Shown here one piece after another: positions 1 to 64,000 of a stretch of DNA of 64,000 nt. Below the pieces are notes generated by a model. It had not been told where the DNA came from and did not search any database. It worked only from the letters and a program-made list of their open reading frames with translations. The position numbers and the translations under genes are program-made. Within the stretch, counting starts at the first letter, position 1. Every line of letters begins with the position of its first letter. The DNA is from Corynebacterium lubricantis DSM 45231 (lineage in GTDB: Bacteria > Actinomycetota > Actinomycetes > Mycobacteriales > Mycobacteriaceae), in assembly GCF_000379425.1 (NCBI RefSeq), contig NZ_KB902185.1:1-64000 (forward strand). The letters are read 5' to 3'.

Positions 1-189
1 CCTGACCGTGATTCGGTGGTCCGGTTGGTCGGGGCAGTGCTGGCTGAGCAGCATGAGGACTGGATGCAGCAGCGTCGGTACATGCCTCTGGCGATGCTGT
101 CCTCGACGGCGGAGATGCTGGCGAAGGCCCGGGCAGCTGACGGCGTCGGCGTCGTTGTCGGTGACGGTCAGGAGGCTCTGGTGGCGTAA
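1..189 (+). CDS. IS256-family transposase, C-terminal fragment (cut by window edge)
   Basis: Frame 1 reads without a stop for 62 codons and begins PDRDSVVRLVGAVLAEQHED, the usual tail of IS256 (Mutator-type) DDE transposases, where a conserved RDxxxRLxGAxLxEQxxEW segment lies close to the C-terminus. The catalytic DDE residues lie upstream of the window. The start is not visible, so intactness cannot be judged. Downstream lies the IS terminus and then a gene the element has cut into. Confidence 0.75.
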   Translation, partial: PDRDSVVRLVGAVLAEQHEDWMQQRRYMPLAMLSSTAEMLAKARAADGVGVVVGDGQEALVA

Positions 190-265
190 GGAATCCTGTT
201 CCGTCAGCGGTCAGTTCATCGCTGAGTCAACCGCTGGCGGATACACCACTCAAAAGGACTTGACC
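1..265 (+). mobile_element. 3' end of an IS256-family insertion sequence
   Basis: Right-hand end of an IS256-type element. It holds the last 62 codons of the transposase (stop at 187-189) and about 75 bp of non-coding terminus. The right boundary is placed at about 265 because from about 267 the DNA reads in frame as an Abi_2-family protein. The left end lies outside the window, so the terminal inverted repeat and target duplication cannot be checked. The family assignment rests on the transposase tail. Confidence 0.7.
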
Positions 266-287
266 ACTTGAGCTGTACGCATTTGAT
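260..287 (+). promoter_or_regulatory. possible IS-borne -35 forming a hybrid promoter
   Basis: TTGACC (260-265) at the outer edge of the IS is followed after 16 nt by TTTGAT (282-287), which matches TATAAT at four of six positions. IS256 elements are known to carry outward-facing -35 boxes that make hybrid promoters with flanking DNA. Such a promoter would transcribe the truncated Abi gene. This is an inference from sequence only. Confidence 0.4.
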
Positions 288-974
288 GCCAAACTGCGTA
301 CGCACGTCATGAGATTTGCTCACTCAATTGAAGTTTGGTTGCGAGCTGCGCTCGCAAATACCATCGCCGAAGAACATGGGCCGATGGGGTACTTGGATAA
401 GCGTATCTACGTAAGTGAGATAGGGTTCTACAAAGATCGTGACAAGTTGGACGAAATGCTGGGGCCGAGCTCGCCCGAGCAATTTGTTCAAGCATTCAGA
501 GAAAAATACGAAGACAAGAGACCACCGATTTGGATGGCCACCGAGCTGATGAGCCTCGGACTTCTGTCAAAGTGGTACGAAAACCTCAAAGAGGATCGCC
601 TCCGTAAAGCGATTTCGATGCAAGCTGGGCTACAGCCACCAGTATTGACCAGTTTTCTCAGGCTTTTCTCGGTGCTCCGAAATGGCGCAGCACACCATTC
701 ACGTATCTGGAATCGTCATACGTCTCTTCGAGTTGTGGAAGTTCGTAGCCCGCCAGAGCTGCTTAGAAACTCTTTAGACCAAGCGAACCCAGCCAAGATC
801 CAATATGTACTTGCTATCGCCGCCTTCATCGTGCAAAAAGTAGACCCGACATCGGATAGCGTCACCAGTCTTCGAGATCATCTGCTTACGGCAAAAGACG
901 AATGGTTGGCCGAGATGGATTTCCCAAAGGATTTCGAGCTCGATCCCCTTTGGAACCCAAAAGCCAGACCCTAA
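264..974 (+). pseudogene. Abi_2 (AbiD/AbiF-like) abortive-infection gene truncated by the IS
   Basis: The frame is open from 264 and reads LELYAFDAKLR then IEVWLRAAL, matching the N-terminal half of Abi_2 proteins (LYxFDxxLRxLLLxAxExIEVxLR). Later comes RNGAAHHSRIWNR, the family signature and an Rx4H motif typical of HEPN RNase folds. About 70-80 N-terminal residues expected in the family are replaced by IS sequence. ATG 309 would still give a 221-residue product carrying the HEPN motif, but it has no Shine-Dalgarno. Abi_2 proteins give phage abortive infection in lactococci. The 3' end overlaps the end of nadS by 4 nt on the other strand. Probably inactive, although a shortened protein is possible. 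Confidence 0.7.
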
Positions 975-2086
975 CCTAACCCGCGCACCGCTGCCACCGT
1001 ATCGACAACCGCACGCGCCGCCGCCGAAGCTTCCTCCTCGGTCGTCGACGGCGAAAACGTGAACCGCACCGCCGTGCGCGCCAGATCCTCCGGGATACCG
1101 ATGGCCAGCAAGACAGGGGAGGCGTCCTCGGAATCCGCGTCGCAGGCAGAGCCCGACGAGCACATGATCCCGCGTTCCTCCAGCTCGAGCAGCACGGCCT
1201 CGCCGCCCACACCCTCGAACACGAAGGAGGCCGAACCGGGCACGCGCTCGGTCGGATGCCCCGTCAGCCGCGCGCCGGGAACACTATTTAATACAGTGTG
1301 TACAAATTTGTCGCGAAGCTGGGTTGTGCGCAGGTGATCGTCGTGAAGCGAAAGACGCAGCGCCGTGGCGAGCGCGACGGCACCTGCGACATTTTCGGTG
1401 CCGCTGCGCGCGCCGCGTTCCTGGCCGCCGCCGTGCAGGACTGGCTCGAGCGCGACGGGGCCGCGGACCCAGAGCACGCCGATGCCCTTCGGCGCGCCGA
1501 GCTTGTGGCCGGAGAGGCTGAGCGCGTCGATGCCGAGCTCGCGGACGTTGATATCCACCCAGCCGGCGGCCTGGACGGCGTCGGTGTGAAAGGGCACGTC
1601 GGAGGCGAGCTCGCGGATCGGCTGGATCGTGCCGATCTCGTTGTTCGCGAAATGGATGCTGACCAGCGTCGTATCCGGGCGCAGCACCGCCTCAAGCGCG
1701 GCTGGCGTGATGCGGCCGAACTCGTCGGGCTCGGCGAATGAGACCTCGAAGTCGTGGAATCGCACGAGGTAATCCACCGATTCCAGCACGGCGGCGTGCT
1801 CGAGGCGCGTGGTCACGATGTGTTTGCCGCGCGGATTCGCCAGCGCCATGCCCTTGATGGCGAGGTTGTCAGCCTCGGTGCCGCCGGAGGTAAAGATGAT
1901 CTCCGACGCGCGCGCCCCCAGCGACTCCGCGACCGACTTCCGCGCCGCCTTGAGCCCCGCGGCGGCCTCCGCGCCGACCCGGTGGCGCGACGACGGGTTG
2001 CCGAATCCGCTGGTCAGGTACGGCCACATCGCCTCAATCGCTTCACGACGAGGCGCCGTCGTCGCCGCATTATCCAGGTAAATCAT
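971..2086 (-). CDS. nadS: cysteine desulfurase NadS (NifS/IscS family)
   Basis: PLP-dependent class V aminotransferase-fold enzyme of 371 residues that takes sulfur from cysteine. Visible are the N-terminal YLDNAATT, the PLP-lysine segment SLSGHKLGAPKG and the active-site cysteine loop CSSGSACDADSEDASPVL. It is the last gene of ndnR-nadA-nadC-nadS, and its ATG directly follows the nadC stop. In C. glutamicum the same operon exists and NadS is thought to supply sulfur for the [4Fe-4S] cluster of NadA, so that role is inferred here over a general IscS role. Length is normal for the family. Confidence 0.9.
   Translation of the reverse strand: MIYLDNAATTAPRREAIEAMWPYLTSGFGNPSSRHRVGAEAAAGLKAARKSVAESLGARASEIIFTSGGTEADNLAIKGMALANPRGKHIVTTRLEHAAVLESVDYLVRFHDFEVSFAEPDEFGRITPAALEAVLRPDTTLVSIHFANNEIGTIQPIRELASDVPFHTDAVQAAGWVDINVRELGIDALSLSGHKLGAPKGIGVLWVRGPVALEPVLHGGGQERGARSGTENVAGAVALATALRLSLHDDHLRTTQLRDKFVHTVLNSVPGARLTGHPTERVPGSASFVFEGVGGEAVLLELEERGIMCSSGSACDADSEDASPVLLAIGIPEDLARTAVRFTFSPSTTEEEASAAARAVVDTVAAVRGLG
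1338..1350 (+). repeat. dispersed 13-mer TCGTCGTRAAGCG, copy 1
   Basis: Exact copy (R=G) lying inside nadS. On the nadS coding strand it is read as the reverse complement, within codons for Leu-His-Asp-Asp. See the finding on this motif. Confidence 0.6.
2039..2051 (-). repeat. dispersed 13-mer TCGTCGTRAAGCG, copy 2
   Basis: Exact copy (R=G) in minus-strand orientation near the 5' end of nadS, in a different reading frame from copy 1. Confidence 0.6.
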
Positions 2087-2917
2087 CTAGTGGAAATCCA
2101 GGCCCAGGTCGAGCGCGCGGACCGAGTGGGTGAGAGCGCCGACCGAAATTAGGTCCACACCCGTTGCCGCGACCTCGGGGATGGTTTCGAGGGTGATGCC
2201 GCCGCTGGCGTCAACGAGTGCACGGCCGTTGACGAGCGCGACACCTTCGCGCAGTTCTTCGATGCTGAAATTATCCAGCATGATGGTGTCCACACCCGCG
2301 GCGAGCACGGGTTCGATCTGGTCCATCCGGTCGACCTCGACCTCGATGTGGGTGGTGTGCGGGACGCGCTCGCGCATCGCTCTCAGCGCCGTGGTGATGT
2401 CGGCGCCCACGGCCGCGAGGTGGTTGTCCTTGACCAGGATGGCGTCGGAAAGTGAGGAGCGGTGGTTGTGTCCGCCGCCGTCGCGTACCGCCTGGCGCTC
2501 GAGTAAGCGCAGGCCGGGGGTGGTTTTGCGGGTATCGGCGATGCGGGTGCCGTTAGCCGCCGCGACGTAGCGCGCGGTCTGGGTGGCGATGCCGGACATG
2601 CGCTGCACGAAATTCAGCGCGATGCGCTCGGCGCGCAGGATGGAGCGCGCGGAACCCTCGATGGTGGCCAGGGACTGGCCCTTGTCGAAGGCCTCGCCGT
2701 CTGCGATGTGCAGCTCGACGGTGACGGTCGGGTCCACGAGCGCGAAGGTGGTGGTCAGCAGCTGTACGCCACTAAACGTGCCGAGTTCGCGGGCAGAGAG
2801 TTCTGCGCGCGCCTGGGCGTCGGCGGGTACGAGGGCTTCGGTGGTGATGTCTCCCCAGGGCGCGTCCTCGCTAAGAGCCGAGCCGACGAGGCGCTCGATG
2901 GTGCGGTGATCGATCAT
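2087..2917 (-). CDS. nadC: quinolinate phosphoribosyltransferase (nicotinate-nucleotide pyrophosphorylase)
   Basis: Converts quinolinate and PRPP to nicotinate mononucleotide, CO2 and PPi, the entry of de novo NAD synthesis into the common route. The 276 residues show the family landmarks RMSGIATQTARYV, TRKTTPGLRLLERQAVRDGGG with the following HNHR, DNHL, and the barrel-end segments VEVDRMD and IMLDNF. Length is typical. It starts with ATG, 9 bp after the nadA stop, and its stop abuts the nadS ATG, so the genes are almost certainly co-transcribed. Confidence 0.95.
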   Translation of the reverse strand: MIDHRTIERLVGSALSEDAPWGDITTEALVPADAQARAELSARELGTFSGVQLLTTTFALVDPTVTVELHIADGEAFDKGQSLATIEGSARSILRAERIALNFVQRMSGIATQTARYVAAANGTRIADTRKTTPGLRLLERQAVRDGGGHNHRSSLSDAILVKDNHLAAVGADITTALRAMRERVPHTTHIEVEVDRMDQIEPVLAAGVDTIMLDNFSIEELREGVALVNGRALVDASGGITLETIPEVAATGVDLISVGALTHSVRALDLGLDFH

Positions 2918-2926
2918 GTTCTTTCC

Positions 2927-4216
2927 TTACTTCTGAGCCTGCGAACTCGGCGCGACGGACAACATCCGCTCGAGGGCGACGGTGGCGGGTGCGGCGACGG
3001 AATCGTCGACAGTAATCTGGTTGATCACGCGGCCCTCAACCAGTTCCTCGAGCACCCACGCGAGGTAGCCGGGGTGAATACGATACATCGTCGAGCAGGG
3101 GCAAATCACCGGGTCGAGGCAGAAAATGGTGTGCTCCGGGTACTGCGCGGCGAGGCGCTGCACCAGGTTAATTTCGGTGCCGATAGCAAAGGTCGAGCCC
3201 GCGGGCGCGGCCTGGATCGCCTTGACAATGAAGTCGGTCGAACCGGCGGAATCTGCGGCGTCGACGACCTGCATCGGGCACTCGGGGTGCACAATCACGT
3301 GCACATCGGGGTGCTCGGCGCGCGCCTTCTCAATCTGCTCGACGGTAAAACGCTTGTGCACGGAGCAAAAACCGTGCCACAGCAGCACCTTGCCATTTTG
3401 CAGCTCAGCCTCGGTGTTGCCGCCGAGCGGTTTGCGAGGATTCCACATCGGCATCTGGTCCAGCGAAATGCCCATCGCCTTCGCCGTGTTGCGCCCCAGG
3501 TGCTGATCCGGGAAAAACAGCACCCGCTGCCCGCGCTCAAAAGCCCACTCAAGCACGGCAGATGCGTTCGACGAAGTGCAAACAATACCGCCATGCTTGC
3601 CGACGAAGCCCTTCAACGCAGCAGACGAATTCATGTAGGTTACCGGAATCACCGGCACGCGGCCCTGCTCGTCAGCCTCGGTGCCGTAGATCTCCTCGAG
3701 TTGCTCCCAGCATTCCTCGACGGATTCGAGATCCGCCATATCCGCCATGGAACAGCCAGCGGCCAGGTTTGGCAGGATCACGGACTGCTCGTCGGTGGAG
3801 AGGAGATCAGCGGTTTCGGCCATGAAGTGCACACCGCAGAACACGATGGCTTCGGCCTCGGGCTTCGACTTTGCGGCGCGTGCGAGCTGGAAGGAATCGC
3901 CGACGAAATCGGCGTGCTGGATTACCTCGTCGCGCTGGTAAAAGTGGCCCAGGATGACCACTTTGTCGCCGAGGGTTTCTTTTGCAGCCCGAATTCGTTC
4001 GTGGAGTTCCTCCTCGGATGCGTCTTGGTACTGCTTCGGTAGCACCTGTTGGCGCGGTGTGCTCAGTGGCAACGGATCCGAGAGAGACGCACCTGGGCCG
4101 TAGCTTTGTGGGGCGCTCGGGTCGTCGAGAAGCCAAGGCCCGTCCTTGAGCTCTGGGGAGCAGGAGGCAGCATCTTGCTGGAGCAGGTGGTCGACGGAAG
4201 CATCGGTGATGGTCAT
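2927..4216 (-). CDS. nadA: quinolinate synthase A
   Basis: [4Fe-4S] enzyme condensing iminoaspartate with dihydroxyacetone phosphate to quinolinate. Three cysteine segments expected to hold the cluster are visible: LAAGCSMADM, HPECPMQVVD and LDPVICPCSTM. The 429 residues include an N-terminal extension of about 75 residues before the catalytic core, which begins near ILGHFYQRDEV; an extended N-terminus is usual in actinobacteria. The start lies 3 bp after the ndnR stop. No nadB (L-aspartate oxidase) is present in the operon, as in C. glutamicum, so the source of iminoaspartate is open. Confidence 0.95.
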   Translation of the reverse strand: MTITDASVDHLLQQDAASCSPELKDGPWLLDDPSAPQSYGPGASLSDPLPLSTPRQQVLPKQYQDASEEELHERIRAAKETLGDKVVILGHFYQRDEVIQHADFVGDSFQLARAAKSKPEAEAIVFCGVHFMAETADLLSTDEQSVILPNLAAGCSMADMADLESVEECWEQLEEIYGTEADEQGRVPVIPVTYMNSSAALKGFVGKHGGIVCTSSNASAVLEWAFERGQRVLFFPDQHLGRNTAKAMGISLDQMPMWNPRKPLGGNTEAELQNGKVLLWHGFCSVHKRFTVEQIEKARAEHPDVHVIVHPECPMQVVDAADSAGSTDFIVKAIQAAPAGSTFAIGTEINLVQRLAAQYPEHTIFCLDPVICPCSTMYRIHPGYLAWVLEELVEGRVINQITVDDSVAAPATVALERMLSVAPSSQAQK

Positions 4217-4219
4217 TTT

Positions 4220-4864
4220 CTAATCTTTCGTTTGTGGGTGCGTGGCGAAGCGATACAGCTTGGGTGGTCTGTGCGGGGTGCCGCTGACGACTTCGCCGGT
4301 GTCGATGAGATCCGGAGAGGTGGCCACGGATCTTCGGAAGTTGGCGGCATCGAGCTTGTGACCTAGCACCGCTTCGTGGACGCCGCGCAGCTGCGCGATG
4401 GTGAAGGTGTCGCCGAGGAAGCGGTGCGCGATATCGGCGTAGCCCATCTTCGTGCGCAGCCGCTCGAGCGCGTAGTCGACGATCTGGTTGTGGTCGAAGG
4501 CGAGTCCGGGCAGGTGGTCAGCGGGGAACCACTGGACGTTTTCTTCCGGCTCGGCGCGCTCAACCTCGCTGGCGCGCACGAGCGCCCAATAGACCACCGA
4601 GACGACGCGGCCGGTGGGCGAGCGGTCGACGCCGCCGAAAGTGTAGAGCTGCTCGAGGTAACTGGGGCGCAGACCGGTGGTCTCGCCGAGTGTGCGGGCT
4701 GCGGCGGCCTCGAGCTCCTCGTTTGCGGGGAGCCAGCCGCCGGGCAGTGCCCACTGACCCAGCTGCGGCTCGCGGGTGCGCAGGACAAAAGGAGTCCAGA
4801 GCGATGGCATCCCGGCATCATCCTGGCGCAGCGAAAAGATCACCGTAGATACAGCCACTTTCAC
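4220..4864 (-). CDS. ndnR: NrtR/NdnR-family Nudix transcriptional repressor of NAD synthesis
   Basis: 214 residues: an N-terminal Nudix domain (about 5-140) and a C-terminal winged-helix part with the NrtR-type segment FTIAQLRGVHEAVLG and NFRRSV. The Nudix box is degenerate: after PGGW the REUXEE core reads RTLGETTG, as in NrtR proteins that bind ADP-ribose or NAD but do not hydrolyse. In C. glutamicum NdnR represses its own ndnR-nadA-nadC-nadS operon in response to NAD. The GTG start is supported by a purine-rich AAGGGGG just upstream. It is the first gene of the operon here. Confidence 0.85.
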   Translation of the reverse strand: MKVAVSTVIFSLRQDDAGMPSLWTPFVLRTREPQLGQWALPGGWLPANEELEAAAARTLGETTGLRPSYLEQLYTFGGVDRSPTGRVVSVVYWALVRASEVERAEPEENVQWFPADHLPGLAFDHNQIVDYALERLRTKMGYADIAHRFLGDTFTIAQLRGVHEAVLGHKLDAANFRRSVATSPDLIDTGEVVSGTPHRPPKLYRFATHPQTKD

Positions 4865-4912
4865 GTCCGCCCCCTTAAGGTCAGTTCGACTTTATGTTGT
4901 GGGTCACCTTAC

Positions 4913-4925
4913 AGTCATGATGACT
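4913..4925. promoter_or_regulatory. candidate NdnR operator
   Basis: Perfect inverted repeat AGTCAT-G-ATGACT, 49-61 bp upstream of the ndnR start. Its position suits autoregulation of the NAD operon by NdnR. I did not match it to a published consensus, so the assignment is from position and symmetry only. Confidence 0.45.
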
Positions 4926-5082
4926 CAAAGGAAAGGGGCGGGGGTAAAGCGCCTGACTTGGAGGGTCAAAATTGGGCGAGCAATTTTCGAAGATTGTTCG
5001 AAAGGATGAGGGCCGGTGTCGCGCACAGAAATTATCGTGCAGCTAAACACAGCAAGTTTGTGAGTCGAGAAAGGCTTAAGAA

Positions 5083-5976
5083 GTGAATAAGAAGTTGGCC
5101 GGGTTAGTGGGTGCTTTCGCTTTGGCGATGGGGTTGAGTGCATGTGGAGCAAATGAAGAGACTGGACAGCAGGTCGCGGCCCCGTCCACGACAGCTACTT
5201 CACCGCAGGCGCCGGAAAAGATCTATAGCGTTGGCGACAAAATTCCGATTACATGCTTTTCACATCTTCCGTGCGATGGGGACCTCAAGATCACATCGAT
5301 GGTGATGAGCGACGAGTGTAAGCAAGGATATGACGATTATGGCTTTGGTGTACCAGAGCTGGAAGAAGGCCAAACCTATCTTCAGATTGAGGGAGAATTT
5401 GAGTTAAGGACCGGTGAGAACGGGTGGACGATGTTAGAGGATCCCAGCATCATTGACGGAGAGGGGTTCACTCAACTTCCTAGTTCCGCTGTTTATTGCC
5501 GTGAAGAGGCTGACTATGAAATGTGGAGCACGACCCTCGATGTTGGACAAAAGTCAAGGAACTACGGTGCTTGGATCGTGCCAGAAGACGCAACCCACAT
5601 GCTCATCCATGATGTGAAGATTGAGCTTCCGGAAAATGACGAAGCAACTGAGCTGGCGGTTGAAAATGTGACGTCGAGCACCTTCGTTGAGGAGGCTTTA
5701 GAGGAAGCGACTTTTCCAAGCCCGGCATCCGAAACTGCAACGGAAGTAAAAACAACTTTTGAGGCTTGTTGGGAGCTGGAAGCGGCGCTGATGTCTGATG
5801 GTTCGATTATTTACGATCCGGTGAATTGCAGTTCTGAAAAGCTAGCAGAGCTTTATGGGGGCGCAACGACTACAGAGGTGCGCGAGCCGTCCCCCTGGGT
5901 GCAGGGACAGATTGACTGGACGGAATGCCTCGAGCAAGGCAATAGCGAAGATCAGTGCAGAGAAATCCTGAACTAG
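5083..5976 (+). CDS. secreted lipoprotein of unknown function
   Basis: 297 residues with a classical lipoprotein signal: basic MNKK, a hydrophobic stretch, and lipobox LSAC with Cys21 as the lipidation site. The mature part starts with a Ser/Thr/Pro linker and is acidic, with several cysteines (for example ITCFSHLPCDGD) that could form disulfides. The GTG start is preceded by AAAGG at 8 nt spacing. I do not recognise a domain. It stands alone between the NAD operon and a DMT transporter; a stem-loop follows its stop. Confidence 0.7.
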   Translation: MNKKLAGLVGAFALAMGLSACGANEETGQQVAAPSTTATSPQAPEKIYSVGDKIPITCFSHLPCDGDLKITSMVMSDECKQGYDDYGFGVPELEEGQTYLQIEGEFELRTGENGWTMLEDPSIIDGEGFTQLPSSAVYCREEADYEMWSTTLDVGQKSRNYGAWIVPEDATHMLIHDVKIELPENDEATELAVENVTSSTFVEEALEEATFPSPASETATEVKTTFEACWELEAALMSDGSIIYDPVNCSSEKLAELYGGATTTEVREPSPWVQGQIDWTECLEQGNSEDQCREILN

Positions 5977-5988
5977 AAAACGCGGCCG

Positions 5989-6020
5989 AGATTCCTTACT
6001 TGAGGAACTCAAGCGAATCT
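5989..6020 (+). terminator. possible terminator stem-loop after the lipoprotein gene
   Basis: AGATTC pairs with GAATCT outside an inner perfect stem CTTGAG-GAA-CTCAAG. There is no T-run after it, so intrinsic termination is uncertain. Confidence 0.4.
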
Positions 6021-6065
6021 AAGGGCGGCCTCTGTCTGCTTGCAATGTAAGACTACTATGGCGCC

Positions 6066-6992
6066 ATGCTTGCGATGCTTATGGGAGTGGGAATCGGTGC
6101 CTTGATGCCGATTCAGACCTCGGTGAACAATCGACTGCGGATGTCGGTTGGTGCGCCGCTGATGGCGTCGTTTATTTCGTTTTTGGTGGGCACGATCGCA
6201 CTGGTCGCCGCGTCCTGGGTGACCACCGGCCGACCTGTGCCGGACTTTTCGCTGACGGCCGGCGAGCCCTGGTGGATTTTCACCGGTGGCGCGCTCGGCG
6301 TGGTGGTGCTGACCGGCAATATCCTGCTGTTTCCTCGGGTCGGCAGCGTGCAGACGGTGATTTTGCCGCTCAGTGGCCAGATCTTTATGGGCCTAGCGAT
6401 CGACTCGTTCGGACTTTTCGGGGCGCCTCATATTCCGCTGACGTGGGTGCGATTCTTCGGTGCCGTGGCGGTGCTGCTCGGTGCGTTTGCGGCGGTGGGG
6501 GTGTTCGGTCGTCGTGAAGCTGCGGGTGGTGGCGAACGGGGGGCTTCGGTGTGGCTGTGGCGCGCGTTCGGCCTGGTCATGGGCGCGTGCGCGGCGACGC
6601 AGGTCTCGGTCAACGGACGGCTGGGCACCGTGCTGGGATCGCCGGTGCAGGCGGCCTTGGTTTCGTTCGCGGTGGGTACGTCGGTGCTGTTTCTGCTGCT
6701 TCTGCTCACACGCACCCCGTGGCGCGGCCTAGGCGGCGCGGGTGAGAAAAACCCCTGGTGGATGTGGATGGGTGGCGTGCTCGGGGCGACCGTTATCTTT
6801 GGCACGGCGTTTTTGGGGCCAATCGTCGGCACGGGCATGACTGTGGTGCTGATGCTGTTGGGCATGATGGTCTCGAGCCTGCTCATTGACCAGTTGGGGC
6901 TGTTCGGCGGTGCCAAGCGCAGGGTTACACCAATCCAGATCATCGGCATCCTGGTCATTGTTGCGGGCGTGGCGATGATCCGGCTGGTGTAG
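6066..6992 (+). CDS. DMT-superfamily transporter with two DUF606 (YdcZ-type) halves
   Basis: 308-residue inner-membrane protein with about ten hydrophobic helices and a clear internal duplication. GALMPIQTSVNNRL near residue 12 reappears as GACAATQVSVNGRL near residue 175, each starting a five-helix DUF606 unit. The substrate is unknown. A -10-like TACTAT (6054-6059) ends 6 nt before the ATG, suggesting a leaderless mRNA. Most YdcZ proteins are single-unit, so this is the fused form common in actinobacteria. Confidence 0.8.
   Translation: MLAMLMGVGIGALMPIQTSVNNRLRMSVGAPLMASFISFLVGTIALVAASWVTTGRPVPDFSLTAGEPWWIFTGGALGVVVLTGNILLFPRVGSVQTVILPLSGQIFMGLAIDSFGLFGAPHIPLTWVRFFGAVAVLLGAFAAVGVFGRREAAGGGERGASVWLWRAFGLVMGACAATQVSVNGRLGTVLGSPVQAALVSFAVGTSVLFLLLLLTRTPWRGLGGAGEKNPWWMWMGGVLGATVIFGTAFLGPIVGTGMTVVLMLLGMMVSSLLIDQLGLFGGAKRRVTPIQIIGILVIVAGVAMIRLV
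6509..6521 (+). repeat. near copy of the dispersed 13-mer (TCGTCGTGAAGCT)
   Basis: One-base variant (final G replaced by T) inside the DMT transporter gene. It keeps the 12-base core TCGTCGTRAAGC. Confidence 0.4.
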
Positions 6993-7012
6993 GCGCTGGA
7001 AACGAAGTTTTA

Positions 7013-7040
7013 CCCTGGCAGCTTTACGCAGCTGGCAGGG
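7013..7040 (-). terminator. possible terminator at the phoD 3' end
   Basis: CCCTGGCAGCT and AGCTGGCAGGG form an 11-bp stem with one G-G mismatch around the phoD stop codon. On the minus strand it is followed by TAAAACTT. Convergent with the DMT gene. Weak because it overlaps coding sequence. Confidence 0.35.
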
Positions 7041-8589
7041 TCTTGGTGTACAGGATGTTTCCCAGCGTGGTGATGATGCGGACGGTGAATTCCTTAGTTT
7101 CGGCGTTAATGTCCACCTCGCCGAAATGCTGAATCTCGGAGAGCGGGGATTCGCTGACGTAGCTCGGGCCGTGGACGAAATCTACGCGTGGGCCAAAGGT
7201 GGGATCCATCTCGTTCGGGCCAAAGCCGCCTGCGTTGAGTGGGCCTGCGACGAACTCCCAAAACGGCGAGAAGTCCTGGAACGCTGCGCGGTCAGGGTGG
7301 TATTCGTGTGCGGCGGCGTAGTGCACGTCGCCGGTGAGCCACACAATATTGTCCACGTTCTTGATCGCAGAGAGCACCGCAGCGAGTTCGACCTCGCGGC
7401 CGACAGGTGCGCCCGGAGTGCCGGAGGAGACACCTTCCTGGAAATCACCGTCGGGAATGATGATGCCCAGTGGCAGGTCGTTGGCGATGACCTTCCACAC
7501 GGCGGTCGAATTTTTCACTCCATTGATTAACCACTCGCGCTGCTGATCTCCGAGGATCCAGCCGCCCTCGGTGGTGCCAGCGTGGTGCTTGTCGTTGGCG
7601 TCCTTATAGGTACGCATGTCCAGGACGAAAACATCGAGCAATGGGCCGTAGGAAATCTTGCGGTAGATGCGGCCATCCACGGCGAGATCGTTGTCGATTG
7701 GCTGCCACTCCTGAAATGCCTGGTGGGACCGAGCGGAGAGTACGTTGACATCGCGTTCGGTGTAGCGCTCGTCGTCTAGTATTTCTCCTGGATACCAGTT
7801 ATTCGTTGTTTCGTGGTCGTCCCACTGCACGATCTGCGGGACCTGCGCGTTGAAAGCGCGATAGTTATCGTCGAGCAGGTTATAGGCGTACTGCCCGCGG
7901 AATTCGTCGAGAGTTTCTGCGACCTTGGATTTCGCTTCGCTAGTGATGTTGTGCCAGATCTGTCCGTCGGGAAGCGTGACTGATTTCTCGATGGGGTTGT
8001 CGGCGTAGACCACGTCGCCAGAGTGGAGGAAGAAGTGCGGATGGCGGGCAGCCATGGCGGAGAAGCCGATCATGCCGCCGATCTCTGGGTTGATGCCAAA
8101 GCCCTGTCCCGCTACGTCGGCCGACCAGTGGAAGCGAATGTCCTGCGCCTGAGTCGGAGCGGTGCGGAAGACACCAACAATTGATTCCGATGTCCGGCCC
8201 GTTGCCGCGTCCTCGAGGTGCACGCGGTAGTGCACGTCCTGACCTGGTTCCAGACCGGTGAGGCGGACGGAGCCAGTTCCGTCGGTCTCAGGGGTAAGGA
8301 GTTGATGCGAGCGGAATTCTCGCGCGTTACGGAAATTGTCGGTCGCGGACGTTGTCACGACCATGCGCGACGGCCGGTCGCCGCGGGTCCAAATGAGGCC
8401 GCCGTCGGTGCGCATATCGCCGGAAGCGATACCGTGGGTGATTTTCGGACGATCGGGGAGAAGTCCGCCGAAACTCGATCCGGAGGAAGAACTAGAAGAA
8501 GAGGAAAGCGCGTTGGCGGAGGAAGGGATCGCGAGGCCAGCTACGGTGAGGCCAGCTGCGGTGATGAAGGAACGACGGGACAATGCCAT
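7024..8589 (-). CDS. phoD: alkaline phosphatase D, Tat-secreted
   Basis: 521-residue extracellular phosphodiesterase/phosphatase of the PhoD family. The N-terminus has a twin-arginine signal (SRRSFITAAGLTVAG, ending near SANA), then a PhoD N-terminal beta domain (about 45-145) and a metallophosphatase core with HWSADVAG, FLHSGDVVYAD, WDDHETTNNW and WLTGDVHYAA. These supply the metal-binding Asp/His residues. Family enzymes bind Fe/Ca and are exported folded, which fits the Tat signal. In C. glutamicum PhoD-type enzymes respond to phosphate starvation; no clear pho-type site was identified here. Confidence 0.9.
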   Translation of the reverse strand: MALSRRSFITAAGLTVAGLAIPSSANALSSSSSSSSGSSFGGLLPDRPKITHGIASGDMRTDGGLIWTRGDRPSRMVVTTSATDNFRNAREFRSHQLLTPETDGTGSVRLTGLEPGQDVHYRVHLEDAATGRTSESIVGVFRTAPTQAQDIRFHWSADVAGQGFGINPEIGGMIGFSAMAARHPHFFLHSGDVVYADNPIEKSVTLPDGQIWHNITSEAKSKVAETLDEFRGQYAYNLLDDNYRAFNAQVPQIVQWDDHETTNNWYPGEILDDERYTERDVNVLSARSHQAFQEWQPIDNDLAVDGRIYRKISYGPLLDVFVLDMRTYKDANDKHHAGTTEGGWILGDQQREWLINGVKNSTAVWKVIANDLPLGIIIPDGDFQEGVSSGTPGAPVGREVELAAVLSAIKNVDNIVWLTGDVHYAAAHEYHPDRAAFQDFSPFWEFVAGPLNAGGFGPNEMDPTFGPRVDFVHGPSYVSESPLSEIQHFGEVDINAETKEFTVRIITTLGNILYTKTLPAA

Positions 8590-8690
8590 GAAAGTTCTCC
8601 TACGTGGAATCGGGTTGGCTGCGCAAAACGGCAGTCATTACCGGACCGTAGGTGATATGAATGGCAATCAGTTGAATATGGTGTGAATTT

Positions 8691-9125
8691 TTAACCCGGG
8701 AAGCTCGGATCTGTAATTTTCCGCAAGTCTTCTAACGTGGCACGCAGCTGGTCCATCCGCTTTTTGCCAAGATGTGCGACCCACTCCTGCTCAATCACGC
8801 GCTCTTTTTCCCGCGCCAGTGGCAAGATTTTCTCGCGCGTGTACTCGCTCAGTATCACCAGCCGACTTCGACCGTCTGCAGGATCGGGGGCGCGATGCAC
8901 GAAGCCTGACTTTTCTAGCCTATCGACGAGTGCCGTCGCCGTTTGCCGCGTGATCTGGGCGTAGTCGGCGAGGTCTCCGATGCGGGTGCCGTGCTCGTCG
9001 ATACGCGCGAGGAGTCTGCCCTGCGCCGGTGAGATGTCGTGGCCGGCTTCCATTACAACGTCCATGATGCGCGCTTCGGCGCTGCGATGGGAGATGAACA
9101 TGAGTAGCGCGGTGGAAATTGTCAT
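8691..9125 (-). CDS. MarR-family transcriptional regulator
   Basis: 144 residues with the MarR winged-helix plan: helix-turn-helix ARIDEHGTRIGDLADYAQITRQTATALVDRLE (abridged) and a wing with RAPDPADGRSRLVILS, the family DxRxxxxxLT-like hairpin. It is divergent from the membrane protein/multicopper oxidase pair. Two adjacent inverted repeats in the shared intergenic region are natural operators, so it probably represses itself and the oxidase pair. The ligand is unknown. Confidence 0.85.
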   Translation of the reverse strand: MTISTALLMFISHRSAEARIMDVVMEAGHDISPAQGRLLARIDEHGTRIGDLADYAQITRQTATALVDRLEKSGFVHRAPDPADGRSRLVILSEYTREKILPLAREKERVIEQEWVAHLGKKRMDQLRATLEDLRKITDPSFPG

Positions 9126-9157
9126 GCGTTCTCCTCAGGTTGCGGCCATTGTTTTAG

Positions 9158-9192
9158 TTCGATATTCGAAGTAATATAGTTCGTATATCGAA
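9158..9192. promoter_or_regulatory. paired inverted repeats, candidate MarR operators
   Basis: TTCGATATTCGAA (9158-9170) and TTCGTATATCGAA (9180-9192) are two related imperfect palindromes with centres 22 bp apart, about two helical turns. They lie in an AT-rich divergent promoter region with TATA-like sequences. Size and arrangement fit binding of two MarR dimers on the same face of the DNA. Confidence 0.55.
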
Positions 9193-9294
9193 ATATTTTA
9201 CCAGGTTTCTCCCTGAATTGATTAGAGCAGGATTAGTTCCTCAACGTTCTTCAATCACCAGCGCAGGCGCGCTGTATTAATTCAAGGAGTCATC

Positions 9295-9774
9295 ATGAAA
9301 ACAACCTACCAAGTTCTGGCCTATCTCATTAGCGCCCTCGTTATGGTGCAGGCAGGCTCCCACGCATGGTCCTCCGCCGGAGCCGTGAAATTCATCCAAG
9401 AAGGCGGAACTCTCGATATGACCGGCGCTAGTGGCATCCAATTCCCCGAGATTTATGGCATTGTGATTCACAGTATGAACGGCATGTACGTCATCCCCGT
9501 GGTTGCACTGGTCTTCCTTATTGTTGGCTTTTACACCCAGACCAAATACGGGCTCGTATTGGCAATCGCAACGGCCGTCCTCGTGGGTATCCAGGTGACG
9601 CTGGGCATCACTGCCGCAGGTCTCCCGTTCCTCGCGCTGCTTCACGGGATGAACGCTCTCCTGATCTTCGCGGTTGCTCTCGTCGCCGCGATCTACATGC
9701 GGAGAGTGGGACGAAAGACCGACCTTTACCAGCACCCTGAGAATGTCGATCGGCAGCCAGCTGCGATGACCTGA
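9295..9774 (+). CDS. four-helix membrane protein upstream of multicopper oxidase
   Basis: 159 residues with four hydrophobic helices (about 8-25, 57-78, 83-104 and 112-132) and a polar C-terminal tail. Histidines lie in or next to helices (GSHAW, IVIHSMNG, ALLHGMN), which could bind haem or copper, but I can name no family with confidence (DUF6220-like at best). It starts after AAGGAGTCATC and ends 1 nt before the oxidase ATG, so the two are translationally coupled and probably act together. Confidence 0.65.
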   Translation: MKTTYQVLAYLISALVMVQAGSHAWSSAGAVKFIQEGGTLDMTGASGIQFPEIYGIVIHSMNGMYVIPVVALVFLIVGFYTQTKYGLVLAIATAVLVGIQVTLGITAAGLPFLALLHGMNALLIFAVALVAAIYMRRVGRKTDLYQHPENVDRQPAAMT

Positions 9775-9775
9775 C

Positions 9776-11212
9776 ATGAACACCACCCCAGCTCGCGGCC
9801 CTAAGATCGTCCGGCGGATCGTCGTTACGGTGCTGATCTTGGGGCTCGCCGGTCTCGGCCTCTACTGGTTCCTCAGTCTCGCGCCGGGTGCCTATTCGCT
9901 CGCGCCGAGTGGCGGATACGGACATGGGCACGGCAGTGTGGCCAGTCCGTCGACAGACATCGCATCGCTTATCGACGACCCCGCCCGCCCCGCCGATGTT
10001 CAGCTGCGCATCGAGGCGCAGCTCAATCCCTCGGGTGGCTTCATGCTCAACGGCGCGTCGCCTGGTCCGGAGATTCGGGCAGTGAAGGGTGACATGGTTG
10101 AAGTAGATTTTCACAACGTGGATATCGCCGAGGGCACCACGCTGCACTGGCATGGGATTGATGTGCCGGCGGCGATGGATGGAGTCGCTGGGGTGACTCA
10201 GGACGCGGTGAAACCGGGGGAGTCGTTTACTTACCGGTTCATCGTGGATGATCCGGGAACCTACTGGTATCACTCCCACCAAGTCTCGCACCGGCAGGTG
10301 ATTGGTGGCCTGTTCGGCGTGATCATCGTTGACCCTGAGGGCGGCCTAGCTGAGCAGGAGGTCACTTTGCCGCTGCATACCTACCCCGGTGAATCCCGCA
10401 CTATCGCCGGGTGGGGCACCGGGAGGGGTGCTGAGCAGCGAGTTCAAGCCGAGCCCGGGAGTGTGTGGCGGGTAAGGGTGATCAACACCGACAATCCATC
10501 CGCATTCGTGTGGACGGAATCAGCGAGGCTTGTGGCCATTGACGGCCATGATCTCAACGAGCCTGCTTTGTTTCGCGACAAGAAGATTCGGCTAGGTGCG
10601 GGCGCGCGGGCAGATTTGGAAGTTACCGTCCCCGAGTCAGGCGCTGCTCGAGTTCAGGCGCCGGGAGTCTCTTTGATCCTCGGCGATGGCGATCCCGCGA
10701 TGCTTCCCGCACCTGCGCAGGAACTCGACCTCTTGAGCTACGGCGCCCCAGCCGACGTGGGTTTCGATGTGAGCCAGGCCGATCAACACTTCAACTACGT
10801 GATCAATCGCCGCCCGGGATTCCTCAATGGCAAGCCTGGGTACTGGTGGACCGTTAACGGCCGCATCGGTCACGCCGTTCCACCATTTATGGTAAAAGAA
10901 GGCGAGCTCATCGCGATGGAGATTCGGAACAAGTCCGCCGACGTACATCCGATGCATCTGCATGGGCACCACTTCCTCGTGGTTTCCCGCGACGGGGTGC
11001 GGTCGACCGGTACGCCCTGGTGGACGGACTCACTTGATATCTTGTCAGGGGAGACCTACGAGGTCGTGTTTCCCGCCGACAATCCCGGCATTTGGATGAA
11101 CCATTGCCACAACCTGCCGCACGCCGTCGACGGGCTGATGACGCACCTTTCCTACGAGGGCATCACCACCGACTTCATGCTTGGCCGAAAATCCGGCAAC
11201 GAACCGGAGTGA
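9776..11212 (+). CDS. membrane-anchored multicopper oxidase
   Basis: 478 residues. After a short basic N-terminus, one hydrophobic helix (about 13-34) anchors it outside the membrane. The cupredoxin domains carry all four copper motifs: HWHGIDVP, YHSHQVSH, HPMHLHGHHF and HCHNLPHAVDGLM, giving type 1, 2 and 3 copper ligands. The axial position after the last HxxxxxL is a non-Met residue region, so a mid-to-high potential type 1 site is possible. Substrate unknown: copper(I), manganese or phenolics are all plausible. Coupled to the membrane protein upstream and divergent from a MarR regulator. Confidence 0.9.
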   Translation: MNTTPARGPKIVRRIVVTVLILGLAGLGLYWFLSLAPGAYSLAPSGGYGHGHGSVASPSTDIASLIDDPARPADVQLRIEAQLNPSGGFMLNGASPGPEIRAVKGDMVEVDFHNVDIAEGTTLHWHGIDVPAAMDGVAGVTQDAVKPGESFTYRFIVDDPGTYWYHSHQVSHRQVIGGLFGVIIVDPEGGLAEQEVTLPLHTYPGESRTIAGWGTGRGAEQRVQAEPGSVWRVRVINTDNPSAFVWTESARLVAIDGHDLNEPALFRDKKIRLGAGARADLEVTVPESGAARVQAPGVSLILGDGDPAMLPAPAQELDLLSYGAPADVGFDVSQADQHFNYVINRRPGFLNGKPGYWWTVNGRIGHAVPPFMVKEGELIAMEIRNKSADVHPMHLHGHHFLVVSRDGVRSTGTPWWTDSLDILSGETYEVVFPADNPGIWMNHCHNLPHAVDGLMTHLSYEGITTDFMLGRKSGNEPE

Positions 11213-11213
11213 T

Positions 11214-12278
11214 TTAACCGATCTGAGCTTTGGTGGTGCAATCGATTTTTGCGTACGGTCGGCCCTGATCATCGACGGAGTTCATCGCATAGTTGCCACC
11301 GTATGCTCGGCAGCCGGTGTATTTATCCGCAGCAGGCGCGGCGGGAGCTGGGTCTGGAGCTAGCGCAGGTGCTGGCACCGGCTGTTTTAATGCTTCGAGG
11401 GAGGGTTCTTCCTCTAGGATATTGGGCTCCAATTCTGCAACTGCTCGTCGTAAAGCTTCTTCTTCGCGCTCTGCCTCAACTTCGGCCCTGCGATCGTCCT
11501 CGTTTTCGATCGCGCGCGTGAGACGGTTGGCCTCGCGCTCGGCGCGGGTCTCCTCGTCATCGATGAGCTCCTTGAACCGAGTGCCGTATGCCTCTGTTTG
11601 GAACTCGGACTGGCTAATCTGCGTTGCTTTCAGCGTGGCCAAGGCAAGCACGGCCTCGTCGACAGCACTGGAATGCTCCCGGGCACGGGTGTAGTCGGCG
11701 GCGACAGCGAGGTTGGAGGCCTGGAAATCCTCGGCAGCATTGATCGCCGCCTGAGCCTGTTCGAAGCTGTCCGTGAATTCAGAATCATCGACCATGCACT
11801 CCGGCCCGAGCGCGAAAATACCGGCGGTACGCGCCTCGGCCTCTGCCTCTGCAGCGGAAACCTTTGGATAAAACTTGTGATTCGGTGCGATATCTACGGC
11901 AACGCCTAGTCCCTCGCGCGCGACCTCCGCGTTCACTAAGGAATCTTCCTTATACACGCCAGCGAGAGTGCGTCCGTACTTATCCGTGCGTTCGACGTCG
12001 TACTCAAGAGTTACCTCAGTGCCCACCCCGAGCAGATCCGCGAGATAGTCGCGCGCCTCTTGCGCTAGACACTCAGACGGCTTGCCGTCGCGGCCAATTT
12101 CCGGCGTATCCACATTCAACAGTCGGATGCGAGTTGTCTCACCGTTCTGTCGGACATCGATGGTGTCGCCATCGATGATCTTCTCGACGACGATCGGATC
12201 GTCCGACACCGCGTTAACAAGTGCGCCGCCGCCGACAACAACGGCAGCACCAATGGCGAGAGTGCGCCAAATACCCAT
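11214..12278 (-). CDS. secreted thermonuclease (SNase-like) with coiled-coil and Cys-containing C-terminal domain
   Basis: 354 residues: one N-terminal hydrophobic segment, an SNase domain (about 20-150) with IIDGDTIDV, RIRLLNVDTPEIG and EARDYLADLL, then a long acidic/basic helical stretch rich in Glu, Arg and Ala (about 165-310), a Pro/Ala linker, and a C-terminal two-cysteine module GCRAYGGNYAMN...KIDC. The ATG at 12278 is chosen because GGGAGAA lies 7 nt before it; the upstream in-frame TTG overlaps that Shine-Dalgarno. Probably a Ca-dependent extracellular nuclease. First of three nuclease genes on this strand. Confidence 0.8.
   Translation of the reverse strand: MGIWRTLAIGAAVVVGGGALVNAVSDDPIVVEKIIDGDTIDVRQNGETTRIRLLNVDTPEIGRDGKPSECLAQEARDYLADLLGVGTEVTLEYDVERTDKYGRTLAGVYKEDSLVNAEVAREGLGVAVDIAPNHKFYPKVSAAEAEAEARTAGIFALGPECMVDDSEFTDSFEQAQAAINAAEDFQASNLAVAADYTRAREHSSAVDEAVLALATLKATQISQSEFQTEAYGTRFKELIDDEETRAEREANRLTRAIENEDDRRAEVEAEREEEALRRAVAELEPNILEEEPSLEALKQPVPAPALAPDPAPAAPAADKYTGCRAYGGNYAMNSVDDQGRPYAKIDCTTKAQIG
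11445..11457 (+). repeat. near copy of the dispersed 13-mer (TCGTCGTAAAGCT)
   Basis: One-base variant inside the thermonuclease gene, antisense to it. It keeps the 12-base core TCGTCGTRAAGC. Confidence 0.4.
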
Positions 12279-12384
12279 GTGAAGTTCTCCCAAAAAACAT
12301 GCCGGGCAGTCGGCGCGGCAGCTGACAAGACCCTGTCAGTTTAGTGTGAGCTCCAGCGGGTTAGTTGATGGGGTGATCAGTCGG

Positions 12385-13461
12385 CTACGCCACCCGCATC
12401 GCCCCACCCTGGGCGACCGGGTTGTCGTTGAGCAGTGGCTCCCCGCCGAACGCCGGTACGTGGTAGATCTGGCCATCAATCCGGTCGAGGTGGCCGTACA
12501 TTGGCTTGTCGCGGTCGTCGTCGTTGCGCCCGTTATGGAAACTGCAACACGTGGCTAAATTCTCAATGTTCGTAGTCCCGCCGTTCTTCCACGCTACATT
12601 ATGGTTGACCTGGCAGTACTCTGCGCCGACCCCGCAGCCGTACGCGGCACACACCGGATTCTCCAGTTTGCACATCGTGCGCTGCTTCGGGCTGGGGAAG
12701 CGGCTCGTGCCATACAAGTTGACGGGGCCGGCGACCGGATCGACCAGCATGACTAGGCCGTTCTCGGCGAGTTTCGCCTTAACGAAGTCTTTGCCCGTCA
12801 TCCGTGTGCCGTTGGTCAGCGACAGGACCACGTCGTCGCCGTCTCCTTCGATGATCTTTGTGGCGTCGCCAAGCGAGATAATCACCGCTGGGGTAATCGC
12901 CGACTCGCCGCCAGCGACCCCGCCATTCAGTAGATTCAGCGCCACGAGCGCCGGATGCTCGTCCCCGGAATTGGCATTGAGCGCATCCAACGTCGCCTGA
13001 ATCTGGTGGCTCGGACCCACGATGGTCAACCGGGAATAGGTTGATCCGGAGATCGCGGTCGCACCTAGCGAGGGCTTGTTCACCGGCTTCTCTTTGCCGT
13101 TGTACTTGCGTAACAGCCCCCTGCCGAGGGCCTGCAACGTGCGGATATTAGCGATCTCCGCGCACATTTCTGCCCGGAACTTCCACACCAACTTGGCGCG
13201 CTTGATCTTCTTGGCAAGCTTCTCGATCACCGCCAGCGTGTGCATCGTGTGTTGGTTCTTGCGAGCTGCTTCGACGCATTCCGCTTGACGACGAGTTGCC
13301 TGAGTCGGCCCAAAGTACACCAGTGACAGATCGTGGATCTGTTTAGCCATCTGCGTATCCATGCCAACTTGGCACAGATCGATAGTTTTCATCCCTACGG
13401 CGTCGGCCAGGATCGCCATGGCATCTTGCCACGCGTTGGCGAATTTCTTGAGTGCTGTCAT
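12385..13461 (-). CDS. HNH endonuclease-domain protein (DUF222-like type)
   Basis: 358 residues. A helical N-terminal part of about 240 residues resembles the DUF222 region of the 13E12-type proteins common in actinobacteria. The C-terminal HNH domain has CAAYGCGVGAEYCQVNHNV, then GGTTNIENLATCCSFHN, supplying HNH histidine/asparagine and the zinc cysteines. Role unknown; this family is repetitive and often lies in accessory DNA. It lies between the thermonuclease and the large helicase-nuclease. Confidence 0.8.
   Translation of the reverse strand: MTALKKFANAWQDAMAILADAVGMKTIDLCQVGMDTQMAKQIHDLSLVYFGPTQATRRQAECVEAARKNQHTMHTLAVIEKLAKKIKRAKLVWKFRAEMCAEIANIRTLQALGRGLLRKYNGKEKPVNKPSLGATAISGSTYSRLTIVGPSHQIQATLDALNANSGDEHPALVALNLLNGGVAGGESAITPAVIISLGDATKIIEGDGDDVVLSLTNGTRMTGKDFVKAKLAENGLVMLVDPVAGPVNLYGTSRFPSPKQRTMCKLENPVCAAYGCGVGAEYCQVNHNVAWKNGGTTNIENLATCCSFHNGRNDDDRDKPMYGHLDRIDGQIYHVPAFGGEPLLNDNPVAQGGAMRVA
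13282..13294 (-). repeat. variant of the dispersed 13-mer (TCGTCGTCAAGCG)
   Basis: One-base variant (position 8 C) in minus orientation inside the HNH gene. Confidence 0.35.
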
Positions 13462-13569
13462 GGCACTGACACTAGGGCCGAAAAGAATAAGCGCAGAACA
13501 TGGCGTTTTCGCCTGTGGATAACCTACCTCATGGGTACCGGTTTTCCACAGAAAACGGGCACAACGTGG

Positions 13570-13582
13570 TCGTCGTGAAGCG
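13570..13582 (+). repeat. dispersed 13-mer TCGTCGTRAAGCG, copy 3
   Basis: Exact copy (R=G), intergenic, in the 138 bp between the HNH gene start and the helicase-nuclease stop. It is not in coding sequence. Confidence 0.6.
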
Positions 13583-13599
13583 AAAAAGTCTGTGGGGGA

Positions 13600-16500
13600 T
13601 TAGTTTGAAGTCTCAGCCATGATCCAGTCGTAATGAATTCGGAGGATTTGTTCCGTGTTTTTAGTCAACTTCTTAAAGCCGAGTTCCGCGAGAGTCAGGC
13701 GCATCAACTCTTCTTGGTCGCGGGCGCCAGATCCGTGAAAGACTTCCCGCATGAGCTCCCGCAGTTCCTCGTGTGGAATTTCGGAGATGCTCCGTGGGCC
13801 CTTATCCCGCAAGACTACGGAGGGTTCTCCCGGCAGATAAAACGTGCGGTCCTTGTAACCCAGTCGCTTTCCATCGTTGAGTTCGTGGATGGACTTATCG
13901 TTGATAAGTCGGCTGAGCGCTTGGTTCAATGGGGACGAGACAGATTTTGTGACCCGCACGAACCCGGAAGCCCGAACATATCGGGTGTGTATGAGCTCGC
14001 CGATCATGGGGCCCTCTACCTGTAAAATTTGTAGAATTCCCTGCTCGATTTGGAAGGGTGAAGCTTCCGCGACCGGAACCGTCGTTCCTGAAAACTCCAC
14101 ATATTCAGACACAATCGATGCACTCTTCGTCGAAGACAAGTTGGCCAGAGACAATGTGGAGTCGCTGAAATCCCGCTGGTTGGTGATTAACGGCTTCGGA
14201 GGAGGCGTTGGCGCTGGTGCGAATACTGGAGCTACTTCGACCGGTGGGGGAGAAAGTTCAGCTGCATCTTCAGGCTCGATGTCGTTCTCGTGGAAGGCGA
14301 TCGTCGGGGAATCCGCGTAGAATTCCTCAATGACCTCGATGTTTTGGGTTTCAGACGCGTTAGTCGAACTCGTGCTGAAGGGCTGGATACCCAACGAATC
14401 TAGAGCTGTGAACACACGATTAATTTCAAAGTCCTGGTTTAAGTAGAAATCAGACTCAAAAATCCTGACAAAATTCCACCCCAGACGTTCCAAGTCCCGC
14501 TGTCGAGCTTGGTCGCTTCGAGCGTTTTGATCGCCGTGCCAGTGGTCACCGTCGCATTCGACTGCGAGTCGACCTTCCGTGCCTTGTACGACGAGATCAA
14601 TCTTGTATCCAAACGCATCGAACTGCGGAATGACTTGATAGCCACGGGTGACAATCATGTTGTACACGCGTTGCTCAAAGAGAGAATCGAAGGGTTCGAC
14701 GGGCTCATCGTTTGAGACGAGGTTTGACGACGAAGCCTCCGGAGCGCTTTCCGCGACACTATATGCGTATTGCAACAGGTTAGCTCGAAGGTCCAACTCA
14801 GAATTGAGATCTTCGAGCCCGGCCGAATGAAAAAGCCACACTTGATCCTTGGCGCGGCTGACTGCAACATTGAGCAACTGCTCATGGCGCGCCGTGCTCT
14901 GGGGATGAATCCTTTCACCTGGAGTGCTTGGCTGGACCATCGACAGGAAAATAACATCTCGTTCAGCACCCTGGAAATCCTCGGCGCCGCCGACTTTCAG
15001 ATCGCGGTCTTCCCAAATCGCTGGTTCTAGCTCATTAAGCAAACGCGCCTGGATGTATTTGGCTTGGCCGGAAGTATTGAGAAGTGAGATCACTCCCAGA
15101 GTTTTGCCATCGTATGCAGGATCTTGGAAAACTTTAGCGATACGTTCCACCAAAGCCTGAGCTTCAACCTCATTGACTCGCTTGGTCTTCGTCCCCGAGT
15201 AGAAAGCGTTGGGAGTTCGGGTGATCTTGAATGGCGCCAATCTGCCAGGTTTGATTTCTCGGACTGGCCGAAGTTCGATATTTTCTGGGCGGTAGACCAG
15301 TTGGTTGGAGAACTCGATGATTTCGGGCACCGATCGTCGGTGCTCATCGAGGACGATCCGGCCGCCGTACCACATGTTGGCAGCATCGAAGAGGGACAAC
15401 TTAGGGTCGGTCCACGAGTCGATCTTGTCAAAGTCGCTGAGGAACTGACTTGCCAGGCTATTGAGCGCCTCGAGATCAGTACCAACGGCGGCAGGGGAGA
15501 CCTGTTTATCGTCGCCAATCACGACGATGCGTGGAGCAAGGTACTGGAGGAACACGGAGTCGACGCCTGCCTGCGAAGCTTCGTCGACAATGACAACGTC
15601 AAACATGTTTTCTTCCAACTGGAACTGTTCAACCACTTTATAGATCGGCATGATCCACACCGGAACAGCGCTGCGCGAACTTTCCAAGTGCTTTCGAATA
15701 TCCCGGCGTCGTCGCTCGGCATACTTGCCCGTACCCTTGCCCAAGCGTTTGACGGCTTGAGAGTAGGCCACCAGGTTAGAGCTCATCGCACGATCGATAC
15801 GAGAAGGGTCGACAGCCTTCGACCAGGCGCGATGGGAAGCGAGAGTGGAAAGCCCCCGACTGATTTTCTGATCAATCGCAGCGATCTGATTGTGGAGGCT
15901 AGCTACGTCGTCCGAATTGCGGCTTTCTAGCTCAGTAGACAGTAGCGCCCATTGCCGTGCCGCTTCAAGGTTACGGAGTTGATGGCGTTGCTCGTTATTC
16001 AACGGGGCAGAAAACGCCCGACTGCTCAGATCCTTCGACCAGCCAGCAACACGCTGGCCCAAAGTAATTCGATGGCGAGCCCGAGGTGCAACACCGGATT
16101 GGTCCTGTCCTTGAGAGTAGGCAGTCTCGTACATCTCTGGGTCCAGTGAAGATACGGCCTCTACCAGTTCAAATACCCAAGGAAGCTGGCGGTATTCTTC
16201 TTTGAATACGTCGGCAGAGTCCAAACTTGCGTGAAGTTTATTGGTCAGAGTGGTTGCTTTGTCTAACGCCGTTGAAGCCGCCTCCAATTGTTGAGGTTGG
16301 CTGATCACTTCGTCGAGACGCTCAAGGTCAACCTTGATGCCGACTGATCTGAGCTGTTCAGTATCGGATGAGATGCGCTCGTAGAGCTCGATGGTCTCGC
16401 GAAGGGAGTTCACTGATCCCTGGAAAATTTCGAACTGCGACATCGGCGAGGAGATGTCGGCTGCGGATGCATGCGTCCATTCCCTCTGAAACCTCTCGGC

Positions 16501-18798
16501 CGACCACACGAAGTTGACGTAGCCAAGGTAGCCAGCGATCTGCTCGGCTGTGGTGGGAGGCATTCCGTCCACGCGAACTTTTTCAAGGAAATCCTGTGAT
16601 TCCTTCACCACTCGGGGAGTAAACAGCCCAATCTTCGTCGTGCCATCGCTCTTCGTTTTGATCTCGCCGCCAGACTGAACATGCTCCAGCAACGCCTGCG
16701 CGCTCGGGACGAAGGAATCCACGGCACCATCGACCGAAATCTTTCTCAGTCCCGCCAGACCCTGCACGATAGAACCAAGTTCGGCCAACTGGTTTTCCAG
16801 TGCAGTCAGCGTGCGCCGCCACGGTGAAAGCTGGTGCTGTGATGCGTCCGCGCGCAGTTCGCTCATCCACGGATCAGTCCTGTTCGAAGCAGTGTGATTC
16901 ACACTCACAAGCTCGCGGGCGGTTTCTTGCACAGCCGCCTTCTTTTCGTCCCCAAGCATTCTCCATTTGTCGAGAGTGGCCTCGTCGACAAGTGAAGCGT
17001 GCTCTTCGTACTTTTTCCGCGCAGAAGCGAGCAGCTCGGTCTGCGCGCGGAATTCCGTGGGGGTGGGAACGAGCGAAAGATCAAACTGGTCGGAAAACTG
17101 CAGTTCGGGCGCGGTGCGGAGTTGGTCGTCGTCGAGAAGTTCGATCCATTCTTCGATTTCGTCCTGGGTCAGCGGGAAAGGCTGCTGCAAGTCCGCGATA
17201 GTGAGGTCCTTGATCCAACGGTGCGTCGATTCGCCCTTTTGCCAGGCTTCGACGGCCTGCGCCATCGTCAGTGACTGCCCGCCATACTCAAAATGCTGGT
17301 GCTCCGAATCCATTCGATCCGTCCACCGACGCATGAGATCTGTCCGCTGTTCTTGTAAACGTTTTAGCGCAAGCTCGTTGTTGCGAATCTCTTTTTGCGC
17401 CTGATCAGGGTTAAAGTTTTGGGAGCGGCGGTTAATGGTCTCAACGGCAACCTTGAGGTCAGCAAGGTCGTCTTGGTTGGAACTAATCATCGAAACGGCC
17501 AGCTCACGGATATCTTCGGGCAGTTTGCCACGCAGCTCGTACAAGGCACGGTCGGCTTCCGCGGTAACAAGCACGCGCATTCCTTGCGCGAGTAAGTGCG
17601 ATACGAGCGCCGCCGCCATGTGGGTCTTGCCAGTTCCAGGGGGTCCTTGCACGATCGTTTGCGCATGCGAATCCACGCGCTGCAGCACGTCCCGTTGCTT
17701 TCTATTCAGCGGGAGAGGAGTGAAAATTTCCCCGTCGACATCAAGCACCGCACCCGGCTCGGAGCTTGGCGGAACCGGATTCTCAGCATTGGGGTCCAAG
17801 AGTGTGACTAGTCCTGGCGGGACATGTCCGGATTCCAGAATGTCGTCCGCGATTTTCGCAAACGCAGTTGATAGCCCAGCGCGCTGGCGAGGGCGCATCA
17901 CAATCGTCGGCTCCCAAGACAGGGTTGGCGTGGTCGTCGGATGCGTATGTTGCCAGCGCGGGTCATAGACGGCGTTGGTGCTGAGTCCATTGACCGTAAT
18001 ACTGCCGAGCTCAGAAAACGACTCTTCGGATAGGAGCGCTCCGTCGAAATCCTCAAGGGCACGTTCTACATCGTTGAGAAAACTAGCGTCGGCTAGCTTC
18101 TGTGACAAAACTGCATCAAATTCTGGATGGAGGCTTCCGTCGCCGATCCGGAAATAAATGTTGCCCGATTGCTTCTCAAGTTCGCTTTCAATGACGATGC
18201 TGAAAACATGCTTGTCGATCGTGTCTGAATTGGGAATCTGCCAGCCGAGATTGCCAAGCCCTAGAACAAGCTCAAACTCGTCGTTCTTTTGGGAAGCGCT
18301 CATGTGGATATCAAAGGCCTTCTGATAAAGCTCCTGATATTTCGCTGACAGAGCCCACAGGTCCCACTGCTCGAGCCACCGGTTGAGACGGTCCAGTTCA
18401 GCCACGGACAGGTCTTCCTTGTTTTCCCGTGATTGCAGAACAACGGGCCGCTTGTGCGGATTGTCTTGCGCACCCGAAAGCCACTCGGCTAGCTGGGCAT
18501 CAAGCTCGGGGAAATCGATCTGGTCTGGACGCTCGAAGGAAGCAATGAGGTCGGCATCGGAGCCATTGCTTTGCGACGATTCCAGCTCTTCGTGCTCGGG
18601 ATACAGCGCTAGGCGCAGGTCACTGCCAAACCTCACGCCACCAAGTTGGGCGGCCTCGGAGGTGAGATCTTCGAGGCGGAGAACTGCACCGCCGTTCTTG
18701 GCGTACTCCCCGGTGGAAAAGTAAGTCTTCTCTTTCGAGCGTTGCCGCTCGGAGAGGTACTTGAATAGCCGAGAGGCTTTGTCAGAAATGGAAGCCAT
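13600..18798 (-). CDS. giant SF1 (Upf1-like, COG1112) helicase fused to a Vsr/DUF559-type nuclease; candidate defence protein
   Basis: 1732 residues. Helicase motifs: Walker A GPPGTGKT (about 386), motif II IVDEASQ (about 1072), motif III GDDKQVSP, LDEHRRSVPEIIEFSN, DFQGAERDVI, and motif VI NVAVSRAKDQ (about 1310). A long insert of about 600 residues, partly coiled-coil, separates Walker A from motif II. A PD-(D/E)XK-like domain of Vsr/DUF559 type follows (AVECDGDHWHG, about 1414), then a Pro-rich linker and a DUF3320-like C-terminal domain (about 1560-1732, RSISEIPHEEL). ATG 18798 has GGAG 9 nt upstream; a GTG 11 codons earlier has no Shine-Dalgarno. The layout resembles single-protein phage-defence helicase-nucleases (Mokosh is analogous but uses a PLD nuclease). 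Confidence 0.85.
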   Translation of the reverse strand: MASISDKASRLFKYLSERQRSKEKTYFSTGEYAKNGGAVLRLEDLTSEAAQLGGVRFGSDLRLALYPEHEELESSQSNGSDADLIASFERPDQIDFPELDAQLAEWLSGAQDNPHKRPVVLQSRENKEDLSVAELDRLNRWLEQWDLWALSAKYQELYQKAFDIHMSASQKNDEFELVLGLGNLGWQIPNSDTIDKHVFSIVIESELEKQSGNIYFRIGDGSLHPEFDAVLSQKLADASFLNDVERALEDFDGALLSEESFSELGSITVNGLSTNAVYDPRWQHTHPTTTPTLSWEPTIVMRPRQRAGLSTAFAKIADDILESGHVPPGLVTLLDPNAENPVPPSSEPGAVLDVDGEIFTPLPLNRKQRDVLQRVDSHAQTIVQGPPGTGKTHMAAALVSHLLAQGMRVLVTAEADRALYELRGKLPEDIRELAVSMISSNQDDLADLKVAVETINRRSQNFNPDQAQKEIRNNELALKRLQEQRTDLMRRWTDRMDSEHQHFEYGGQSLTMAQAVEAWQKGESTHRWIKDLTIADLQQPFPLTQDEIEEWIELLDDDQLRTAPELQFSDQFDLSLVPTPTEFRAQTELLASARKKYEEHASLVDEATLDKWRMLGDEKKAAVQETARELVSVNHTASNRTDPWMSELRADASQHQLSPWRRTLTALENQLAELGSIVQGLAGLRKISVDGAVDSFVPSAQALLEHVQSGGEIKTKSDGTTKIGLFTPRVVKESQDFLEKVRVDGMPPTTAEQIAGYLGYVNFVWSAERFQREWTHASAADISSPMSQFEIFQGSVNSLRETIELYERISSDTEQLRSVGIKVDLERLDEVISQPQQLEAASTALDKATTLTNKLHASLDSADVFKEEYRQLPWVFELVEAVSSLDPEMYETAYSQGQDQSGVAPRARHRITLGQRVAGWSKDLSSRAFSAPLNNEQRHQLRNLEAARQWALLSTELESRNSDDVASLHNQIAAIDQKISRGLSTLASHRAWSKAVDPSRIDRAMSSNLVAYSQAVKRLGKGTGKYAERRRRDIRKHLESSRSAVPVWIMPIYKVVEQFQLEENMFDVVIVDEASQAGVDSVFLQYLAPRIVVIGDDKQVSPAAVGTDLEALNSLASQFLSDFDKIDSWTDPKLSLFDAANMWYGGRIVLDEHRRSVPEIIEFSNQLVYRPENIELRPVREIKPGRLAPFKITRTPNAFYSGTKTKRVNEVEAQALVERIAKVFQDPAYDGKTLGVISLLNTSGQAKYIQARLLNELEPAIWEDRDLKVGGAEDFQGAERDVIFLSMVQPSTPGERIHPQSTARHEQLLNVAVSRAKDQVWLFHSAGLEDLNSELDLRANLLQYAYSVAESAPEASSSNLVSNDEPVEPFDSLFEQRVYNMIVTRGYQVIPQFDAFGYKIDLVVQGTEGRLAVECDGDHWHGDQNARSDQARQRDLERLGWNFVRIFESDFYLNQDFEINRVFTALDSLGIQPFSTSSTNASETQNIEVIEEFYADSPTIAFHENDIEPEDAAELSPPPVEVAPVFAPAPTPPPKPLITNQRDFSDSTLSLANLSSTKSASIVSEYVEFSGTTVPVAEASPFQIEQGILQILQVEGPMIGELIHTRYVRASGFVRVTKSVSSPLNQALSRLINDKSIHELNDGKRLGYKDRTFYLPGEPSVVLRDKGPRSISEIPHEELRELMREVFHGSGARDQEELMRLTLAELGFKKLTKNTEQILRIHYDWIMAETSN

Positions 18799-18937
18799 AG
18801 GGACAATCTCCGTGGAATCAACCGGGTGCACTGGGAAGACGCGTATGAAAGCGTCTCAATGAGTGTAATGCTTGATCCAAAAACCAATGAGTTTAGGTAG
18901 CATTACAAAACTGGCGCGAGGCCTTAAATTCACGCGT

Positions 18938-18950
18938 TCGTCGTAAAGCG
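18938..18950 (+). repeat. dispersed 13-mer TCGTCGTRAAGCG, copy 4
   Basis: Exact copy (R=A), intergenic between the helicase-nuclease start and the accD1 terminator. Confidence 0.6.
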
Positions 18951-18972
18951 GGTCGTTTTAAAGCACAAAAAT

Positions 18973-18994
18973 GCCCCCGCGTGGAAGCGGGGGC
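18973..18994 (-). terminator. intrinsic terminator of accD1
   Basis: Perfect 8-bp GC stem GCCCCCGC / GCGGGGGC with loop GTGGAA. On the minus strand it is followed by ATTTTTGTG, 14 bp beyond the accD1 stop. Confidence 0.85.
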
Positions 18995-19007
18995 AAAACT
19001 GCAATCT

Positions 19008-20639
19008 TTAGAGCGGGATGTTGCCGTGCTTGCGCGCCGGGCGCGTCACGTTCTTGTCCTTGTACAGGCGCAGGTTGCGGGCGATGACGCCGCGGGTCTC
19101 GGAAGGCAGGATGACCGAGTCGATCAGGCCACGCTCAGCCGCGAGGTATGGGTTGAGCATGAAGTCCTCGTACTCGCGCTCGAAGCTCTTCGCCAGTTCG
19201 TCGACGTCGAGGTCCTTCTCGCGTGCCTCTGCGAGCTCCTTGCGGTAGATGAAGCCGACGGCTCCGGCAGCGCCCATCACGGCGATCTGCGCGGTTGGCC
19301 ACGCGAGGTTCACGTCGGCACCGAGGCCCTTGGAACCCATCACGCAGTATGCGCCGCCGTAAGCCTTGCGCATGGTGACGGTGATCTTCGGAACGGTTGC
19401 CTCACCGTAGGCGTAGAGCAGCTTCGCGCCGCGGCGCAGGATGCCGCCGTACTCCTGGCCAGCGCCAGGCAGGAAGCCCGGGACGTCGACGAGCATGACG
19501 ATCGGCACGTTGAACGCGTCGCAGGTGCGGATGAAGCGCGCGGCCTTCTCGGAAGCGTCGATGTCCAGGCAGCCAGCGTAGACGTTGGGCTGGTTGGCCA
19601 CGAAGCCGACGGACTGGCCTTCGATGCGTCCAAAAGCGATAACAACGTTCTCGGCGCGCTGCTCCATGATCTCGAGGTACTCGCCGTCGTCGGTAAGCTT
19701 CTCAATCACTTCGCGCACGTCGTATGGCTGGGTTGGGGAGTCCGGGATGATGCCGTCGAGCGCGAGGTCGTCGGCGGTCATGTTTTCCTCAACGCTGCCC
19801 TCGTCCTTGGAGTGCTCCTCGGTTGGCGCGAAGGTGCGGTTGTTGGAAGGTAGGAAGGAGACTAGGTCGGAGACGTAGTCGAGCGCGTCTTCGTCGTTCT
19901 TTGCCACGTAGTGGCAGTTGCCGGCGGTGGTCATGTGCGTCATTGCGCCGCCGAGCTCTTCCTGGGTGATTTCCTCGCCGGTGACGGTCTTGATCACGTC
20001 TGGGCCGGTGACGAACATCTTGGAGGTCTTGTCCACCATGATGACGAAGTCGGTCAGCGCAGGGGAGTACGCGTTGCCGCCAGCGGAAGCACCCATGATT
20101 ACGGAGATCTGCGGGACAACACCGGAGGCGTTGATGTTCTGGTAGAAGGTCTGCGCGATCAGGTCCAGCGACACAGCGCCGTCCTGGATACGTGCGCCGG
20201 CACCTTCGTAAAGGCCGATCAGGGGGCGGCCAGTGGTCACGGCGAGCTCCATGATCTTGATCATCTTTTCGCCGTACACCTCGCCGAGTGCGCCGCCGAA
20301 GACGGTGCCGTCCTGGGAGAAGATGCAGACTTCGCGGCCGTCGATGGTGCCCCAGCCGGTGACGATGCCGTCGGTGACAGGACGCTTCGCCTGCATGCCG
20401 AAGTCGTGGGTGCGGTGGCGCGCGAGCTGGTCGGTTTCCACGAAGGAGCCTTCGTCGAGCAGGTAGTCGAGGCGTTCGCGGGCGGTGAGCTTGCCCTTCT
20501 CGTGTACCTTTTCGATCGCCTTCTCGCCCATCGGCTGGGCAGCCTCGGCGCGGCGCTTCTTCAGGTCAGCGATTTTACCGGCAGTGGTCTGGTTGTCGGC
20601 GATGTTCTCGAGATCCGTGAAACTTGAGGAAACTGTCAT
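19008..20639 (-). CDS. accD1: acyl-CoA carboxylase carboxyltransferase (beta) subunit AccD1/DtsR1
   Basis: 543 residues, the size of C. glutamicum DtsR1/AccD1. It transfers CO2 from biotin (on AccBC) to acetyl-CoA for fatty-acid synthesis. The two crotonase-like halves are visible: [14 protein letters not shown] and [16 protein letters not shown] in the N-half, and [18 protein letters not shown] then [19 protein letters not shown] with [14 protein letters not shown] in the C-half. Divergent from birA as in C. glutamicum, which favours AccD1 over the propionyl-CoA or mycolate paralogues. A second carboxylase gene (dtsR2) that sits next to it in C. glutamicum is absent here. Confidence 0.88.
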
Positions 20640-20688
20640 GTTTTGGAAGTGTAGACAACCAAACTGCGATAATCCACCATTGAATCGC

Positions 20689-20704
20689 CGTGACGTATAT
20701 CACT
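20689..20704. promoter_or_regulatory. candidate GlxR (CRP-like) site, accD1/birA region
   Basis: CGTGACGTATATCACT contains GTGA-N6-TCAC, the core of the corynebacterial GlxR site (TGTGA-N6-TCACA), 50 bp upstream of the accD1 start. Confidence 0.45.
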
Positions 20705-20741
20705 CTTAGTATTGTTGCAGGTCAAAAATAGTTTCTAGTTA

Positions 20742-20753
20742 CGAATTAATTCG
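20742..20753. promoter_or_regulatory. 12-bp perfect palindrome in the accD1/birA divergent region
   Basis: CGAATTAATTCG is self-complementary and lies between the two divergent starts. In C. glutamicum accD1 is repressed by the TetR-type FasR through a fasO site; whether this palindrome is that site could not be judged. Confidence 0.35.
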
Positions 20754-20798
20754 ACACGCGTGACACACGTTACGTTTTGGAAGCGGTAACCTGGCTAA

Positions 20799-21527
20799 AT
20801 GACCTTAATTGATATCGACGCAGTCCGCGCCCGCGTTACCGAATGGTGGCCCACCGTCACCTACATCGACTCCGTCGGCTCCACCAACACCGCGCAACTC
20901 TCGAGCGGCACGCCGGGCAGCGCGCTCATCGCCGGCGAGCAGACCGCGGGCAAGGGCCGCCTGGGTCGCGCATGGCAGTCACCGAAAGGCACACAGTTAT
21001 CACTGTCAGTGCTTATCGACGACCCCCTGGCCGCCGACATCGGTCTCATCCCGCTGACGGTCGGTGTCGCGGTCACCGACGTGATCCCGGAAGCCCGCCT
21101 GAAGTGGCCCAATGACGTGCTCTTAAACGGCAAGAAGCTCGCCGGGATCCTGTCCGAGGCAGACTTTTCGGGCGACGCACCGCGCGTGGTGGTCGGCATT
21201 GGCCTCAACGTGGCCCTTACGGCAGAGCAGCTTCCCGTCGAGCACGCCACGTCGCTCAAGCTAGCCGGCATTGACTTCGACTGGACGGATCTCGCCGCTG
21301 ACCTGTTGGCGGCGATGGGCAGACGCCTAGCGCAGTGGCGCGCCGGCGACCCCGCGCTGCTTAAGGACTACCGCGCAGTCTGTTCGAGCATCGGCCAAGA
21401 AGTGAAGCTGATGACTCCGGCGGGCGACATCTTCGGCACTGTCGACGGTGTCAACGACCACGGTGAAATCGTCGTTAATAGCGTGGCGTATTCGGCCGGG
21501 GACGTAACCCACTTGCGCCCGCGGTAG
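20799..21527 (+). CDS. birA: biotin-[acetyl-CoA-carboxylase] ligase
   Basis: 242 residues. Catalyses biotinyl-AMP formation and biotin transfer to the AccBC carrier domain. Visible are the biotin/ATP loop GKGRLGRAWQSPKGTQLSLS and KWPNDVLLNGKKLAGIL, followed by the small C-terminal SH3-like domain. It lacks the N-terminal HTH of E. coli BirA, so it is the monofunctional type and cannot be the biotin repressor. TAACCT (20787-20792) ends 6 nt before the ATG, suggesting a leaderless mRNA. Divergent from accD1, its pathway partner. Confidence 0.93.
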   Translation: MTLIDIDAVRARVTEWWPTVTYIDSVGSTNTAQLSSGTPGSALIAGEQTAGKGRLGRAWQSPKGTQLSLSVLIDDPLAADIGLIPLTVGVAVTDVIPEARLKWPNDVLLNGKKLAGILSEADFSGDAPRVVVGIGLNVALTAEQLPVEHATSLKLAGIDFDWTDLAADLLAAMGRRLAQWRAGDPALLKDYRAVCSSIGQEVKLMTPAGDIFGTVDGVNDHGEIVVNSVAYSAGDVTHLRPR

Positions 21528-21538
21528 ACTTCATTCCT

Positions 21539-22000
21539 ATGGCACGGTTTAAATTGGGCAGGGGAGAGTACGTGCGCGCCGACATGTGCGCGCCGCTGAG
21601 CTCCATGACCTTTCCGTTCCTTGAATTGGTCCTGATCACGGGCATTTGCTGGATCGTCATCGGATTCATGGACCAGCCCGGATCCGTGATCGACGTGCAG
21701 ATCCGCAACCTCGTCGTCGCATTATGGGCCCTGCTCGCCGCGTGGCGGTTTGTCCTACCGCTGCTGAAATCCCGCAAGCAGCGCTTCGTGGTGACGAACA
21801 AGCGGGTGCTCGCGCGCTCTGGGGAGCTGCGCAACCGCGTGGATTCGATTCCGCTGAGCCAGATTCACTCCGCGCGCCGTTACAAGGGCGGCATCTCGCT
21901 GGCGGTCTACGGATTTGACCGGCCGATTTACTTCGCTAACGTGGGCAAATCGAAAAAGGTCGAGCAGATTCTGCGCACCCGCCCGCGCGAAATTTACTAG
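21539..22000 (+). CDS. bacterial PH-domain membrane protein (DUF304/bPH2-like)
   Basis: 153 residues: two hydrophobic helices (about 20-42 and 53-72) followed by a bPH2-type domain containing FVVTNKRVLARSGELRNRVDSIPLSQIHSARRYKG, here quoted only in part as VTNKRVLARSG and IPLSQIHSA. Function unknown. TAGACT (21525-21530) overlaps the birA stop and ends 8 nt before the ATG, so it may have its own leaderless transcript. The gene follows birA in C. glutamicum too. It ends 4 nt into the convergent decarboxylase gene. Confidence 0.75.
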   Translation: MARFKLGRGEYVRADMCAPLSSMTFPFLELVLITGICWIVIGFMDQPGSVIDVQIRNLVVALWALLAAWRFVLPLLKSRKQRFVVTNKRVLARSGELRNRVDSIPLSQIHSARRYKGGISLAVYGFDRPIYFANVGKSKKVEQILRTRPREIY

Positions 22001-22722
22001 CTCTTCACCTCGGTCGAGTGGATCTGTGAATCCAGATCCTCCGGCGCCAGATTGCCGCGCGCGAATTCCTTCGACAGCGGCAACCGCAGGTCCAGATTCG
22101 TGCCCGGACAGAGCTCGATCGTGGCCTCGCGCACGGTGTAATCCAACACGTGGCCGCCGGTGGAACGCGCGTCGTCGATAAAATGCACATGACAGCCCGG
22201 CACGCCGATACCTTTCTCATAAATCGGGGTGCGGAAACCGCCAATGATGCCGCTGACATCCGTGAAATGCAGCTCGGCATCATCGCCCACCGCCTCGGTC
22301 ATCGGCCGGTAGGGCTTTTCCTGTTTCGTCACGGTCCGGGTGACCACCTCGTCGAAAAGCCCGATAATGCGCACGGCGTACATGTAGTTCGCGCTGGGCT
22401 CCATCTCGTCGATAAATGCGGACAGTTCGCTGCGCCGCATTCCCTTCGGTGCGGCCGCCGTGATCCGCGGGACGAAGTTCGTGGCCACGGCGAACGGGCT
22501 GCGATCGTCGAGGTCCGCGACGCTGGCGGTGCCGTCGCCGCGCAGCCGGTAACACACGCCGTCGATGATGATCATTTCGCCGTCGAGCGCGTCGAAGGTG
22601 CCGAGGCCGAAGTTGCCGTTGCCGAGGATTTCGCCGATGGTCATCTCGCCGTCGTAAATCCCGTCAAGCAGGCCCGACATGAGTGAATTTTGGAAGATTG
22701 TGTGCCGCACGATGCCCTTCAT
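21997..22722 (-). CDS. alpha-acetolactate decarboxylase
   Basis: 241 residues of the AlsD/BudA family: converts 2-acetolactate to acetoin, a neutral fermentation end product. Family marks are FQNSLMSGLLDGIYDGEMT, GNFGLGTFDALDGEMIIIDG and the zinc-binding region GCHVHFIDDARSTGGHVLDY with its three histidines. The start at 22722 is chosen because family homology begins there and AGGA lies 9 nt upstream; upstream in-frame residues look non-protein-like. No acetolactate synthase (alsS) is adjacent. The gene separates the birA pair from purK and looks like an accessory insertion. Confidence 0.88.
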   Translation of the reverse strand: MKGIVRHTIFQNSLMSGLLDGIYDGEMTIGEILGNGNFGLGTFDALDGEMIIIDGVCYRLRGDGTASVADLDDRSPFAVATNFVPRITAAAPKGMRRSELSAFIDEMEPSANYMYAVRIIGLFDEVVTRTVTKQEKPYRPMTEAVGDDAELHFTDVSGIIGGFRTPIYEKGIGVPGCHVHFIDDARSTGGHVLDYTVREATIELCPGTNLDLRLPLSKEFARGNLAPEDLDSQIHSTEVKS

Positions 22723-22755
22723 ACTTTCAATCCTACGGCTGTATGATTGAACACC

Positions 22756-23940
22756 ATGACTAATCCTGAATCCGCTTCTCCCACCGTTGCCGTCATCGGC
22801 GACGGCCAACTCGCCCGCATGATGCAGACCGAAGCCATCGAACTGGGTATTCACCTGCGACTTTTGGCCGGAGCCAAGGATTCTTCGGCGGCCCAGGTCA
22901 TCCCTGACGTCGAGCTTGGCGATTACACCAACCTCGACGACCTGCACCGCACCGTCGCGGGCGCCGATGCCGTCACCTTCGACCACGAGCATGTTCCCAC
23001 GGAGCACCTTCGCACGCTTATCGACGAGGGCCTCAACGTTCAGCCCGGCCCCGAGGCGCTAGTCAACGCCCAAGACAAGCTGGTCATGCGCAAAAAGCTG
23101 CGCGAAATTGGCGCGCCCATCCCGGCCTTCTTCGGCATCGAATCGGCCGAGCAGGCGGGCGAATTTTGGGATGCCGTCTCCGGCGAGGTTTGCCTGAAGG
23201 CCACGCGCGGCGGCTACGACGGACACGGCGTGTGGTTCCCGGACAGCAAGGCGGAACTACAGGAGCTCGTCGTGAAGCTTCTCGACGAAGGCGTGCCTCT
23301 CATGGCCGAGCGCAAAGTAGCCTTTAGCCGCGAACTTTCGGCGATGGTCGCGCGCAACGCTTCCGGCGAGGTGCGGGCGTGGCCGGTCGTGGAATCGGTG
23401 CAGAAGAACGGCATCTGCGTCGAGGCGATCGCGCCGGCGCCGGATTTGAGCGAGAATCTCGCCGATTACTGCCAGGACTTGGCTAAGCGCATCGCTTCCG
23501 AGCTGGGTGTCACCGGTGTGCTGGCGGTGGAGCTGTTTGAGCATCTCGACGAGGCGGGTCAGCCTGCCGTGAGCGTCAACGAGCTGGCTATGCGCCCGCA
23601 CAACACCGGCCACTGGACGCAAGACGGCTGCGTGACCAGTCAGTTCGAGCAGCACCTGCGCGCCGTGCTGGATTGGCCGCTCGGCTCGACGGACCAGAGC
23701 GCGCCGACGACCGTGATGGCAAACGTGCTGGGCGCCGACACCGACCCGGACATGCCGATGCATGAGCGCGTGCGTGCGGTGATGGAGCGCTACCCGCAGG
23801 TCAAGGTGCACCTCTATGGCAAGACGTGGCGCGCCGGGCGCAAGATCGGACACGTGAACGTGACCGGTCAGGACCCGACCGAGACCTGCAATATCGCGCG
23901 CGCCGCCGCGCACTATTTGGTCACCGCGACCTGGGTGTAA
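22756..23940 (+). CDS. purK: N5-carboxyaminoimidazole ribonucleotide synthase
   Basis: 394 residues, ATP-grasp enzyme making N5-CAIR from AIR, bicarbonate and ATP in purine synthesis. N-terminal [13 protein letters not shown]-grasp segments [15 protein letters not shown] and [17 protein letters not shown] are clear. ATG 22756 is preferred over TTG 22747: TATGAT (22742-22747) ends 8 nt before the ATG and there is no Shine-Dalgarno, so the mRNA is probably leaderless. purE follows after 37 bp. Confidence 0.95.
23267..23279 (+). repeat. near copy of the dispersed 13-mer (TCGTCGTGAAGCT)
   Basis: One-base variant inside purK. It keeps the 12-base core. Confidence 0.35.
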
Positions 23941-23977
23941 TGCGCCTGGACGGGATTGGCGTGGCAGAATAAAGCCC

Positions 23978-24478
23978 ATGCAACCGTTAGTAGGACTAAT
24001 CATGGGCTCCGATTCCGACTGGGACACCGTCGAGCCGGCAGCAGAAGTACTCGCCGAGTTCGGCATCCCCTTCGAAGTGGGTGTGCTCAGCGCGCACCGC
24101 ACCCCTGAGCGGATGCTGTCGTACGCTAAGGGCGCGCGCGACAAGGGCCTGAAGGTCATCATCGCGTGTGCCGGAGGGGCTGCACACTTGCCGGGCATGG
24201 TTGCGGCGGCGACTCCGCTGCCAGTGATTGGCATCCCGCGCGCGCTCAAGGACCTCGACGGCATGGATTCGCTGCTGTCCATCGTGCAGATGCCCGCCGG
24301 TGTGCCTGTGGCAACCGTGTCTATCGGCGGCGCAAAGAACGCTGGTTTGCTGGCGGCCCGCATGCTCGGCACTGGCGATGACCGCATCATGCAGCGCATG
24401 GCCGACTACCAGGCCAACCTCGCAGCCGAAGTGGAAAAGAAGGACGAAGCGCTCAAGCAGCGCCTCATGGGTGAATAA
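23978..24478 (+). CDS. purE: N5-carboxyaminoimidazole ribonucleotide mutase
   Basis: 166 residues, class I PurE, moving the carboxyl group of N5-CAIR to give CAIR; partner of PurK. Signature segments [21 protein letters not shown] (with the catalytic His) and [14 protein letters not shown] are intact. Length is typical. The next gene starts 3 bp after the stop, so purK-purE and the DUF218 gene are probably one unit. Confidence 0.95.
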
Positions 24479-24481
24479 CCT

Positions 24482-24955
24482 GTGGATCCCATCGTGGTGC
24501 TGGGCGCGAAAACCAGAGACGGGCTGCCAGTGCGAATTCTGGTGGAACGTCTCAAAGTAGCGCGACGCCTCTATATACAGACGGGTCCGCGCCCCATCAT
24601 TGTTTCGGGCAAAGATGAGGCCGGGGTGATGGCGGAGTGGTTGGTCCGCAATGGCATCCCGCGCGAGGACATTGTCGAGGAAAACGCGGCGACCTCCACG
24701 AACGAGAACTTGGAGAACTCGCGCGCACTCGCGCCTGACGCCGAGCATCTCGACGTGGTCACGAACAACTTCCACGCCGCGCGCACAAAAGTGTGGGCCT
24801 GGCACCTGGGAATTCCCATCTCGGTGACCAAGGCCCCCACTCCGTGCAGCGACAAGCCCGCCAACTACTTGCGCGAGCTCGGAGCGCTACCGCACTCGAT
24901 CGCGCGCGTGATTTGGCGCAAGCTCAGGCACGCGATGAAAAGCGGCAGGGATTAA
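24482..24955 (+). CDS. YdcF/DUF218-family protein
   Basis: 157 residues, DUF218 (SanA/YdcF) family. The pattern is VVLGAK near the start, an RP-IIVSG beta-strand, a regulatory segment ENAATSTNENLENS (the conserved E-x-x-S/T-x-x-T-x-E-N motif) and DVVTNNFHAARTKVWAWHLGI. Most family members have a membrane anchor; this one is soluble and shorter. Function unknown, often linked to envelope or cofactor metabolism. GTG start 3 bp after purE. Overlaps the convergent SDR gene by 4 nt. Confidence 0.75.
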   Translation: MDPIVVLGAKTRDGLPVRILVERLKVARRLYIQTGPRPIIVSGKDEAGVMAEWLVRNGIPREDIVEENAATSTNENLENSRALAPDAEHLDVVTNNFHAARTKVWAWHLGIPISVTKAPTPCSDKPANYLRELGALPHSIARVIWRKLRHAMKSGRD

Positions 24956-25749
24956 TACATTGCGTGCTGGCCACCGTCGATAGGAATGACGGTGCCGTTA
25001 ATGAACTTGGCATCGTCGGAAAGCAGGAAAGCGACGAGTGCGCCGACCTCTTCCGGACGTCCAAAGCGCTGCGTTGGGTTGACAGAAACGAACTGTTTGC
25101 CCGCTTCTTCCCAATTGTCGCCACCCATTTGTTTCAGGGAGTTTTCCACCATCGCAGTCATGATCGCACCTGGTGCAATCGCGTTGATGGAAATGTTCTG
25201 CGTTCCGTACTCACGAGCGGAGTTTCGGGTGAGTCCGATGACACCGTGCTTCGATGCAGCATAACCGGACTGGTTGCCCACGCCTCGAATGCCACCGACG
25301 GAAGCAGCATTAACAATCTGGCCGCCACCTTGCTTGACCATTTGCTTGAGAACTTCAGCCATACCGAAGAAAACGCCGTTGAGGTTCACGCCGAGGACGC
25401 GAGCGAATTCATCGGACCCAAACTCATGGGTCAGGTTTTGGGTCCCCTCGATGCCTGCGTTGTTGAAAAATCCGTCAATGCGTCCGAAAACTTCGACTGC
25501 CTTAGCAACGTAGGCTTTTACTTCGTCCTCGTGTGCGACGTTGGCTGTTAATACCTCGACCTTAACGCCTGGGTTTTCTTCCTCAAGCTGAGACTTGGCT
25601 TGCTGGAGAGCGTCCTCGTTGAGGTCGACCAAAAAGAGGTTAGCGCCTTCTTGGGCAACACGTTCTGCGGTTGCCAGTCCGAGGCCGGACGCACCTCCCG
25701 TGATGACTACTGACTTGTTTGCGAATCGTTTGGTGAGGTCAATTGACAT
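24952..25749 (-). CDS. SDR-family NAD(P)-dependent oxidoreductase
   Basis: 265-residue classical short-chain dehydrogenase. Cofactor motif TGGASGLGLAT, NNAG at FFNNAGIEG, catalytic Ser in NAASVGG and YxxxK in YAASKHG are all present. The acidic residue after beta-2 (LVDLNED) favours NAD over NADP. Substrate not predictable; similar proteins are annotated as 3-oxoacyl reductases, acetoin/diol or sugar dehydrogenases. The C-terminus ends with the family GG-QHAMY form. Single gene with no obvious pathway partner next to it. Confidence 0.85.
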   Translation of the reverse strand: MSIDLTKRFANKSVVITGGASGLGLATAERVAQEGANLFLVDLNEDALQQAKSQLEEENPGVKVEVLTANVAHEDEVKAYVAKAVEVFGRIDGFFNNAGIEGTQNLTHEFGSDEFARVLGVNLNGVFFGMAEVLKQMVKQGGGQIVNAASVGGIRGVGNQSGYAASKHGVIGLTRNSAREYGTQNISINAIAPGAIMTAMVENSLKQMGGDNWEEAGKQFVSVNPTQRFGRPEEVGALVAFLLSDDAKFINGTVIPIDGGQHAMY

Positions 25750-25901
25750 TGTTTTCCTTCATTTTCAAGTGTTTGCAGTACAAAACCCATCGTACGGATT
25801 CAATTGATTGCCATTGGCGAAAGTAACGAACCTCCCACTCAACCGGATGTATTAAACAGACACCATTTTCCCAACCTTTACTCAGATTCGGAGTTGCGCG
25901 C

Positions 25902-26783
25902 ATGAAATCCCGGAGCCTCCTCTCAGCGGCCGTTTCGGCGGTACTTCTCACGGGCATTGCGGTAACACCTGCTAACGCGTTCGAAGTGACCCCAGTTTCC
26001 TACGGTGGCTGCCACCTCCAGGCAACCCACGGCGATGCGCAGCTGCAATACGAATACGAGCAGATCTACAGAAATACCTTCGTTGATCTGGCAAAACAGC
26101 GGGTCCCTGCTGCAGCCGCCGACATTGAAGTATTGGCAGCCCACGGCCGCGCCACCGTCGCACAGCGGGGTAATGTCGCAGAACCCGATCACATCTATCA
26201 GCTCATTGAAAAGGTCAACGGGCTGTCGAATGCTGCAGGATACGGCGAATGGCTCGGTCTCGATATCCTTACCGCTGTGCGCGGCGAGTATGAAAATAGC
26301 TACCGCAACCTACAGGGAGTGACTAAACAGTACGGTCAGGCCCAAGCCCGCGCCCACGCTAACGAGACGGCGCAGGGCTACCACGAGCTTTTCCACCCAA
26401 AGCGCATTAACAAGTCGGGGCAGACGGACGCATGGTACGCCCTCGAAGCGGATGCCTTTGCTGCAGCCGAATCGACTAACGCGAGGTTCAACGCCTCGCT
26501 GCACGAAGCTTTCCAGGCATGCGCGAATGGCACCGCGCTTTACGACGACTCCGAGGACCTCCCACGAGAAGATATGTGGGTCAGCCCCGACGAAGTCGAT
26601 GATATTAATTACGGCTTTGACAACGCGTCGTCGGCAATCGCGAATGGCGATCCCGCCCGCGCCCTGCACTTTGTCGGTCAGGGCATCCAGGGCGTGATCG
26701 CGCAATTCCAATCGCTACTCTTGCTGCCATTCCTTCCGTTCATTAACGCTTTCTTAAGTACCGGAAGCGGGAGCTCGTCGTAA
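25902..26783 (+). CDS. secreted protein of unknown function
   Basis: 293 residues with a Sec signal peptide (MKSRSLLSAAVSAVLLTG, cleavage after PANA near residue 26). The mature part is mostly alpha-helical, has two cysteines (GGCHLQ and QACANG) that may pair, and ends in a hydrophobic stretch (about 266-287) followed by a GSGSSS tail, so the C-terminus may anchor it in the membrane or mycomembrane. I recognise no domain. The gene is next to, and convergent with, a small RIC-like gene. Confidence 0.65.
   Translation: MKSRSLLSAAVSAVLLTGIAVTPANAFEVTPVSYGGCHLQATHGDAQLQYEYEQIYRNTFVDLAKQRVPAAAADIEVLAAHGRATVAQRGNVAEPDHIYQLIEKVNGLSNAAGYGEWLGLDILTAVRGEYENSYRNLQGVTKQYGQAQARAHANETAQGYHELFHPKRINKSGQTDAWYALEADAFAAAESTNARFNASLHEAFQACANGTALYDDSEDLPREDMWVSPDEVDDINYGFDNASSAIANGDPARALHFVGQGIQGVIAQFQSLLLLPFLPFINAFLSTGSGSSS
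26536..26548 (-). repeat. dispersed 13-mer TCGTCGTRAAGCG, copy 5
   Basis: Exact copy (R=A) in minus orientation inside the secreted-protein gene, read there as Ala-Leu-Tyr-Asp-Asp. Confidence 0.6.
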
Positions 26784-26787
26784 AGCG
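26775..26787 (+). repeat. dispersed 13-mer TCGTCGTRAAGCG, copy 6
   Basis: Exact copy (R=A) that spans the stop codon of the secreted-protein gene (Ser-Ser-stop) and runs into the 6-bp intergenic gap. It is 239 bp from copy 5 and opposite in orientation. Confidence 0.6.
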
Positions 26788-26789
26788 AA

Positions 26790-27101
26790 CTATGCCTTCA
26801 GCAGCGCGGTGACTGCATCGTCGAGCGTGGAAAGCTGATCGTTCATCATTTTGAAGCCCTCGCAGCCGTCGGCCGGGGTGACGAAATCCTCCGCGGAGGC
26901 GCGCAGTCGCGCTTGGGCACCGCGGGCGGAATCGGTGTCGTCGGCCTTGAGCGCCGATGAAAGCTCGTTAAAGTCGGTCTTGACCTGCGCTAAGTTCGAA
27001 TGGTTTTCGCCGTGCACCTTAACTACGGTGTTCACAATCTTCTCGGTCTGAGGCAGCGTATCGACGATTGCCTGATGCAGAGCCTGGGTATTCGCGGTCA
27101 T
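26790..27101 (-). CDS. short protein resembling a reduced RIC/YtfE-type (hemerythrin-like) protein
   Basis: 103 residues, all helical. VVKVHGENHSNLAQV and FVTPADGCEGF resemble two landmarks of the di-iron repair proteins RIC/YtfE/ScdA (VxxVHGxxHPEL and YxxPxxACxT). The segments that carry most iron ligands in RIC (HH near the start, HxxxEE, HxHxEN) are missing. The similarity is my own pattern reading and not a search. If correct, the protein cannot form the normal di-iron site. ATG start with AAGGA upstream (GAAAGGACACTCCC). Confidence 0.5.
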   Translation of the reverse strand: MTANTQALHQAIVDTLPQTEKIVNTVVKVHGENHSNLAQVKTDFNELSSALKADDTDSARGAQARLRASAEDFVTPADGCEGFKMMNDQLSTLDDAVTALLKA

Positions 27102-27179
27102 GGGAGTGTCCTTTCAGGAAGTAATTTTCTTTACATCCCTGAATCTACGAGCCCGGACCGTCAGGTTCCTTGAGCTAGA

Positions 27180-27836
27180 TCAAAGATCGCCCAATTGGTG
27201 CGTGACCTTCTCCATCTGCGCGATCTCGGCGAGCCGGTCGGTGGACGCCATTCCGGTGACCACCACCACGGAGCCGTCGGCGGCGAGGACGGACATGATG
27301 CGGCGGTCGAACTCCTCCTTGTTGGACCAGCCGTTGATGAGGTAGCGCTCGTCGGTCACGTCGGGCTGGGCGAAGTCGGCGAGAGCGGGGGCCTGGCCGT
27401 AAAACTGGTCGCCATAAAAACGCGCGGTGGGGGAGAAGTCGACCGCACCAAGTGGCAGCTCGCCGCCGGATTCCTCGATGCCGCGACCGAAGGGATCATC
27501 GGAGACAACAACCACGTCGTCGGTCGTGGACCAGTCGTGGAAATTCTCGACGGTGGTGAAGACGATCTCGGCGTCGTCGCCAGTAAAAAGCGGCGTGCCG
27601 CCCGCGTTGTAAATACCGAGCGGAATCACGGCCGACTGCCATGAGATCGGCAGATCGATCCGGATCTGCGTGTCGTCGTCGGCGTCAAACTCCTGCAGCA
27701 ACATATTGCCGATCTTGTTGGCCCAATTGTCCAGGGTGGTCGCGGAAAATTCCATGCGGGCGCCGGTTGTCTCGTTATAAACAGTCAGGCGGGGCGAGGC
27801 GGGATCGGTGCGAAGAAGTGGTTGCAGCAAGCTCAT
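27180..27836 (-). CDS. TIGR03089-family protein
   Basis: 218 residues. Matches the actinobacterial TIGR03089 family, which looks like a fragment of an AMP-binding enzyme: N-terminal MEFSATTLDNWANKIGNML, middle PLGIYNAGGTPLFTGDDAEIV (abridged) and DVVVVSDDPFG. Role unknown. Start at 27836 is preferred because on the minus strand TACGAT ends 7 nt before this ATG (leaderless); earlier ATGs at 27845 and 27863 lie in or before the -10. The family usually sits close to the LCP/wbbL block in this genus. Confidence 0.75.
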   Translation of the reverse strand: MSLLQPLLRTDPASPRLTVYNETTGARMEFSATTLDNWANKIGNMLLQEFDADDDTQIRIDLPISWQSAVIPLGIYNAGGTPLFTGDDAEIVFTTVENFHDWSTTDDVVVVSDDPFGRGIEESGGELPLGAVDFSPTARFYGDQFYGQAPALADFAQPDVTDERYLINGWSNKEEFDRRIMSVLAADGSVVVVTGMASTDRLAEIAQMEKVTHQLGDL

Positions 27837-27997
27837 GCGAACCATCGTAGGCAAAAACCGCATGCGATGATTCAGCCAAAGAAAACACCAACCGGGGGTA
27901 ATCGCATTATGTAAAAGTGATCGGTTCGAGCTTGTGTCCGTGGCGGCGTCGTTAGTGTAGTCCGAATCGGAACCCGACCGAATTAAGGATGTTTGCC

Positions 27998-29581
27998 ATG
28001 GCCGATGAAAGTTCCACGACCCAGACTCAACCCCAGACTCAAGAGCGCTCGCTGACGGACACGATCCTTGGCGGGGTGGAATGGCTGGGAAACAAACTCC
28101 CCGAGCCGTTCGCCCTGTTTCTGGGCCTGTTTCTGATCACTGGTGTGCTCTCCACGATCATGGCGCTGATGGAGATTTCGGTCGAGGTCCCGGGATCAGG
28201 GGAGACGCTGGAAATCAAGGGTCTGTTCACCGGCGAGGGCATGGTGTGGCTGACCACCAACTTGGGCGAGAACTATATCGGATTCCCGCCACTTGTCACC
28301 GTGCTGCCCATCCTGCTCGCGGTCGGCGTGGCGGAGAAAACCGGCATGCTGGCGGCGATGATCCGGAAGCTCTTCGGCTCGGCGAAGCGCTGGATCCTGC
28401 CATATGCGGTGGGCCTCGTCGGTGTGACGGCCTCGGTGATGGCGGATGCAGCGTGGGTCGTGGTTCCGCCGCTGGCGGCAATGGTGTTCAAGGCGGCTGG
28501 TCGTCACCCAGTGGCTGGCCTGATCGGTGGCTTCGCCTCAGTCGGTGCGGGGTATTCCACGGCGCTCGTCCCCACCAGCCTCGATGCCCTGTTCGCGGGC
28601 ATCACCAATGCGGTAATGGAAACACTGCCTGGCATCGAAACCACGGAAGTCAACCCGCTGTCCAACTACTACTTCAACGTCGTCTCGGCGATCGTGCTCG
28701 GCTTGCTCGCGGGCTACATCACCGACCGCGTCGTCGAACCGCGCTTGTGGAAACAAGACGTGCCAACCGAGCGGACCGACGATGATTCCGCCGAAGAAAT
28801 CTCGCCGGTGCTCACCGCGCAGGAATCCAAAGGCCTGAAGGCCTCGCTCTTCGCGCTGGTGATCCTGACGATCCTGGTGCTCGTCGCCGTGCTTCCGTCC
28901 GGGTCTCCATGGCGTAACGACGAGGGCGGGTTCCTTCCCGCCTCGCCACTGCTTGACGGCATCGTCTTCCTCGTCTTCGCCTACTTCATGGTCGCCGGTC
29001 TGGTCTACGGCATCTACGTTGGCGCAATTAAAAACACGCGCGACGTGGTGGACATGATGGCGCAGTCGCTGATCGACATGATCGAATTCCTCGTGCTCGC
29101 CTTCATCCTCGGCCAGTTCGTGGCGCTGTTTTCCTGGACCGGTATCGGCACCTGGACCGCGGTCCAGGGTGCTGCCGGGCTGGAAGCAATTGGACTGACC
29201 GGATTCCCCGCGATCCTGGCGTTTATCATCCTGGCATCGTGTCTCAACCTGCTGATCATCTCGGGCTCCGGTATGTGGACACTGATGGCGGCGGTGTTCG
29301 TCCCCATGTTCGCGCTGCTCGGTTACGAACCTGCCTTTATTCAGGCCGCGTTCCGCGTCGGCGACTCGGCGACGCAGGTCATCACGCCACTGAATCCGTT
29401 TATGATCGTGATGTTGGGAATGCTCAAGCGCTACGAACCACAAGCGGGTTTGGGTACCTTGATCTCGCGCATGTTGCCGTACGTGGTGCCATTTTGGGTC
29501 TCGTGGGTCCTTGTTCTGGCAGTCTGGTACTACGTCGACTTGCCACTGGGTCCCGGTGTGGGCGTGTTCTTGGACAGCTAG
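27998..29581 (+). CDS. AbgT-family transporter
   Basis: 527-residue membrane protein, about 11-13 helices, AbgT family (p-aminobenzoyl-glutamate importers; some members export sulfonamides). Recognisable stretches are GMVWLTTNLGENYIGFPP, KRWILPYAVGLVGVTASVM (abridged), and near the C-terminus GDSATQVITPLNPFMIVM. ATG 27998 is preferred over 27989: AAGGA (27985-27989) would overlap the first ATG and is 8 nt from the second. It is followed 23 bp later by an AbgB-like hydrolase, so import and cleavage of p-aminobenzoyl-glutamate is the natural reading. Confidence 0.88.
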   Translation: MADESSTTQTQPQTQERSLTDTILGGVEWLGNKLPEPFALFLGLFLITGVLSTIMALMEISVEVPGSGETLEIKGLFTGEGMVWLTTNLGENYIGFPPLVTVLPILLAVGVAEKTGMLAAMIRKLFGSAKRWILPYAVGLVGVTASVMADAAWVVVPPLAAMVFKAAGRHPVAGLIGGFASVGAGYSTALVPTSLDALFAGITNAVMETLPGIETTEVNPLSNYYFNVVSAIVLGLLAGYITDRVVEPRLWKQDVPTERTDDDSAEEISPVLTAQESKGLKASLFALVILTILVLVAVLPSGSPWRNDEGGFLPASPLLDGIVFLVFAYFMVAGLVYGIYVGAIKNTRDVVDMMAQSLIDMIEFLVLAFILGQFVALFSWTGIGTWTAVQGAAGLEAIGLTGFPAILAFIILASCLNLLIISGSGMWTLMAAVFVPMFALLGYEPAFIQAAFRVGDSATQVITPLNPFMIVMLGMLKRYEPQAGLGTLISRMLPYVVPFWVSWVLVLAVWYYVDLPLGPGVGVFLDS

Positions 29582-29604
29582 CACCCGAATAATAAGGAGC
29601 GAAA

Positions 29605-30921
29605 GTGAATCCTTCTGATGCGTATCTCGCGCACATGGATGCGATTGTGCGCGAGAAAGTCCGCAGCATCGAATCGGCCCGCGCCCCGGAACAGGAGCAC
29701 TACCTGGGTCAGGCAGAGCTCTGGCAGCGCGTTGCCGACCACGTCGAGCGCTACCGCGACGAGCTGAGTTTCATTGTGCGCGACCTGCACGCCAACCCCG
29801 AGCTCGCCTTCGAGGAGACTCGCTCGGCCGAGGTGCTCGCGACGACACTGGAGCGGCAGGGGTTCGTCGTGAAGCGAGGTGCCCATAGCCTGCCCACGGC
29901 CCTGCGCGCGGAGTGGCAGAGCGTGGACTTCGATCCGCGCCGTCACCGCACCATCGCGGTGCTCGCCGAATACGACGCGCTGCCCGGCATCGGCCATGCG
30001 TGCGGACACAACATTATCGCGGCCGCGGGTGTCGGCGGGTTCCTGGGAGCGGCGGGCATCGGCTCCGGCAAGATTGTGTTCCTAGGAACGCCGGCCGAGG
30101 AGGGTCACACGGGCAAGGAATACATGATCCGCGCGGGCATGCTTGACGACATCGACGCGGCGGTGATGGTCCACCCCTTCAACTACGACCTCTCGGCGCA
30201 CACCTGGATCGGGCGGCGCACCCTCAAGGTCGTGTTCAAGGGAATCGCGGCGCACGCGTCGATGCAGCCGTATATGGGTCGCAATGCGCTCGATGCCGCA
30301 AACCTCGTCTACCAGGGCATTGGCCTACTGCGGCAGCAGATGCCGCCGTCGGATCGCATCCACGCAGTCATCGACGAGGGCGGCCACCGCGCCTCGATTA
30401 TCCCCGAGCGCGCCGAGATGAGCATCTACGTCCGCTCGCTGTACGTGGACACGCTGATGGACTTAAGCACGCGTATCGACGATATCCTCACCGGCGCAGC
30501 CCTCATGGCCGGAGTCGAGGTGGAGCGTTCCTGGGATACACATCCGATGTCGCTACCCGTGCGAAACAACACCACCTTGGCCGATCGGTGGGCGCAGACG
30601 CAGGCAGCCCGGGGCAGGGAAGTGCTGCCCTTTGGAGTGCTGCCGGACTCCCAGGCCGCCTCCACTGATTTCGGCAACGTCTCCCAACTCGTGCCCGGTA
30701 TTCACCCGACGATCAAGGTCGCCCCGCCCGGCGTCGCCCTGCATACGAAGGAGTTCGCCGACTACGCCGCGACCGATGCGGCGGTTACTGCCGCGATCGA
30801 CGCGGCGGTGGGTTTGGGGCAGGTGATCGTCGATACGCTTTGCGACGACCACCTCATGAACAAGGCCCGCTCCGAGTTCGAGAACGCGGGCGGGCCAATT
30901 CGGGCGACTGATCTTAGGTGA
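29605..30921 (+). CDS. M20-family amidohydrolase, AbgB-like p-aminobenzoyl-glutamate hydrolase subunit
   Basis: 438 residues. M20D metallopeptidase: metal-ligand segments HACGHNI, GTPAEEGHTGKE and VMVHPFN, and a lid-domain region KGIAAHASMQPYMGRNALDA. GTG start after AAGGAGCGAAA. Paired with the AbgT transporter, it would split p-aminobenzoyl-glutamate, a folate breakdown product. E. coli needs AbgA plus AbgB; only one hydrolase gene is seen here. The 3' end overlaps the convergent gntP gene by 8 nt. Confidence 0.85.
   Translation: MNPSDAYLAHMDAIVREKVRSIESARAPEQEHYLGQAELWQRVADHVERYRDELSFIVRDLHANPELAFEETRSAEVLATTLERQGFVVKRGAHSLPTALRAEWQSVDFDPRRHRTIAVLAEYDALPGIGHACGHNIIAAAGVGGFLGAAGIGSGKIVFLGTPAEEGHTGKEYMIRAGMLDDIDAAVMVHPFNYDLSAHTWIGRRTLKVVFKGIAAHASMQPYMGRNALDAANLVYQGIGLLRQQMPPSDRIHAVIDEGGHRASIIPERAEMSIYVRSLYVDTLMDLSTRIDDILTGAALMAGVEVERSWDTHPMSLPVRNNTTLADRWAQTQAARGREVLPFGVLPDSQAASTDFGNVSQLVPGIHPTIKVAPPGVALHTKEFADYAATDAAVTAAIDAAVGLGQVIVDTLCDDHLMNKARSEFENAGGPIRATDLR
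29864..29876 (+). repeat. dispersed 13-mer TCGTCGTRAAGCG, copy 7
   Basis: Exact copy (R=G) in the AbgB-like gene, read as Phe-Val-Val-Lys-Arg, a third reading frame for this motif. Confidence 0.6.
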
Positions 30922-32269
30922 AAATCAGGCTCAGACCAACGAGGACGGCCACACCGATGAGCGCGACGACGATGGAGACAACGGCAACATCCTTGTAACC
31001 CTGGCGGTGGGTGAGACCACAGACCAGCAGGAGGGTGACCACGGCGCCGTTGTGTGGGAGGGCATCGGCGAAGACAGACGCCATCGCGACGACGCGGTGC
31101 ATGAGCTCGGCGCTGATTCCCTGGTCGACAGCCATGGTGGCCAGCTGGTCGCCGAAGGCCTGCAGCGTAATGGACATACCGCCAGAAGCAGAACCTGTAA
31201 TACCAGCGATGACGGCGGTGGCTACGGCGCCGACGATCAGCGGGTTGTTACTGATGTTGAACAGGGAATCCTGGAAGGCAGCGAAGACGGCGAGGGATGC
31301 GACGACCGCACCGAAGCCAACCTCGGAACCGGTGGTGAATACGGGCAGCACGGACTTACGTGCGCCTTCGCTGATCGCCTCGACGAACTTGCGGGCGGAG
31401 CCAGGCTTGAGGGCGAACACCATCAGACACGCGATGACCAGCGCAATGGTCACAGACCAGACACCGATGACGGAGGTGATGTCGGTACTGCCGAACTTTT
31501 CCTCGGCAAGGTAGGAGGTATCCAGGCGTGGGCCGATGACGTAGGTGTACAAAGCGTTGATGGCCACCATGACGACGATCGGGAGCAGGCCGATAGCGTC
31601 CTTCCACTGCACACCCTTGGTTTCAGCGATAACCTCGGTGTCACCGTGGCGGGCAGCTGCGCCGCCGAGCTCGGCGAAGCCCAAGCCGCGGCCCGCCAGA
31701 CTGGACTGGCGGTAGCGCAGCCAGCCGTAGCCGAGCGCGAAAGTCACGGCACAGGCAATCAAACTGAGCACGGGGGCTGCGAAGGTGGTCGTGCCGAAGT
31801 ACGGAGTGGGGATTGCGTTGTGCACCTGCGGGGTACCCGGCAGTCCGGCCATGGCGTAGGTGAAGGAACCCAGCACGCTGGTCGCGGGCAGCAGGCGCAG
31901 GGAGACATCGCTTTGGCGGAACATCTCGCGTGCGATTGGCACGATGGTGAACGCGATGACCCACACGCTGACGCCGCCGTAGGTCAAAAGCGAGGTGATC
32001 ACGACGGTGACCAGGATCGCCTGGTTCTTGCCGAAGACCGATGCGATGAAGCGCGCGATGTTTTCGGCGAATCCGCTGACCACCATCAGCTGGCCGAAGA
32101 TGGCGCCGGTGAGGAAGAGCGGGAAGTAGCTGACCATGAGTGGGGCGCCGGAGAAGATCACGGCGACGAGTGCTGCGATCGGAGCGGCGACAACCACGGA
32201 GTGGCCGCGGTACGCCAAAGTGATCAGCAGGGAGAGGGCAAGGATGATTCCTAGGAAGGCGATGATCAT
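30914..32269 (-). CDS. GntP-family permease (gluconate or related organic acid:H+ symporter)
   Basis: 451 residues, about 12-14 helices. GntP-type segments are GQLMVVSGFAENIARFI, LLPATSVLGSFTYAMAGLPGTPQ and, near the end, GMSITLQAFG with FADALPHNGAVVTLL. The family carries gluconate, fructuronate, D-serine or citrate-like acids; the substrate here is not deducible. An inverted repeat 72-89 bp upstream of the start may be an operator. Convergent with the AbgB-like gene. Confidence 0.85.
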   Translation of the reverse strand: MIIAFLGIILALSLLITLAYRGHSVVVAAPIAALVAVIFSGAPLMVSYFPLFLTGAIFGQLMVVSGFAENIARFIASVFGKNQAILVTVVITSLLTYGGVSVWVIAFTIVPIAREMFRQSDVSLRLLPATSVLGSFTYAMAGLPGTPQVHNAIPTPYFGTTTFAAPVLSLIACAVTFALGYGWLRYRQSSLAGRGLGFAELGGAAARHGDTEVIAETKGVQWKDAIGLLPIVVMVAINALYTYVIGPRLDTSYLAEEKFGSTDITSVIGVWSVTIALVIACLMVFALKPGSARKFVEAISEGARKSVLPVFTTGSEVGFGAVVASLAVFAAFQDSLFNISNNPLIVGAVATAVIAGITGSASGGMSITLQAFGDQLATMAVDQGISAELMHRVVAMASVFADALPHNGAVVTLLLVCGLTHRQGYKDVAVVSIVVALIGVAVLVGLSLIFT

Positions 32270-32340
32270 GGGCGCACCCCTTCAGCCTGAGTGGATTGTG
32301 ATGAGTTGGACAACGGTTGTCTCCTTTACCGATATGAGCC

Positions 32341-32358
32341 ACAGTGATGGATCACTGT
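32341..32358. promoter_or_regulatory. inverted repeat upstream of gntP-type gene
   Basis: ACAGTGAT-GG-ATCACTGT: two perfect 8-bp arms around 2 bp, 72 bp from the gntP start. A dimeric repressor site (for example GntR type) is plausible; not matched to a known consensus. Confidence 0.45.
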
Positions 32359-32509
32359 TATGGACATCACAGCTTTTGCTAAAAGACACAATCCCAGACG
32401 CCGACCTATTGCATCCAATACTTGTTTGAACCCGTGCTAATAAGAAAACTGCATAATTAAAGGCAAGGGAGGATGCAGCCCGCCTCCTGTCGCAGGCATA
32501 ATGGAGTGT

Positions 32510-33091
32510 ATGAATCCAACTTCCATCACGTTATTTTCGCCGCCCCGAGCCTCGGGAAAGCCGGACGAACTCGCACACATCCGCGATACAGTGCTGTCGC
32601 TGGCGGAGGAAGATGGAATCGAGGGCTTGGAATCTCCGCAGCTCACAGGCAGCGAGGTGACCTTCGGGCTACAGGCAGGCTTCGAGGACGACGTGCTCGC
32701 GTGGATCGACGACGTCGCCCTCTCCGAGGGCTACGGCCTGCGCACCGATGAGGAGGTGTTGCGTTTCGGCGACGAGGACGTCAGTTTCATGTACCAATTG
32801 CGTGGCGACGACGACCTCCGCCTCGGTGCGAGCCGCGCCGGGCTGGAGCCGATCGTGGAATCGATGACCGAGGACGAAGACTTCATCAAGATCACGCGCT
32901 TTAACATCGACGATCCGGGCGACGAGGACACCTATATCAAGGCGACCAACCTCGCCTCCTTGGACGGCTTTACGCTGGAGGTTTCGCCGCCGCGCCGCAC
33001 CACGATTCTGGCCGATGCCACCCAGGCGGTGCAGGTAATGCAGCGCTGGATGGACGGGGAATCCTTAGCTGAGCTGTCGTGGTCGGACTAA
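32510..33091 (+). CDS. acidic cytoplasmic protein of unknown function
   Basis: 193 residues, strongly acidic, no membrane segment. I recognise no domain. ATG 32510 is preferred to ATG 32501: GGAG and a CATAAT box directly precede it. Convergent with the LCP gene, with only 10 bp between them. The regular alternation of strands and helices suggests a folded two-domain protein and not a disordered one. Confidence 0.65.
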   Translation: MNPTSITLFSPPRASGKPDELAHIRDTVLSLAEEDGIEGLESPQLTGSEVTFGLQAGFEDDVLAWIDDVALSEGYGLRTDEEVLRFGDEDVSFMYQLRGDDDLRLGASRAGLEPIVESMTEDEDFIKITRFNIDDPGDEDTYIKATNLASLDGFTLEVSPPRRTTILADATQAVQVMQRWMDGESLAELSWSD

Positions 33092-33101
33092 GCCGTCGTA
33101 A

Positions 33102-34685
33102 CTAGTTCACGCAGCGCGGGCCCTCGGAGCCTGCGGAAATCTCAGGCGCCACCTCGGCCTGGCCGAAGTCCGCGCCGGGAGTGCCCACGGGTGCCTCGGT
33201 TGAGGTCTCGGCGGCCGGAATATCCGACTTGGGGCCGGTGTAATCGTCGTAGGTCACCACGATCAGGGTGTCCGCATCAAGGCCCGCATTTTCGGTAACT
33301 TCCAGCCCGCCGAGCAGCTCCGCGAGGGCGCGTGCGCCGGGATCGGTGGCATCTGCCGCGACAACCTGGGAGCCGAAGTAGATGCCCTCCATAGCGTTGG
33401 AGGAACCTTCCACGTTGAGACCTTCCTCCTGCAGCCAGGAAGCTACACCGCCGGCCAGACCAGCAGTCGTGCCAGCGTTGAGCACCTGGATGCTGTAGGA
33501 ATCGAGCACAGGATCCACGGCTGGGGCGGTGTCCTCGGTAGCCGGTGCATCTTCAGGATCCGGCTCGTCGGGCTTGGCCATGTCGTCCATGAAGGTGTGT
33601 ACTTCGTTCGGATCGACGGTGACAATCGATTCGCCGTAGTCGCCGGTGCCGTCAATGGAGGTGACCGGGATGGTCGTAAAGGTCACGTTTCCACCCGCCA
33701 GGTTGGCCAGCTGGGACGCGAAGTCCATGATGTTCCAGCCCTTATCAATGGTCACCGAGCGTTCGACCGCGGTGCCCAGTTCGCTGAGCCGTGCGGGGTT
33801 GGTCAGCGTTCCTGCGCTGAGCACCTTCTGCACTAATGACGCCATATAGGCCTGCTGGCGCACAATCCGGTCGAGGTCGCCGCGTGGCAGCCCATGGCGC
33901 TGGCGTACAAAGGCCAGCGCCTCGGTGCCGTCGAGCGTGGACCGACCAGCCGGGAATTTCGCGCCTGAGAAAGGATCATCGACGGCCGCGTTCAGGCAAA
34001 CATCCACGCCACCAATTGCGTCGGTGAGCAGGACAAAGCCGAGCAGGCCGACCTCGGCGTAGTGGTCCACTTCGACTCCGGTGAGTTCAGCTACGACATC
34101 AATCAGGCCCTGCTGGCCGGAAGAAGCGACAGCTTCCTCGAGTTTGCGGTCCTCTTCTTGGCCATCGGCAAGTAGCTCGGCGCGGCGATCGGCCGCATAG
34201 GAAGCGTAGACGCTATTGATCTTGATATTGCCGTAGTCTTCAGAATGGATATAGGTGTCGCGGGGAATCGAGACGGCATAGGCCTTTGATCCGTCGTTGG
34301 GCACACGGATCACCATGATGGTGTCGGTATTGAGCTCGCCATCGGCCTCGCCGGCGTTGAGACGGGCGAGCTCTTCGTCGCTAAGCGGATTGCCCTGCGC
34401 GTCTGTGCGCGAATCGGAACCGACGAGCAGAATGTCTGTCGCGCCGTCGGGCGCATTGCCTGTGGCATCGTCGCCGCCGAGCATGAGCTCCGCGCCGGAG
34501 ATTTCGCCGCCGAGGCGACCGACCGTCCAATAACCAATGGCGGAGACGGCCAGGATGATCACAGCAATAATGGCCAGGAGCACCTTGAGGTACTTATTGC
34601 CCGTTTGGGAGACGTCCCGGAAGTGGCTTGGCGCGGGTTGAATATCGCGACTACTTCGATGGGAAGGACTCACGCGGTCACGCAC
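33102..34685 (-). CDS. LytR-CpsA-Psr (LCP) family cell-wall ligase with LytR_C domain
   Basis: 527 residues. Short cytoplasmic N-terminus, one membrane helix (about 33-53), LCP domain (about 85-300) with LLVGSDSRTD, VIRVPNDGSKAYAVSIPRD and RQRHGLPRGDLDRIVRQQ, whose Asp/Arg residues bind the polyprenyl pyrophosphate, then an acidic linker and a LytR_C domain (about 395-485, IQVLNAGTTAGLAGGVASWL). LCP enzymes of this group attach arabinogalactan to peptidoglycan in Corynebacteriales. Divergent from wbbL, which makes the linker of that same polymer. GTG start. Confidence 0.9.
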   Translation of the reverse strand: MRDRVSPSHRSSRDIQPAPSHFRDVSQTGNKYLKVLLAIIAVIILAVSAIGYWTVGRLGGEISGAELMLGGDDATGNAPDGATDILLVGSDSRTDAQGNPLSDEELARLNAGEADGELNTDTIMVIRVPNDGSKAYAVSIPRDTYIHSEDYGNIKINSVYASYAADRRAELLADGQEEDRKLEEAVASSGQQGLIDVVAELTGVEVDHYAEVGLLGFVLLTDAIGGVDVCLNAAVDDPFSGAKFPAGRSTLDGTEALAFVRQRHGLPRGDLDRIVRQQAYMASLVQKVLSAGTLTNPARLSELGTAVERSVTIDKGWNIMDFASQLANLAGGNVTFTTIPVTSIDGTGDYGESIVTVDPNEVHTFMDDMAKPDEPDPEDAPATEDTAPAVDPVLDSYSIQVLNAGTTAGLAGGVASWLQEEGLNVEGSSNAMEGIYFGSQVVAADATDPGARALAELLGGLEVTENAGLDADTLIVVTYDDYTGPKSDIPAAETSTEAPVGTPGADFGQAEVAPEISAGSEGPRCVN

Positions 34686-34837
34686 CTTAAAACTGCTCGG
34701 GGTTAGTATTTCTCACCGTCGTCAACCGGGGTCACCCGCCTGCACGACACAAGTGGCCTAAATTATACGACACGCACCCGCAAAACCGAGATACGAATAC
34801 GCGGCTCGGCGGATTCAGTAGGTAAGCTTGGCCCATT

Positions 34838-35743
34838 GTGATCATCAACGAACCCACCTCGGACGCACTGCCTGTCGCCGTGATCGCCGTGACGTACTCG
34901 CCGGGACGCCACCTCGCGCCGTTCCTGGAGTCGCTCCCGGAGGCCTCGCGGACTGGGACCTACGTCATTTTGGCCGACAACGGCTCGACCGACGGTGTGC
35001 CCGAGCAGGCTGCCAAGGACTACGAGAACGTTGAGTTTTTCCCGACCGGCGGAAATTTGGGTTACGGTCCGGCGATCAATGCGGCAGCTCGTCGTTTAGC
35101 CTCGCTTCGCGACGAGGGTGTGGTTCACCCCGACTTTTTCGTCATTTCCAACCCTGATGTGGAGTTCTTGCCCGGCGCCATCGACGAGCTCGTCCGGTGC
35201 CTCATCGCCGACGAGCGCAGGGGAGCGACCGGCCCACAAATCGTCGAAGCCGACGGCTCGGCCTACCCCTCGGCGCGCAACCAACCCAACCTGGTCACTG
35301 GCATCGGCCACGCGCTGCTGTCGAATATCTGGCCCGCGAACCCCTTTACCGCGGCGTATAAGCGGGGCGAAGAAATGGGCTCCGAGCGCGCGGCGGGCTG
35401 GCTCTCGGGCGCGTGTCTGGCCGTGCGTTTTTCGGCTTTCGAAGAGATCGGCGGCTTCGACGAGCGCTATTTCATGTACCTCGAGGACGTTGATTTCGGC
35501 GATAGGCTCGCACGCGCGGGCTGGGTCAGCCAATATTGCCCCAGCGCGAAAATCGTGCACGACCAGGGACATTCGGCCAACGAGCACTCCCAGCTAACGC
35601 TGCGGGCGCACCATTCTTCGGCGTACCGCTTCCAGGCCGATCGTTACCCAGAGTGGTGGCAGGCTCCCTTGCGTGGTGCGCTGTGGGCAGGATTGCGACT
35701 CCGCGAGGCCATTGAGTTGCGTCGTGCGGGCAAATCTTCCTGA
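34838..35743 (+). CDS. wbbL: rhamnosyltransferase WbbL (GT2 family)
   Basis: 301 residues, GT2 glycosyltransferase. VIAVTYSPGRHL, ADNGSTDG, SNPDVEF and FDERYFMYLEDVDFGDRLARAGW are the GT2 nucleotide-binding and acceptor segments; the last is typical of rhamnosyltransferases. Expected to add rhamnose to GlcNAc-PP-decaprenyl, the linker unit of arabinogalactan. GTG start; TAAGCT (34823-34828) ends 9 nt before it, so possibly leaderless. Followed by manC, as in C. glutamicum. Confidence 0.9.
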   Translation: MIINEPTSDALPVAVIAVTYSPGRHLAPFLESLPEASRTGTYVILADNGSTDGVPEQAAKDYENVEFFPTGGNLGYGPAINAAARRLASLRDEGVVHPDFFVISNPDVEFLPGAIDELVRCLIADERRGATGPQIVEADGSAYPSARNQPNLVTGIGHALLSNIWPANPFTAAYKRGEEMGSERAAGWLSGACLAVRFSAFEEIGGFDERYFMYLEDVDFGDRLARAGWVSQYCPSAKIVHDQGHSANEHSQLTLRAHHSSAYRFQADRYPEWWQAPLRGALWAGLRLREAIELRRAGKSS

Positions 35744-35791
35744 TAGTTTTAATTTTTAACACGTAATACTGAACACACGAGGTTAAACACG

Positions 35792-36871
35792 ATGGTTGAT
35801 CCTTCTTCGACTGACGCGGTCATTCTGGTCGGCGGACGCGGCACCCGCCTGCGCCCGTTGACCGTCAATACTCCGAAGCCGATGCTGCCCACGGCAGGAT
35901 TTCCTTTCCTTTCGCACCTGTTGGCGCGCATCCGCGAGGCCGGGATCACCCACGTGATCTTGAGCACCTCGTTTAAGGCCGAGGTTTTTGAGGAGTACTT
36001 CGGCAACGGCGCAGATATCGGATTGGAGATCGAGTACGTCGTCGAGGAGGAAGCCCTGGGCACCGGCGGCGGCATCCGCAACGTCTACGACAAGCTGCGC
36101 CACGACAACGTCATGGTTTTCAACGGCGACGTGCTCTCGGGTGCGAACCTGGTCGACATCTTAGACACCCACGCATCCCACGACTCCGATGTCACCCTGC
36201 ACCTGGTTCGTGTACCGGATCCCCGCGCGTACGGCTCGGTGCCCACGGACGCGGACGATAACGTCCTGGAATTTCTGGAGAAGACGGAGGATCCTCCGAC
36301 CGATCAGATCAATGCCGGTTGTTACGTGTTCAAGCGCGAAGTCATCGAGCGTATCCCGGCGGGCCGCGTCGTCTCCGTCGAACGCGAGACCTTCCCGGGG
36401 CTGCTTTCCTCGGGTGCCAAGGTCGTCGGCCATGTGGATACGTCTTATTGGCGCGATATGGGCCGCCCGGACGATTTCGTCCAGGGCTCGTCCGACCTCG
36501 TGCGCGGCATTGCCTACTCGCCGTTGCTGAAGGGCAAGACCGGCGAGAGCTACGTCGACGAGTCTGCCGGAATCGCCGGCGGCGTGATCTTGGTTGGCGG
36601 TACGGCGATCGGCCGCGGCGTCGAGGTCGGCGCCGGATCGCGTATCGACGATTCTGTGCTCTTCGAAGGGGTCACTGTAGAACCCGGAGCGATCGTAAAG
36701 AATTCCATCATTGCGGCCGGGGCGACCATTGGCGCGAACGCGCGGATCACTGATTGTGTCATCGGTGAGGGCGCTGTTATCGGCGCTCGCTGCGAGCTGA
36801 TGGGCGGAATGCGCGTCTGGCCTGGGGTTACGATTCCCGATTCGGGGGTTCGCTTTTCTCCTGACGCGTGA
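35792..36871 (+). CDS. manC: mannose-1-phosphate guanylyltransferase
   Basis: 359 residues: nucleotidyltransferase domain (about 8-240; VILVGGRGTRLRPLT, PKPMLPTAGFPF, FNGDVLSG, WRDMGRPDDF) and a left-handed beta-helix C-terminus (about 260-350, hexapeptide repeats such as GGTAIGRGVEVG). Makes GDP-mannose from mannose-1-P and GTP. Some databases call this group RmlA2 or glucose-1-P thymidylyltransferase; the neighbourhood with manB and manA and the ManC/GMPPB-like sequence support the mannose role. A hairpin follows the stop. Confidence 0.88.
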   Translation: MVDPSSTDAVILVGGRGTRLRPLTVNTPKPMLPTAGFPFLSHLLARIREAGITHVILSTSFKAEVFEEYFGNGADIGLEIEYVVEEEALGTGGGIRNVYDKLRHDNVMVFNGDVLSGANLVDILDTHASHDSDVTLHLVRVPDPRAYGSVPTDADDNVLEFLEKTEDPPTDQINAGCYVFKREVIERIPAGRVVSVERETFPGLLSSGAKVVGHVDTSYWRDMGRPDDFVQGSSDLVRGIAYSPLLKGKTGESYVDESAGIAGGVILVGGTAIGRGVEVGAGSRIDDSVLFEGVTVEPGAIVKNSIIAAGATIGANARITDCVIGEGAVIGARCELMGGMRVWPGVTIPDSGVRFSPDA

Positions 36872-37196
36872 GCGACACGCCGGGGGAGCCTGAACTAGTT
36901 TCTCCATACGCAAGGGGGTACTACATGTAGTGCCCCCTCGCTGCACCCCCGTACCTGTGTAAATGTTACTCGTGTGACTGGAGTGGCGACTCACCTGGGG
37001 ACGACCTTAAAGTGTGACGGCTTTCTTCGTTTTAGGTTGACGCTATTTGTGGAAACCGTGTTGAATCACATTTATGTAATTGCTCTGCCGCCCGAGTGAC
37101 ACCGAGCGTATGGTGGAAGCGACTACGTGGGAAATGCCCGCAGACAAGTATCTAAGTACATCAGTACCGACTACACCACAGGAGAAAGGACCTCGC
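36872..37196. other. intergenic region manC-whcD (325 bp)
   Basis: Holds the manC hairpin (36914-36937) and then about 250 bp leading to whcD, with no supported coding sequence. I could not assign a convincing promoter, but the length suggests a regulated promoter or a long 5' leader for whcD. Confidence 0.5.
36914..36937 (+). terminator. hairpin after manC
   Basis: GGGGGTACTA / TAGTGCCCCC stem (with one T-G wobble) around a CATG loop. GC-rich and strong, but no T-run follows, so either a Rho-assisted terminator or another RNA structure. Confidence 0.5.
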
Positions 37197-37496
37197 GTGG
37201 AAGACATGGCTGAAAACGCAGTTCTCCGTGGCGGCGCCGCAGGCGAGATGACTCTCGATGAGTTGTTCGGCATCGTCGAACAGGAATGGCAGGACCAGGC
37301 GCTGTGTGCGCAGACGGATCCTGAAGCATTCTTTCCGGAAAAAGGCGGCTCCACCAGAGAAGCAAAACGCATTTGCCAGGCCTGCGCGGTCCGGGACGAA
37401 TGTCTGGAATATGCCCTTGAAAATGATGAACGTTTCGGGATCTGGGGAGGCCTCTCCGATCGTGAACGGCGCCGTTTGAAAAAGCAGATCGGCTAA
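37197..37496 (+). CDS. whcD: WhiB-family Fe-S transcription factor WhcD (WhiB2-type)
   Basis: 99 residues. Four cysteines (ALCAQ, ICQACAVRDEC) bind the [4Fe-4S] cluster; GIWGGLSDRERRRLKKQ is the WhiB tryptophan turn and basic tail. GTG 37197 is chosen because AGGA ends 6 nt before it; upstream in-frame sequence to 37080 lacks family similarity. Orthologous position and sequence to C. glutamicum WhcD and mycobacterial WhiB2, which act in cell division/septation. Confidence 0.9.
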   Translation: MEDMAENAVLRGGAAGEMTLDELFGIVEQEWQDQALCAQTDPEAFFPEKGGSTREAKRICQACAVRDECLEYALENDERFGIWGGLSDRERRRLKKQIG

Positions 37497-37508
37497 TTTT
37501 CCAACTAG

Positions 37509-37979
37509 TTAGTACTGAAACCCAGGATCGATATCCGTGGGATCTAAGTTCAAATGATTTGCCACGAGAGCGGTCAGAATCCATGCCAGGAGTTCTGACC
37601 GTTCTTGCATGTTTGAGGTGCGCTGCTCAACGGGCATCCGAAAAATCACGATCCGGGCGCGGGTAGGGCGCCCTTGAGGGTCCACACCGGCCTGCAGAAT
37701 GCGGCCCAGCGGCACCGGGCCGTCGGCCACGATATCGTCGGGAAGCAATGCGTCAGCCCGCAAGCGCATCCGCGGAACCGTGTCTACGGCAAGGTCGACC
37801 CCGACGAGCTGGTCGAAATACGCATTCTGCAGCGGAGCGTAGGCCTCTAGGACCGCCTGGTCGAAGCGCATGGAGCGGGTCCGGTATCGCGGCACCGCGA
37901 CTGGCAAGAGGGGGCCACGAGATCCGCGACCGTGGCGGTCACGGCCGGGTCGCAGATGCAGTGCGTCGTGGGTGCTCAT
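37509..37979 (-). CDS. metallopeptidase-family (zincin-like) protein lacking HExxH
   Basis: 156 residues. Overall pattern (RMRFDQAVLEAYAPL..., VPLGRILQAG, ARIVIFRMPVEQR, ending in LNLDPTDIDPGFQY) fits the actinobacterial metallopeptidase family next to whiB2/DUF3499 in mycobacteria. There the C-terminal part has HExxHHFGI-(D/D); here the aligned residues read ALVANHLNL, so the catalytic Glu and at least one zinc His are absent. Probably a non-enzymatic homologue. Convergent with whcD, 12 bp apart; an in-frame start further inside is possible because the first 35 residues are Arg-rich. Confidence 0.65.
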   Translation of the reverse strand: MSTHDALHLRPGRDRHGRGSRGPLLPVAVPRYRTRSMRFDQAVLEAYAPLQNAYFDQLVGVDLAVDTVPRMRLRADALLPDDIVADGPVPLGRILQAGVDPQGRPTRARIVIFRMPVEQRTSNMQERSELLAWILTALVANHLNLDPTDIDPGFQY

Positions 37980-38073
37980 GGCTACATATAGTATTGCCTC
38001 GGCAAGTCAATAGGGGTGACCACGCCGAGCTAGCACTTCTCAAATATCAAGTTGGGGTTTAGACTTGGCAACC

Positions 38074-38544
38074 GTGAGTACATTCCGTCGTTGTTGCCGA
38101 ACCGGGTGTGGCCGTCCAGCCGTGGCCACGCTGACTTACGCCTATGCAGAATCAACGGCGGTCGTGGGGCCGCTGGCACCCGATGCCGAACCGCATTCCT
38201 GGGACCTGTGCGAATCCCACGCCAGCCGCATCACCGCACCACTTGGGTGGGAAATGCTGCGCGTCGACCACATTTCGCTTGACGACGATGACGAGGAAGT
38301 CACCGCTCTCGCAGAAGCAGTGCGCGAGGCCGGTCGCGTGACCACGGGGCTGGTCGAACCCGGCGACGATCCTATTGAGTACGAGGGAACCCGCGACTAT
38401 ATCGATCCCGCGACCTCCAACCATCCCGTCTACCGCACCAAGCGACTAGAGGAATTCAAGCACGCTCGTCGCGCGCACTTGAGCGTGGTGCCCGACCCAG
38501 AAGTCGACCCAGAAGTCGACCCTGAGGTCGACCCAGGGAATTAG
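38074..38544 (+). CDS. DUF3499 family protein
   Basis: 156 residues. N-terminal zinc-ribbon-like part (RRCCRTGCGRPA ... WDLCESH) gives four cysteines and a His, with AVATLTYAYAESTAVVGPL typical of DUF3499. Function unknown; conserved between whiB2 and manB in Corynebacteriales. GTG 38074 chosen: TAGACT (38060-38065) ends 8 nt before it, so the mRNA is probably leaderless. The C-terminus carries an acidic tandem repeat. Confidence 0.85.
   Translation: MSTFRRCCRTGCGRPAVATLTYAYAESTAVVGPLAPDAEPHSWDLCESHASRITAPLGWEMLRVDHISLDDDDEEVTALAEAVREAGRVTTGLVEPGDDPIEYEGTRDYIDPATSNHPVYRTKRLEEFKHARRAHLSVVPDPEVDPEVDPEVDPGN
38276..38288 (-). repeat. variant of the dispersed 13-mer (TCGTCGTCAAGCG)
   Basis: One-base variant (position 8 C) in minus orientation inside the DUF3499 gene. 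Confidence 0.35.
38493..38536 (+). repeat. 12-bp tandem repeat encoding (D-P-E-V)n
   Basis: Units of the type GTCGACCCAGAA repeat about 3.5 times and encode DPEV units at the C-terminus of the DUF3499 protein. Copy number may vary between strains by slippage. Confidence 0.7.
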
Positions 38545-38657
38545 ACAGGGAATTACTACGCAGGAGATCCCCGCGCAGTGGAATGCGGTAGGTAAACTCG
38601 GACTTTGATCTATTCGCCCGCGCGCGGGATTTTTAGGGAAAAGGAACGGTTTGCCAT

Positions 38658-40028
38658 ATGCGTAGTCGTGAGGAAGTTGCCGGCGTTATTAAGGCCTATG
38701 ACGTCAGGGGCGTCGTCGGTGAATACATCGACTCAGAATTCGTCCACGACACAGGCGCAGCCTTTGCCTCCATTCTGCGTGCAGAAGGGGAGACCACTAT
38801 CGCGGTCGGCTACGACATGCGCCCATCCTCCCCAGAGCTCGCCGCTGCCTTCGCCAACGGCGCGACCTCGCAGGGCCTCAACGTCATTGACTTGGGCCTG
38901 ACCTCCACCGACGAGCTCTACTACGCCGCCGGCCAGCTCAAGTGCGCCGGGGCAATGTTTACCGCCTCGCACAACCCGGCCAAGTACAACGGCATCAAGC
39001 TGTGCCGCACGGGCGCTACTCCCGTCTCGCAGGATTCCGGTCTGGCGGAAATTACGGACATGTTGGTGGATGGCGTGCCGGAGTTTGACGGCGAGCAGGG
39101 ACTCGTCGAAAAGCGAGATATCTTGGCTGATTATGCCGCTTACCTTCGTGAACTCGTGCCCGCGTCAAGCGGGAAGTCGCTGGTTGTGGCCGTTGACGCG
39201 GCCAACGGTATGGCTGGGCTGACCGTGCCCGCGGTGCTGTCTGACATGGATATTCGCGAGCTGTATTTCGAGCTCGACGGCACCTTCCCCAACCACGAGG
39301 CGAACCCGCTCGATCCGAAGAACCTCGTCGACCTGCAAAAATTCGTCGTGGATGAGGGGGCTGACATCGGGCTGGCCTTCGACGGCGACGCCGATCGTTG
39401 CTTTGTTGTCGACGAGAAGGGCGCGCCGGTCTCCCCGTCGGCGATCACCGCGCTGGTAGCGAAGCGCTACCTGGCCAAGACGCCGGGCGCGACGATCATT
39501 CACAACCTGATCACCTCGCAGGCGGTGCCGGAGATCATCGAAGAAAATGGTGGCACGCCGGTACGCACCCGCGTCGGGCACTCCTATATCAAGGCGGAAA
39601 TGGCCAAGACTGGCGCCATCTTCGGAGGCGAGCACTCCGCGCACTACTACTTCACCGAGTTCTTCAACGCCGATTCCGGGCTGCTTGCCGCACTGCACGT
39701 GCTCGAGGCGCTGGCTGAATACGATGGTCCGCTGTCCGAGATGATGGCGGAATACGAGCGCTACTCGGCCTCCGGCGAGATCAACTCCACTGTGAGTGAC
39801 CAGGCGGCCGCGACCCAGCGCGTGCTCGACGGGTTGGCGGAGCGGATCGAATCCACCGACACCCTCGACGGTGTCACCGTGAAGCTGCAGGGTTCCAAGG
39901 CGTGGTTTAATGTCCGCGCCTCCAACACGGAGCCGCTTTTGCGCCTCAACGTAGAGGCCGAGACGCCGGAACAGGTTGACACGCTTTCGGCAGAGATTCT
40001 CAGCTACATCCGCAGCGAAGAAAGCTAG
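38658..40028 (+). CDS. manB: phosphomannomutase/phosphoglucomutase
   Basis: 456 residues, alpha-D-phosphohexomutase family: interconverts mannose-6-P and mannose-1-P. TASHNPAKYNG carries the phosphoserine, FDGDADRCFV binds Mg, and GGEHSAHYYF is the sugar-binding loop. The C-terminal domain has RASNTEPLLRLNVEA. Lies between DUF3499 and a TobH-like gene, with manA two genes downstream, completing fructose-6-P to GDP-mannose. Confidence 0.93.
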   Translation: MRSREEVAGVIKAYDVRGVVGEYIDSEFVHDTGAAFASILRAEGETTIAVGYDMRPSSPELAAAFANGATSQGLNVIDLGLTSTDELYYAAGQLKCAGAMFTASHNPAKYNGIKLCRTGATPVSQDSGLAEITDMLVDGVPEFDGEQGLVEKRDILADYAAYLRELVPASSGKSLVVAVDAANGMAGLTVPAVLSDMDIRELYFELDGTFPNHEANPLDPKNLVDLQKFVVDEGADIGLAFDGDADRCFVVDEKGAPVSPSAITALVAKRYLAKTPGATIIHNLITSQAVPEIIEENGGTPVRTRVGHSYIKAEMAKTGAIFGGEHSAHYYFTEFFNADSGLLAALHVLEALAEYDGPLSEMMAEYERYSASGEINSTVSDQAAATQRVLDGLAERIESTDTLDGVTVKLQGSKAWFNVRASNTEPLLRLNVEAETPEQVDTLSAEILSYIRSEES

Positions 40029-40038
40029 TCTGGGGCTC

Positions 40039-41022
40039 ATGGATCACAGCTCCGAGGACCGGAACTACTACGAGGGCTCCGGCGACTATGACCGCGAAAC
40101 AGTCCGCTTTTTCGACGTCGCCCACGAAGGCGCCCAGCTCCGCGCGATTGCGGGCGCCATGGATCGATTTGCCTCGCTGCGAGGTGAGACGCCGCGAAGT
40201 GTGGTTATTCTAGTCACCGATCAGATTGCGCGAGCGGGTGCTCGCTACGTGGTCAATCAGCGCACACCGCTGCGCTATCCCATCGTGATCACTGATGCAT
40301 TGCCCACCTTCGTCGGGGCGCTCGACATCGTGTTGGTCGTCGGTGACGTCGCCGAGAACGACGAGATCTCCCAAGCACTCATCGCCGCGACCAATCGCGG
40401 GGCGGCCGTTGTCTTGGCCGGGCCTGCGCGAGGGCCAATTATCGACGACGCGCCGTCCTCAGTCATCGTGATCCCGCCATTGCCGACCTCGGCCGGGGGA
40501 TCACCGATGCGCACCATTGGGGCGGTCAGCGTGCTGCTGGACTCGCTGGAAGACGACCCCCATATTTTGGCTCAGCGCCTCGACGACTTCGCGAACGAAC
40601 TGGATGAGGAGATTCAGCAGCTCTCTCCCGAGCGCGATGAGACCGTCAATCCTGCGCGGCAGTTACGCTACTACGTCTCGGGAGCCCGAGTGATTCACAC
40701 CGCGTTTCGCCAACCAGGCCTCGCTGTTGCGGAACTCGTCGCAACGCTCTGGTCTGCTCGCGGGATCCCTTCGAGCTTCGTTGCCCCGGAGGAATTGCCA
40801 CGTGCTTTAGAGGAACAACAACAAAATCATGATATTTTCTATGACCCATTCATTGATAGTGATGAACAACTGGTACCGTTGAAGGCCGTTGTGTGGGCCC
40901 ACGATGAGGCCCCGCTGCCCAACTCTCGGGCAGAGTCCTGCCCGAACACTGATTTGGGTGATACAGCTGCAGCGCTACGACTTGTAGTGCGCGGCTTCGC
41001 CACGACTGCGCTTGGCGAATAG
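40039..41022 (+). CDS. TobH-like protein (SIS-domain-like)
   Basis: 327 residues, homologous to actinobacterial TobH/Rv3256c-type proteins that sit between manB and manA. Two sugar-isomerase-like halves: VVLAGPARGPIID and GSPMRTIGAVSVLLDSL in the first, and RQPGLAVAELVATLWSARG in the second. No characterised activity known to me. Start at 40039 is chosen because TAGTCT (40026-40031), overlapping the manB stop, ends 7 nt before the ATG; probably leaderless. Confidence 0.75.
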   Translation: MDHSSEDRNYYEGSGDYDRETVRFFDVAHEGAQLRAIAGAMDRFASLRGETPRSVVILVTDQIARAGARYVVNQRTPLRYPIVITDALPTFVGALDIVLVVGDVAENDEISQALIAATNRGAAVVLAGPARGPIIDDAPSSVIVIPPLPTSAGGSPMRTIGAVSVLLDSLEDDPHILAQRLDDFANELDEEIQQLSPERDETVNPARQLRYYVSGARVIHTAFRQPGLAVAELVATLWSARGIPSSFVAPEELPRALEEQQQNHDIFYDPFIDSDEQLVPLKAVVWAHDEAPLPNSRAESCPNTDLGDTAAALRLVVRGFATTALGE

Positions 41023-41067
41023 TCGCAGATTTTTGATTGTTGGAATGTTGAAGGAGTCCTCACAGAC

Positions 41068-42237
41068 ATGGAGCTAATGACTGGTGCTTTGCGCAGCTAC
41101 CCCTGGGGCTCGCGCACCAAGCTCGCCGAACTGCGGGGAAAAGAGACTCCGACGGCAGTTCCAGAGGCAGAGATTTGGTTTGGTGCCCATCCCGGCGATC
41201 CATCGTGTGTTGGCGGCGAGAAGTTAGACGCGAAAATTGCGGCAGATAAAGAAGGCCAATTAGGCCCCCGCGTGACCGAACAATTCGGCGGCGACCTGCC
41301 CTTTCTGCTTAAGTTACTCGCGGCGGACGAGCCTTTGAGTTTGCAGGCGCATCCCTCGTTGGAGCAGGCGCAAGATGGTTATGCGAGGGAAGTCTCCCAG
41401 GGGATGCCCGAGCGTGATCCAAACCGTAACTACAAGGACCCGAACCACAAGCCCGAACTAATAGTCGCGCTGACGGAATTCCATGCACTTGCGGGATTCC
41501 GGCCCTTGGACAAGACCCGGGAACTGTTCACAGCGATGGACTGTGAACCCTTTGATCGTTACCTCACCATGATCGACCCAGATCATGAGGAAGCGAGTCT
41601 GCGAGCTTTATTTACGACTTGGATCACCATTCCGCGCAGCGTGCGTGTGAATTTGTTGGAGGCAGCCGAGTCAAGCTGTAGCGAGATCAGCGATAGGACA
41701 GACTGGATCGGTGATGCCGCGCGCTGCTTCCTGGAGTTGAAGGAAATTTACCCCGACGACGTGGGTGCCCTAGCCGCGCTGCTGCTCAACCATGTCGTTT
41801 TGCAGCCGGGCGAAGCGATCCACCTGCAGGCGGGCCAGCTGCACGCCTACATGCGTGGCATGGGCGTGGAAATTATGGCCAACTCCGACAACGTGCTCCG
41901 CGGTGGACTCACAAGCAAATACGTTGACGTGCCGGAACTCGTGCGGGTACTTGATTTCTCTACGCTTGCGCAACCTCGGGTCGATGCGCGCACGCATGAC
42001 GGGGTCACCGACTACCCGGTGACCGTGCCTGACTTCATTTTGAGCAAGCATGAACTAGACACTAGCGATCTGGTTGCAGACTGCGATGGCCCCGCCGTCG
42101 TGCTGTGCACGGCCGGTGAAGCACACAGCGGTGAGATTTCGCTCACCCCTGGAATGGCGGCGTGGATTCCTGCTAGCGACCCAGCGCACACCTTCCGGGG
42201 AGAGCCTGGAACGCAAGTCTTCTTCGCTCGGGTCTAA
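41068..42237 (+). CDS. manA: mannose-6-phosphate isomerase, type I
   Basis: 389 residues, zinc cupin enzyme linking fructose-6-P and mannose-6-P. LRSYPWGSRTKLAEL, ELWFGAHP-like EIWFGAHPGDPS, LQAHPSLEQA, KPELIVAL and HLQAGQLHAYMRGMGVEIMANSDN (abridged) supply the zinc ligands and family marks. AAGGAG precedes the ATG. Ends in a strong bidirectional hairpin. Confidence 0.93.
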   Translation: MELMTGALRSYPWGSRTKLAELRGKETPTAVPEAEIWFGAHPGDPSCVGGEKLDAKIAADKEGQLGPRVTEQFGGDLPFLLKLLAADEPLSLQAHPSLEQAQDGYAREVSQGMPERDPNRNYKDPNHKPELIVALTEFHALAGFRPLDKTRELFTAMDCEPFDRYLTMIDPDHEEASLRALFTTWITIPRSVRVNLLEAAESSCSEISDRTDWIGDAARCFLELKEIYPDDVGALAALLLNHVVLQPGEAIHLQAGQLHAYMRGMGVEIMANSDNVLRGGLTSKYVDVPELVRVLDFSTLAQPRVDARTHDGVTDYPVTVPDFILSKHELDTSDLVADCDGPAVVLCTAGEAHSGEISLTPGMAAWIPASDPAHTFRGEPGTQVFFARV

Positions 42238-42248
42238 CCCCAACGAAT

Positions 42249-42288
42249 ACTAAATCCCTGGCAATCGATTGATTGCCAGGGATTTAGT
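42249..42288. terminator. bidirectional terminator, manA / Pro-rich protein gene
   Basis: Perfect 18-bp stem ACTAAATCCCTGGCAATC with its complement around a GATT loop, between two convergent genes. It has A/T-rich stem ends that can serve as T-run on both strands. Confidence 0.8.
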
Positions 42289-42306
42289 GTTGGTGCGAGT
42301 GCGGAA

Positions 42307-43188
42307 CTAGCGGATGAACTGTCCCTGCAATTGTTGCCACCACAGCGGAGTGCCGTTATTGCTGGACGGATCCTGGGACTGTGGGACCTGTTGTTGTTGC
42401 TGCTGCTGCGTAGTTGGCGCTGGGTCCTGGGTAGGACGCTCAGGCTGCGGCACCACGGTTGGCTCCTGCTGGCTTGGAGCTTGCTGACCTGATTCGGCTG
42501 GCGAGGACGGTGGCGTCGACGGTGCCGGTGTGGCGTTCGGGGCCATCTCCTGCGAGATGGTCGATTCTCCGGGAACTTGCTCTGGAGCTGGAGCTCCGGC
42601 GCCGGACTCGAGAGGCTGCGTTGGTACAACCGTCTGGTTTGGATCCACAGACGAACCAGGTTCAGTTGGCACAGGGGATTCGGCAGGGGAGGAAGGCTGG
42701 CCTGGTTCTGGTGTTTCGAACTGATTCGGGAATACCTGATCGTCCTCAGAAGGTGTGAGAGGACCGGATGCGGAAGCCAGGGTATCGGGCCGCGAGCTGC
42801 CTTGGTCACTGGAATCCCCGCTGAGCTGATCGGCACCTTCGGGCACGATATTTGTCGGACGGTAGACGTTGGTTTCACGCTCGATGGAATCCGGAGCGGC
42901 CAGACGCGCGTTCGGTGGCAGGAAAGGATCGTCCTGGTCAGGCTCGACGAAAGGAGCCGGCGCAGAAGCGTCCTCCGTGGTAGTAGGAGCAGTCGTGCGC
43001 TCTAGCTGCTGAGCCGTCGACGTGGTTTCGCGCGATGAATTAGAGCTGGGGAGCGCCTCGGACTGATTCGTCGAGGTGCCGTCACTCATCGAGGGGGAGC
43101 CGGCGTACCACACTGCAAAGCCAATTAGGGCAGCGATGACGATTCCCGCCGCAATAAATAAAAGCGGGCGCACTTTTCTACTGCCCAT
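42307..43188 (-). CDS. membrane-anchored Pro/Ser/Gln-rich extracytoplasmic protein
   Basis: 293 residues. After a short basic start (MGSRKVRP), one membrane helix (about 9-29), then some 250 low-complexity residues rich in Pro, Ser, Thr, Gln and Glu with no recognisable domain, ending in a poly-Gln run and WWQQLQGQFIR. It probably spans the periplasm or wall. ATG 43188 is preferred because AGGGG precedes it by 5-6 nt; a GTG 18 codons upstream would put a GATAAT promoter box inside the gene. Function unknown. Confidence 0.6.
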   Translation of the reverse strand: MGSRKVRPLLFIAAGIVIAALIGFAVWYAGSPSMSDGTSTNQSEALPSSNSSRETTSTAQQLERTTAPTTTEDASAPAPFVEPDQDDPFLPPNARLAAPDSIERETNVYRPTNIVPEGADQLSGDSSDQGSSRPDTLASASGPLTPSEDDQVFPNQFETPEPGQPSSPAESPVPTEPGSSVDPNQTVVPTQPLESGAGAPAPEQVPGESTISQEMAPNATPAPSTPPSSPAESGQQAPSQQEPTVVPQPERPTQDPAPTTQQQQQQQVPQSQDPSSNNGTPLWWQQLQGQFIR

Positions 43189-43280
43189 AGATTCCCCTCG
43201 CAGTGCTTCATCAATTCGTGATGCGCTGAATATTATCTTCACCGCATCACTACTGGTCCATGGTCATAGAGTCTAACCTT

Positions 43281-43301
43281 GGTAACAACTCGGTAACAAC
43301 T
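43281..43301 (+). repeat. direct repeat GGTAACAACT x2
   Basis: Two exact 10-bp copies with an 11-bp period, one helical turn, about 95 bp upstream of the Pro-rich protein gene (minus strand). Could bind a regulator in tandem. Confidence 0.4.
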
Positions 43302-43379
43302 TGACACGCAGACTTCATTCCCTTTCCTTGTCGACTGCATTGAGTAAAACTATCCAGCCACGTGGACGTTTACACGCAA

Positions 43380-43397
43380 AAGTGACCTCCATCACTT
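43380..43397. promoter_or_regulatory. candidate GlxR (CRP-like) site
   Basis: AAGTGA-CCTCCA-TCACTT is symmetric with GTGA-N6-TCAC, the GlxR core. It lies 229 bp before the DUF4259 gene and 192 bp before the divergent gene. Confidence 0.5.
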
Positions 43398-43625
43398 ATG
43401 GATATTTGCTTATGGAATTCGGCTGGTTCCTCAGGGATTTGACAAGGTGATACGTTTTGCCGGGCAAACAAACTGGCATTTTTCGAAGTTTCCGAAGTTT
43501 CTGCCTCGATCTATGGCGTGTTAGCTGGAAAGACAGTATTACTAACTATGAGCGGTTAATATGCGGCGTGGCAGTTTTACATCTTCGTCACTTCTTCATG
43601 TCGGCACGATTAAAGGAGCGCAACA

Positions 43626-43979
43626 ATGAGCACGTGGGATTCTGAAATTTTTGCAGAAGAGACCAACGTAGATTTTCTGGACGAATTGGTGGACCTCGAC
43701 GACGATGACATCGTTGAGTCGATCACCGATGCGTGCCTGCTGGTGGCAAATCAGGAGAAGAGCACCGACGACGAGTTGCTCAATGGACAAGCTGCGGCGA
43801 CCATCGCCGCTATCTGGGCGGGCGCGCCCTTCGCTGCCGGCGACGTCGCACAGCAATACCCTTTCATTCGTGGGCTGATGGGTGAAGTCGATGAGAAGCT
43901 TGCAGAAGCTGCCGTGAGCGTTTTGGAACATGCCGACACCGAGTTCGATATTGATCAGTTCATTGAGGCACTTTCCTAA
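43626..43979 (+). CDS. DUF4259 family protein
   Basis: 117 residues, acidic. The start MSTWDSEIFAEETNVDFLDELV is the DUF4259 signature (quoted here only as family recognition; first eight residues MSTWDSEI). Function unknown. AAAGGAGC ends 6 nt before the ATG. Confidence 0.8.
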   Translation: MSTWDSEIFAEETNVDFLDELVDLDDDDIVESITDACLLVANQEKSTDDELLNGQAAATIAAIWAGAPFAAGDVAQQYPFIRGLMGEVDEKLAEAAVSVLEHADTEFDIDQFIEALS

Positions 43980-44093
43980 ATTTTCCTAAAAACCTAAAAA
44001 GCCCTGTTATGAGCCGTCAAGAAAAGTTCACGCTAGAGTGGATCGAGTACAAATAATTGTTTTCATTACTCGTTTGATAGGAGCTCAAACTTC

Positions 44094-45551
44094 ATGGCAG
44101 ACGCACAAACAGTCCTAGGCAACAACGATTACAAGATTGCGGACATTAACCTCTACGAGGTTGGCCGCAAGCAGATCGATCTCGCAGAGCACGAGATGCC
44201 AGGACTGATGGAGTTGCGCCGCGAGTACGCGGAAGAGCAACCACTGAAGGGCGCACGGATCGTCGGTTCGATCCACATGACTACCCAAACCGCGGTCTTG
44301 ATTGAGACCCTCACTGCGCTCGGCGCCGAGGTGCGTTGGGCATCGTGCAATATTTTCTCCACCGAGGACCCAGCCGCAGCGGCTATCGTCGTCGGTAAGA
44401 ACGGCACCCCGGAAAACCCACAGGGTGTTCCCGTATTCGCGTGGAAGGGCGAAACCCTCGACGAATACTGGTGGTGCCTGAACCAGATCTTCACCTGGGA
44501 GGGTGAAGCTCCCAACATGATTCTCGATGATGGCGGCGACGCCACCATGGCAGTTATCAAGGGCAAGGAATTTGAGCAGGCCGGTGCGGTTCCGGCTGCA
44601 CAGCCAAATGACCCAGACGAGCAGATCGCGTTCTACGCCATGCTGGCTGATGTCCTCAAGGAAGACAACACCAAGTGGACCACCCTGGCTGAGTCCATCA
44701 AGGGCGTGACCGAGGAGACCACTACCGGTGTGCACCGCCTCTACCACTTCGCCAAGGAAGGCACCCTGCCTTTCCCAGCGATGAACGTCAACGACGCGGT
44801 GACCAAGTCCAAGTTCGATAACCGCTACGGCACCCGCCACTCCGTCATCGATGGCCTCAACCGCGGCACCGACATGCTCATCGCGGGCAAGAAGGCCCTC
44901 GTTTGCGGCTACGGCGACGTGGGCAAGGGCGTCGCCGAGGCACTCGACGGCCAGGGCGCGATCGTCTCCGTCACCGAGATCGACCCAATCAATGCACTGC
45001 AGGCACTGATGGATGGCTTCGACGTCGTGCTTACCGACGAAGCGATCGCTGACGCCGACATCGTGATCACGTCCACCGGTAACAAGGACATCATCACCTT
45101 CGAGCATATGGACAAGATGAAGGACCACGCCGTGCTGGGCAACATCGGTCACTTCGACAACGAGATTGACATGCACTCGCTGATCCATCGCGACGACGTC
45201 TCCCGCGTCAACATCAAGCCACAGGTTGACCTGTTCACCCTGCCTTCCGGCAACTCGATCATCGTGCTTTCCGAGGGTCGCCTGCTCAACCTAGGCAACG
45301 CTACCGGCCACCCATCGTTTGTGATGTCGAACTCCTTCGCAGATCAGACCATCGCGCAGATCGAGCTGTATACCAACGGCGCGAACTACGACAACGATGT
45401 CTACCGACTGCCAAAGAACCTCGACGAGAAGGTCGCACGCATCCACGTTGAGGCGCTCGGTGGCAAACTCACCGAGCTGACCAAGGAGCAGGCAGACTAC
45501 ATCGGCGTCGATGTTGCAGGCCCATACAAGGCAGAGCACTACCGCTACTAA
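44094..45551 (+). CDS. sahH: S-adenosylhomocysteine hydrolase
   Basis: 485 residues. Splits SAH to homocysteine and adenosine with bound [61 protein letters not shown] (Rossmann loop) and the C-terminal YKAEHYRY with the conserved Lys/Tyr are intact. Contains the actinobacterial insert around 150-190. GGAGCTC precedes the ATG at about 8 nt. No clear McbR-type site (TAGAC-N6-GTCTA) was seen upstream, although sahH is McbR-controlled in C. glutamicum. Confidence 0.95.
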
Positions 45552-45553
45552 TT

Positions 45554-46156
45554 ATGATCATTGCGATTGAGGGAATCGACGGCGCGGGAAAAAACACCCT
45601 GGTCACGGCGTTGAAGGGAAAGTTACACGCCGAGACGATGGCGTTTCCGCGTTACGACGAGTCGGTGCACGCCCAACTTGCACACGATGCATTGCACGGG
45701 CGGATGGGCGATCTCACCGACTCGGCCTACGCCATGGCGACGCTGTTCGCCCTGGACCGCGCTGGAGTCGTCGATAAGCTAGCGCCGTATTCCGGCAGCC
45801 CCGATCGCACGATCATCCTGGACCGCTATGTCGCCTCGAATGCCGCGTACACCGCGGCGCGCACGGGCGACGACGCGGCGTTCGACTGGGTGGCCGCGCT
45901 CGAATTCGAGCGACTCGGTCTGCCCAAACCAGATTTGCAGGTTCTTCTGGCAACGACGCCGGAGGAATCGTCTCGGCGGGCGCAGCTTCGAGAGGCTGCG
46001 GATGCGACGCGGGCGCGCGACAGCTACGAACGAAACGCCGACCTCCAACGCGATACTTACAACGCCTACGTTCGTCTAGCCGAGGCTAACTGGGCGGGTC
46101 GGTGGGTGCATTCATCAGAACCCACGGCTATTCTGCAAGAGATCCAAAAACTATAA
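45554..46156 (+). CDS. tmk: thymidylate kinase
   Basis: 200 residues, P-loop kinase for dTMP: EGIDGAGKNTL at the start, then LDRYVASNAAY (DRY-type motif) and the LID region with RAQLREAADATRARDSYE. Starts 2 bp after the sahH stop, as in C. glutamicum, so probably co-transcribed and translationally coupled. Confidence 0.92.
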   Translation: MIIAIEGIDGAGKNTLVTALKGKLHAETMAFPRYDESVHAQLAHDALHGRMGDLTDSAYAMATLFALDRAGVVDKLAPYSGSPDRTIILDRYVASNAAYTAARTGDDAAFDWVAALEFERLGLPKPDLQVLLATTPEESSRRAQLREAADATRARDSYERNADLQRDTYNAYVRLAEANWAGRWVHSSEPTAILQEIQKL

Positions 46157-46168
46157 AAGGAGTCGGCA

Positions 46169-46852
46169 ATGTCCCATAAGATCCTCGTCGTCGACGATGA
46201 CCCGGCAATCTCTGAGATGCTCTCGATCGTGCTCGAGTCCGAAGGCCTTGAGGCCATCGTGGTCAACGATGGCAACGAAGCGGTGCCGACGTTCCGTGAA
46301 GAAGACCCAGACTTGATTCTGCTTGACCTGATGTTGCCGGGCATGAACGGTGTGGATATCTGCAAGGCGATTCGCGCCGAGTCCTCAGTGCCGATTGTGA
46401 TGCTCACGGCAAAGACCGACACCGTGGACGTGGTTCTGGGACTGGAATCCGGTGCCGACGACTACATTACGAAGCCGTTCAAGCCGAAGGAGCTTGTCGC
46501 GCGAGTACGTGCACGGCTGCGCCGGACTGACGGGGCTCCCAGCGAGATCCTTGAGGTGGGCGATCTCACCATTGACGTGCCACAGCATGTGGTCAAGCGT
46601 GGGGAGGAAGAAATTTCCTTGACCCCGCTGGAGTTTGACCTACTGTTGGAATTGGCACGGAAGCCACGCCAAGTGCATACTCGTGAGGAACTGCTGGAAT
46701 CGGTGTGGGGCTACCGCCACGCATCGGACACACGGTTGGTCAATGTGCACATCCAGCGCTTGCGTTCCAAGATTGAGAAAGATCCAGAAGACCCGCAGAT
46801 CGTTCTCACCGTGCGCGGCGTGGGCTATAAGACGGGAACAATGGGGGAGTAA
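46169..46852 (+). CDS. mtrA: response regulator MtrA
   Basis: 227 residues, OmpR/PhoB type. Receiver domain with acidic pocket VDDDP, phospho-acceptor Asp53 (LLDLMLPG), and Lys in ITKPFKPKEL. C-terminal winged helix ends with VNVHIQRLRSKIEKDP and VRGVGYKTG. In Corynebacteriales MtrA controls peptidoglycan-modifying and osmoprotection genes. AAAGGAG precedes the ATG. Shares a transcript with mtrB and lpqB. Confidence 0.97.
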   Translation: MSHKILVVDDDPAISEMLSIVLESEGLEAIVVNDGNEAVPTFREEDPDLILLDLMLPGMNGVDICKAIRAESSVPIVMLTAKTDTVDVVLGLESGADDYITKPFKPKELVARVRARLRRTDGAPSEILEVGDLTIDVPQHVVKRGEEEISLTPLEFDLLLELARKPRQVHTREELLESVWGYRHASDTRLVNVHIQRLRSKIEKDPEDPQIVLTVRGVGYKTGTMGE

Positions 46853-46858
46853 TTTACC

Positions 46859-48433
46859 CTGATAAACAAACTTAAAGCGATTCGTACGCGGATCGCTGAT
46901 TCATGGCGTACCTCGCTGCAGGTGAGGTTCATTGGATCTGTACTGATTGCCTCGGCCGTAGTCATGCTGGTCTTAGGCTTCGCGCTGGCTTCGGTGGTAA
47001 CTCAGCGCCTGATTACCACAAAAGAAGACATCGCGATGGGCCAGCTTGAGCGCGCCCGCGAAACGGTGGAGCAGCAGATCGATGCCACTGGATCCTCAAC
47101 ATCGACGCAAGTGCGACTCAACTCCGCGCGCGCGTCGCTGACCAGCCAATCCTCGGAAACGCAAGATGCTGCGGCGGTGTATGAACCGGTCCTTGTCGTC
47201 GAAGGCGTCGATGGCACCGTGACCACCTCTCCGGAGGGATATAGCATCCCCGAGGAACTGCGAAACTACGTCTCGCAGGGCCAGATCTCGGACCAATACG
47301 TCCCCATGACGCGCTCGGACGGGTCGACGTTTAACGCGTATATCATTGGCACCCCAACGGATTCCGATATTCAAGACCTGCAAGTCTACCTCGTCTTATC
47401 CATGGAATCCGAAGAATCCACGATGGCCCTGATGCGCGGTCTGCTCTCTACAGCGGGCATCGTGGTGGTGGTCCTGCTCGTTGGTATTGCATGGCTGGCC
47501 ACCCAACAGATCACCACGCCTGTGCGCTCGGCCTCGCGGATTGCGGAGCGGCTTGCCGCCGGCCACCTGCGCGAACGCATGGCCGTCGAGGGCGAAGACG
47601 AGATGGCCAGGCTTGCGCTGTCATTCAATAACATGGCCGACAAACTCTCCAGCCAGATTCACCAGCTGGAGGAATACGGTGATCTGCAGAGACAGTTCAC
47701 CTCGGATGTCTCCCATGAGCTGAGAACGCCGCTGACCACGGTGCGCATGGCCGCGGACATGATTGCCGCTGACGAAGACTCCCTCGAGCCACACACCAAG
47801 CGCGCCAGCCAGCTGATGATCCGCGAGCTTGACCGCTTCGAGGCGTTGCTCGGTGACCTGCTGGAGATTTCGCGCCACGACGCTGGCGTGGCCGACCTTG
47901 CAGTCACCAGGATCGATGCTCGAGCACCGCTGCAATCGGCGTGGGAGCAGACCCAGCACCTTGCAGAAGAGCTCGACGTCGAAGTGAAATTCGACCTGCC
48001 AGAGGACCCCGTTCCCATCGAGGGCGATTCTCGTCGCATCGAGCGCATCCTGCGCAACTTGTTGGCCAATGCGCTTGACCACTCCGAGGGCAACCCCGTG
48101 ATCGTGGCCCTGGCGGCCAACGACACGGCGGTTGCCTACACGGTCACCGATTACGGCGTGGGCCTCAAGCCCGGCCAAGAAGAGCTGGTGTCCAACCGGT
48201 TCTGGCGCGCCGATGCTTCCCGTAAACGTCATTCGGGAGGCACCGGATTGGGCCTTGCAATCGCCCGCGAAGATGCCATACTCCATAAGGGAACACTTGA
48301 TGCGGCTGGCACCATCGGCGTCGGCTCGCAATTCCGGCTGGTGATTCCGCGTGCAATCGACGAGAACATTGTCGAGTCGCCCCGCCCGCTTGCTCCGCCA
48401 GTCGGCCCGGTTGCACAGGAGGAGGCGAAATAG
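46859..48433 (+). CDS. mtrB: sensor histidine kinase MtrB (apparent CTG start)
   Basis: 524 residues from CTG 46859 (503 from GTG 46922). Two membrane helices (about 25-45 and 175-200) flank an extracytoplasmic sensor; HAMP, then HisKA with FTSDVSHELRTPLTTVRM (phospho-His), HATPase boxes NLLANALDHSEG, DYGVGLKPGQ and GGTGLGLAIARE. The conserved cytoplasmic SWRTSLQVR before helix 1 (WRRSLQLR in mycobacterial MtrB) lies upstream of the only canonical start, GTG 46922, which has no Shine-Dalgarno. GGGGGAG (46843-46849) lies 9 nt before CTG 46859. The true start is therefore probably CTG. Confidence 0.9.
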   Translation: MINKLKAIRTRIADSWRTSLQVRFIGSVLIASAVVMLVLGFALASVVTQRLITTKEDIAMGQLERARETVEQQIDATGSSTSTQVRLNSARASLTSQSSETQDAAAVYEPVLVVEGVDGTVTTSPEGYSIPEELRNYVSQGQISDQYVPMTRSDGSTFNAYIIGTPTDSDIQDLQVYLVLSMESEESTMALMRGLLSTAGIVVVVLLVGIAWLATQQITTPVRSASRIAERLAAGHLRERMAVEGEDEMARLALSFNNMADKLSSQIHQLEEYGDLQRQFTSDVSHELRTPLTTVRMAADMIAADEDSLEPHTKRASQLMIRELDRFEALLGDLLEISRHDAGVADLAVTRIDARAPLQSAWEQTQHLAEELDVEVKFDLPEDPVPIEGDSRRIERILRNLLANALDHSEGNPVIVALAANDTAVAYTVTDYGVGLKPGQEELVSNRFWRADASRKRHSGGTGLGLAIAREDAILHKGTLDAAGTIGVGSQFRLVIPRAIDENIVESPRPLAPPVGPVAQEEAK

Positions 48434-48435
48434 CG

Positions 48436-50172
48436 ATGCAGAAAATTCACCGCCATCGGGCACTTCTTCCGCGCAGTGCTGTCGCGCTTCTCGTCGTGGG
48501 GTCGCTGGGGCTGGCCTCGTGTACCTCCCTGCCCACCAACACTGACCCGGCAGCCATCCGCTCGTTTGAGCCGAACGATACCTCCAGTGATGTGCCGGGT
48601 CCCGTGCCCGGGCGCGAACCCGATCTCTTGCTGCGTGATTTCTACGCAGCGGGCGCCATCCCACGGGGCGACTATGAAGCAGCACGCAGCTTCCTCACCT
48701 CCAACGCGCAAGAGGTCTGGAACGCGGACAACACCACCTTGATCGTCGATCGGATTGATCTGACCACGCAGCCGGGTGCCACAGGTCAGCGCAGGAGTTT
48801 TTCCGTGCGCGGCGATGTCATTGGCTCGCTGCAAGAAGGTGGCGCTTTCATCCCGGAAACGGGAGTGTACGAGGCCACTATCGAGCTGGAACAGGTCAAC
48901 GGTGAGTGGAGGATCTCGTCGTTACCCGCGGGTATTATCTTGGAGCGCACTGAGCTGCGCAACCAATACCAGCCGTACAGCCTCTTCTTCCTGAACTCGA
49001 CGAGCGAGAAGCTCATTTCGGATCGCCGCTGGATTTATTCGGGAGGGGAATCCACTGACACCGTCTTGATGAGCCTTCTGGCGGCAGGCCCGAACGATAG
49101 GCTCCGCCCCGCCACCTGGTCGGGTCTCCCGGAGGGGGCGAACTTCTCGGGCAAGACCGACGGGGTGTACGAATTCACCGGTGTGGGCACGCTTAATCCG
49201 GAGGAGAGCCAGCGGATGGCCAGCCAGGTCGTGTGGACTCTCGCGGTGGCCGGGGTGCCCGGTCCCTACCGCATCACATTCGACGGTGTCTCGGTCTCGG
49301 ATAATGGCGAGGGCCTGACCACGGATGATTTCGTGACCATGGATCCGCAGGCGTCCGCTGAGGAGGTTTCCAAGCTTTACGCCCTCAACAATGGCCGGTT
49401 GTTTACCGTCGAGGGTACCGATGTCCGGCCCGTGGATAGTGAACTTGGTGATTCCGGAGATATCGAATCCGTTGATCTGACCGCGGACGGCCACGCTGCC
49501 GCTGTGTTGACGGATCCGGAGGATGAGAATTCCCGCATTTTCGCTGTGGGTGGGATGGACCACCCGCAGGTCGAGGTGATGCGGGCAGCGGAATTCTCCC
49601 GTCCGACTTTCGAGTTACACAATAACGTCGTCTGGGTGGTCGCCGACGGCAACCGGATCATCCGTACGGTGCGCTCGGATACCACCGGTGATGTTGTCAC
49701 CAACGAGGTGGACTCCTCGTTCCTCGATGACCTCGACGGTGAGATCTCAGTCTTGCGGATCTCGGATTCGGGAGCGCGAGTGGCCATGATCATCGACGGG
49801 CGCCTCTACACCGGCATCATCGAGCGCAGCGCGACAGGGGAGCGTTCCGTGGTTAACGTCGTGGAATTCGCCCACGAGCTCGAGGGGACGGCCGTGTCGG
49901 TGGATTGGGCCTCCGACGGCGCGCTGATCGTGGGTACATCCTCGACGGACGCGCCCGTAGTCAGGGTGGAACAGGACGGTTCCGCCAGCACGACACTTCC
50001 AACGGGCAATATCAACGCGCCCGTGGTGATGGTGTCCACCAGCCCGACCATGATCTACGCTACCGACGCGAATGCGCTGCTCCAGTTCCCATTGCAAGGC
50101 CAGGATTCGGTGAACTGGCGCGAGGTGCCAGGTCTGCAGGGCGCCCGCTCAGCCGCAGTGGTTGCGAAGTGA
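48436..50172 (+). CDS. lpqB: lipoprotein LpqB
   Basis: 578 residues. Lipoprotein signal with lipobox LASC near residue 31, GerMN-type domain (about 180-300) and a C-terminal beta-propeller-like part (about 320-570). In mycobacteria LpqB interacts with the extracellular part of MtrB and tunes MtrA signalling. Starts 2 bp after mtrB; its stop overlaps the next start by 4 nt (GTGA). Confidence 0.93.
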   Translation: MQKIHRHRALLPRSAVALLVVGSLGLASCTSLPTNTDPAAIRSFEPNDTSSDVPGPVPGREPDLLLRDFYAAGAIPRGDYEAARSFLTSNAQEVWNADNTTLIVDRIDLTTQPGATGQRRSFSVRGDVIGSLQEGGAFIPETGVYEATIELEQVNGEWRISSLPAGIILERTELRNQYQPYSLFFLNSTSEKLISDRRWIYSGGESTDTVLMSLLAAGPNDRLRPATWSGLPEGANFSGKTDGVYEFTGVGTLNPEESQRMASQVVWTLAVAGVPGPYRITFDGVSVSDNGEGLTTDDFVTMDPQASAEEVSKLYALNNGRLFTVEGTDVRPVDSELGDSGDIESVDLTADGHAAAVLTDPEDENSRIFAVGGMDHPQVEVMRAAEFSRPTFELHNNVVWVVADGNRIIRTVRSDTTGDVVTNEVDSSFLDDLDGEISVLRISDSGARVAMIIDGRLYTGIIERSATGERSVVNVVEFAHELEGTAVSVDWASDGALIVGTSSTDAPVVRVEQDGSASTTLPTGNINAPVVMVSTSPTMIYATDANALLQFPLQGQDSVNWREVPGLQGARSAAVVAK

Positions 50173-50774
50173 TCGAGCTGCTCCTGCCTCGCCATTGCGC
50201 GGGGTGCGGAGCACCAGGGGAGCACTTGTGCGCCGAGTGTAAGCACGAGCTCGCCCGGCCCCCGGAACGTGTGGTCACCCGAGAATCCCCGCACGTCCCG
50301 GTCTTTTCCCTCGGCCCCTACGCTGGCGCTCACCGCCAGGTCATACTGTCGATGAAAGAGCGCAAGAACATCGCTATACGACGAATGCTTGGCGCCGTTC
50401 TGCGTGCCGGCCTCGAACACCTCGAGGCGAGAGGCGAACTTCCCACCCCAACAGTGCTCGTGCCCGCACCCACGCGTGCCTTCTCTGCTCGGCAGAGAGG
50501 CGGGGATCCGGTGACCGCCGTGTGTCGGGCCACCGGCCGGACAGTGGTGCCGGTGGTCTCGCTTGCAGAAGGGGTGCGCGATCAAACCGAGCTCGATGCG
50601 GCGGGACGCCGGAGAAATCTGAGCGGCGGAATCATCCTGTCTGGGGTCCCGCGCGGCACCATTGTTGTGGTGGATGACGTCGTCACAACGGGTGCGACAC
50701 TCCAAGCGACGGTGGAAAATTTGGTGGCTCGGGGTGCCACTGTCGCAGGTGCTGTAACTATCGCGGCCGCATAA
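50169..50774 (+). CDS. ComF family protein (phosphoribosyltransferase fold)
   Basis: 201 residues. N-terminal four-Cys zinc motif (RHCAGCGAPGEHLCAECKHEL) and a C-terminal PRTase signature VVVDDVVTTGATLQ. ComF-type proteins occur in DNA-uptake systems of naturally competent bacteria, but most actinobacterial members are unstudied. GTG start overlaps the lpqB stop (GTGA). Confidence 0.88.
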   Translation: MIELLLPRHCAGCGAPGEHLCAECKHELARPPERVVTRESPHVPVFSLGPYAGAHRQVILSMKERKNIAIRRMLGAVLRAGLEHLEARGELPTPTVLVPAPTRAFSARQRGGDPVTAVCRATGRTVVPVVSLAEGVRDQTELDAAGRRRNLSGGIILSGVPRGTIVVVDDVVTTGATLQATVENLVARGATVAGAVTIAAA

Positions 50775-50875
50775 ATGTGACCCAGCGAATTAAGTGGGGG
50801 CTTTGTGGCATGGCGGTTATGACCAGACGTATAGTAGGAATTACACCCAGTCCCCACCTAGTAGGGAGGAAGCAG

Positions 50876-51550
50876 ATGACCACTGCAGAAAACAACGAAG
50901 TCCTCAGCCCCGAAGCACAGGTGACCATCACCGGTCGCAACGTCGAGGTTCCAGAGCACTTCCAAGACCGCGTCAACACCAAGCTTTCGAAGATTGAAAA
51001 GCTTGACCCAACGTTGACTTTTTTCCATGTTGAGCTGCAGCATGAGCCAAATCCACGCCGTGAGGCACAGGCTAATCGCATTCAGATTACCGCCACTGGC
51101 AAGGGTCACATCGCTCGCGCTGAGGCAAAGGAAGACAGCTTCTACGCTGCTCTTGAAACTGCACTGGCAAAGATGGAGCGTTCCCTGCGCAAGGTGAAGG
51201 TTCGCCGCGAAATCTCCATGTCCGGCCACCGCGCACCCAAGTCCACCGGTCAGGTCGCTGCCGAACTCGTCGATGAGGCGGATAAGGCAAAGGCTGAAAA
51301 CAACGGTAAGTACGATGTGGATCCTTACGCAGACCAGGTCGAGCACGTAGAACCAGGCCAGGTTGTGCGTACCAAGGAGCACTCCGCAACGCCGATCAGC
51401 GTCGATGAAGCACTCAGCGAAATGGAGCTCGTCGGACACGATTTCTACCTGTTCGTGAACGAAGAGACCGGTCGCCCATCTGTGGTTTACCGTCGTCACG
51501 CTTTCGATTACGGTTTGATCTCCCTCGTAGCCGAGGAAGACGAGAAGTAA
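50876..51550 (+). CDS. hpf: long-form ribosome hibernation promoting factor
   Basis: 224 residues: N-terminal S30AE domain (about 12-115; VTITGRNVEVPEHFQDRV) and C-terminal dimerisation domain (about 165-220; FYLFVNEETGRPSVVYRRHAF) that joins two ribosomes into 100S dimers. ATG 50876 has GGGAGGAA at 4-9 nt. TATAGT (50830-50835) in ACGTATAGTAGG is a good -10 for its own promoter. A strong terminator follows the stop. Confidence 0.93.
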   Translation: MTTAENNEVLSPEAQVTITGRNVEVPEHFQDRVNTKLSKIEKLDPTLTFFHVELQHEPNPRREAQANRIQITATGKGHIARAEAKEDSFYAALETALAKMERSLRKVKVRREISMSGHRAPKSTGQVAAELVDEADKAKAENNGKYDVDPYADQVEHVEPGQVVRTKEHSATPISVDEALSEMELVGHDFYLFVNEETGRPSVVYRRHAFDYGLISLVAEEDEK

Positions 51551-51563
51551 TCGTCGTAAAGCG
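51551..51563 (+). repeat. dispersed 13-mer TCGTCGTRAAGCG, copy 8
   Basis: Exact copy (R=A) starting directly after the hpf stop codon, just before the hpf terminator. Non-coding. Confidence 0.6.
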
Positions 51564-51570
51564 CTTTTAG

Positions 51571-51608
51571 AATCACCGCCACTGAAACACTCAGTGGCGG
51601 TGATTTTT
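51571..51608 (+). terminator. intrinsic terminator of hpf
   Basis: Perfect 15-bp stem AATCACCGCCACTGA / TCAGTGGCGGTGATT with loop AACAC, followed by TTTT. Lies 20 bp after the hpf stop. Confidence 0.9.
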
Positions 51609-51729
51609 CCGTTCTGCTGGGACCTTGCTTGGAGGTTGCTAGGGAGGCCCATGGCAGTGCGCGTACAATAGCGCTTTGATACTAAAGTCTTAGAAAAGTA
51701 ACTTCCCCCACGATCGAAGGACTAACTAC

Positions 51730-54273
51730 GTGTTTGGACTGTCTAAGCTGCTCCGGGCCGGTGAAGGCCGTACGGTCAAGCGACTGAAGAAAATCGCAGA
51801 AGACGTCATCTCTTTGGAAGGTGAGTTCGAAAAGCTCACCGATGAAGAGCTCAAGGCGAAGACCGGTGAGTTCAAAAAGCAGCTGGAAGACGGCGCGGAT
51901 CTCAACGACATCTTGCTGGACGCTTTCGCTACCGCGCGCGAGGCCTCCTGGCGCGTGCTCGGCCAGAAGCACTACCTGGTGCAGATCATGGGTGGCGCGG
52001 CCTTGCACTTCGGCAACGTCGCCGAGATGAAAACGGGTGAAGGCAAGACCCTGACCTCGGTGCTGCCTGCGTACCTCAATGCTCTTGAGGGCAAGGGTGT
52101 GCACATTGTTACGGTGAACGATTACCTGGCAAAGCGCGACGCCGAGATGATGGGTCGTGTGCACCGCTTCCTGGGGCTTGAGGTGGGTGTCATCTTGTCC
52201 GAGATGCGCGCGCCGGAGCGCAAGAAGGCCTACGACGCCGACATCACCTACGGCACGAACAACGAGCTCGGCTTCGACTACCTGCGTGACAACATGGTCA
52301 AGTCGCTGAGCGACGCGGTACAGCGCGGACACCACTTCGGCATCGTCGACGAGGTTGACTCGATTCTTATCGACGAGGCCCGTACCCCTCTGATCATATC
52401 CGGACCTGTCGAGGGCTCGAGCCAGTTCTACAACGTGTTTGCCCAGCTCGCGCCACGCATGCGCGAGGGTATCCACTACGAGGTGGACAAGAAGAAGCGC
52501 ACCGTTGGCGTCAACGAAGAAGGCGTGGAGTTCGTCGAGGATCAGTTGGGCATTGATAATCTCTACGATCCGGAGAACTCCCAGCTGGTCAGCTACCTCA
52601 CCAACGCTCTGAAGGCAAAGGAGCTCTTCGAGCGCGATAAGGACTACATCGTCCGCCAGGGTGAGGTCATGATCGTGGACGGTTTCACGGGCCGCGTGTT
52701 GGCAGGGCGCCGCTACAACGAAGGTATGCACCAGGCGATCGAGGCCAAGGAAAAGGTCGAGATCAAAAACGAGAACCAGACCCTGGCGACCGTCACTCTG
52801 CAGAACTTCTTCCGCATGTATGACAAGCTCGCCGGCATGACCGGTACCGCAGAGACCGAAGCAGCCGAGCTGAACTCCATCTACGGCCTCGACGTGGTGC
52901 AGATCCCGACCAACCGGGAGAACCAGCGCATCGACCGCGACGACCTGATTTACAAGACTCAGGAAGCGAAGTTCGCCGCCGTGGCCGACGATATCGCCGA
53001 GCACGTGGAAAACGGCCAGCCCGTCCTCGTGGGTACCACCTCGGTGGAGCGCTCCGAGTACCTCTCGCAGCTGCTGACCAAGAAGGGCATCAAGCACAAC
53101 GTTCTCAACGCGAAGCACCATGAGGAGGAAGGCCGCATCATCGCCGAGGCGGGCATGCCGTCCTCGGTGACCGTGTCTACCAACATGGCGGGTCGCGGTA
53201 CCGATATCGTGCTGGGTGGCAACCCGGAAGTCCTCCTGGACGCGCGCCTGCAGGCCCAAGGCCTCGACCCATTCGAGGACGAAGAGAGCTTCCAGAAGGC
53301 ATGGGACGAGCAGCTTCCGAAGGCAAAGGAACGCTCCAAGAAGCTTGGCGACGAAGTCCGTGAAAGCGGCGGTCTCTACGTCCTGGGCACCGAGCGCCAC
53401 GAATCCCGACGTATCGATAACCAGCTGCGTGGTCGTTCCGGCCGCCAGGGCGACCCGGGCGAGACTCGCTTCTACCTGTCCATGCGCGACGATCTGATGG
53501 TGCGCTTTGTCGGTCAGTCCATGGAAAACATGATGAACCGCCTCAACGTGCCCGACGATGTCCCCATCGAGGCAAAGATGGTGTCCAACTCCATTAAGGG
53601 CGCTCAGGCGCAGGTGGAGAACCAGAACTTCGAAATGCGTAAGAACGTGTTGAAGTACGACGAGGTGCTCAACGAGCAGCGCAAGGTGGTCTACGCCGAA
53701 CGTCGCGAAATCCTCGACGCCAAGGACATCAAGGACCAGGTGCGCCGCATGATCACCGAGACCGTCGGCGCCTACGTCGATGGCGCAACCTTCGACGGAT
53801 ACGTGGAGGATTGGAACCTCGACGAACTCTGGAACGCACTCGAGGGGCTCTACGGCCCGACCATGAGCCCACAGTCCCTCGTTGACGGCACCGAATACGG
53901 CGCTGCCGGCGAGCTTTCGGCGGACCAGCTGCGCGAGGCGCTTGTCGACGATGCGCAGAAGGCCTACGACAACCTGGAAGCCAACGTTGCTGCCATCGGC
54001 GGCGACGCCCAGATGCGCAACATTGAGCGCATGGTGATCCTGCCGATCATCGACCAGAAGTGGCGCGAGCACCTCTACGAAATGGATTACCTCAAGGAGG
54101 GCATCGGCCTGCGTGCGATGGCACAGCGCGACCCTCTGGTGGAATACCAGAAGGAAGGCGGTGACATGTTCAACGCCATGAACGACGCCGTCAAGGAAGA
54201 GACCGTGCGACAGCTCTTCATGATGCGCAAGCAGTTCGAGCCGAAGTCGGAAGACACCACCGTCCAGGCATAA
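51730..54273 (+). CDS. secA: preprotein translocase ATPase SecA1
   Basis: 847 residues. Motor ATPase of the Sec pathway. Walker [24 protein letters not shown] (DEAD-like), preprotein cross-linking domain, [25 protein letters not shown], and helical scaffold. The C-terminus lacks the SecB-type zinc tail, as usual in actinobacteria. GTG start; family-like beginning [14 protein letters not shown]. It is the general SecA and not the accessory SecA2, by length and the conserved position after hpf. Confidence 0.96.
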
Positions 54274-54279
54274 CCCCGC

Positions 54280-54663
54280 CTAGAGCACCTTAAAACTGGT
54301 CAGCCGTCCGCTTTCAATGCGGGCGGCAAATCCATATTTCCTCTCTTTCGTCGCGGCCGTGCCAAATACTTCGCCGTTGGCGCGGGTATGGAAACTGAGA
54401 ATCCTGACGGGTCCGGCGGCTTCTGATCGTCGTTTAGCGGCAACGTGCATGCGCACGCTGTGATCAAACCGTGCCTGCTGCAACGCCCGGAGCTCGCGAA
54501 TGCCGAAGGCCGCGTCGAGCGCGACCTTCACCAGGGACGCGCCACGCGGTTCCGTGCCTCGCGGACGCGTGCCGCGAGGCACCGGGCGGGGCTGTGGACG
54601 GGGTTGAGATTGCCCCGGAACCAACACGCTGAGGTGCGTCTGGCCGGGAACGGGATAGTACAT
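54280..54663 (-). CDS. Rv3235-family protein
   Basis: 127 residues. A Pro/Arg-rich N-terminus (PRPQPRPVPRGTRPRG) followed by the family core: ALDAAFGIRELRALQQARFDHSVRMHVAA resembles Rv3235-type proteins (conserved GxRPxxQLRxLLxxxVxxxV). Function unknown; these proteins sit near secA in Corynebacteriales. Convergent with secA, 6 bp apart. No signal peptide. Confidence 0.65.
   Translation of the reverse strand: MYYPVPGQTHLSVLVPGQSQPRPQPRPVPRGTRPRGTEPRGASLVKVALDAAFGIRELRALQQARFDHSVRMHVAAKRRSEAAGPVRILSFHTRANGEVFGTAATKERKYGFAARIESGRLTSFKVL
54427..54439 (+). repeat. variant of the dispersed 13-mer (TCGTCGTTTAGCG)
   Basis: Two-base variant in the R-A position (TT in place of RA), inside the Rv3235-family gene. 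A similar TCGTCGTTTAGCC lies at 35089-35101 in wbbL. Confidence 0.3.
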
Positions 54664-54804
54664 GTGGGCTTGCCCTCCAAGTTCAATAGAAAAACAGGTG
54701 TGATGTGGAGGGCGGACGCGGGGTGGGCTAGGTAGTATTGTGTCACGATTAGTTCATTCACGCGCGCCGAGAGGCCGCTCGATTCAAAGAAGAAAGTCAG
54801 GTTC

Positions 54805-55215
54805 ATGCGAGGACTTATTGTGGACTACGTCGGCGTTCTGGATGCCGATGATGAAGATCAGCGCCGGTGGCGTTCCCTGCTTGCGGCAGTCCGCGACGCG
54901 GGGGTAGCGTCCGCAATTCTGTCCAATGATCCTGGCGGCGAGGGCGCCGATCAGATCCGCGAGTGGGAATTCCGTGGCATCGTGGACGCGGTTGTGCTCT
55001 CCGGGGAGATCGGCTTTGAAAAGCCGGAGCGCGAGGCATTCCAGGCTGCGGCCGACGCGATCGAGGCGGACCTGTCGGATTGCGTGCTCATCGACGATGA
55101 CATTTTGAATGTGCGCGGCGCCGTGGACAACGGCCTGATCGGTATCCTGCACACCAGCTTTGATCGCACCGTCGTAGAAATCCAGTCGCTTTTCGAGATC
55201 GAGGGTGAGTTCTAA
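54805..55215 (+). CDS. HAD-superfamily protein
   Basis: 136 residues. Motif II ILSND, motif III Lys in FEKPEREAF and motif IV CVLIDDDILNVRGA are HAD-like. Motif I reads VDYVGVLD where DxDGxLxD is expected: the nucleophile Asp is kept but the second, general-acid Asp is Val, so phosphatase turnover may be poor. No cap domain of note. Followed 2 bp later by a DUF6912 gene in what looks like an operon. Confidence 0.75.
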   Translation: MRGLIVDYVGVLDADDEDQRRWRSLLAAVRDAGVASAILSNDPGGEGADQIREWEFRGIVDAVVLSGEIGFEKPEREAFQAAADAIEADLSDCVLIDDDILNVRGAVDNGLIGILHTSFDRTVVEIQSLFEIEGEF

Positions 55216-55217
55216 GA

Positions 55218-55712
55218 GTGCGCGTGTATATCCCGGCGACGTTCTCCATGCTCGAGACCCTCGATGCGGAAGGCCAGATGCCCGTGCGCAACGGCTGGGG
55301 TTTCGCGGCCACCGAGGACTTGGTGAACTTCTACGAACTCGGCGATGAAGAAGAAATTGAGATGATCGCCTTCGACGATGCCGCACTCGCCTCGATGCGC
55401 TTGCTCACCATCGGCGACGAAGAGAAGTTCCCGCATCGCCGCATCGTCGTCTCCGTCGACGTTGATGCCGAGCCCATGCCGGACATGGGCGAGTCCGTGG
55501 TGAAGGTCGCCAGTCCCATCTCGCTCGAGGACGTCGCAGCCATCCACATCGACCTGGAAGAGGCCGAGGAAGCCACGAAGAAGGCCGTGTCGCTTATCGA
55601 CGAAGCCGACCTCGGCGACGAGGACGCTGAGCTGGCGGTAGGGGATGCCCAAGATAACTACATGGCATTCTACGACCCGAGCGAGCTACCGTTCCTGGTC
55701 GAGCTGCTTTAA
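55218..55712 (+). CDS. DUF6912 family protein
   Basis: 164 residues, acidic. N-terminus VRVYIPATFSMLETL and FAATEDLVNFYELGDEEEIEM fit the actinobacterial DUF6912 family. No known function and no membrane segment. GTG start 2 bp after the HAD gene. The last 27 bp overlap the 3' end of the convergent rsgA gene. Confidence 0.75.
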   Translation: MRVYIPATFSMLETLDAEGQMPVRNGWGFAATEDLVNFYELGDEEEIEMIAFDDAALASMRLLTIGDEEKFPHRRIVVSVDVDAEPMPDMGESVVKVASPISLEDVAAIHIDLEEAEEATKKAVSLIDEADLGDEDAELAVGDAQDNYMAFYDPSELPFLVELL

Positions 55713-56708
55713 ATCCCACTCGTTGTTGCTGCGCAAAGCAGCAAGCAAGCCGCGCACTGCCTGAGCGCGGCGCCACGTGGGCGAGCCTTCTTCGAACTTG
55801 TCCCACGCGCATTCCGGGTCGGCTGGGGGGCCGGCGTGGGTGCAGCCGCGGGGGCAGTTCTCGGCTGCCTGGGCCAAGTCCTCAAAGGGTGCAATCACGT
55901 CGTCGGGGGAGACGTGGGCCAATCCGAAGGAGCGGATACCCGGGGTATCGATGATCCAGCCGCCCTCGGGCAGCTTCAAAGCCACGGACTGAGTGGATGT
56001 GTGGCGGCCTTTGCCTACCCCGGAAACCTCGCCCGTTTCTCGCTGGGCGTCGGGCACCAGGCGATTGACTAGGGTAGATTTCCCCACACCGGAGTGGCCG
56101 ATGAGGGCGGAGAGGCGATCGTCGATAAGCGAATGCAACTCCGTGAGCTCGTCGTCGATGCCGGTCGTGAGCACCGTGACGTTGAGGTCGGCGAACTCGG
56201 CGGCGAACTCGGAAGGGTCGGCGAGGTCGGACTTGGTCAGGCACACCACCGGGGTCAGCCCGCCGACGAAGGCGGCGATCAGCGCGCGCTCGACGAAGCC
56301 GGTGCGTGGTGGGGGATCGGCGACGGCCGCGACGATGAGCAAGATTTCGGCGTTGGCAACGACGATGCGCTCGTAGGGGTCGGAATCGTCGGCGGTGCGG
56401 CGCAACACGCTTGTACGGTCCTCGCGCTTGACGATGCGTGCCAGCGTGTCCTTCTTGCCCGTGATATCCCCGACGACACCGACGCGGTCGCCGACCTCGA
56501 TGGAGGTACGTCCCAGTTCACGGGCGCGCATGCAGGTGACCAAGGTGTCGTTCTCAAGTACGACGCCCCAACGGCCGCGGTCTTTCGTGGTGACCATCCC
56601 GAAGACTGCATCCTCGTGCTTCGGGCGGTCCTTCGTGCGTGGCCGCGAGCCTTTGCCGGGGCGGATGCGGACATCAGATTCGTCGTATGACCTGCGGGAT
56701 CTAGCCAC
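55686..56708 (-). CDS. rsgA: ribosome small subunit-dependent GTPase A
   Basis: 340 residues. Circularly permuted GTPase for 30S maturation: OB-fold (about 45-110), then G4 LTKSDLAD, G1 [13 protein letters not shown]3 DTPGIRSFG, and a C-terminal zinc motif CPRGCTH...PEC. GTG 56708 overlaps the aroA stop by 8 nt; upstream sequence is aroA coding in another frame. The basic N-terminus (about 1-40) is usual in actinobacteria. Confidence 0.92.
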
Positions 56709-57984
56709 GGAGCATATCCGCCCACATCTTCTCGAACCCAGGTAGGGTCTTCGACGTTGTCGCGATATTTTCCACCTCGACATCCTCGACGACAAGTCCG
56801 ATGATGGCGCCTGCGGTAGCCATCCGGTGATCGGCGTAGGACGTCCACTGGCCGCCGTGCAGCTGGGCGGGTTCGATATGGAGGCCGTCCGCGAGCTCCT
56901 GGCACGCGCCGCCGAGATTGTTAATCTCGTGCGTCAGGGCCGCGAGCCGGTCGGTTTCGTGGCCGCGCAGGTGGGCGATACCCGTGAGCTCGGAAGGGGT
57001 GGATGCCAAAGCGGCAAGAGCGGCCACCGTGGGCGCGAGCTCGCCGATATCGCTCATATCCAGTGAGATGCCCGTGAGCATGCCGGGCTGCGGGCCACGG
57101 ACCTCCAGGGAGTAGGTGGGGCCCTCGGAGACGAGTTCGACTTCGCAACCCATGCGCTCGAGGATGTCGCGGATGACATCACCTGGCTGGGTAGTGGCGA
57201 GCGGCCAGTTCGGGATGCGCATAATGCCGCCGGTGACGGCTGCTGCGGCGAGGAAAGGCGTGGCATTGGAGAGGTCCGGTTCGATGTGCCAGGTGCGGCC
57301 CTCGATCTCGCCGGGGTGCACGGTCCACGTGTTCTCGCTGGTGGTGACGGTGACGCCGGATTTGCGGAGCATGTCCACCGTCATCTCGATGTGCGGCATC
57401 GACGGCAGCGTCTTGCCGGTGTTGTGCACCGTCACGCCCTTGTTGAAGCGTGGGCCGGCGAGCAAGAGGCCGGAGACGAACTGCGAGGAACCGGAGGCGT
57501 CGATGAAGACTTCTCCGCCCTCGGCCTCGCCGTGACCGTGGATAGTAAATGGCAGCGAGTCGCCCTCGACATCGACACCGAGTGTGCGCAGGGCATCAAG
57601 GATCGTACCCATGGGGCGGTTACGGGCGTACTCGTCACCGTCGAAACGCACGGGGCCGTTGGCGAAAGCGGCAGCAGCAGGAGCAAACCGCATGACGGTG
57701 CCGGCCAGCCCGCAATCGACGTCGGCGCCGTGCAGGGTGCCTGGGGTGACAGTAATAATGTCGGAGTCGTCGCTGCTGCTGTGGGAAAAGCCAGTGCCCA
57801 GCGACGCCATGGCCTGCTCCATCAGGTCCGTGTCGCGGGAGCGCAGCGCGCCGATAATCTTTGACGGATAGGACGCCAACGCCGCCAGAATGTACGCGCG
57901 ATTTGTGATTGATTTCGACCCAGGAACTATTTGGGTGTGGGCAACGGGGCCGTGGGCGGTCGGGGCAGGCCAAAGATCTGTCAT
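56701..57984 (-). CDS. aroA: 3-phosphoshikimate 1-carboxyvinyltransferase (EPSP synthase)
   Basis: 427 residues. Shikimate pathway step joining shikimate-3-P and [34 protein letters not shown] (LxGTxxRF), [19 protein letters not shown] and [10 protein letters not shown] are intact. ATG 57984 is chosen because family similarity begins there and, on the minus strand, TATTAT ends 7 nt before it (leaderless). It is the first gene of aroA-rsgA and shares its promoter region with the SRAP gene. Confidence 0.95.
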
Positions 57985-58003
57985 AAGGTACATAATAGAT
58001 GGT
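57985..58003. promoter_or_regulatory. divergent promoter with overlapping -10 boxes, aroA / SRAP
   Basis: Only 19 bp separate the two start codons. On the plus strand CATAAT (57991-57996) ends 7 nt before the SRAP ATG. On the minus strand TATTAT (57992-57997) ends 7 nt before the aroA ATG. The -10 boxes overlap by five bases, so each -35 would lie inside the opposite gene and both mRNAs would be leaderless. Confidence 0.6.
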
Positions 58004-58663
58004 ATGTGTGGACGATTCGTACTCTTTACCACCGGCGATGAACTCATGAGCGAGATCGGCGGGCTCCCCGGCGTGACCGAGGTGTCCGCCCCCGAGGGCC
58101 TGCCCGGCCCGCGCTACAACGTGGCGCCGACCCAAAAGGTGCCTGTCGTACGCTTTACCGGCTCGGAGGCCTCCATCGATCCAGCCCGCTGGGGGCTGCT
58201 GCCGTCGTGGAAGAAAGACGAAACGGGCCCGCCGCTGTTCAACGCGCGCGGCGAGACAGTCGCAGAGAAGCCCTCATTTCGCTCGGCCTTTAAGTCCAGG
58301 CGCGCCATTATGGTCCTCGACGGCTACTACGAGTGGCACGAGAAGAAGCCCTACTTCGTCACCCGGAAGGAAGGCATGCTGTTTGCGGCCGCCCTATGGG
58401 AGACGGGCCTTGATCAACTGTCCACGACCATGGTGACAACGGCGTCGCACGGAAAAATCGAATGGCTCCATGACCGCCTGCCGCTCTTTTTAGACGAGAG
58501 CGATATTGCGCAGTGGGTGAGTGGCAGCCCAGAAGAGGCCCTCGAGCTCGTGCACCCTTCGACGCTTGCCGACGATTTGGAGTGGACTCCGGCCGACCCT
58601 GCAGTGGGAAATGTCCGCAATGATTACGCCGAGTTAATCTCTGATACGACCACCTTGTTTTAG
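58004..58663 (+). CDS. SRAP (SOS response-associated peptidase, HMCES/YedK) family protein
   Basis: 219 residues. MCGRF places the catalytic Cys directly after the start Met, as the family needs; NARGET, GYYEWHE and the His in LHDRLPLFL complete the site. YedK/HMCES proteins cross-link covalently to abasic sites in single-stranded DNA and protect them. The earlier frame (from 57890) is not used because Cys2 must be N-terminal. Confidence 0.93.
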
Positions 58664-58691
58664 AAAATCCGTTGTGCTTTACAATGGCCAC

Positions 58692-59288
58692 ATGTCACAG
58701 ACTGAAAGCTCTCAGCGATTTACTGAGGAGGCCATGCCACTTCTGGACCAGCTCTACGGTGGCGCCCTGCGCATGACCAGAAATCCTCAAGACGCCGAGG
58801 ACTTAGTCCAAGAGACGTATCTGAAGGCGTACAAGGCCTTTGACTCCTTCAAGCCTGGAACGAATTTGAAGGCGTGGCTGTACCGCATTATGACGAATAC
58901 GTATATCAATACGTATCGCAAGAAGCAGCGTCGCCCGCTGGAGACTTCCGCGGATGAAGTAACGGATCATCAGCTTTACACCACGAGCAACCATGACTCG
59001 ACCGGCCTGCAGTCCGCCGAGGTTGAGGCCTTGAAGAACATGCCGGATTCCCAGATCACCGAGGCGCTGAATTCGCTTTCCGACGACTACCGCATGGTGG
59101 TCTACCTCGCCGATGTCGAGGGCATGGCGTACAAAGAAATCGCCGAAATTATGGATACTCCACTGGGAACGGTGATGAGTCGTCTCCATCGTGGAAGAAA
59201 ACAGCTCCGCGGTTTGTTGAAAGACGTAGCAGCCGAAAAAGGCATTGGTTTAGACCACCCAGACATGCAGGAAGGAATCGAGCAATGA
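58692..59288 (+). CDS. sigH: ECF sigma factor SigH
   Basis: 198 residues. Region 2 ([36 protein letters not shown]) and region 4 ([23 protein letters not shown]) are clear. SigH drives thiol-oxidative and heat stress genes in Corynebacteriales. ATG 58692 is preferred: TACAAT (58680-58685) ends 6 nt before it, so a housekeeping-type leaderless promoter is likely. rshA overlaps its end by 4 nt (ATGA). Confidence 0.95.
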
Positions 59289-59563
59289 GTGCCGACCACC
59301 ACAAGGACGATTGCGGCAAGCAGTGCGACGATCAGCAGGCGCTTCTCTGCGAGCTACTCGACGAAGACACCACCCAAGAACGCGCCACAGAGATTCAAGA
59401 GATCATCGCCAGCTGTCCCGAGTGCTTCGGAAGATTGAAATCCGAGCAAGAAGTAAGGGCAATGGTGCGTCGGTGTGGGCAGCCAGACCCGGCACCCGAG
59501 CAGCTTCGAACGCGCATTATGCAGCGAATTTCGATTACTTATACTGAAACCCACTGGTCCTAG
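59285..59563 (+). CDS. rshA: anti-sigma factor RshA (ZAS family) with altered zinc motif
   Basis: 92 residues; overlaps sigH by 4 nt. RsrA/RshA proteins use HxxxCxxC as a zinc redox switch to hold SigH. Here the motif reads IIASCPEC, so the His is replaced by Ile. N-terminal HH and three further cysteines ([12 protein letters not shown]) remain and could supply ligands. The rest ([24 protein letters not shown], abridged) fits the family. Function as the SigH partner is inferred from position. Confidence 0.85.
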
Positions 59564-59578
59564 ATCTGGGCAACGAAA

Positions 59579-59615
59579 AACGCCTTCTTTCCTATAAACA
59601 AGGAAAGAAGGCGTT
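59579..59615. terminator. bidirectional terminator between rshA and bL37
   Basis: Perfect 15-bp stem AACGCCTTCTTTCCT / AGGAAAGAAGGCGTT with loop ATAAACA. On the minus strand it is followed by TTTTT-type sequence, so it ends the bL37 transcript; it also stops rshA. Confidence 0.9.
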
Positions 59616-59623
59616 AGCTGTTC

Positions 59624-59698
59624 TTAAGCATTTGGACGCTTACCGTGGTTTGCGCCCTTCTTGCGACGGTCCTTACGCTTACGACCACGCTTCGACAT
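59624..59698 (-). CDS. 50S ribosomal protein bL37 (24 residues, AURKAIP1/COX24-like)
   Basis: Reads M-SKRGRKRKDRRKKGANHGKRPNA, the very basic 24-residue protein found in actinobacterial large subunits (bL37; databases: AURKAIP1/COX24 domain). AAAGGAGG lies 6 nt before the ATG, an unusually good Shine-Dalgarno, and a terminator lies just downstream. Easily missed by gene callers because of its length. Confidence 0.9.
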   Translation of the reverse strand: MSKRGRKRKDRRKKGANHGKRPNA

Positions 59699-59840
59699 AT
59701 GCGGCCTCCTTTAAGATAGGTGAGTAGATAATTTCTTACCTACTGACTCTAGTGTTCTCAGCTGTCAGCAGGAAATTCGGGTCCTTCTAAACTGCGGTGG
59801 AGGCCAGCAGGGGAGAAGACTTACAGTTTTTGGTGCAGTC

Positions 59841-60101
59841 TTATGCGGTGACGCGTGCGCGACGGCCGCGTGCCTTGTTGCGACGCTTGAGAGCGCGACG
59901 CTCTTCTTCAGACAGGCCGCCCCAAACGCCAGCGTCCTGGCCGGTTTCCAGTGCCCACTTCAGGCACATAGAGGTTACTGGGCAGCGGTTGCAGACCAGC
60001 TTGGCCTGGGCGATCTGGGAAAGTGCAGGGCCGGAGTTTCCGACAGGGAAGAACAGTTCTGGGTCTTCATCGCGGCAAATAGCTTCGTGGCGCCAATCCA
60101 T
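59841..60101 (-). CDS. whcE: WhiB-family Fe-S transcription factor WhcE (WhiB1-type)
   Basis: 86 residues. Cys9 and CNRCPVTSMC supply the four cluster ligands; GVWGGLSEEERRALKRRN is the WhiB turn and basic tail. In C. glutamicum WhcE sits after sigH-rshA and takes part in oxidative and heat stress; it resembles mycobacterial WhiB1. AAGGAG lies 10 nt before the ATG. A long intergenic region with a palindrome lies upstream. Confidence 0.92.
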   Translation of the reverse strand: MDWRHEAICRDEDPELFFPVGNSGPALSQIAQAKLVCNRCPVTSMCLKWALETGQDAGVWGGLSEEERRALKRRNKARGRRARVTA

Positions 60102-60301
60102 GGTAATTTTTCTCCTTAAGTGTTACGAACAGCGTTTTCGGTGTTGCTTGATGTCTTTAGTGCGCACCACAAATAGACCCCATTGCAGTGGGTGTCTTTT
60201 GCAAATTGTTTGCGAACCAAGTGGTGGGACGGCAGTCCTGCGGTGGTTCCGAGGCCCATCAACTTTACTTGGTTTTAACTCCGTGGTGATTGGGAGTTAA
60301 T

Positions 60302-60317
60302 GGTTAATTAATTAACC
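60302..60317. promoter_or_regulatory. 16-bp perfect palindrome GGTTAATTAATTAACC
   Basis: Self-complementary AT-rich site 201 bp upstream of the whcE start. It looks like a repressor operator, but no family is assigned. Confidence 0.4.
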
Positions 60318-60383
60318 TGTTGTTTTTGCTACCCGAGAATCATGACATGTTTAGTTCGCCTGCGCTAGGGTTAAAGCCATTAT

Positions 60384-60399
60384 TGTGACTAAGATCACT
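60384..60399. promoter_or_regulatory. candidate GlxR (CRP-like) site upstream of whcE
   Basis: TGTGACTAAGATCACT keeps TGTGA-N6-TCAC, the GlxR consensus except the last base. 283 bp from whcE and 316 bp from the membrane protein gene. Confidence 0.5.
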
Positions 60400-60652
60400 T
60401 AATTGTATGCAGTTAATGTACGTAACCTGCGCCACATTTCCTAAATGCGTTCATGTCAGCAATGCTGTGACCTGTGATTATCCTAGTTTAAAGAACATGC
60501 GCACTTCTAAAGAAAGGTCAAATCTTTGGGGAGGAAATTAGGGCGCAGATCACAAAATTTCAGGCGGAAATCGTCGATACGCCAAGTTTTAAGTGTTAAG
60601 AAATCGCGTAACGCCAAGTTTGCCAACTTTTAAAGTTCATCTGAGATCCACT

Positions 60653-60672
60653 GAAATCCTCCGAAATCCTCC
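60653..60672 (+). repeat. tandem 10-bp repeat GAAATCCTCC x2
   Basis: Two exact units, with a third diverged unit before (GAGATCCACT), just before the membrane protein gene. Confidence 0.45.
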
Positions 60673-60714
60673 GAAAGGCGGAGAAAATCAGCAAGGAAGC
60701 TAGACTGCCTTACT

Positions 60715-61152
60715 GTGACGAAGAAACCTCAAGCTACAGGAACCCAGCTCCCCGCGACCGTGAAATGGGCGGCAATTATCTCGCTCGTGCAGATGGTTGC
60801 CGCATTCATTTATGCGGGCCTTCAGATCTACTGGGAGGCATCAGGGACGCAACACTCCTCACTAGAATCGGCGAGCCAGAACACTCAATACGTCGGATAC
60901 GGCACGGCCATCTTCATCATCCTCGTCTTCGGGGCAATGGGTGCAGCCGCGTACTCCATGCTCTCGGGCAAAGTCTGGGGCCGCGGCTTGATCGTGCTCA
61001 TGCAGTTCATCCTGCTTGGCGTGGCCTACTTCATGTTCTCCGGCGGGGCGATTCTTTTGGCCATCGCCACTGGGCTGTCGGCGCTCGTCGCACTCGTGAT
61101 GCTGTTTAACCCCCGCTCAACTGAGTGGGTTGCTTCGCGCTACGGCGCTTAG
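60715..61152 (+). CDS. four-helix membrane protein of unknown function
   Basis: 145 residues with four hydrophobic helices (about 17-40, 60-82, 88-108 and 110-130). No motif recognised. The GTG start is preceded by TAGACT (60701-60706) at 8 nt, consistent with a leaderless mRNA. Convergent with the propeller-protein gene (4 nt overlap). Confidence 0.7.
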   Translation: MTKKPQATGTQLPATVKWAAIISLVQMVAAFIYAGLQIYWEASGTQHSSLESASQNTQYVGYGTAIFIILVFGAMGAAAYSMLSGKVWGRGLIVLMQFILLGVAYFMFSGGAILLAIATGLSALVALVMLFNPRSTEWVASRYGA

Positions 61153-62342
61153 CGTAGAAATACCAACTCGTCGCCACGCTTTTCGACGATAGCGTCGCCC
61201 ACCGAAGCGAGCGAGACCTCGCCGGTGTACTCTCCGCGATCGACGGGAATCGTGCGCTCGACGGTTTGGGCGGTCCAATCCGCCACGGCGATGCCCCCGT
61301 CAACCGGGTAGAGCAGCTTATTGTCCACGGCGATGCCGGTGCCAAGCGCTCCCTGGTAAATGGTCTGCACAGCCAACGTGTCAGGCTGCATCAACAAGAG
61401 GTTGTTCCCGTCGAAAAAGCTTTCATGTTCGGGGAGCTTCTTTATTGCCGGTTCATAGAGCGCGTCGATATTGGCAATCGGCTCGACCTTGGAGCGTGCC
61501 ACCTCGACACCTGCATCATCAATGCCGAGGACCTCCTCCGTGGTGGGGTCGTAGACGGCGGCTGTGTGCTCGCTGATGCCGACCAAAACTGCGCCGGACG
61601 ACACCGTGGCATTCGCACGAATTTCGGGCCCGCGCGAATCCTCAGGGGTGGTTTCTTGGAAGCGCAACCACGTCGTATCAGAGCACACCTCCGTGACAGC
61701 GAGGAGATCGGTGCTGGTCAGCGCGGAGGTGATCATGCAGCCGGGGTTGGGTTGCATATCGGCTTCTTGGGGTGCCTCTACCTCTCCGTACTCCACGGTA
61801 CGTACTAGGTCAGAGCGCCACAGTTCGGTGCGCAGCGCACCAACTGTACCGACACGTTCCGCCGAGGAAACAGAGACGACTTCATCGGGAGCATTCGACG
61901 ACCGAGTACCGGCGTACTTTCCGGTGCTTGCTTCGATGGCAACCACATCGCCGCAGCCCACGTTTGTGTGGTACGTAGCCACTGCTTTCCCCCACGCTGA
62001 AGAAAGAGCGCACAACTCGTCGTCACGCGAATATGCCCACGCCTCGGTGCCCTGCGGCGTATAGCCGCGCAACGTGTGCCCGTCGTAGCCCACGGCCAAA
62101 CCGGATGCCGCGATGGGAGCCAGCGCTGGCGACGACTCGGGGACCCGGGCGGTCTCCTGGAGCGCATCAGGAACGGCCGTGAGTTCGCCGTAATTCTCGT
62201 ACTCGCTCGATGCAGGAGTGAGCTCGGCGGTGCGGATCGGGGCCGTGAAAAAAGCAACGAGGACCACCACGATAACGACGGCGGAATTGATGCCGGTGGC
62301 GACGAGATCCTTCTTCGAGCGATTGAGCGGTGCACCTGCCAT
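61149..62342 (-). CDS. membrane-anchored beta-propeller-like protein (Rv3212-type)
   Basis: 397 residues: basic N-terminus, one membrane helix (about 15-35), then a repeat-rich extracytoplasmic part with strands such as GYTPQGTEAWAYSR and VVAIEASTGKYAG, typical of PQQ-like/WD propellers. Several cysteines (CALSS, VGCGD, CMITS) may form disulfides. The ATG follows directly after the rhlE stop, so rhlE and this gene are coupled; mycobacteria have the same pair (rhlE and Rv3212). Confidence 0.75.
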   Translation of the reverse strand: MAGAPLNRSKKDLVATGINSAVVIVVVLVAFFTAPIRTAELTPASSEYENYGELTAVPDALQETARVPESSPALAPIAASGLAVGYDGHTLRGYTPQGTEAWAYSRDDELCALSSAWGKAVATYHTNVGCGDVVAIEASTGKYAGTRSSNAPDEVVSVSSAERVGTVGALRTELWRSDLVRTVEYGEVEAPQEADMQPNPGCMITSALTSTDLLAVTEVCSDTTWLRFQETTPEDSRGPEIRANATVSSGAVLVGISEHTAAVYDPTTEEVLGIDDAGVEVARSKVEPIANIDALYEPAIKKLPEHESFFDGNNLLLMQPDTLAVQTIYQGALGTGIAVDNKLLYPVDGGIAVADWTAQTVERTIPVDRGEYTGEVSLASVGDAIVEKRGDELVFLR

Positions 62343-63686
62343 TTAGGAGCGGCCTCGGGAACGTGATTGGGAACGTGGCTGTCGGCGAGCAGAGCCCGAG
62401 CCGTGCGGACGGCGCGCCTGCTGATTAATTGACTTGGCGCCGACGACCTTGCGTGGTTCGCCGACAGTCGGTGCTGCATCCTGCGGGATGTCGAGGGCCT
62501 CGTAGAGTTCCGGTGAAGTGGAGAACCACTCCGGCGGTGCTGGCTGCTCCAAGCCGAGTTCTGCATTAATCGCTGTCCATTTATGCAGCTCGTCGTAACC
62601 CACCAGGGTCACTGCGGTGCCGGAATGTCCGGCGCGACCAGTGCGCCCAATGCGATGAACGTAGGTCATCGGATCGTCGGGAGTTTGGTAATTGATCACG
62701 TGGGTGACGTCGTCAACATCGATGCCGCGGGCGGCAACATCGGTGGCCACAAGAATTTCCACGGACCCATCGCGGAAGGCATTCAACGAGCGCTCCCTGG
62801 CCTCTTGCCCTAAGTCGCCGTGCACCGAACCGACGGAGAAACCACGCTTGGCCATATCTTCAGCCACCTCGGCTGCCGTGCGTTTGGTGCGTGTGAAGAT
62901 GATCGTGCGGCCGCGACCGTCGGCTTGCAAGATGCGCGCGGTGACCTCGGGCTTGTCCATCTTGTGGGCCTGGAACACCACCTGCTTCGTGGTGGCGTGT
63001 GTGGCGCCGGCATCCGCCGATTCCGCGCGGATATGCACTGGTTTATGCATGAAGGTACGCGCCAAGGTCAGGATGGGGCCGGGCATCGTGGCGGAAAACA
63101 GCATGGTTTGGTGCTTATGAGACAACGCCGACCAAATCTTCTCGATATCCGGCAAGAAACCAAGGTCGAGCATCTCGTCGGCCTCGTCGAGGACCAAGAT
63201 GGCCACCTTATCTAGGGTGAGCGAGCCACGCTCGTAGAGATCAAGCAGGCGCCCAGGAGTGCCCACCACCACGTCGACACCCGCTTCTAAGGCGTTGATT
63301 TGCTCCTCGTAAGGGCGTCCACCGTAGATATTGAGCACCTGGATGGGCAGGTTTGCTGCCGCACGAGTCAGATCTGCGCCCACCTGGACTGCGAGCTCAC
63401 GAGTCGGCACAACCACCAAGGCGCGCGGTGTACCGTCGAGCTCTGCGATGTCGCCGTCGTCAAAAACCCGGTCTAGCAGGGGAATTCCGAAAGCGTACGT
63501 CTTGCCCATGCCCGTACGAGCCTGCCCGATGAGGTCGGTTCCTTCCAATGCAAGAGGAAGCGTCAACTCCTGGATGGAAAACGTATGGGTGATTCCCTCT
63601 GCGGCGAGCGCGTCCGTGATTTCCGCGGCGACGCCGAGCTCGGTGAAGGTGGGAGTGGGCGTTGGGGCAACTACGTCAGAAGACAC
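62343..63686 (-). CDS. rhlE: DEAD-box RNA helicase (RhlE-type)
   Basis: 447 residues. Q-motif FSIQELTLPLAL, motif I ARTGMGKT, DEAD in VLDEADEMLDLGF, SAT, and HRIGRTGRAG. The C-terminal tail is basic and Ser/Arg-rich (RRPHGSGSARRQPRS), for RNA binding. The start is uncertain: GTG 63686 has TAAGAT 7 nt upstream (leaderless), while GTG 63707 is in frame 7 codons earlier, directly behind the TATTGT -10. Likely acts in cold/stress RNA remodelling. Confidence 0.88.
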   Translation of the reverse strand: MSSDVVAPTPTPTFTELGVAAEITDALAAEGITHTFSIQELTLPLALEGTDLIGQARTGMGKTYAFGIPLLDRVFDDGDIAELDGTPRALVVVPTRELAVQVGADLTRAAANLPIQVLNIYGGRPYEEQINALEAGVDVVVGTPGRLLDLYERGSLTLDKVAILVLDEADEMLDLGFLPDIEKIWSALSHKHQTMLFSATMPGPILTLARTFMHKPVHIRAESADAGATHATTKQVVFQAHKMDKPEVTARILQADGRGRTIIFTRTKRTAAEVAEDMAKRGFSVGSVHGDLGQEARERSLNAFRDGSVEILVATDVAARGIDVDDVTHVINYQTPDDPMTYVHRIGRTGRAGHSGTAVTLVGYDELHKWTAINAELGLEQPAPPEWFSTSPELYEALDIPQDAAPTVGEPRKVVGAKSINQQARRPHGSGSARRQPRSQSRSRGRS

Positions 63687-63710
63687 ACGAGCTATCTTAG
63701 CCGACACGAC

Positions 63711-63717
63711 TACAATA
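63711..63717. promoter_or_regulatory. overlapping -10 boxes, rhlE / DUF3107
   Basis: TACAATA reads as TACAAT on the plus strand (toward DUF3107) and TATTGT on the minus strand (toward rhlE), a second divergent promoter with shared -10 bases. Confidence 0.45.
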
Positions 63718-63778
63718 GAATCACTGTCGCATCCAGCGGCGAAACCAACAAATTAGAAGGATAGTGAAAACTCACATT

Positions 63779-64000
63779 ATGGATATCAAGATTGGTCTTG
63801 CAGAGAGCCCTCGCGAACTCGTTATCTCTAGCTCCGACTCGCAGGACGATGTTGTAGCAAAGATTACCCAGGCTATTGAGTCCAACCAGCCAACCGTGAC
63901 CCTGCAGGACGCGAAGGAGCGCAAGTTTGTTCTTCGCACCGACCGGATTTCTTACGTCGAGGTTGGTCAGTCCGCTCCTCACGCCGTGGGTTTTGCCGGC
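63779..64000 (+). CDS. DUF3107 family protein, cut by window end
   Basis: 74 codons visible, starting MDIKIGLAESPRELV, which matches DUF3107 proteins of actinobacteria (about 75 residues), so only the last residues are missing. Function unknown; in mycobacteria it lies next to rhlE too. GTG 63764 is an in-frame alternative with AGAAGG close by, but family members begin at MDIKIG. Confidence 0.8.
   Translation, partial: MDIKIGLAESPRELVISSSDSQDDVVAKITQAIESNQPTVTLQDAKERKFVLRTDRISYVEVGQSAPHAVGFAG

Follow-up and report, generated by a model that had tools for sequence, protein, structure and literature searches.

A 1732-residue helicase-nuclease of Corynebacterium lubricantis as a candidate stand-alone anti-phage enzyme

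Introduction

Does a very large helicase-nuclease, encoded by a single gene between phoD and accD1 in Corynebacterium lubricantis DSM 45231, act on its own against phages, and on which nucleic acid would it act? The question arose from a 64,000-nucleotide stretch of contig NZ_KB902185.1 (hereafter the window), in which an original prediction had singled out the gene as a possible single-protein defence system and had recognised no named system with the same plan. Here we examine the protein domain by domain, place it among catalogued families, trace its distribution and gene neighbourhoods, and weigh the explanations for its role.

Results

The gene and its product

The open reading frame is intact and occupies 13600-18831 on the minus strand, with 1743 codons counted from a GTG. 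The ATG at 18798, which gives a product of 1732 residues, is the better start, because a GGAG lies nine bases upstream of it and because five homologues (L074, L075, L077, L079 and L082) have the same first residue as the ATG product; the frame first described, 13600-18798, is thus real. The protein is an SF1 helicase, a Vsr-type nuclease and a winged-helix tail in one chain (Table 1), and the GC content of its gene is 54.7%, compared with 59.6% across the window.

Table 1. Features of the helicase-nuclease gene and its locus (positions in the window)
Feature	Position	Strand	Basis
Helicase-nuclease gene, 1732 aa with ATG; longer GTG start at 18831 less likely	13600..18798	-	ORF, homologue starts, GGAG
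Residues 1-340, N-terminal region, helices and beta-strands; putative UPF1-type stalk/1B part	17779..18798	-	Structural model and alignment
Residues 365-444, Q motif, Walker A (G385PPGTGK391) and start of RecA1	17467..17706	-	Pfam, conservation
Residues 441-1045, mostly helical, coiled-coil-like insert between Walker A and motif II	15664..17478	-	Family comparison, structural model
Residues 1046-1324, end of RecA1 (motifs II, III) and RecA2 (motifs V, VI)	14827..15663	-	Pfam, conservation
Residues 1374-1466, Vsr-type nuclease, PF18741 MTES_1575; E1375, D1401, E1414, D1416, H1421, D1429	14401..14679	-	Pfam, model, fold match, conservation
Residues 1477-1558, linker, probably disordered (pLDDT mostly <50)	14125..14370	-	C-terminal model
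Residues 1560-1732, T1-type tail: winged helix (about 1577-1658) and C-terminal helices; weak DUF3320 match at 1583-1621	13603..14121	-	Pfam, model, tail classes
Variable stretch of about 10.4 kb between phoD and accD1, contains the gene	8590..19007	.	Comparison with relatives

A UPF1-like motor with a long helical insert

Conservation was counted over 48 near-full-length sequences, namely the present protein and 47 relatives. The motifs N365/Q368, G385PPGTGK391, D1072EASQ, G1095DDKQ, F1275QG.ER and N1310VA.SRA are invariant or nearly so, which upholds the full set of SF1 motifs first read from the sequence, and N365, Q368, GPPGTGK, D1072, E1073, S1075, Q1076, G1095, D1096, Q1099 and N1310 are identical in all 48. 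The two helicase halves correspond to AAA_11 and AAA_12 in Pfam, and a sequence profile of the whole family retrieved SEN1 from the PDB with E 5e-19, followed by SETX, UPF1 and DNA2. The very long insert that had been noticed between Walker A and motif II is present in the relatives too; in the present protein it covers residues of about 441-1045 and is mostly helical in the model. At its end, before motif II, lies a G1020KGTGK1025 motif (15724-15741, minus strand) that is near-invariant (41 to 48 of 48).

A structural model of residues 1-1130 (mean pLDDT 82.2) was aligned by VIA-align with human UPF1 (2gk7) at Z 17.6, with 330 aligned residues, an rmsd of 4.8 and a range, given by its ends only, of model residues 4..1130, with IGHMBP2 at Z 17.5 and with DNA2 (5ean) at Z 16.4; all three alignments begin at residue 1 to 5 of the model. 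A Pfam search gave no match in residues 1-340, and residues 1-372, used as a profile against the PDB, matched no chain, the best being lactoferrin at E 0.27. Judging from the ranges and lengths of the alignments, which exceed the about 125 to 150 residues of rows with only the RecA fold in common, this N-terminal region would fit the stalk and 1B part of the UPF1 type, and its 340 residues may be part of a UPF1/DNA2-like core. Foldseek ranked coiled-coil proteins first for the same model, mostly SMC-like and dynein-like ones in the PDB and SMC/Rad50-like ones in a viral library, and placed UPF1 at only about E 8e-3, which is not significant. We take the likeness of this large model to SMC, dynein and Rad50 as a coiled coil in common and nothing more.

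A Vsr-type nuclease with near-invariant residues

PF18741 (MTES_1575) matches residues 1374-1466 with E 5.7e-29 and 100.5 bits, against a curated cut-off of 38.2. A nuclease of the Vsr/DUF559 type had been expected, of which the Vsr-type assignment stands through this match, whereas DUF559 itself gave only a sub-cut-off Pfam match. E1375, D1401, E1414 and D1418 are kept in all 48 sequences, D1416 in 47, and H1421 and D1429 in 44 each; the E, D, H, D pattern recalls that of the EDxHD nucleases. A second model, of residues 1330-1732 (mean pLDDT 80.7), comprises the nuclease, then a low-confidence linker, then a winged helix and further helices. Foldseek against the PDB returned no nuclease match for this model at E 0.001 or better, the best match of the nuclease being the homing endonuclease I-Bth0305I (3r3p) at E 1.4e-2 with probability 1.00. 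By VIA-align the nuclease matched I-Bth0305I at Z 12.4 (96 aligned, rmsd 2.3), the putative endonuclease-like 3hrl at Z 11.8 and Vsr (1cw0) at Z 10.2. Two mitoribosomal proteins, at Z 10.3 and 10.1, are tied with Vsr and also stand among the five best, so that the nuclease fold alone does not settle DNA versus RNA as the substrate.

A tail that changes between relatives

Conservation ends past residue 1475, and the tail used as a sequence query gave no PDB match. The tail had been described as DUF3320-like: the Pfam match is below the cut-off (E 0.088), but a winged helix is modelled with confidence there, and the wHTH of MTES_1575 is described, in the part of the paper available, as overlapping DUF3320 (PMC3710099). 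Because many winged-helix domains score alike by VIA-align (Z 8.6 to 9.7), these matches tell little about function. The tails of 57 homologues were sorted into T1 (17), T2 (9), T3 (5), fewer than 50 residues (11) and other (15); the present protein has a T1 tail, the sole class that was modelled, with a winged helix as the outcome. None of the tails matched two of the three tail profiles at E 0.001, with E-values that are inflated because the profiles were rebuilt from their own matches. T1 tails are found on both sides of the tree, on which 21 tail changes were counted, a number that is a rough guide only because the class of other tails lumps unlike ones. The catalytic residues hardly vary across the family, whereas the tail is subject to exchange and loss. 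By eye, an Acidobacteriota homologue (L046) apparently has two T1-like units in tandem (L046:13505-15304).

A domain plan that is already catalogued

The statement that no named system has this plan does not hold. The PADLOC family PDC-S37, where PDC stands for phage defence candidate in the accessible portion of its source (PMC11514479), matches residues 368-1719 to positions 298-1526 of a 1550-position model with E 5.6e-67 (by E-value, PADLOC's own thresholds aside). Helicase, insert, nuclease and tail are all aligned, whereas the first 297 model positions are not. PDC-S37 was not found named in the literature searched, nor was a defence test of it or of the present protein. MTES_1575 of Microbacterium testaceum, after which PF18741 is named, was described in 2013 as a chain of HEPN, transglutaminase, SF-I helicase, Vsr REase and two wHTH domains (PMC3710099, as far as its available text goes); it has in common with the present protein the SF-I helicase, the Vsr-type REase and a wHTH that overlaps DUF3320, but its HEPN and transglutaminase domains were not matched here by Pfam. 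In the UPF1-like helicases of CoCoNuT systems, Walker A is followed by a large helical insertion, and type III-B has a Vsr-like nuclease fused to the helicase (PMC11090510, in the excerpt at hand). The CnuH of III-B thus resembles the present protein in its UPF1-like SF1 helicase, OB-type part, large helical insert and fused Vsr-like nuclease, and differs in that its wHTH is N-terminal, according to the same excerpt, rather than C-terminal. The plan is, in short, that of PDC-S37, with a core already on record for MTES_1575 and a helicase-nuclease fusion as in CoCoNuT III-B.

The NCBIfam model for anti-phage ProA (NF058533) aligns residues 356-1710 to its positions 642-1903 in one stretch, but leaves its first 641 positions unaligned and reaches 209 bits against an equivalog cut-off of 1500; the name implies that a tested relative exists, and no paper on ProA was found in the literature searched. 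Hhe (NF042953) aligns in the helicase part (residues 1062-1467), but at 129 bits against a cut-off of 2000, and Pfam found no DUF4011 in the present protein. The helicase part of MkoC from Mokosh type II, the system named as an example in the original prediction, aligns with residues 799-1328; a PLD-like nuclease domain is tabulated for that system (PMC10952713), whereas Pfam found no PLD match here and the nuclease is PF18741. Hna is described, in the accessible part of its paper, as an auto-inhibited dimer of an ATPase-exonuclease with 3'-5' exonuclease activity that is activated by phage SSB (PMC13381803); ATPase and nuclease sites in one protein are the likeness, which is an analogy of mechanism only, and no Hna model was among the matches at E 0.01. 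Each of the 23 family members that were scanned gave matches to PDC-S37, ProA and Hhe, but equally to the Mokosh models and the general IGHMBP2-type helicase model TIGR00376, so that matches to anti-phage models are partly generic.

Patchy distribution and mixed history

A search of 201 genomes of the genus with this protein gave matches at E 1e-20 in 14, the own genome among them, and none at that threshold in the other 187. Across the order, matches at E 1e-60 came from 29 of 200 genomes (the own one counted), which belong to 16 of the 61 genera; some of these may be wider relatives, because about half of the matches cover part of the protein only. The three nearest congeners by accD1 (G141, G088 and G027), in which accD1 is 94% identical, all lack the gene. 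The 14 carriers fall into 12 neighbourhoods, two or more flanking ORFs in common being counted as the same neighbourhood: G023, G114 and G199 have one in common, and G055 and G103 a single gene. A patchy distribution in the genus, which was to be checked, was thus found, with carriers at differing sites, and universal vertical conservation, looked for as the finding that would speak against a defence gene, is ruled out in the 201-genome sample; the gene behaves like an accessory gene. In two carriers, G103 (L083, L084) and G156 (L087, L088), the homologue is in two pieces at contig ends, probably through assembly breaks.

In a quick tree, 13 congeneric rows form one clade (SH-aLRT 98) that adjoins other actinobacteria, and since three of the congeneric copies also lie at one locus, the history is vertical in part. 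In another part of the tree, Nitrospirota, Myxococcota, Pseudomonadota, Chlorobiota, Planctomycetota and others stand intermixed on short end branches in a set of 13 rows (SH-aLRT 87), which suggests transfer between phyla, 12 of these 13 rows being metagenome bins and possibly contaminated. Gene order and tree therefore indicate both vertical descent and movement. Relatives on mobile elements comprise one match (E 6e-17) in 50,697 phage records, at least two confirmed distant relatives on viral contigs, and 44 plasmid records at E 1e-30, none of which covers 80% of the protein and most of which are limited to the last helicase part and the nuclease.

The locus between phoD and accD1

In the close relative G088, phoD and accD1 are about 0.4 kb apart, as compared with about 10.4 kb in the window. 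The gene had been placed where C. glutamicum has dtsR2 next to accD1, and in agreement with this, accD1 is adjoined at this position by a further accD paralogue, 51-56% identical to it, in nine of twelve relatives that were hand-picked among those with high accD1 identity and among which C. glutamicum does not figure by name; four of the nine carry the helicase at another site. A look for traces of site-specific insertion gave no exact direct 10-mer common to 8590-8700 and 18800-19010 of the window. Of the 10.4-kb stretch, 40 relatives (24 of the genus, 16 of the order) yielded pieces only and in no case the whole.

The other genes near the helicase-nuclease include an HNH gene, a multicopper oxidase gene and accD1. 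The HNH neighbour (12385-13461, minus strand), already pointed out as flanking the gene, is confirmed exactly at the Pfam cut-off (21.4 bits). Its family matches in 105 of the 201 genus genomes, many with at least ten matches each, and has further copies on C55 and C56 of the own genome; we rejected it as a partner because such a dispersed, multi-copy gene marks no system. Some copies of the HNH family have an in-frame stop. An SNase-type gene (11214-12293, minus strand; Pfam SNase) matches PADLOC C3a212 (SNc+LTD) at E 1.7e-22, the sole PADLOC match among the window neighbours scanned. Neither McrB nor McrC was found among these neighbours, and the sole McrC-family match (McrBC, PF10117) of the own genome is on another contig (G000:C16:10457-11332, L125).

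Neighbourhoods of the homologues

No conserved partner gene emerged among 304 ORFs neighbouring the homologues (the nearest three per side). The widest cluster of neighbours, with representatives at seven loci, is a mixture of helicases, restriction-type and other, and a second one of seven members consists of pieces and copies of the homologue itself. In Rhodococcus (L052, L053, L055 and L057) a related gene overlaps the end of the homologue, possibly as a two-gene version; the copy scanned, in L052, is PbeA-like.

At E 1e-10, the PADLOC families with a match numbered 145 for 83 proteins next to the genus homologues (six of these proteins lie in the window), as against 52 for 89 control proteins from 15 random loci in five carrier genomes, a comparison that counts families and not proteins, one helicase being able to match dozens, and in which the overlap of random loci L109 and L110 leads to a few control proteins being counted twice. 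In two ten-protein sets of homologue neighbours, chosen by size or sharing and not at random, five and nine proteins had PADLOC matches. Neighbours that were likewise chosen rather than sampled include type IV restriction enzymes (L074, L047, L048), GmrSD-type or HEC-06 genes (L078, L086, L037), a type IIG enzyme (L083), a type I methyltransferase (L026) and BrxHI- or DrmD-like (BREX/DISARM-like) helicases (L031, L077, L078, L083). Because neighbours were hand-chosen and random loci also hold restriction genes, these neighbourhoods make no case for an enrichment of defence genes.

Discussion

As a single-gene helicase-nuclease that is catalogued as PDC-S37 and is patchily distributed at differing sites, the protein bears out its selection as a defence candidate. 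We consider it likely that it is a stand-alone anti-phage enzyme of the PDC-S37/MTES_1575 kind, a prediction that rests on the SF1 motifs, the modelled fold, the kept nuclease residues, the modelled tail, the patchy and changing sites and the lack of a conserved partner. Given such a role, DNA would be its more probable substrate. UPF1/DNA2-like helicases have 5' to 3' polarity, and the motor would load on single-stranded stretches or ends of the invading nucleic acid and move 5' to 3'. The stalk and the helical insert might restrain the nuclease or couple it to this movement, and the nuclease would cut whatever the motor engages, more likely DNA, while the tail may tune the binding target or the way in which the enzyme stays inactive.

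The alternative that survives best retains the anti-phage role and changes the target, in that the motor would run on phage transcripts and the Vsr-type domain would cut RNA, as in the predicted CoCoNuT CnuH. The core is nearest to SEN1, SETX, UPF1 and IGHMBP2, the five best fold matches of the nuclease include two mitoribosomal proteins, and CoCoNuT III-B, with a UPF1-like helicase, a helical insert and a fused Vsr-like domain, is argued to target RNA in the available part of the paper (PMC11090510). However, the nuclease fold is matched best by a homing endonuclease that acts on DNA, the alignment with the DNA enzyme DNA2 falls little short of that with UPF1 (Z 16.4 versus 17.6), and the neighbours scanned include no McrB/McrC gene, so that we regard RNA-directed defence as possible, though rather unlikely. 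That the enzyme acts against plasmids or other incoming DNA instead of phages seems improbable to us: relatives do occur on the 44 plasmid records, none covering 80% of the protein, but the nearest named models are anti-phage systems. Least probable of all is an accessory, DNA2-like repair or recombination enzyme with no part in defence, for although helicase and nuclease in one chain resemble DNA2 and the repair enzyme Vsr has the same nuclease fold, the gene is absent at E 1e-20 from 187 of 201 genomes of the genus and sits at differing sites in its carriers, and tail swaps and the PDC-S37 match fit conflict genes better.

Under the preferred reading of a stand-alone anti-phage enzyme, the changing tail invites a more speculative proposal. 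Here we tentatively suggest that the tail is an exchangeable targeting or trigger cassette, whose swapping might re-aim a single-protein defence built on one conserved helicase-nuclease engine, in a way loosely comparable to the exchange of specificity domains in type I restriction. On this proposal, the engine would be paired with at least three mutually non-matching tail families, with further unclassified tails or with no tail.

Together, these data give domain limits, near-invariant residues and the distribution of a widespread family that PADLOC lists as a candidate only (PDC-S37). They also make the family testable, since a single gene is involved, two point mutants suggest themselves and natural carriers have close relatives that lack the gene, and the point most worth pursuing is the possibly exchangeable tail on a constant engine.
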